The notes beneath the pieces are model-generated. The model was not told the origin of the DNA. It searched no databases and saw only the letters and a program-made list of their open reading frames with translations. A program made the position numbers and the translations under genes. A stretch of 20,608 nt of DNA from a virus: the IMG/VR virus record IMGVR_UViG_3300032675_001641, positions 1 through 20,608 of that record. One strand, written 5' to 3'. Positions within the stretch are counted from its first letter, which is position 1. Every line of letters begins with the position of its first letter. Shown piece after piece: positions 1-20,608 of the stretch.

Positions 1-290
1 GCTTCGGCCAGGGCATCCAGGGCGGTTTCAGCTTCGCCGGCCGTCCGAAACAGCCGGCTTGTCTGTTGAAGCTCACGAACCGTCACGGCCCCGCCCTTGC
101 GCCCGATCAGTTCCACCAGCCGCCGCCCGTCCCGCTCGTCATCGCTTTCCGACAGAATCGCGTACGCGCGGCGGGCTTCGTTGCCGAACCATCGGGACAG
201 TTCCACGCCGGCCGCGATGCTGTCGGCGTCTACTTCATCGGCGCTGGCCAAGGTCGAATCATCGGCCGCCCAGCGTACGAAATGCACCAC
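1..290 (-). pseudogene. N-terminally truncated DUF3987-type protein (C-terminal region, runs off left edge)
   Basis: The minus strand from 290 leftward is open to the window edge for 96 codons and reads as the C-terminal helical region of DUF3987 primase/helicase-like proteins. Recognisable pieces are VVHFVRWAAD, then DSIAAGVELSRWFGNEARRAYAIL less its ends, then RRLVELIGRKGGAVTVREL, a winged-helix-like segment. In the family this region follows several hundred residues of ATPase domain. Here a TAA stop (300-302) lies three codons upstream of the only start candidates, GTG-GTG at 285-290. There is no ATG and no ribosome binding site, and the neighbouring upstream sequence carries no visible remainder of the domain. 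I infer a gene decayed or cut by recombination, possibly at an element boundary. It could instead be a short expressed GTG-start ORF. The family call is from memory of its conserved pattern. Confidence 0.5.
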
Positions 291-297
291 CGGATGT

Positions 298-503
298 TTT
301 TATTTTCGGTTTTCGTAGACTCCCCGATCTGTTCTTAACACCTTGTTTTTCTAAAATGCGTTCTAGGTGGCCTAGCGTTCGATTTAAGAGGCGCGCAACG
401 GAAAAAGGTATTATGTATCATTTGCCAACCGTCGTGCGTCCTAGAGCCTGCAATCGCTCGCAATCGCAATCCTAGAACTATTGGGCGAAACCCTGTAGCT
501 AAT
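298..503. other. Intergenic gap between the truncated DUF3987 gene and RusA
   Basis: About 200 bases with no convincing gene on either strand. It holds a short inverted repeat, CTAGG-TGG-CCTAG (363-375), and a cluster of CAATCGC repeats near 451-470. No tRNA-like fold, clear terminator or integrase core can be recognised. Because the gene to the left is truncated, this gap is where a recombination or attachment junction could lie, but the sequence does not prove it. Confidence 0.35.
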
Positions 504-962
504 TTAATCCCAAACAACGCCGCTTATCCGCATCGGCTCTACCACCTGTCCGGGAAGGATCGTTGCCACGGTAACGATGCTTTTTCCTCCGGGGAATACG
601 TCCCTGATGTCAGTGCGGATAATTTTAACCTGGCTGTCATCCTCGGCGAATAGCCACGCTCCGGGGTATTGCTGCTTGTCCTTCGGCCTGCGTTTCAGGG
701 AATCGAGGATTGGCTTGGCCCGGTTGTCAACGTCGATGCTGCGGCGGTTGGGCGGGTATAGGTCGATCTGGACCGCGAGGTTGCCAGATAGCTTCGGCGG
801 CCGCTGTTGCAGGAGCAGGACGCCGACGGCGCGGTAGAACTCTCTGCCGGCCTCGCTGATGCAGGTTGAGGCTTGCCTGCGACCGGGGAGAACGAAGTGC
901 CGCAGGAAGGTGTTGGTCGATGGTCCCCATGGCAGGGTCAGCGTGAGCATATCTTCGGGCAT
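504..962 (-). CDS. rusA: RusA-family Holliday junction resolvase
   Basis: Predicted endonuclease of the RusA family, which cuts Holliday junctions formed during phage DNA replication and recombination as a small homodimer. The family pattern is clear: an N-terminal P-W-G-P-S-T-N-T stretch, a Y at the start of a helix, then NLAVQIDLYPPNRRSIDVDN with the paired acidic residues D-V-D-N, a KPILDSL helix, and a later FAEDDSQVKII containing the third acidic cluster. These acidic residues correspond to the metal-binding aspartates of RusA. The length (152 residues) is slightly above E. coli RusA. I chose the ATG at 960-962 rather than the longer frame because GGAGG sits 5 nt before it on the minus strand. 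It is the last intact gene of the leftward replication set, separated from the others by the repeat array. Confidence 0.85.
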   Translation of the reverse strand: MPEDMLTLTLPWGPSTNTFLRHFVLPGRRQASTCISEAGREFYRAVGVLLLQQRPPKLSGNLAVQIDLYPPNRRSIDVDNRAKPILDSLKRRPKDKQQYPGAWLFAEDDSQVKIIRTDIRDVFPGGKSIVTVATILPGQVVEPMRISGVVWD

Positions 963-1009
963 GTTCTCCTCCGTCGGTAGGGGTATCATCTCTCTCCCCT
1001 TCTGTCTAT

Positions 1010-1100
1010 CCCTAGGTATTAGTAATACTAAGCTTTTTTACATGCCTGTATTTGTATTTATATGTTCTGTTCTGTTCTGTATCTACGCTTGTCTGTTACT
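1010..1100. other. AT-rich stretch beside the iteron-like array (possible unwinding element)
   Basis: This gap between RusA and the hexamer array is much richer in A and T than its surroundings. It contains an inverted repeat TTAGTA-A-TACTAA (1019-1031), a T run (1034-1039) and three tandem TTCTG units near 1065-1079. Its position next to phased repeats is what a DNA unwinding element of a phage origin would look like. That role is inference. Confidence 0.35.
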
Positions 1101-1103
1101 TTA

Positions 1104-1182
1104 GCGTTACGCAGTGGTAACGGTTGCGTAACGGTCGAGCGTTACGCAGTGGTAACGGTTGCGTAACGCTCGACCGTTACGC
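1104..1182. repeat. Phased CGTTAC/GTAACG iteron-like array, candidate replication origin
   Basis: Two exact 30-bp direct copies (1104-1133 and 1139-1168) plus a third partial copy (1175-1182). The underlying unit is the hexamer CGTTAC or its complement GTAACG, found seven times, starting at 1105, 1117, 1128, 1140, 1152, 1163 and 1175. The spacing is 11 or 12 bp throughout. The spacers GTCGAG and CTCGAC are reverse complements, so the block is also a large inverted repeat. It overlaps the 3' end of the small replisome-organizer gene (stop at 1177-1179) and borders an AT-rich stretch. Iterons in or next to an initiator gene are typical of lambda-type origins. A regulatory or recombination role is possible. 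Confidence 0.6.
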
Positions 1183-1563
1183 GGATAACTCTTGTTGTGG
1201 TGGTTGTTTACGTCTAAATTTAGCCGATCTTTTTGCACCATTGAGACGGGCTTTGCTTGTATTTCCGTTGTATCTGTCGAAATTAGGGAAGACCAAACCG
1301 TCGTCTTCTACGACCAGCCAGCCGACCTCGATCCATGCATCTGCGAGACCTGGTAGCCATGCCTGAAAGTCTAGGTCGGCGGTGGTCACTCCTTGGAATC
1401 TTCCTGTCTCGGTGTTGGCATCGACCCAAGCCCAGACGCGTAGACAGGCTCCTGAGATAAGGAGGATGTTGAATGGGTGGCTAGGCGTAGGCATTAACCG
1501 TCGTGCGATTCTTGCCACTTTGCCTTTTTCCCAGAGACACGTATCACATGGTATCCATGCCAT
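1177..1563 (-). CDS. Small DnaD/replisome-organizer-like protein
   Basis: A 128-residue protein with the look of the N-terminal winged-helix domain of phage replisome organizers and DnaD-type proteins. It opens with MAWIPCDTCLWEKGKVARIA, has a central AWVDANT..GRF..VTTADLD segment and then ADAWIEVGWLVVEDDGLVFPNFDRYNG, followed by a basic tail rich in K and R. Proteins of this class bind the origin or ssDNA and help load replication proteins. I selected the ATG at 1561-1563 because GAGG lies 6 nt upstream on the minus strand. The TTG four codons earlier would overlap the primase stop and has no such site. The primase gene lies immediately upstream. The 3' end runs into the repeat array, which supports an origin-binding role, but that is inferred. 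Confidence 0.6.
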   Translation of the reverse strand: MAWIPCDTCLWEKGKVARIARRLMPTPSHPFNILLISGACLRVWAWVDANTETGRFQGVTTADLDFQAWLPGLADAWIEVGWLVVEDDGLVFPNFDRYNGNTSKARLNGAKRSAKFRRKQPPQQELSA

Positions 1564-1571
1564 AAAGTACC

Positions 1572-2426
1572 TCAATTACAGTAATTAGCGGCCCAAACAG
1601 CCGAGAGTATGATTCGTTTGTTGGCGCCGAGAGCTTTCCAGTCGCGTGCATCTTTGCAGCGAGGTGGACAGATAATCTTGACGCTTTTGCATGTTTTAGA
1701 TGCCAATAGCTTGTTCGCCAATGCTTTTCCGCCCTCTTGGCCTGGGTAGAATATTGATCCGTCTGGGCGATGTTTTTGTTCGTCGTGGTCGGCGAATATA
1801 GCTACATCGCGTTTAGTCCATGTCGGCAAAAGGGATATCAACAGATCGGTTCCGCCGGAGCATGACGGGCGCCCCACGGCGTCGAGGTCCATATCCAAGA
1901 GTGCGCAGGTTGATGTTGGACCTTCGGGCAGGCATAGTGGACCGTCATTGGTGAGCGATTCGGGAATAAACAGTCCTTCGCGTCCGCCCCTGACGGCGAA
2001 TTTTTTACCATCGTCTGTGCGTAGTCGGATACCGAGTACGTCGCCCTTGCTATTGGTCATTGGGAACGTCCACGCTCGGCTTTGCAGATTCCAGCCGATA
2101 TTTAAGCGTTTAAGGTTAAGGGGGCTAAGCCCCATCTTGCCGGCAAATGCGGCGAGGTGGTCTGTGGTGATTCCCGCCTGGAACTGACGGGACATAATAG
2201 CCAGTTCGGCCGGGGTCAAAGGGGCAGGTGGGCGGTCGTAACTGTAAGTTATCGGTTTTACAGATCCGTCCAGTTTATGAATCCAGCCACCTTTGGGTAG
2301 TTCCTTGCCGCTGGCCACCCTCATACAGTGGGCGGCTTTCCCATCGGAGGTAACGCTACACCAATCCGGACGACCACAAACCTGACAAGGTCGGTCTTTA
2401 CGGCAACGTAGCCAAGAGGATGTCAT
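1572..2426 (-). CDS. Phage DNA primase, zinc-finger and TOPRIM domains
   Basis: Predicted DnaG-type primase that makes RNA primers for phage replication. The N-terminus has a zinc-finger arrangement, C14-x2-C17 with C23 and C34 nearby. The middle (about 110-160) matches the RNA-polymerase-like part that precedes TOPRIM. The TOPRIM motifs follow: LCLPEGPTSTCALL with the conserved glutamate E168, then VAIFADHDEQK with D213 and D215, then EGGKALANKL. At 284 residues it lacks any helicase domain, unlike P4 alpha or T7 gp4. That job may fall to the adjacent superfamily 2 helicase. The ATG at 2424-2426 overlaps the helicase stop (ATGA) and has AGGAG 8 nt upstream, so translation is probably coupled. 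Confidence 0.82.
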   Translation of the reverse strand: MTSSWLRCRKDRPCQVCGRPDWCSVTSDGKAAHCMRVASGKELPKGGWIHKLDGSVKPITYSYDRPPAPLTPAELAIMSRQFQAGITTDHLAAFAGKMGLSPLNLKRLNIGWNLQSRAWTFPMTNSKGDVLGIRLRTDDGKKFAVRGGREGLFIPESLTNDGPLCLPEGPTSTCALLDMDLDAVGRPSCSGGTDLLISLLPTWTKRDVAIFADHDEQKHRPDGSIFYPGQEGGKALANKLLASKTCKSVKIICPPRCKDARDWKALGANKRIILSAVWAANYCN

Positions 2427-4222
2427 GCTGCGGTCTCCTGGCTACGTTGGATATTGACGCGTTTCCATCCATTTGCCTTTACGCGGTCGATGATTTTGGA
2501 TGCGTCGGATATGGAAATTTCTTTCAATTCATCGGGCCGATATCCGGCTCTGGTTAACACCCTCATTTGGCCCATGGTTGGCTTAGTAATAGATTGCGAA
2601 ATTATCCGTCCGGCTTCTCCCTTGGTGACCCTGGACCAGTCTATTTCGAATCCGCGCCGCCGGAGGCATTCGATTTGTGCCGGGGTTGCCATGGGCAATC
2701 CATCCCAATTAGTCAGACGCGGTGGTTTAATATCGTAGTAATCGAACGGGTCTACGCTTCCGGTGCGATATTGCGATTGAGCGATTATGCCCTTGCGGCG
2801 TTCTTTCTCGGCTTCTTCGTTAAGCCGCTTGCGTTCCCGCTCCATGATAATTTCTTCGGCGCTGGTTTTGAGCAAGGCCATGATGTCGGCGGGGGCGCCG
2901 GCCGCTTTTGCCTTCTGCTTTGCTCGTTCTTTGGCCGCGTCGGAATAGTCGCCGCCGAGCACGTCTGCGACTTGGATAAGTTTGTGTTTTCCGCAGTTGC
3001 CTACGAAGTCGATGATTTCGCAGAATGCCTTACGGCTGGCCGCAATGCAGGCGCAACGATGTTCAGCCGATGCCAGCGTATTAAGGTGTTCGGCGATTTC
3101 ATCGGCTGGCCGAATTCCCCGGCCGATCATCTGTTCGAATAACGCGGCGGATTTTGTCGGCCTAGCCATGGCGATGACTTCAACACCCGGCAGGTCGGTG
3201 CCTTCGGTGACGATGCCGACGTTGCAAAGTATTTGGAATTTACCGCTTCCGTATGCCGCGAATAGTTCTTTGCGTTCTTCTTCGGGGGTCTTGCCGCATA
3301 CCATTTGTGCGCATCCCGGCTTGTGCCGGTTAAGTATTTCCGCGAATCTTTCGGCATGCGCCACGGTAACGCAGAAGACCAAGGTCTGCCGGCCATTGGC
3401 AAGCTTCAATACTGGCGTAGCCATGCCGTGCAGATTTTTCTCGAATTCCAGAATTTCCGCAAGCTCGCCTTCGTTTAAGTCTCCGGCGGTAGTGCGTACT
3501 TTCGACAGGTCAAGGCCATCGACAGTGACGGTTGTTTGCCGTACCGGCACAATCCATCCATCTTCGATTCCCTGATGAATTGGGTACTGGTGGGCGACCG
3601 ACTCAAAGAGCTTTCCCATCGCCTTGTCGTCGCCCCGCTTGGGCGTTGCGGTGACCCCCAAAATACAAAGTTCTGGGTTGTTTTCAGAAAGCCACATTGG
3701 CACCCGAACCCATTGTGGTGAAATGTATCGGTGCGTTTCATCGAGCACTACCAGGGAAAAATCGGTGGGCTTAAAGCGATCTTCCACGCGGCGATTCTTG
3801 GTATGTTTCGATACGCTGATAAGCGTTTGTATGCTAGCGATAATAACCTTAGCGTGCCGGCCTGCGAATTGATCGGCTTTTTCGACGTGGCATCTGATGC
3901 CGGTTATGGTCCGTATTTTTCGCGCCGCCTGGTCCATGAGTTCGGCGCGGTGGGCGATAATGAGAACCTTTTTTTCTGGATAGAGTTCTGTGAATCGCTT
4001 GACGATGTGGGAAAACGTCACGGTTTTTCCCGTGCCCGTCGCGGCCGTCATTAGTGTACGGCGGACGCCGGCGTCAAACGAACCCATTACGGCGTCAAGC
4101 CCCGCGTGCTGATATGGGCGCAGCCCTAATGCGTCAATCGCCGTTTCCTGGGGCGGCAACGGCACAGCGGCTGGCACCGTTGGCTCCGGTGCAGGCAACG
4201 GCTCAAATAATCCGTAGGTCAC
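2423..4222 (-). CDS. Superfamily 2 DEAD/DEAH-box helicase
   Basis: ATP-dependent helicase or translocase of superfamily 2 (SSL2/RAD25-like group). Visible motifs: the RPYQ Q-like motif (35-38), Walker A ATGTGKT (61-67), DETH box (161-164), motif III TAT (191-193), motif V region EGTDLPGVEV (340-349) and motif VI QMIGRGIRP (364-372). After the two RecA lobes comes a Cys/His-containing stretch (about 389-412), a charged helical segment, and a C-terminal tail of repeated short helices (ATPAQIECLRRRGFEID and relatives) often seen in phage versions. It probably unwinds DNA at the phage fork or origin. The start is GTG at 4220-4222: AGGAGG is 7 nt upstream and the codon overlaps the ParB stop as GTGA. 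Confidence 0.88.
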   Translation of the reverse strand: MTYGLFEPLPAPEPTVPAAVPLPPQETAIDALGLRPYQHAGLDAVMGSFDAGVRRTLMTAATGTGKTVTFSHIVKRFTELYPEKKVLIIAHRAELMDQAARKIRTITGIRCHVEKADQFAGRHAKVIIASIQTLISVSKHTKNRRVEDRFKPTDFSLVVLDETHRYISPQWVRVPMWLSENNPELCILGVTATPKRGDDKAMGKLFESVAHQYPIHQGIEDGWIVPVRQTTVTVDGLDLSKVRTTAGDLNEGELAEILEFEKNLHGMATPVLKLANGRQTLVFCVTVAHAERFAEILNRHKPGCAQMVCGKTPEEERKELFAAYGSGKFQILCNVGIVTEGTDLPGVEVIAMARPTKSAALFEQMIGRGIRPADEIAEHLNTLASAEHRCACIAASRKAFCEIIDFVGNCGKHKLIQVADVLGGDYSDAAKERAKQKAKAAGAPADIMALLKTSAEEIIMERERKRLNEEAEKERRKGIIAQSQYRTGSVDPFDYYDIKPPRLTNWDGLPMATPAQIECLRRRGFEIDWSRVTKGEAGRIISQSITKPTMGQMRVLTRAGYRPDELKEISISDASKIIDRVKANGWKRVNIQRSQETAA

Positions 4223-5142
4223 GGCATAGCCTCCTGCTTTTCGAGGAAGCTTCGATAGTGGAACTGGGATACATAACCAGTCTGTTTACAGACGCGGCAA
4301 CCAGGCCCACCGCATTGGCGGCAAACAGAGTGAGGAGCCGCCCCCTCAAGTTCTCGCAAAAGTTCCCGATATTTTGCATGAAGATCATCTTCCCGCAGCC
4401 AATCATTATTCAGAGCAGCGCGGATTGCGTTGGCCCGTTTGTACCATGCCATAAGTTCGCGGACGAGCAATTTTATATCAGGCAAAACGGCAAACGCCTT
4501 TGCAACAGAATCTTGTTCTATTGGGGTTCCGGTTTCGTCTTTTGGCGGCTCTGGTTTTTGGGATATTGGAGTGTCTTTGGGAGGGGTAACGGGGTAGCTT
4601 TTTCCGTCCCTTCCGGTGCGTTCTGTCGGGGGGGGTGATTGATCCCGTTTTGTGTCCAAAATGCGTTCTGGCGCAACGGCAGGGGGTTTTTGGCTTGATC
4701 CCGGATCAACCTGGGCTTTTCTGATGGCCTCAATAAAATCGCGCCGGACGCCAATATATTCGGCTATCAAAGACGTGCTATCGTTAGGTTTTAATTCGAG
4801 GTACGCTTTTACCGCCGCCTCTTTGGTTGCCCGGTCCCGGCGCAGGCTGGTGGGTGCCTTGTTTGCGCCGATAGCCAGCATAACAGCATCTTGTTTTACG
4901 CCTGGTCGAATTTCGCATTCGATTGAGTCGGCGTCGGCCTGGGCATGAGCGGCGCGACGGTGGAACCCGTCCCACAGCCAGTATGACTCCCCATCGTAAA
5001 CGACGCCTATAGGTGGCAGCGGAACGTCATTTGTGACCAATTCGGCGAGTTCGGCGATCCAGTCTTGGTCTAAAGTCAGACGCATCTGGGTTCCGCCGTC
5101 TATGCGTATTGCGCCGATGGGCAAGAATTTGGTAGCACTCAT
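4219..5142 (-). CDS. ParB/Srx-domain protein with C-terminal zinc knuckle
   Basis: First gene of the leftward operon. Residues 5-80 form a ParB N-terminal (Srx-like) domain: LPIGAIRIDGGTQMR, LPPIGVVYDGESYWLWDGFHRR with the conserved G-F-H-R-R at 59-63, and a C-terminal E-C-E-I-R-P-G strand. In ParB proper this fold binds CTP. A helix-turn-helix-like stretch follows (about 108-142), then a long proline-rich linker carrying the TGRDGKSYP motif (176-184) seen in ParB-like regulators. The protein ends in a probable zinc site, C274-x2-C277-x4-C282-x2-C285. I see no partner ParA, so a plasmid-type partition role is not supported. A DNA-binding role in replication or early-gene control is more likely, but is inference. 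The start has AGGAAG upstream. Confidence 0.8.
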   Translation of the reverse strand: MSATKFLPIGAIRIDGGTQMRLTLDQDWIAELAELVTNDVPLPPIGVVYDGESYWLWDGFHRRAAHAQADADSIECEIRPGVKQDAVMLAIGANKAPTSLRRDRATKEAAVKAYLELKPNDSTSLIAEYIGVRRDFIEAIRKAQVDPGSSQKPPAVAPERILDTKRDQSPPPTERTGRDGKSYPVTPPKDTPISQKPEPPKDETGTPIEQDSVAKAFAVLPDIKLLVRELMAWYKRANAIRAALNNDWLREDDLHAKYRELLRELEGAAPHSVCRQCGGPGCRVCKQTGYVSQFHYRSFLEKQEAMP

Positions 5143-5189
5143 TTATAACTTCCTGCGGTTGCCAAAGCCCAACACTATCGAGAGATGTT

Positions 5190-5259
5190 TGCCAACGTCC
5201 GCAAGATAATGCTGAGCTTTGGGAACCGCAATAATAAGTATAGATTAGGGACGTTGGCA
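5190..5259. repeat. Inverted 11-bp operator-like pair TGCCAACGTCC / GGACGTTGGCA
   Basis: TGCCAACGTCC at 5190-5200 is matched perfectly by its reverse complement at 5249-5259. The two copies bracket the leftward promoter candidate: one covers the region just downstream of its -10 box and the other lies upstream of its -35 box. The left copy is itself part of an imperfect palindrome, TTGC...GCAA, centred on ACGT. This suggests a dimeric repressor acting at two sites with DNA looping. The ligand protein is unknown. Confidence 0.55.
5203..5231 (-). promoter_or_regulatory. Leftward early promoter candidate
   Basis: On the minus strand, TTGCGG (5226-5231) and TATCTT (5203-5208) are separated by exactly 17 bases, a plausible sigma70-type promoter about 60 bases upstream of the ParB start. 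It lies between two inverted copies of an 11-bp sequence, so it is probably repressible. The hexamers match consensus only in part. Confidence 0.5.
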
Positions 5260-5340
5260 TATTTTCATGCTACCAGACTCATCCGTTGTGGCAAGAGGTT
5301 CTAACATAAAAATCGCAGTACGTAATAACATTGAATTTAC

Positions 5341-5368
5341 TTGACATTTTTGGTTTTCGTGTTATTCG
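5341..5368 (+). promoter_or_regulatory. Rightward promoter candidate
   Basis: A perfect TTGACA (5341-5346) is followed after 16 bases by TATTCG (5363-5368), a weak -10 box. It is the best placed candidate for transcription of the rightward gene chain that begins near 5441. Confidence 0.4.
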
Positions 5369-5454
5369 TTACGCCGTGTAAATACAACTTGTAGTGATTT
5401 AATATATGGAATTACTACGGGTTGTAGGTGTCAATAAAATATGGCGTGTTTACT

Positions 5455-5604
5455 ATGACTTGCGACGACACTATCCCGTTCTTCATTGTTTTGGGCACGC
5501 TGGCGGCATCGGCTGTGATGGGGCTGGTCTACTTTGTTTTTCGTTTGATAACGCATTACCGGGCATGTAAATCGCAGCAATGGGTAGATACGGATATCCG
5601 ATGA
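5455..5604 (+). CDS. Small single-TM membrane protein
   Basis: A 49-residue protein with one hydrophobic segment, roughly residues 8-29 (FFIVLGTLAASAVMGLVYFV), followed by a short basic, polar tail ending DTDIR. The ATG is overlapped by the stop of a five-codon leader ORF (5441-5458, ATG GCG TGT TTA CTA TGA). Its own stop overlaps the next start (ATGA), the first step in a chain of such overlaps. No recognisable family. Its position ahead of peptidase-like and holin-like genes suggests a part in lysis or envelope function, but this is only context. Confidence 0.5.
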   Translation: MTCDDTIPFFIVLGTLAASAVMGLVYFVFRLITHYRACKSQQWVDTDIR

Positions 5605-5687
5605 GCATACTTGCCGTAATTGCGTGTGTTGTGATTGCCGCTCCGGTCGCGGTTGCGGCGTACTATTTTTTTGATCTTCCAGCATGA
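5601..5687 (+). CDS. 28-residue hydrophobic peptide
   Basis: Very short frame encoding MSILAVIACVVIAAPVAVAA followed by YYFFDLPA: a single hydrophobic span with almost no soluble part. It overlaps both neighbours by ATGA, which is the main reason to think it is translated. Function unknown; it could be a small membrane-active peptide or merely a coupling ORF. Confidence 0.4.
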   Translation: MSILAVIACVVIAAPVAVAAYYFFDLPA

Positions 5688-6286
5688 GCCAGTATCAGCT
5701 AAAGCCCGGCGATTACTTGATGCTGTCCGATTCATTGGACGACATAGGGAGGACCATCGAGCGGATTGAGGCTGGCCAAACGACATTGGATGGAACAGGT
5801 CCGGTTATGCCTTTGCCGTCTGGGGTAATGCCATGTCATTCGGCCCGTGTGGTGGCCGATCCTTCGGGAAATTTGTTTGTGGCGGAAATGACGGCGCCGG
5901 AGTTCGTGATAACTCCCGTGGCTGAATGGATGGCTTCGAATATTACAACTGACAGTGTGTGGGTATTGCCGCTATCCGAGCCGCTCAATGGGGATCAGAT
6001 AACCGATTTATGGAACTGGGCCTGTGACCGGGAAGGGGACTTGTACGATGTGCTGTTGTTGGCGGAAATGGCGGTAACGCGGCGTCCTGCTTTTTACCAC
6101 CATGGAGTATGCAGCACGTCCGTTGCCTTGAGCATGATCGTAACTAACCAGCCGTTCTCATGTCCTCCACAGTGGTACACGCCGGCCGATCTTATGGCGT
6201 TGCCGTATTGGCAACAGCCGCCGATTTTGTATCAGGCGTTGAGTGCTGATGTGGCGACGACGCGTTTAAGGTCCAGAAAACAATGA
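5684..6286 (+). CDS. YiiX-like permuted papain-fold cysteine peptidase/amidase-like protein
   Basis: A 200-residue protein resembling the NlpC/P60 superfamily branch with permuted papain fold (YiiX/DUF830-like). The order fits that branch: KPGDYLML near the N-terminus (7-14), a histidine strand PCHSARVVADPSGNLFVAEM with candidate catalytic H52 and acidic E69, a GDLYDVLLL segment (118-126), and a late nucleophile region HHGVCSTSVAL with C143. Such enzymes cleave or transfer amide or ester bonds in peptidoglycan or lipids. No signal peptide is visible. It overlaps its neighbours by ATGA on both sides, so it is made with a second papain-like protein and a lipoprotein. A cell-wall or lysis role is inferred from context. 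The fold assignment is by motif pattern and moderately sure. Confidence 0.55.
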   Translation: MSQYQLKPGDYLMLSDSLDDIGRTIERIEAGQTTLDGTGPVMPLPSGVMPCHSARVVADPSGNLFVAEMTAPEFVITPVAEWMASNITTDSVWVLPLSEPLNGDQITDLWNWACDREGDLYDVLLLAEMAVTRRPAFYHHGVCSTSVALSMIVTNQPFSCPPQWYTPADLMALPYWQQPPILYQALSADVATTRLRSRKQ

Positions 6287-7104
6287 AGCGAATCATCCAA
6301 TCGGGTCGGCATTTCATAGTTGGCGGACGGCGTTGTCCGGCATATCCTCATTGCCGCAGCAGTTACCGGGCGATGAAGGAAGCGGGCGTATTGCCGCCGA
6401 TAGTGTTGCCGGATTCGATTGATTACAGTGTTCCAGCGGCGGTAGCGTTGGCGAAACTGTATCTGAATGACCAGCTTGGCGATTGCGTTATAGCAGGCGG
6501 GATGCACATTCGCGGCGTGACCTCTGCGAACTCCACGGGTAAGCCGGTTTTATTTTCGGATCAGCAAGTGGTTGGCCAATATTCGGTCATTGGTGGATAC
6601 GATCCGTCGCAGACGGATGGCCAGGGGAATAACCCAACCGATCAGGGGTGCGACGAGCAGACGGCGATAAACAGTTGGGAGCAAAATGGGTGGCCTGATG
6701 GAGTTGTCCTGGAAAACGCGGTTAGTGTGGATGCGTCTAACCCCGTAGAATTACGGGAAGCGTTGTATTGGTTCGAAAATGTTATGTATGGGGTTGAGCT
6801 TCCCGACGCTTACGTAAATCCCTTCCCTGCTGGAAATGGTTTTGTCTGGGACGTGGCTGGTCAGCCTGATCCCGCCAACGGGCATTGTTTCATTTCATGC
6901 GGATACAATGCCCAGGGGACGATCATTGATACGTGGGGGATGATCGGGACGTTCACGTATGCGGCCAATGCCATGTACGCAACGCGGGGTCTTGGTGGGC
7001 AATGCTTCGCGTTATTGCCTGCCGACGTGGTGAGCAAGGTAACTGGTAAGTCTCCCGCTGGCTTTGATGATGCGGCGTTGAAACAATATTTGGAAAGTCT
7101 ATGA
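6283..7104 (+). CDS. Papain-like cysteine peptidase-fold protein, candidate endolysin component
   Basis: A 273-residue protein of a C1/papain-like family seen in phages. The active-site motif is LNDQLGDCVIAGGMH with nucleophile C68 (Q64 is a possible oxyanion-hole residue). The second half has GHCFISCGYNAQGTIIDTWG, giving candidate H201 and D216, so the order Cys-His-Asp is intact. Between them lies an aspartate- and glycine-rich loop (about 104-125) and a helix LREALYWFENVMYG. There is no signal peptide. It overlaps the preceding papain-like gene and the following lipoprotein by ATGA. I infer a virion-associated or lysis enzyme because membrane genes follow, but host-protein proteolysis or a structural role is possible. 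No classic lysozyme or amidase gene is seen nearby. Confidence 0.55.
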   Translation: MKRIIQSGRHFIVGGRRCPAYPHCRSSYRAMKEAGVLPPIVLPDSIDYSVPAAVALAKLYLNDQLGDCVIAGGMHIRGVTSANSTGKPVLFSDQQVVGQYSVIGGYDPSQTDGQGNNPTDQGCDEQTAINSWEQNGWPDGVVLENAVSVDASNPVELREALYWFENVMYGVELPDAYVNPFPAGNGFVWDVAGQPDPANGHCFISCGYNAQGTIIDTWGMIGTFTYAANAMYATRGLGGQCFALLPADVVSKVTGKSPAGFDDAALKQYLESL

Positions 7105-7424
7105 AAATATCTCTTTCAATAATTGCCGTGGCCATATTAGCCGACCTTCTGTGCGGGTGCAAAACGATTACCTACACGTCGGCGGACGGATCGAGTTTGA
7201 CGATCAAGTCATTTTTGATGGATGAGACGGTAGGTACGATAACAGGATCGGCGACGACGGCAGCAACGACAACGCGGCCGGCGACGACGGTTGCGGTTTC
7301 GATTGAAAATTTGTCAGAGTCGCAACAGCTTTCCGCCGTGATTGCCCAGTTGGCACAGGCGGTAGTTTCGCAGACTTCAACTCCGGCGATTGCGGCACTG
7401 GCCGCAAAAGCTCCGGGGAAATAA
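7101..7424 (+). CDS. Small lipoprotein, possible outer-membrane lysis partner
   Basis: 107 residues with a lipoprotein signal sequence: MKISLSIIAVAILADLLCGC, lipobox L-C-G-C with the modified cysteine most likely C20. The mature part is Ser/Thr/Ala-rich (GSATTAATTTRPATTVAVS) and ends with two short helices. In phages with double-membrane hosts, small lipoproteins in lysis cassettes can serve as Rz1-type spanins. This one is longer and not proline-rich, so that identity is a guess. The start overlaps the previous stop (ATGA), and the next gene has its own AAGGTGA site. Confidence 0.55.
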   Translation: MKISLSIIAVAILADLLCGCKTITYTSADGSSLTIKSFLMDETVGTITGSATTAATTTRPATTVAVSIENLSESQQLSAVIAQLAQAVVSQTSTPAIAALAAKAPGK

Positions 7425-7432
7425 GGTGATTC

Positions 7433-7627
7433 ATGAACTGGAAACAGTTTATTCCATCTAAGTCCACCTGTGCCTCTCTGTTGGCAACCGCCGTGGCGTG
7501 TGCGACATATATTGTTCTGCGTCCGACGCAGGTTACGCCAGAACAGAAGGCACAGGCGATTAGTATTCTCGGCGGTACGATTGCCGCAATATGGGGACTG
7601 TATTCCCATGGCATGGCCAGCAAATAG
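7433..7627 (+). CDS. Holin-like two-TM membrane protein
   Basis: 64 residues with two hydrophobic spans: about 13-30 (CASLLATAVACATYIVL) and about 43-58 (AISILGGTIAAIWGLY), joined by a short polar loop with VTPEQKAQ, and both termini short with basic residues. Size and topology fit a class II holin, which forms holes in the inner membrane to time lysis. AAGGTGA is well placed before the ATG. Holins share little sequence, so the call rests on topology and on position between a lipoprotein and an XhlA-like protein. Confidence 0.5.
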   Translation: MNWKQFIPSKSTCASLLATAVACATYIVLRPTQVTPEQKAQAISILGGTIAAIWGLYSHGMASK

Positions 7628-7656
7628 TCCTCATTCGGGCAGAAAGACCAGCGATC

Positions 7657-8010
7657 ATGACCGAGTTTGAGCGTACCACGACGGAAGCACTTGGCGGCAT
7701 CAAACAGTCGATAGACGACCAAGGGCGTCAACTGAATGCCGTCTTTAAGATTCTAAATGGTAACGGTCAGCCAGGTCTTGTTCAGTTAGCGGCAAAAATA
7801 ACAGAAGCGCATCAAATGAATCATCCTCCTGGCTGTCCGAGTATTTCATCAATTCATGAGCGTGTTTGTGGCATTGAGTATGATAATCGGCAGCGTTCAT
7901 CGTTTGGCGTGACGATGCGGCAGGGGCTTATTTTGACGGCTATAAGTGGAGCCGTCGCCCTGGTCGCGGCAACAATTCCCTGTGTGATCGTGTGGTTCAG
8001 CAAGAGATAA
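7657..8010 (+). CDS. XhlA-like membrane-anchored protein (hemolysin/holin partner type)
   Basis: 117 residues: an N-terminal amphipathic helix (TEFERTTTEALGGIKQSIDD), a Cys/His-containing middle (HPPGCPS...HERVCGIEYDNRQR) and one C-terminal TM segment (about 93-113) followed by FSKR. That N-helix plus C-terminal TM layout resembles XhlA-type proteins that act with holins, and also many phage membrane proteins of unknown role. The start is ATG 7657; the longer frame upstream would overlap the holin-like gene. The AGAAAGA upstream is only a fair ribosome binding site. Confidence 0.45.
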   Translation: MTEFERTTTEALGGIKQSIDDQGRQLNAVFKILNGNGQPGLVQLAAKITEAHQMNHPPGCPSISSIHERVCGIEYDNRQRSSFGVTMRQGLILTAISGAVALVAATIPCVIVWFSKR

Positions 8011-8015
8011 AATTT

Positions 8016-8576
8016 ATGATAAACCAACCCAACAACAACGCGCAATTATTGAACGGGGTGCCTGCGAACCTTTCCGGCATCACGGATGGCCAGGTTGTAG
8101 GATTTGATGACGGGGAGTTGGTGCCTGTGCCTGTTCAAGGTGGCACTGTTTACGTTGACGGGACGACGATCCAGGGTGACGGATCTTCCGGCAGTCCGTT
8201 AGCGGTTGTCGCCGGAGTTTATGATTCGTATGGCGCGGCCGCCGCCATAACTGCCGCTGGCCTTGGAGTAAATTCTGCGGGTAGGGATGCTAATATCTCT
8301 AGTGACGGTAGTGGCAATATGCAAGCTAACCTAATAAACGTTAGTGGCCAAGGCGTCATTCCCATAATCGTAAACAATGGTGCCGCCATGGTAGACAGCT
8401 ATGGCAATGCCACATTTTATAGCGTGACCTGTAACGAGTTATCAATCAAGAGTACAGCGGTGTTCTTCCCCCAATCCGCCGTTCCATCAAGGCCCATTGA
8501 CGGGCAGATGTATTACGACGGAACGCATCTTTATATTTACATAGCGGGAAATAACGCTTGGACTACCATTATTTAA
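8016..8576 (+). CDS. Appendage/fibre-like virion protein
   Basis: 186 residues, glycine- and asparagine-rich. It has TTIQGDGSSGSPLAVV (about 49-64), a motif repeated in many phage fibre and receptor-binding proteins, and a C-terminal RPIDGQMYYDGTHLYIYI segment followed by AWTTII, typical of tail-fibre ends or chaperone-free head domains. I infer a surface-exposed virion protein, perhaps host-binding. The ATG at 8016 is preferred over the GTG at 7992, which overlaps the previous gene. Its location before the terminase, not after the tape measure, is unusual for a fibre, so a head fibre is an alternative. Confidence 0.45.
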   Translation: MINQPNNNAQLLNGVPANLSGITDGQVVGFDDGELVPVPVQGGTVYVDGTTIQGDGSSGSPLAVVAGVYDSYGAAAAITAAGLGVNSAGRDANISSDGSGNMQANLINVSGQGVIPIIVNNGAAMVDSYGNATFYSVTCNELSIKSTAVFFPQSAVPSRPIDGQMYYDGTHLYIYIAGNNAWTTII

Positions 8577-8588
8577 GAAAGGATCATC

Positions 8589-8912
8589 ATGCCATTCATT
8601 TCCTCTCCCGTAACTTCCGCAACCCCAACCCCGGCCCAGGTAGTATCGTTGCTGCAACGGCAGGGTACCTTTATGTTACAGCAGATGAACACCTATGCGA
8701 CAAACAGCATAAAGGCCATCTGGGGGGCATCCAGCCCGCAGACCGTCATTGCCGCGATGGGCACCAATGCCGTTAGTGCTTTCGGGGCGGCAGACGCTCT
8801 GGTATCCCTCTTGGCCGACCCGCGCGTTAACGCCCCGGTCGATCCCGCTGTTCTGGCTCTGGTCAAGCCGACGACCAAAAACGCCGACGGCACGGTAACG
8901 ATAACGGCATAA
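8589..8912 (+). CDS. Hypothetical protein in pre-terminase cluster
   Basis: 107 residues; AAAGGA lies 7 nt before the ATG, so it is surely translated. N-terminal PVTSATPTPAQVVSLLQRQG and an alanine-rich helical middle, then a C-terminal VKPTTKNADGTVTITA strand. I do not recognise the family. By position just ahead of the large terminase it could be a small virion protein or a diverged small terminase, but no helix-turn-helix is evident. Confidence 0.55.
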   Translation: MPFISSPVTSATPTPAQVVSLLQRQGTFMLQQMNTYATNSIKAIWGASSPQTVIAAMGTNAVSAFGAADALVSLLADPRVNAPVDPAVLALVKPTTKNADGTVTITA

Positions 8913-8914
8913 TC

Positions 8915-8953
8915 ATGGGCAACAATTTTGCAGATTGGTACCAATATGAATGA
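8915..8953 (+). CDS. Possible 12-residue coupling ORF
   Basis: ATG at 8915 opens a short frame, MGNNFADWYQYE, ending in a TGA that falls inside the start region of the next gene (ATG 8946). The downstream gene lacks a clear Shine-Dalgarno sequence, so this mini-ORF could deliver ribosomes by termination-reinitiation. No ribosome binding site is evident for the mini-ORF itself; low confidence. Confidence 0.2.
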   Translation: MGNNFADWYQYE

Positions 8954-9539
8954 CATATTTCAAATCATCCAACAGCAGTATGCCGGCGATCTCGTACTTA
9001 CTGGAAAATGCTTTGACCCTAACGGTAACATTGTGGCGTCCGTTGTGATGACAGAATCGCCGCAGGGATTCTATTCGTGTACTGCCGCCGTCAGTGGCAC
9101 TGTCATAAGTTCTATTCCCTACCTTGCCGCCGTCTATCAAGGCACAGTACAGCTTCAATCGTGGCCGTATGCTTACGGCTCTACCTTGGGGATGTTCACG
9201 CAGTTTTCGCCAGGGGACCAAACAATTCTCAGCCCGACGCCGGGATCAAATCAGGTTAATGGCACGGTGGTTATAACTGACGATGCCGGCAACCCGCGCC
9301 CATGGGTTCCCGTTCAATTTCGTTTTGTTGGTTCGACGAGCACTAATACCGCCGGAACCGCATTCAGCCTTCCCGTTACCGCATATAGCAACGCGATGGG
9401 CGTTTTGACTGTTGCCCTAGAGCAGTCGAGTACCTATGTTGCGAAGTTCGTAAACGGCAATGATAATGCTCCGTTCAACACCCCGACGAACAGCACCGCC
9501 TTCCAGATTCCGCAGATTACTATTGCCGGCCAATCGTAG
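8946..9539 (+). CDS. Structural protein with C-terminal Ig-like domain
   Basis: 197 residues. The N-terminal half (10-85) looks beta-rich: DLVLTGKCFDPNGNIVASVV and similar alternating strands. The C-terminal part (about 105-170) resembles an Ig-like or carboxypeptidase-regulatory-like fold: NGTVVITDDAGNPRPWVPVQ, then TAYSNAMGVLTVALEQ and YVAKF. Such domains are common on phage virions and help attach to cell surfaces or sugars. ATG 8946 is used; a TTG at 8928 is the alternative. With the two genes before it this makes a small group of likely surface proteins lying between the lysis-like genes and the terminase. Confidence 0.45.
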   Translation: MNDIFQIIQQQYAGDLVLTGKCFDPNGNIVASVVMTESPQGFYSCTAAVSGTVISSIPYLAAVYQGTVQLQSWPYAYGSTLGMFTQFSPGDQTILSPTPGSNQVNGTVVITDDAGNPRPWVPVQFRFVGSTSTNTAGTAFSLPVTAYSNAMGVLTVALEQSSTYVAKFVNGNDNAPFNTPTNSTAFQIPQITIAGQS

Positions 9540-9547
9540 GTTTCTCA

Positions 9548-11746
9548 ATGCCAAGGGAATCCAAGAAATCAGCGGCGCAACTTGGGCAAGAGCAGCGCGA
9601 CCGCATGGCGCTCCGGGCGAGAGCGCATACCGCGGCCGTTAGTTGCATCGGCACCATTCCTATGGTTTCCGATCCAGCCCGGCGTGAAGCATGTAGGTTG
9701 AATCTTCTGCTTTTTCTGACTACGTATTTTCCTGAATCAACCGGACTAAGTCCCTTCGGAGAAGACCAGAAGCGGGCCATTAGTCGAATTGGAACCTGTA
9801 TCATAGATGGCGGCCGATTTGTCGAGGCTTTCCCCAGGGGATACGCTAAGACCACTATTCTTGAGCTTGCCGTTGTTTGGGCACTTCTTTACGGTCACAG
9901 GAAATTTACGCCGTTGTTTGGTGCCAACGAGAAAACGGCAACGGCAAGCATGGATTCCATAAAAAGCGAGTTTGAGGAGAATGACTTGCTTCTGGCGGAC
10001 TTCCCGGAGATATGTTTTTCCATAAAAGCTATTGATGGTAAGCCGCAGCGCGGCAATAGCCAGAACCACAAGCCTGGTGACGTTGAAGGCGGGAATCCCT
10101 CTGATGATGTTGATCCAAGACGCACCCATATAGAATGGAGGAGCGATGCCCTTGTTCTTCCATCTTGCCTGGTGCCGGATGGTTGGTGGACTATCGAGGG
10201 TGCTAAGCCTGGTGCTCCACTGGTTGAGCCTCCCGGTGCCGGTGGTATTGTAATCACTTGCGGGCTGCTTGCTGCTTCGCGTGGCATGAAGCACAAGCGT
10301 ACATCCGGTGCCAACCAGCGCCCTGATTTTGTTTTTATTGACGATCCCCAGAAGGACGAGCAAGCCGAAAGTCCCGCCCAGGTATCCAAGCTCCTATCAA
10401 TACTCAAAAAGTCTGTTTTGAAGATGGGTGGTCATAAGAACCCCATGGCTGTCTGCTGTGCTGGCACCATCATCCAGCCGGACGACTTCATGGACCAATT
10501 GCTCACGCCGCGGCTCAATCCATCATGGCAATCCGAACGCATAGCTATGGTGCGAACGTGGGGGCCGGCGAAAGACACCCTATGGCTTACGGATTACGCC
10601 AAAATCCGCAACAGTTTTGATCCCGAAAAAATAGGCGACCAATCCCGCGCCCATGCCGATGCGATGGCGTTCTACCTCGCACACAAAAAAGAAATGGATG
10701 CCGGGCACGAAATGGCATGGGACTTTTGCTATTTTGAGCATATTGAAGTTTCCGCTATCCAGCACGCTTATAATATGTTGATTGACGATGGCCCGGACGT
10801 TTTTGCTTCCGAGTGTCAGAATCGGCCCAAGCCGCGGATAGAGTCGGTGTCGTTGGCGCCCCGGCCCATTGCCATTGCCAGCAAGGCAAACAACGTCCCT
10901 CGCGGCATCATCCTACGGTCGCATAGCACGCTTACCGCGTTCATAGATGTGCAAAAGGCTGTTCTGCCATGGGTAGTTATGTCCTTTGGGCAGGGGTTCG
11001 GAGGCCACGTTGTTGACTACGGTCTTTTTCCTGCACAGTCCAGGCCGTATGTCAACATCTCCGATGTGAAAATCACCCTACAGCAGCAGTTTCAGACGCC
11101 GGTGCTTGAAACCTCGCTAATGGGCGGCATGGAAAAGTTGGTTGATGTTCTGGCCCATCGCGTTTTTATGAGTGAGGTCGGCACGGAGATGCGTCTGAAC
11201 CTGATCGGTATTGACGAAAATTGGGGCGACTCAACCGGCATCGTTCACACTTTTTGCCAGCGCAGTAAACACGCCAACATCGTCATCCCCCAGGACGGTA
11301 GATTTTACGGTCCCCAGGCGCGGCCCATTGACACGTACCAGTTGAAGGAAGGCGAGCGCGGCGGTTATGGCTGGTTATTAACAAAGATTCGCAATTCGCG
11401 GCATGTTGTTTGTGATGTAAACGTATGGAAGACGTTTGCCCAGAGGCGTCTTGCTCTGCCGGCCAATGCTCCGGGCGGCTGGTCACTGTTTGGCAGATCA
11501 GAGGAGCATGAGGCATTTTCACAACAGGTTGCCGCAGAGTACCCCGACGACCATACTTCCAGAGGAACCGGGCGCACGGTGACGCTCTGGCAGAAGTTGC
11601 CGGGGCGGGAAAACCATGGCCTAGATTTGGTGGTTGGTGCCGCGGTCATGGCCTCAACCCTTGGGGTAAAAGCGTCGTTAGAAATGTCGCCGCGGCGTTC
11701 ATCGGTTCGCCAGCAGCGCAGGAAATCGGTATCGTACATGTTTTAG
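9548..11746 (+). CDS. terL: Terminase large subunit
   Basis: Packaging motor ATPase and nuclease that cuts concatemers and pumps DNA into the prohead through the portal. The Walker A-like loop is FPRGYAKTT (95-103) and Walker B is DFVFIDDPQKDE (260-271), with a GTIIQPDD segment (307-313) near motif III/C. The RNase H-like nuclease domain shows candidate acidic residues at D467 (AFIDVQKAVLPWVVMSF), D556 (LIGIDENWGDSTGIV) and D693 (HGLDLVVGAAVMA). The length, 732 residues, is on the long side. The tail is basic (RRSSVRQQRRK). No small terminase is recognised upstream. The ATG has a weak ribosome binding site. The next gene follows after 10 bases with AGGAGA. Confidence 0.9.
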   Translation: MPRESKKSAAQLGQEQRDRMALRARAHTAAVSCIGTIPMVSDPARREACRLNLLLFLTTYFPESTGLSPFGEDQKRAISRIGTCIIDGGRFVEAFPRGYAKTTILELAVVWALLYGHRKFTPLFGANEKTATASMDSIKSEFEENDLLLADFPEICFSIKAIDGKPQRGNSQNHKPGDVEGGNPSDDVDPRRTHIEWRSDALVLPSCLVPDGWWTIEGAKPGAPLVEPPGAGGIVITCGLLAASRGMKHKRTSGANQRPDFVFIDDPQKDEQAESPAQVSKLLSILKKSVLKMGGHKNPMAVCCAGTIIQPDDFMDQLLTPRLNPSWQSERIAMVRTWGPAKDTLWLTDYAKIRNSFDPEKIGDQSRAHADAMAFYLAHKKEMDAGHEMAWDFCYFEHIEVSAIQHAYNMLIDDGPDVFASECQNRPKPRIESVSLAPRPIAIASKANNVPRGIILRSHSTLTAFIDVQKAVLPWVVMSFGQGFGGHVVDYGLFPAQSRPYVNISDVKITLQQQFQTPVLETSLMGGMEKLVDVLAHRVFMSEVGTEMRLNLIGIDENWGDSTGIVHTFCQRSKHANIVIPQDGRFYGPQARPIDTYQLKEGERGGYGWLLTKIRNSRHVVCDVNVWKTFAQRRLALPANAPGGWSLFGRSEEHEAFSQQVAAEYPDDHTSRGTGRTVTLWQKLPGRENHGLDLVVGAAVMASTLGVKASLEMSPRRSSVRQQRRKSVSYMF

Positions 11747-11756
11747 GAGACACAAC

Positions 11757-12002
11757 ATGAAAGAAGTTCAACTCAAGCCGAAGTTAAAGGTCGGCAAAGT
11801 CCCGATTCAACATGTGACTATTTCGCGGTGCGCGGTGTGCGGATCGACAGAGCGAGATTCGTATAGCAACGTGTGTGAACAGCCATACCCAGGACTGGAC
11901 GAAAAAGGCCAGCCATACACCCATATCGTCAGGCGCAGAACGGCTTGCAGCAAGTGCGGGCAGGCGCGGATTGACAGGTCTTTTGAGAATCGGAAGACCT
12001 AG
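11757..12002 (+). CDS. Zinc-ribbon protein
   Basis: 81 residues with two CxxC pairs, C25/C28 (RCAVCGS) and C64/C67 (ACSKCGQ), separated by a polar loop with an extra C40 and a YPGLDEKGQPYTHIVRRR stretch, so a four-cysteine zinc ribbon is likely. AGGAGA is well placed before the ATG. It sits between the terminase and the gpW-like gene. A role in DNA packaging or late-gene control is plausible from position only. Confidence 0.65.
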   Translation: MKEVQLKPKLKVGKVPIQHVTISRCAVCGSTERDSYSNVCEQPYPGLDEKGQPYTHIVRRRTACSKCGQARIDRSFENRKT

Positions 12003-12141
12003 CCCATCTTGCTAGAGCCGCCGCTTTAGCCTGCTTGGTATTCATTCCGTAAGTATTCGGGCGGCCAACAAAATTTAATTTTGTTACGCACTACGTACTA
12101 TACTGTGCCAATGTGACACATATTTATGGTAATGTGCCAAT
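12003..12141. promoter_or_regulatory. Noncoding gap with AT-rich hairpin and start-overlapping repeats
   Basis: The only sizeable gap inside the morphogenesis genes. It contains a perfect A/T-rich hairpin AACAAAAT-TTA-ATTTTGTT (12067-12085), a -10-like TATACT (12099-12104) and the first copy of a 17-bp repeat whose second copy covers the start of the gpW-like gene. No good -35 box is spaced correctly for TATACT. Confidence 0.4.
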
Positions 12142-12149
12142 GTGACACA
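12104..12149. repeat. 17-bp direct repeat TGTGCCAATGTGACACA, two exact copies
   Basis: The exact 17-mer occurs at 12104-12120 and 12133-12149, 29 bp apart. Each copy contains the palindrome TGTG-A-CACA. The second copy overlaps the GTG start codon (12142) of the gpW-like gene. The layout suggests an operator, translational repressor site or packaging/late-control element. Confidence 0.55.
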
Positions 12150-12354
12150 GGCGAATCTTATTAAATTGCAGGCCGAATACGACCGCCTCCAGCGGATAAT
12201 TGCCCGCGGCGCGTCCAGTGCCGTTATCGACGGACAGAAGATAACTTATGACCTGAAATTCGCTAGGGAACGTATGCGCGATCTGTCCCGCGTGCTGCAT
12301 CCCGAACTTCGTCCGCGCATGTCAACTATCTTCATTGGGGGGAGTCAACAGTAA
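12142..12354 (+). CDS. gpW-like head-tail joining protein
   Basis: 70 residues resembling lambda gpW, the small protein that closes the head after packaging and allows tail attachment. The N-terminal helix is LIKLQAEYDRLQRIIARG, then the beta turn SAVIDGQKITYDL and a second helix FARERMRDLSRVL, the same helix-hairpin-helix order and size as gpW. The start is GTG 12142, since an in-frame TAA lies four codons upstream and no earlier start exists. There is no Shine-Dalgarno sequence, and the start lies in a 17-bp repeat. The TAA overlaps the portal ATG (TAATG), as expected for coupled translation. Confidence 0.7.
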   Translation: MTQANLIKLQAEYDRLQRIIARGASSAVIDGQKITYDLKFARERMRDLSRVLHPELRPRMSTIFIGGSQQ

Positions 12355-14087
12355 TGGGTGCTGTTGCGGAAATGATCGAAGAAATACGCACTGGCGTACC
12401 TGTTCGGCGTCACGGTGGCAATGGCGATCCCGTTGCCAGCCGCAAGGCGTTTACCTGGTACAGTGGCTATGACGCCACCAAGCCCAAGGGGAGACGTTCG
12501 GCGCCTTCTGCCCTTGTCCGCGATGAGGACCGCGAACTCCCGCCAGCCTCGCGTCGTGCCGCCGTTACCGCAACCCGCGACATCCAGCGTAACTTTGCCG
12601 TGGCGGCTTGGGCCATTCGGCGTCATCTGGACTATGTGACGGACTTTCGCCTCAAGGTGAAGACGGGAGATTCTGGCGCCGATAAAAAAATTAGGGCGTT
12701 CTTGGAGAAGTGTGCCAAGAAGGAAAACTTCGATGTTGCCGGTCGGCATCCGTTGATGGAAGCGACCCGCATGGCCGAAGCCCGTTGCATAGTTGATGGC
12801 GACATCGGCTATATGAAGCTTAGCAGCGGAAAGGTTCAGTGGATTGAAGGGGATCGAATTCGCACCCCCTACTGCGGCCTGCCGGGCGATATTGACGCTG
12901 CATTGGTCAATCACGGTGTTATTATAAACCGCAACCAGGGCGGTAAGGCTATCGGATATATCCTCTGCAAGCGGGCCAACACGAATGATATGGGGTACAC
13001 CGGGCAGGATATGGTTTTCGAGAAGGTGATTCCGGCCCAATGGCTTTACCTTCATGCGAACTGGGATCTTGGCCGTTTCGATCAAGTGCGCGGCATCTCG
13101 CCTTTGTTGAGCGCCTACAACACTTACCGCGACGTGTATGAAGGCATCGACTTCGCCCTATTGAAGCTCAAAGTTGCCTCGATTCTCGCACTCGCTGTTT
13201 CGCGTAATGCCAGTCCCGAAGAAAAGCCGCTCGGTCAAACCGGAGAAATAAACCCGCCGACGCCGGAGGGGCAGATTCCACCGCAGGGCACGATGGTTGA
13301 CGGCGGCAATGGCAACAACCCTGGCCCTACCGTTATTCCCGAAGCCCGCTACTCCGTAGATTTTGGCCTTGGACCGGCCCTGATGGACCTTGACCCAGGC
13401 GACAAAGCCGAGATTATCGAAAGCCACACTCCGTCTGCCGAGATGCAGAGTTTCCTTCCCATCGTTATCGGCCTGGCCCTCAAGTCATTGGATATTCCAT
13501 ACAACTGGTACGACGAAAAGTATGTCAACTTTTCCGGCGGCCGGCAAGCTTGGATCACCTACGAAAAGTCAGCCAAAGCCAAGCGTTCCAACGTCAAAGC
13601 GATGCTGCATGATTGGACGGAGTGGCGGCTACAGGTCGGCATAGATGATGGGGAAATAAAATTACCAAAAGGCATGACGCCCGCCGACGTGTTCGATTGG
13701 CGTGCTGCCGGCACCCCATGGCTTGATCCTCTTAAAGAGGTTCTCGCCAATGATGCCGCGATTGAAGGCGGCCTGACATCTCCGCAGCGGGTTATAGAAG
13801 CCAACAGCGATGCAGACGCCGAGGAAATTCTCGACGAGCAAGCCGAGTGGTTGGAAATGCGGAAGAAGCGTGGAATGCCGCCTCCGGTATGGGCGATGAG
13901 TGAGCGTCAGATTGTCGCCGGCGAACAGAACGCCGAAAAAGAAGCCGAGATTGAAAAAACGGAAGATGAGCCGGCGACGAATGGCAAGGCAATCGCCAAC
14001 GTCAGGGGTAAGAGCCGCACTGCTCATAATCGCGCCTTGGCCCTGATGCTTGCCGAAGAACGCCACAATGGAGATTTCCATGACTGA
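12354..14087 (+). CDS. Portal protein, lambda family
   Basis: 577 residues; predicted dodecameric portal through which DNA enters and leaves the capsid. It matches the lambda gpB-type pattern: N-terminal TWYSGYDATKPKGRRS, PPASRRAAVTATRDIQRNFA with the conserved arginines, YVTDFRLKVKTGD, then the clip/wing region with GDIGYMKL and WIEGDRIRTP, VFEKVIPAQWLYLHANW, RFDQVRGISPLLSA and the late SFLPIVIGLALKSLDIPYNW. A charged, Glu-rich tail follows. It sits between gpW and the protease, the lambda order W-B-C. It overlaps the protease start by 8 bases. Confidence 0.9.
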   Translation: MGAVAEMIEEIRTGVPVRRHGGNGDPVASRKAFTWYSGYDATKPKGRRSAPSALVRDEDRELPPASRRAAVTATRDIQRNFAVAAWAIRRHLDYVTDFRLKVKTGDSGADKKIRAFLEKCAKKENFDVAGRHPLMEATRMAEARCIVDGDIGYMKLSSGKVQWIEGDRIRTPYCGLPGDIDAALVNHGVIINRNQGGKAIGYILCKRANTNDMGYTGQDMVFEKVIPAQWLYLHANWDLGRFDQVRGISPLLSAYNTYRDVYEGIDFALLKLKVASILALAVSRNASPEEKPLGQTGEINPPTPEGQIPPQGTMVDGGNGNNPGPTVIPEARYSVDFGLGPALMDLDPGDKAEIIESHTPSAEMQSFLPIVIGLALKSLDIPYNWYDEKYVNFSGGRQAWITYEKSAKAKRSNVKAMLHDWTEWRLQVGIDDGEIKLPKGMTPADVFDWRAAGTPWLDPLKEVLANDAAIEGGLTSPQRVIEANSDADAEEILDEQAEWLEMRKKRGMPPPVWAMSERQIVAGEQNAEKEAEIEKTEDEPATNGKAIANVRGKSRTAHNRALALMLAEERHNGDFHD

Positions 14088-15435
14088 CTTTCTCCCGACC
14101 GTCAATGTAGGCAATATGAATGTCCCACGGCTGGATGAGTATTTCGGCTTATGGGCCATGGAGCCTTCCCGTGGCATGGCCATGCTGCGCCGTGCCGCAT
14201 CAATGAACCTCGTGGAGCATGTGAGTCAAACGCCCCAACCACACCCGCACGAAGCGATTGGCGTGGCTCTGACCGAGCCGTTGAAAAAACCGGAGGACGA
14301 TAGCGAAGACGATAGCGAAGACGACGAGGAGCCATTGGCCGACGCCGAGATGCCGCACATCCGGGTAATTCATCTTTCTGGCACCCTGATGAAACAGCAA
14401 TCCAGCATGGATGAATCCACGTCCACCGTAGTTGCCCGCAAGCAGGTGAGAGAGGCCACTTCCGATCCATCCTGTATGGGCATTATGCTTGTGTGCGATT
14501 CTCCGGGCGGCAGCGTTTCCGGTGCATTCGATCTTGCCGACGAGGTTAGGAGTGCCGCCGCCGCCAAGCCATGCGTGGCGTTTGTGGAAGATCTGTGCGC
14601 TTCCGCATGCTATCTGATCGCAAGCCAATGCGAGGAAGTGTATTGCAACCATCCTACCGCCATGGTTGGTTCTATTGGCACCCTGATTGCCACCTATGAC
14701 GAAAGCGAAGCCGCCACAAAGGCCGGTATCCAGGCCAAAATTTACGCTACCGGCCCGCTCAAGGGCGCCGGATTTCCGGGTGCCAAAATCACCAAGGAAC
14801 AGGACGAATATTTCCAAAAGATCGTTGATGACACCCAAGTCCATTTCGCCGCATATGTCTGCGCCGGGCGTGATATGACCGCTAAGGAGGTTGAAAAGTG
14901 TGCCACTGGCGGCGTGTTCTCCGCAACGGAGGGGGCGGCCATGAAGCTGTGCGATGGCATTAAGACCTATGAGCAAACAATCGCCCGCATTAGCGAGATG
15001 GTCCAACAAAAAATAACCGCGGCAGGCTCGTTGCCGACCGCAATTTCTCAAAGAAAGGATGCTCATATGAGCAAAGAGACTCCCGCCGCGGTAGCCCCCG
15101 CTCCCGATGGCAAAGCGTTTTTGGCGGCCTTTGGCCCCCAGGGTGCCGTGTGGCATGTCGAGGGCAAGACCTTCGAGGAAGCTACCGCCCTGTATAATGA
15201 ATCCCAGGCCAAGTGCATTGCCGGCCTGGAAGATCAGATCAAAACCCTGAATACCGAGAATGCGGAACTCAAGGCCCGCATTGTCGGCCTGCGGGGTGCG
15301 TCGGTTCCGGTTTCCGCCGATGCTGCCGATGCCGATCCGGTCAATGCGAAGGTCGTTGATGGCCTGGATGCCAAGATTGGCAAGAATCTGGCCGCCGTGG
15401 CCCGTTCTATCCAGCTTCCCAAGGCGGCCAGATAA
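14080..15435 (+). CDS. S49 (SppA/lambda gpC-like) head maturation protease with fused scaffold region
   Basis: 451 residues; serine protease of family S49 that processes prohead proteins. After an N-terminal region and an acidic linker (DDSEDDSEDDEE, near 73-84) comes the protease domain: IRVIHLSGTLM, SDPSCMGIMLVCDSPGGSVS, then VAFVEDLCASACYLIAS, where S in C-A-S-A-C-Y is the expected nucleophile, NHPTAMVGSIGTLIATYD, and IYATGPLKGAG with the candidate lysine. The C-terminal third, from about residue 330, has a coiled-coil-like helix (LEDQIKTLNTENAELKARIV) and acts as scaffold in lambda. ATG 14080 is used because GGAG precedes it, not the TTG ten codons upstream. It contains an internal start at 15067, listed separately. 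Confidence 0.86.
   Translation: MTDFLPTVNVGNMNVPRLDEYFGLWAMEPSRGMAMLRRAASMNLVEHVSQTPQPHPHEAIGVALTEPLKKPEDDSEDDSEDDEEPLADAEMPHIRVIHLSGTLMKQQSSMDESTSTVVARKQVREATSDPSCMGIMLVCDSPGGSVSGAFDLADEVRSAAAAKPCVAFVEDLCASACYLIASQCEEVYCNHPTAMVGSIGTLIATYDESEAATKAGIQAKIYATGPLKGAGFPGAKITKEQDEYFQKIVDDTQVHFAAYVCAGRDMTAKEVEKCATGGVFSATEGAAMKLCDGIKTYEQTIARISEMVQQKITAAGSLPTAISQRKDAHMSKETPAAVAPAPDGKAFLAAFGPQGAVWHVEGKTFEEATALYNESQAKCIAGLEDQIKTLNTENAELKARIVGLRGASVPVSADAADADPVNAKVVDGLDAKIGKNLAAVARSIQLPKAAR
15067..15435 (+). CDS. Nested in-frame scaffold protein (Nu3-like)
   Basis: Inside the protease gene an AAAGGA (15054-15059) lies 7 nt before an in-frame ATG (15067), opening MSKETPAAVAPAPDGKAFLA and running to the same stop, 122 residues. 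The product holds the helical, coiled-coil-like part and an Ala/Asp-rich end. In lambda the scaffold Nu3 is made from just such an internal start within gene C. The ribosome binding site is as good as those of the major capsid gene, so independent translation is likely. The separate product is inferred. Confidence 0.6.
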   Translation: MSKETPAAVAPAPDGKAFLAAFGPQGAVWHVEGKTFEEATALYNESQAKCIAGLEDQIKTLNTENAELKARIVGLRGASVPVSADAADADPVNAKVVDGLDAKIGKNLAAVARSIQLPKAAR

Positions 15436-15460
15436 TCAAGGCCGAAGGAATTTTTGACCC

Positions 15461-15474
15461 GGCCGGAAACGGCC
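15461..15474 (+). promoter_or_regulatory. GNRA-capped hairpin upstream of capsid gene
   Basis: GGCCG-GAAA-CGGCC, a 5-bp GC stem closed by a GAAA tetraloop, ends 6 nt before the AAAGGA ribosome binding site of the major capsid gene. It has no T run, so it is not a terminator. An mRNA-stabilising or ribosome-site-exposing role is inferred. Confidence 0.45.
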
Positions 15475-15495
15475 ACTCTGAAAGGATTATATACC

Positions 15496-16644
15496 ATGGT
15501 TGATACAAACGTATCCGTGGTCGTTCCGGGCAACCGGATTACCCTGTTGGACATCGTGAAGGCCAATGGCAGCGACGGCGTTGTCGGGCTGGTCGATGAA
15601 ACCATCCGCGCTCACCCCGAAGTGATGGTCGGGGCGGCGCGCACTATCAAGGGCATCAACTACAAGACCCTGATCCGCAAGAGTCTTGGCAGTGTCGCGT
15701 TCCGCGACTTCAACAGCGGGAGCGGCGTGGTCAAGGCGACCTACGACAATCAGTTGATTGAGACCTTCCTGCTCAATCCGCGTATCGAGGCCGACAAGGC
15801 GGTTGCCGATGCTGCCGAAGACGGTGCCGAAGCCTACATCTCCATGGAAGCCACCGCCGTCATGGAAGCCTCCATGCAGCTCCTCGGCCGGCAGTTCTAT
15901 TACGGCCGCCGCACCGCCGAGAATGGCGACCTCAAGGGACACCCCGGCCTGCTGGATTATGTCGATCCGGCGTTCGTCTACCCCGCCGGCGGTAGTTCCG
16001 TCACGACCAACGTCACGACCTCATCGGGAAGCGCCACGCTTTCTAGTGTCACCGTGACGGGCATTGTGGTCGGTATGCAGATCACCGCAACGGGCGTCCC
16101 CGTCGGCACGCTCGTTACCGCCGTTGGCACCAACACCGTGACCATGAGCGCCAACGCCACGGCCACCGGGACCGTTTCCGGCACGTTCGACGGTTGCTCC
16201 TCGGTTTACTTCGTCGCCTTCGGCCAGAACAAGGTCCAGTGGGTGTTTGGCAACAACGGGCAGATGGCCATGGCCCCCACCCGCATCGGCGACATTTTCA
16301 CCCCCGATGGCGGCCACGTCACCGGGTATATCAGCGAGTTGGAGGCCCGCCCCGGCCTGCAATGCCTCAATCGCTACTCCATCGTCCGCATCCAGGGCCT
16401 CACCGGCCAGGCCGGCTATGGCCTGACCGATGCCAAGCTCGGTTCCGCCCTGGCTCTGCTGCCCGCGGCGTTCCGCCACACGATCAGTGACATTTTCATG
16501 TCCGTTCGTTCCGGCGAGCAACTCCGCGCCAGCCGTACCGCCGTGAACCCGACCGGCGCTCCCGCTCCTACGCCGGTGGATTTCGAGCAGATTCCCATAC
16601 GGTACTCTGACTCGATCTCCAACGTGGAGCCTGACAGCCTGTAA
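15496..16644 (+). CDS. Major capsid protein with inserted beta domain
   Basis: 382 residues; shell subunit of the head, recognised by position after the protease and scaffold and by the sequence VGLVDETIRAHPEVMVGAAR, RTIKGINYKTLIRKSL, DKAVADAAEDGAEAYISME, GRQFYYGRR and GHPGLLDYVDP, a pattern I associate with capsid proteins of Planctomycetota-type phages; the core likely has the HK97 fold. Residues about 168-232 form a Thr/Val/Ser-rich insertion (VGMQITATGVPVGTLVTAVG, NTVTMSANATATGTVSGTF), after which the core resumes with SVYFVAFGQNKVQWVFGNNG. The ATG at 15496 has AAAGGA 9 nt upstream; a TTG at 15454 is unlikely. Confidence 0.82.
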   Translation: MVDTNVSVVVPGNRITLLDIVKANGSDGVVGLVDETIRAHPEVMVGAARTIKGINYKTLIRKSLGSVAFRDFNSGSGVVKATYDNQLIETFLLNPRIEADKAVADAAEDGAEAYISMEATAVMEASMQLLGRQFYYGRRTAENGDLKGHPGLLDYVDPAFVYPAGGSSVTTNVTTSSGSATLSSVTVTGIVVGMQITATGVPVGTLVTAVGTNTVTMSANATATGTVSGTFDGCSSVYFVAFGQNKVQWVFGNNGQMAMAPTRIGDIFTPDGGHVTGYISELEARPGLQCLNRYSIVRIQGLTGQAGYGLTDAKLGSALALLPAAFRHTISDIFMSVRSGEQLRASRTAVNPTGAPAPTPVDFEQIPIRYSDSISNVEPDSL

Positions 16645-16661
16645 TCGGCCGTGAACAATGC

Positions 16662-16676
16662 CCCGCAAAAAGCGGG
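16662..16676 (+). promoter_or_regulatory. Hairpin between capsid and decoration genes
   Basis: CCCGC-AAAAA-GCGGG, a 5-bp perfect stem with an A5 loop, lies between the capsid stop and the AGAAAGGAG site of the next gene. No T run follows, so it is more likely an mRNA-stability or spacing element than a terminator. Confidence 0.4.
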
Positions 16677-16704
16677 ATGACCCTCAACAAGAAAGGAGCC
16701 GATC

Positions 16705-17133
16705 ATGGCTCTCGTAAATCAAGGTTTCAAGGTTCGTGACGCGGCCGTATCTCCGGCCCTCTTGCCTCTGCCCACCGCTGGCGCCACCGTCAACACCGCT
16801 GTCATTGACACGGTGAATCAGGGCGTCGGCGATTTTCTCGCGGAAAGCGAGTTGTCGCTGAAGGCTCCGGCTTTGACGAGCACGCAGCTTGCCAACACCA
16901 ACGCGACGATGACATACAACATTCAGCACGTCTCTGACACCAACGGGACGTGGGTGAATTTGTTTGCATCGTGCATCGTTCAGACCGGAAGTACAAACGG
17001 TGCCGTCGCCGCGACTTTCACGTCCCGGCTGCCGACTGGCGTTTCCCGCTACATCCGGGCACAGGCCGTGAGCGCCGGCAGCAACGCCGCCGATTGCAGC
17101 GGTTCTTCGATGCAGTTTGATCTCCTCATGTAA
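16705..17133 (+). CDS. Decoration-like virion protein A
   Basis: 142 residues, beta-rich, directly after the capsid gene and with the strongest ribosome binding site in the region (AAAGGAG), pointing to high expression. Key pieces are SLKAPALTSTQLANTNATMT and SRYIRAQAVSAGSNAADCSG. The next gene is a diverged paralogue sharing APALT-TQLAN, the MTYN strand and the R-Y/F-I/V-R strand. I infer a head decoration or cement protein from position, size and abundance signals. I cannot name a family with certainty. Confidence 0.6.
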   Translation: MALVNQGFKVRDAAVSPALLPLPTAGATVNTAVIDTVNQGVGDFLAESELSLKAPALTSTQLANTNATMTYNIQHVSDTNGTWVNLFASCIVQTGSTNGAVAATFTSRLPTGVSRYIRAQAVSAGSNAADCSGSSMQFDLLM

Positions 17134-17140
17134 GCGGATC

Positions 17141-17172
17141 AAGGGGTGCGTTCGCAAGGGCGCACCCCTTTT
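17141..17172 (+). terminator. Rho-independent terminator after decoration protein A
   Basis: AAGGGGTGCG (17141-17150) pairs perfectly with CGCACCCCTT (17161-17170) around a 10-base loop, followed by TTTT and then CCCCC. The 10-bp GC-rich stem is strong while the T run is short. It sits 8 bases after the stop of the first decoration gene, so it may trim expression of downstream head-tail genes relative to capsid and decoration. Confidence 0.7.
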
Positions 17173-17193
17173 CCCCCTTTGCCTGGAGGCGTT

Positions 17194-17859
17194 ATGTCTA
17201 CCCCCGGACCTCGCGGTAGAAGTTACACTGGTTCGCTTGCATTACCAAATGGAGCGGCCACCACAACCAGCACGCCGGTTGACCTTAGTATGTTCCTGGT
17301 GACACTGGGCGACGTGCCTATTACCATTACCGCCCCCGCGTTGACAACTGCCCAGTTGGCCAATGGCAATACGATGACATATAACGTCAAGGGTTCCAAC
17401 ACCTACGAATTCGCCATCGAAAAGACAGTCAACCTCAAGGCCCTTGTTCAATCCTATTCTGCCGGGCCGATCTCTGGCGTTGGCTCTGTCGCTGTCGGCG
17501 CCCATTCGGGCACCTTCACCCAGGCCACGACTACGGCTGTGGCGGCGCCCCCGCCCGTAGGCGTGAACACGTCAAGGGCAACATTGAGCGTCACTGTGAC
17601 TGCTAGCGCCGTCGCCTCGATTGGCGTCCTTACCGCTGGTGCCGGGTACGTGACCGCCCCGGCAATAACGATTGTGGATTCAGGTGCCCCGACTAATACA
17701 TGTGCCGCAACGGCCTCTTTGGCTTATGTCGGCATAGCGTCCAGTCAAGCAACAGTTTCCCTCGGACGTAAATTGGCCCGCTTTGTCCGATTGGAAGCCG
17801 TCAATTCCGGCAGTGGCAATGCCAGCGGCGCCACGGCCACTTTTGATATCGAAGCATGA
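17194..17859 (+). CDS. Decoration-like protein B, paralogue with inserted domain
   Basis: 221 residues. It shares with the preceding protein ITAPALTTAQLANGNTMTYN (44-63) and the C-terminal ARFVRLEAVNSGSGNASG (195-212), so the two genes look like an old tandem duplication. Between these, about 90-180, it has extra sequence with ASIGVLTAGAGYVTAPAITI and an alanine-rich strand, a motif of the G-G-x-G-Y-x-x-A-P type known as a small repeat domain in phage and surface proteins. I use ATG 17194 because TGGAGG precedes it; the GTG at 17146 would lie inside the terminator. Likely a virion surface protein; function inferred. Confidence 0.58.
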   Translation: MSTPGPRGRSYTGSLALPNGAATTTSTPVDLSMFLVTLGDVPITITAPALTTAQLANGNTMTYNVKGSNTYEFAIEKTVNLKALVQSYSAGPISGVGSVAVGAHSGTFTQATTTAVAAPPPVGVNTSRATLSVTVTASAVASIGVLTAGAGYVTAPAITIVDSGAPTNTCAATASLAYVGIASSQATVSLGRKLARFVRLEAVNSGSGNASGATATFDIEA

Positions 17860-18245
17860 GCGAAATAGCGGAAATCATGGATGATATGGCCGATATCGCC
17901 GACGAAATAGCCGGCGATTCGGTCGTTTATACTCCGCTCCGCGGCGCTCCATTCCGCGTCCCAGCCGTTCCAGGCCCCACGACGCGAATCGTGGCGACGG
18001 GCGAAGAGATCGCACTGAGCCGTGAAGAACGGATTTTTGGTATCCGCGCGTCGCTACTGGCAATCGGCGGCGTGCCCTACGAACCGCGCATCGGAGATAT
18101 GATTGCTGAGACCGTCAACGGCGTGACGTACACCTATGCCGCCATGGTCCTTGATGGCAACAAAGACTGCTGGGCCTGGGCGGATCGTTACCGCACTCGC
18201 CGGCATATTCACACGAAACTGACTCTTCCGGCAGAGGCCGCATAA
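17856..18245 (+). CDS. Head-tail connector/completion protein
   Basis: 129 residues starting in an ATGA overlap with the previous gene. The N-terminus is an acidic, helical stretch (MSEIAEIMDDMADIADEIAG), followed by beta strands: EERIFGIRASLLAIGGVPYE, PRIGDMIAETVNG, and a C-terminal CWAWADRYRTRRHIHTKL. The pattern 'P-x-x-G-D-x-I ... W-x-W-x-D ... I-H-T-K' is one I associate with phage head-tail adaptor or joining proteins after the capsid cluster. The exact family is not certain. Its stop overlaps the next start (TAATG). Confidence 0.55.
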   Translation: MSEIAEIMDDMADIADEIAGDSVVYTPLRGAPFRVPAVPGPTTRIVATGEEIALSREERIFGIRASLLAIGGVPYEPRIGDMIAETVNGVTYTYAAMVLDGNKDCWAWADRYRTRRHIHTKLTLPAEAA

Positions 18246-18718
18246 TGTCCAGCGTCAACGCACAAATCGCTCAGGCTGTCGTAGACCGGCTCAATCAGTC
18301 GGACGTGCAGGCCATCACCAAGGCGACCGCCGACCGCACATGGGCGCCCCTGTTCAAACTGGAAGAGCTGGCCAAACTTCAACTTACCGTCTACGTGCCG
18401 GAAGACAAGTGCGAGCGTATTGGCCGCGAGGAAACCAAACACGAAAGCCTTATCCAGATCGGCCTGCAGAAGCGGCTTGGCGTGACGGCGAATCCTACCG
18501 GCCGCACCGCCATCGACAACGTGGAGCCCGATGCCCTGGTGGCCATCGCCGAGTACATTAACACCATCTGGCTACCCCAGGACGCCGACGCCTTCAGTAT
18601 CCCAACCATCAACGCCTCTGTTCTCAAAACCGAAATCAAGCCCCTTTGCGACCCTGACTATCTCCGCGACGAATCGCGGTTTTTTTCCCTGATTCATGTA
18701 ACCTTTGTTTGGGGCTAA
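18245..18718 (+). CDS. Tail completion/terminator-like protein
   Basis: 157 residues. Sequence VNAQIAQAVVDRLNQSDVQA at the N-terminus, a strand LQLTVYVPEDKCERIGREET, then HESLIQIGLQKRLG, VEPDALVAIAEYINTIW and a late SRFFSLIHVTFVWG. The order (amphipathic helix, beta hairpin, helix, terminal strand) and its place just before the tail tube gene fit the tail terminator (lambda gpU-type) that caps the tube and joins it to the head. The last codons contain a perfect terminator-like hairpin with T7 (18664-18686), listed separately. Confidence 0.55.
   Translation: MSSVNAQIAQAVVDRLNQSDVQAITKATADRTWAPLFKLEELAKLQLTVYVPEDKCERIGREETKHESLIQIGLQKRLGVTANPTGRTAIDNVEPDALVAIAEYINTIWLPQDADAFSIPTINASVLKTEIKPLCDPDYLRDESRFFSLIHVTFVWG
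18664..18686 (+). terminator. Intrinsic terminator inside the end of the tail-completion gene
   Basis: CCGCGA-CGAA-TCGCGG followed by seven T. The 6-bp perfect stem and T7 are as good as many functional terminators, yet they lie within coding sequence, ending 32 bases before the stop codon and just before the tail tube gene. Possibly an attenuator or the substrate of late antitermination. Confidence 0.55.
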
Positions 18719-18723
18719 GCCCC
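18711..18723 (+). promoter_or_regulatory. Stop-codon hairpin before the tail tube gene
   Basis: GGGGC-TAA-GCCCC places the TAA stop of the tail-completion gene in the loop of a 5-bp GC stem, immediately before the GGAG of the tail tube gene. It may influence initiation on the tail tube message or protect its 5' end. Confidence 0.35.
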
Positions 18724-18733
18724 GGAGAATCCA

Positions 18734-19261
18734 ATGAGCAACCCCCTTTTTTCCCTCGGCGCTAACGCCAAACTCTACTACGATCCGACCACCAGCAACG
18801 GAACCGTCACCGGCCACGTCAGTTGGGGCGGGACCGTCACCGGCGGCGTCCACGTCGGCGCCAACACCAACACCAACCTGGTCGAAATCAAGGGCGTCAA
18901 CGATGTCACCTTCGAGGGCGACAGCGAGACCACCGACGTTTCCGCCCGCGACGGCCAGGGCGAGAAGTGGGAGACCAAGGCGCTCAAGGTGACGAAACTC
19001 ACGGTCAAGCTGATCGACCGTGCCGGCACCGACAGCGGCCAGCAGGCGCTCTTCAGCAACTACCTGGACAACAGCGGCGAGTTTGTGTCGGTTGCGGCCC
19101 TCAGTGGCAATGCCTCCAACAGCGGAAGCTACGGCATTATCAGTGATTTTCAGGTGAAGGATTGGAAGCGGGCCGAGCCGATCAATGGCCACCAGGCCGT
19201 TGACATTTCGCTGATCCGTTGCCCGTCAACGACCCCGACAGAAGCCGTTCGCGTGCCATAA
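18734..19261 (+). CDS. Major tail tube protein
   Basis: 175 residues; predicted tube subunit of a long non-contractile tail. The signature is NLVEIKGVNDVTFEGDSETT, DVSARDGQGEKWETKALKVT and KLTVKLIDRAG, a beta-sandwich order common to tail tube proteins, followed by a C-terminal SGSYGIISDFQVKDWKRAEP and a DISLIRC strand. The N-terminus has a short internal repeat (GTVTGHVSWGGTVTGGVHVG). GGAG precedes the ATG. It is followed by the two-frame tail chaperone gene, as in lambda V-G-T order. Confidence 0.75.
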   Translation: MSNPLFSLGANAKLYYDPTTSNGTVTGHVSWGGTVTGGVHVGANTNTNLVEIKGVNDVTFEGDSETTDVSARDGQGEKWETKALKVTKLTVKLIDRAGTDSGQQALFSNYLDNSGEFVSVAALSGNASNSGSYGIISDFQVKDWKRAEPINGHQAVDISLIRCPSTTPTEAVRVP

Positions 19262-19290
19262 TTTTGCGTCATCACACAACAGGAGAAGTC

Positions 19291-19752
19291 ATGCACGGGT
19301 TCAAGGACAACAAAGACAGGGCATGGGTTCTACAACTCGATGCTCCAGCGGCCAAGCGTATGAAGGCGCTGGCCGCCGCCGATATTCAGGACGCCATTAA
19401 GGGCGGGGAAACCAACCTGATTGTAAGGCTGGACAACGACCCCTGCCTACTGGTGGAAACCCTTTACGCCGCCCTCAAGCCGGCAATTGACGCCCTCGGT
19501 CTGACCCCCGAAGACTTCGCTGCCGGCCTGGGCGGGTGCATTGATGGAGCCGCCGACGCCATGCGGGAGGAAATAATAGATTTTTTCCCCCGGTCCCGCA
19601 GGGCGATGCTGCGGGCGGAAGTGGACAAGATGAAGGAAGCGACGACGGCGGCGGTGGAAAAATTGAAGTCTCTGTCGTTGGATTCGCTCTTGAACTCGCT
19701 GCCATCATCGGTATCTCCCCCGACGGCTATTCCCTCCGAGAGTTGTACCTGA
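19291..19752 (+). CDS. Tail assembly chaperone G (zero-frame product)
   Basis: 153 residues, mostly helical: residues 1-80 hold AWVLQLDAPAAKRMKALAAA and LIVRLDNDPCLLVETLYAAL, then the DALGLTPEDFAAGL region. The lambda gpG-type protein binds the tape measure protein and, with a frameshifted G-T form, guides tail length assembly. ATG 19291 has AGGAGA 4-5 nt upstream; the TTG at 19219 would overlap the tail tube gene. After the slippery site (19581-19587, near residue 97-99) the zero-frame tail becomes Lys/Glu- and Ser-rich, typical of unselected sequence. The stop overlaps the downstream ATG (TGATG). Confidence 0.75.
   Translation: MHGFKDNKDRAWVLQLDAPAAKRMKALAAADIQDAIKGGETNLIVRLDNDPCLLVETLYAALKPAIDALGLTPEDFAAGLGGCIDGAADAMREEIIDFFPRSRRAMLRAEVDKMKEATTAAVEKLKSLSLDSLLNSLPSSVSPPTAIPSESCT
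19581..19615 (+). promoter_or_regulatory. Programmed -1 frameshift signal in tail chaperone gene
   Basis: The heptamer T-TTT-TTC (19581-19587) is in exact zero-frame phase after the GA of a GAT codon. A 7-nt spacer (CCCCGGT) is followed by a perfect stem CCCGCAG (19595-19601) / CTGCGGG (19609-19615) with a 7-nt loop. The -1 frame from this point is open through to the T ORF stop at 19946. All parts of a bacterial -1 frameshift cassette are present, in the gene where tailed phages normally have one. Confidence 0.85.
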
Positions 19753-19946
19753 TGGCAGAGGCGACGCAGAAGGCGCGATGGAATCATACTGCGCCGATCT
19801 TGGCCGCCCTTTACAATTGGATGCGTGACCCAAAGAGCAAACCCGATCCCTACACGGCCAGCGATTTCAACCCGTTCGCGCCGAAAAAGACCTTGCCCGT
19901 CCTGCCGGTCGAATGTCTGGGCAAGTTAAAGTTTGACGGAGACTGA
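19752..19946 (+). CDS. Tail assembly chaperone T domain, expressed as G-T frameshift fusion
   Basis: The -1 frame is open from 19587 to the stop at 19944-19946. From 19752 it reads MAEATQKARWNHTAPILAAL, then YNWMRDPKSKPDPYTASDFN and PFAPKKTLPVLP. The W-x-H-T-A-x-x-L-A-x-x-Y-N and late D-F-N-P-F elements match the T part of phage tail chaperones. The meaningful homology seems to begin before the ATG, at about AIIGISPDGYSLRELYLM, which can only be translated by frameshifting. The predicted G-T fusion has 218 residues (99 before the shift, 119 after). Some independent initiation at ATG 19752 is possible but has no good ribosome binding site. Confidence 0.72.
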   Translation: MAEATQKARWNHTAPILAALYNWMRDPKSKPDPYTASDFNPFAPKKTLPVLPVECLGKLKFDGD

Positions 19947-19947
19947 T

Positions 19948-20427
19948 ATGCTCGCCATCGGCAAAACCCTGGTTATGTTCGACAAGCTCAAGGTGATGAA
20001 CCTGATGAGCAAAGCGACGTATCAGGCGCTTCTCAAGGCGGCATCTTATGTTTGGACGCGGGAACGCACGTCGATGAAGCAGCGGGCGCACGGCAAGTAT
20101 GCTCCCCCAGGCACGGCACCCTTCACTCACGGTTGGACTGACAGGCAGGGCAAGAGCCACAGCGGCAACCTGAAGGCCAAGGCGCTCAACCGCTTCGCCT
20201 ACGACCTGAGTACCGGCAGCGCGGTTATCGGCCCGATGCCGTTTGCTAAAGGCGAAGCGCCGCGGAAACTGGAGGCTGGCGGCGACGAGACCGTCACCTG
20301 GGGCCACAAGGGCAAGAGCCGCACCATCCACATTCGCCCGCACCCGTTCATGGGGCCGGCGCTGGAGAAGGAGCTTGAGGCCGGCAGCATCCCCGCGGCG
20401 TGGGCAAACTCGTTGAAAGTAGGCTGA
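19948..20427 (+). CDS. HK97-gp10-like tail/neck component
   Basis: 159 residues. The pattern HGKYAPPGTAPFTHGW, then GNLKAKALNRFAYDL, AVIGPMPFAKGEAPRKLEAG and IRPHPFMGPALEKELEA is that of HK97 gp10-type (lambda Z-like) proteins, which sit at the head-tail junction. ATG 19948 directly follows the chaperone TGA. In most lambda/HK97-type phages this gene comes before the tail tube gene, so its place between chaperone and tape measure genes is notable. The call rests on the PPG...H-G...L and R-P-x-P-F-M-G-P-A-L motifs. Confidence 0.65.
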   Translation: MLAIGKTLVMFDKLKVMNLMSKATYQALLKAASYVWTRERTSMKQRAHGKYAPPGTAPFTHGWTDRQGKSHSGNLKAKALNRFAYDLSTGSAVIGPMPFAKGEAPRKLEAGGDETVTWGHKGKSRTIHIRPHPFMGPALEKELEAGSIPAAWANSLKVG

Positions 20428-20428
20428 T

Positions 20429-20608
20429 ATGTCAGACGCAAGTGCAGTACGAGCCGGGCGAGCCTATGTCGAGCTTTACACCACCAACAACAAACTGTCG
20501 GCCGGCCTGGATGCCGCCGGGCGCGAGGTCCGAAAGTGGGGCGCGGACATAATGAAGGTCGGGGCTGGCGTGTTCGCCGCCGGTTCCTCGATCTCCGCAG
20601 CCATGGTC
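20429..20608 (+). CDS. Tail tape measure protein, N-terminal part (runs off right edge)
   Basis: 60 codons, open to the window end. MSDASAVRAGRAYVELYTTN, then NKLSAGLDAAGREVRKWGAD and IMKVGAGVFAAGSSISAAMV. The N-terminal amphipathic helical repeat followed by a glycine/alanine-rich helix with K-V-G-A-G is a common beginning of tape measure proteins, which set tail length. It follows the chaperone genes directly, as expected. ATG 20429 begins one base after the previous stop. Only the start is present, so length and downstream domains are unknown. Confidence 0.7.
   Translation, partial: MSDASAVRAGRAYVELYTTNNKLSAGLDAAGREVRKWGADIMKVGAGVFAAGSSISAAMV

Follow-up and report, generated by a model that had tools for sequence, protein, structure and literature searches.

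Gene order and reading frames at the locus

The stretch of DNA analysed here, which we will refer to as the window, is a virus record of 20,608 bases in which a head module (terminase GpA, a lambda-type portal, an S49 protease and the major capsid protein) is followed by a tail module that ends inside a tape-measure gene at the end of the window. The order within the tail module is a tube-like gene, a G/T-like pair, an ORF and the tape-measure gene (Table 1), where the first of these (18734-19261) is called tube-like from its position and size. The ORF that separates T from the tape-measure gene (19951-20427, 158 aa) had no family match. Elsewhere in the window, the minus strand at 2423-5142 carries a DEAD-type helicase-like gene (2423-4222) and a ParB-like gene (4219-5142), both described from their translations.

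Table 1 Positions of the G/T-like genes, the putative frameshift elements and the downstream search anchor in the window
Feature	Position	Strand	Evidence
G-like tail assembly chaperone gene, zero frame, 153 aa (ATG start, AGGAG upstream)	19291..19752	+	ORF; homologues precede the tape-measure gene in 67 IMG/VR and 78 GTDB loci; AlphaFold2 pLDDT 93
Shine-Dalgarno-like 5' element GGAGG (within GGGAGGAA), with 10 nt between its end and the heptamer	19566..19570	+	GAGG at equal spacing in 60/87 clusters
Slippery heptamer T_TTT_TTC, zero-frame phase	19581..19587	+	Same codon in 69/87 clusters; T_TTY core in 85/87
Overlapping in-phase heptamer T_TTC_CCC, product unchanged	19584..19590	+	TTTCCCN in many, not all, relatives
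T-like -1 frame: 119 codons past the shift, up to a TGA stop at 19944-19946	19587..19946	+	T domain conserved in 145/145 relatives and in the -1 frame of each; relatives weakly match Phage_tail_T
Dual-coding overlap: C-terminal helix of G (zero frame), linker and start of T domain (-1 frame)	19588..19749	+	Mixed two-frame substitution pattern; predicted helix 101-127 of G
3' stem-loop: 7-bp stem, 7-nt loop, 7 nt after the heptamer	19595..19615	+	Sequence; family-level folding peak at the same position
Tape-measure protein N-terminus, cut by the window end; search anchor	20429..20608	+	PHROG 2854 tape measure, E 0.016; 80 related loci

G's -1 frame opens at 19545, and translation that passed into it at the slippery heptamer would yield a G-T fusion of 218 residues. 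The first ATG, GTG or TTG of this frame is the TTG at 19743; as it lies within a conserved T motif, the motif begins before any usable start. An earlier reading of this DNA, made from its letters without database searches (the sequence-only reading), had proposed a TTTTTTC heptamer in zero-frame phase, a -1 frame open for 119 codons to 19946 with a 218-residue product, and T-like motifs that precede any usable start codon; our analysis bears out all of this, down to every coordinate of the cassette.

Relatives of the pair and the identity of its predicted products

Neither G, T nor the fusion had a convincing match in Pfam, PHROGs, 50,697 phage records or 72,556 plasmid records, and direct IMG/VR searches with any of the three returned only near-identical contigs of the same virus. 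Because the gene matched no library, we used the N-terminus of the tape-measure protein, encoded about 480 bases downstream of the T stop, as a search anchor: a masked probe alignment was searched against IMG/VR and the region upstream of each match was inspected. Rows 2 and 3 of this alignment were invented masking probes, and a tblastn comparison with the sequence of the window itself confirmed the matches; they were then judged on G and T only, neither of which was part of the probe. Relatives of both G and T were present in 67 of 80 IMG/VR loci, and in all 67 the T frame was the -1 frame of G. A search of GTDB genomes with the T alignment likewise found both in 78 of 80 loci, with the -1 relation in 78/78. 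In about half of the IMG/VR relatives the tape-measure gene directly follows T, while in others up to 3.7 kb lie between them.

Two further routes to relatives were tried and abandoned. Among phage records, the major capsid protein (15454-16644) matched only Akkermansia phage Chantilly, at 26% identity to its major head protein, and we saw no G/T pair in the tail region of that phage. The other was the protease match to a 44.5-kb virus contig (L012): contig and window have the portal and the S49 protease (56% over the query fragment) in common, but their tail modules are unrelated, which points to module exchange.

Proteins were aligned independently of DNA, and 145 sequences (including the window, with one truncated locus left out) were clustered at 80% nucleotide identity into 87 clusters, which are the units of the comparisons below unless stated otherwise. 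The nearest relatives of the window are approximately 40% identical to it in protein. Nearly all of the GTDB relatives, and most relatives overall, come from Planctomycetota, so a planctomycete is the most likely host of the window phage; the few others (Bacteroidales, Nitrospira, Caulobacterales etc.) are metagenome bins and may be mis-binned.

The T part weakly resembles Pfam family Phage_tail_T (PF06223) in sequence. Specifically, 22 of 47 relatives matched this family in their T part at E-values up to 0.01 (best 3e-6). When 18 proteins were scanned singly, the window's own T and six relatives had no match at E ≤0.01, and the remaining eleven scored 17-23 bits, below the family's gathering score of 25.9 bits. 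For G, we found no significant family, sequence or fold relative, solved and predicted structure libraries included; its matches in BFVD were all insignificant (E about 0.4 to 3), and several of them are named tail assembly chaperone. Direct comparison of lambda G and T with the window's G and T also gave no significant similarity.

Conservation of the slip site and its flanking elements

At the level of sequence, comparison of the relatives shows the frame relation between G and T, selection on the slip nucleotides, the positioning of 5' and 3' elements around them and the lack of a start codon for T. The slip site reads T_TTT_TTC in 69 of the 87 clusters, far more often than chance would give, T_TTC_TGC in 5, T_TTT_TCC in 4, T_TTT_ACC in 3, T_TTT_TAC in 2 and T_TTC_TTC in 2, with two clusters having other sequences (one of these, L064, has nine A's nearby). 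Most of the 18 clusters in which the full heptamer is absent keep the T_TTY core, which is exactly a Z_ZZN tetranucleotide, the minimal site for a -1 shift (PMC5009743). On a tree of G-T these classes need 12 changes, and T_TTT_TTC occurs on all major branches. In 86/87 clusters the codon just ahead of the first Phe has T as its last base, compared to 11.9% of codons in these genes (p = 2e-78, a nominal value, as are all p-values here, since the clusters are partly dependent), and where this codon encodes Asp it is GAT in 63/63. Pairwise changes within the slip codons are likewise rare at third positions (24 of 262, vs. 109 and 129 at positions 1 and 2), whereas upstream in G the zero-frame third position accounts for 10,145 of 16,625. 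Third codon positions are frozen at the slip only: in the overlap, changes fall on the third positions of both frames, and past the G stop the fast position is the T-frame third. The sequence-only reading had held that loss of the heptamer in close homologues or stops in the -1 frame would speak against it; the heptamer or its core is retained in the proportions given in Table 1, and no stop lies between the slip and T in any of the 87 clusters.

The T frame is at least 119 codons long in 87/87 clusters, and within 40 codons of the slip it contains an ATG in a single cluster and any start codon in 9 (zero frame: 63 and 84). The first of two comparably improbable alternatives makes T a short protein in its own right, produced by translational coupling, with ribosomes terminating G and restarting at an overlapping ATG. 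Such an overlap does exist in the window, where the G stop TGA (19750-19752) and a T-frame ATG (19752-19754) together read TGATG. A restart there would, however, truncate the T domain, whose conserved part starts about 20 codons earlier, and the TGATG arrangement is not conserved because relatives have their first T-frame start anywhere between 148 nt ahead of the G stop and 113 nt past it. Coupling would also leave unexplained both the frozen third positions at T_TTT_TTC and the -1 relation in 145/145 loci, and we consider it very unlikely.

For ribosomal frameshifting, the flanking sequences provide candidate stimulators. Both dnaX and an estimated 56% of frameshifts in IS elements have a 5' Shine-Dalgarno sequence as a major feature (PMC5009743). 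In the family studied here, a GAGG at a spacing of exactly 10 nt precedes the heptamer in 60 of 87 clusters and a GGAGG in 36, an element that the sequence-only reading had missed. It falls on a conserved Glu-Glu of G, written GAG-GAx, the first Glu being GAG in 62 clusters and GAA in 3, vs. a ratio of 347:168 elsewhere in G. Downstream of the heptamer, the 7-nt spacer, perfect 7-bp stem and 7-nt loop described in the sequence-only reading are all present: the spacer CCCCGGT (19588-19594) leads into a stem of CCCGCAG (19595-19601) and CTGCGGG (19609-19615), i.e., 7 Watson-Crick pairs, around the loop GGCGATG. As a measure of chance, perfect stems of 7 bp or more with such spacing follow 0.23% of window positions; the fold energy of the stem region in the window is ordinary for its composition (z from -0.3 to -1.6). 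Across 47 clusters, the mean folding z-score was -1.18 just 3' of the site, the strongest of 47 positions along the gene, which averaged -0.24. No Rfam family was matched. Of the codon-level conservation that the sequence-only reading had suggested looking for, TTTTTTC is thus conserved across the family while the paired stem bases are not, the structure being kept there in position and not in sequence.

One clade, mostly from Phycisphaerales (L114, L123, L129, L140, L145-L167 and similar loci), has T_TTC_TGC in place of T_TTT_TTC, and mostly a near-invariant 8-bp stem (GCCCGAGG/CCTCGGGC) 4 nt downstream. Such natural swaps, in which a single-tRNA site takes the place of the tandem heptamer and the other elements of the cassette stay, would make the contribution of each element testable.

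The same tract could in principle be read by another route, in which RNA polymerase slips on T6C5 and inserts a base into the mRNA, so that ordinary ribosomes then read G-T. T6C5 is similar to known slippage tracts, and a T5C5 tract in an IS630-type element of Roseiflexus does slip with a hairpin adjacent to it (PMC5009743). In that element, however, the hairpin is 5' of the tract and a base is deleted, insertions being excluded (PMC5009743), whereas the window has its hairpin on the 3' side and would require an insertion. Moreover, in many relatives the T6 is followed by CAG or CGG without a C run, lineages with T_TTC_TGC or T_TTT_ACC have just 3-4 T's, and a Shine-Dalgarno-like element would act on ribosomes; we thus give polymerase slippage as little credence as coupling. 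That the frame change is a sequencing error or the mark of a decayed gene, as a lone metagenomic contig could carry, is practically inconceivable: an independent contig of the same virus (L006) shows 4 differences in 7,388 bases and none in 19241-20361, which rules out an assembly slip, and the -1 relation recurs in 145 relatives.

Proposed frameshift and comparison with known systems

We consider it highly probable that the locus represents a tail-assembly-chaperone -1 frameshift of a long-tailed phage, most likely one infecting a planctomycete, in which a slip on T_TTT_TTC aided by GGAGG and the hairpin produces G-T. Judged from sequence, the pair has the sequence features of a G/G-T system, i.e., two overlapping ORFs between a tube-like and a tape-measure gene, the second of them in the -1 frame and without a usable start, and a conserved, in-phase slip site. 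Under this model, most ribosomes would stop at G's own stop codon to give the 153-aa G, while a minority would be held by anti-Shine-Dalgarno contact with GGAGG upstream and by the hairpin downstream. On the heptamer, one tRNA-Phe would leave TTT and re-pair with the TTT that overlaps it, the tRNA-Phe after it would exchange TTC for TTT, and the shifted ribosomes would read on to the T stop. We infer that frameshifting occurs, at an efficiency that, by analogy with lambda, would make the fusion a minor product relative to G, and that the products act as chaperones: as in lambda, G may coat the tape-measure protein and the T part may recruit tail-tube subunits.

G extends 162 nt past the heptamer in the window and 123-264 nt (median 192) in the family, compared to 15 nt in lambda. 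As G has about 54 more codons past the slip, it does not share its C-terminus with G-T. In the AlphaFold2 model of G, the zero-frame stretch past the slip is a predicted helix (residues 101-127), while the -1 frame is predicted to form a low-confidence linker followed by a helical T domain. According to these models, G is not simply contained in G-T and the two would have alternative C-termini. We tentatively propose, as a serious possibility that falls somewhat short of being the probable one, that the long overlap is functional, with the slip picking between two C-termini (the G-only helix or the fusion-only linker and T domain) and not merely extending the protein, and that in several lineages single-tRNA slippage (T_TTC_TGC, T_TTT_ACC) has taken over from tandem slippage (T_TTT_TTC), with the Shine-Dalgarno-like element and usually the hairpin retained.

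The mechanism itself is known; what is new is a large, unannotated family and an architectural variant with a longer gene overlap and an additional upstream signal. Our search of the open-access literature found no paper on this tail-chaperone family of planctomycete phages. These results extend the tail-chaperone frameshift to an unannotated family of Planctomycetota phages and prophages, from a phylum in which phage isolates are few, and offer an annotation rule for finding a missing T half: a T_TTY core with GAGG 10 nt upstream and structure a few nucleotides downstream.

Among the closest known systems is gpG/gpGT of phage lambda, whose mechanism has been established and whose G/G-T frameshift is conserved among long-tailed phages (PMC5009743). 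Both systems have the order tail tube, G/T, tape measure, and a -1 shift at an in-phase heptamer gives T in lambda and would give it in the window, whose family has a T part weakly like Phage_tail_T. Unlike the window, lambda slips on GGGAAAG and its G ends soon after the heptamer; the positioned 5' Shine-Dalgarno-like element and 3' hairpin also set the window's family apart from it. In E. coli dnaX, the Shine-Dalgarno spacing is about 10 nt. That gene likewise combines a 5' Shine-Dalgarno stimulator, an in-phase heptamer and a 3' hairpin (PMC5009743), but it is a cellular polymerase gene in which A_AAA_AAG shifts ribosomes with about 50% efficiency to an early stop. Phage P2 gpE/gpE+E' resembles the window in having a T-run slip site in a tail-assembly gene (T6G, with T7G and predicted T7C in relatives; PMC3931495). 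Its E' overlaps E in the -1 frame by 37 nt (PMC3931495), which is short next to the window's overlap, and P2 and its relatives are myophages with no sequence relation shown to the window's family. Finally, the tail assembly chaperones of SEA-PHAGES actinobacteriophages have a frameshift in the same gene, with Shine-Dalgarno-like and structural features as predictors (PMC10885494), but the mean distance from slip to in-frame stop is 26 nt there and 36 nt in the Xu set (PMC10885494), vs. 162 nt in the window and a family median of 192 nt.
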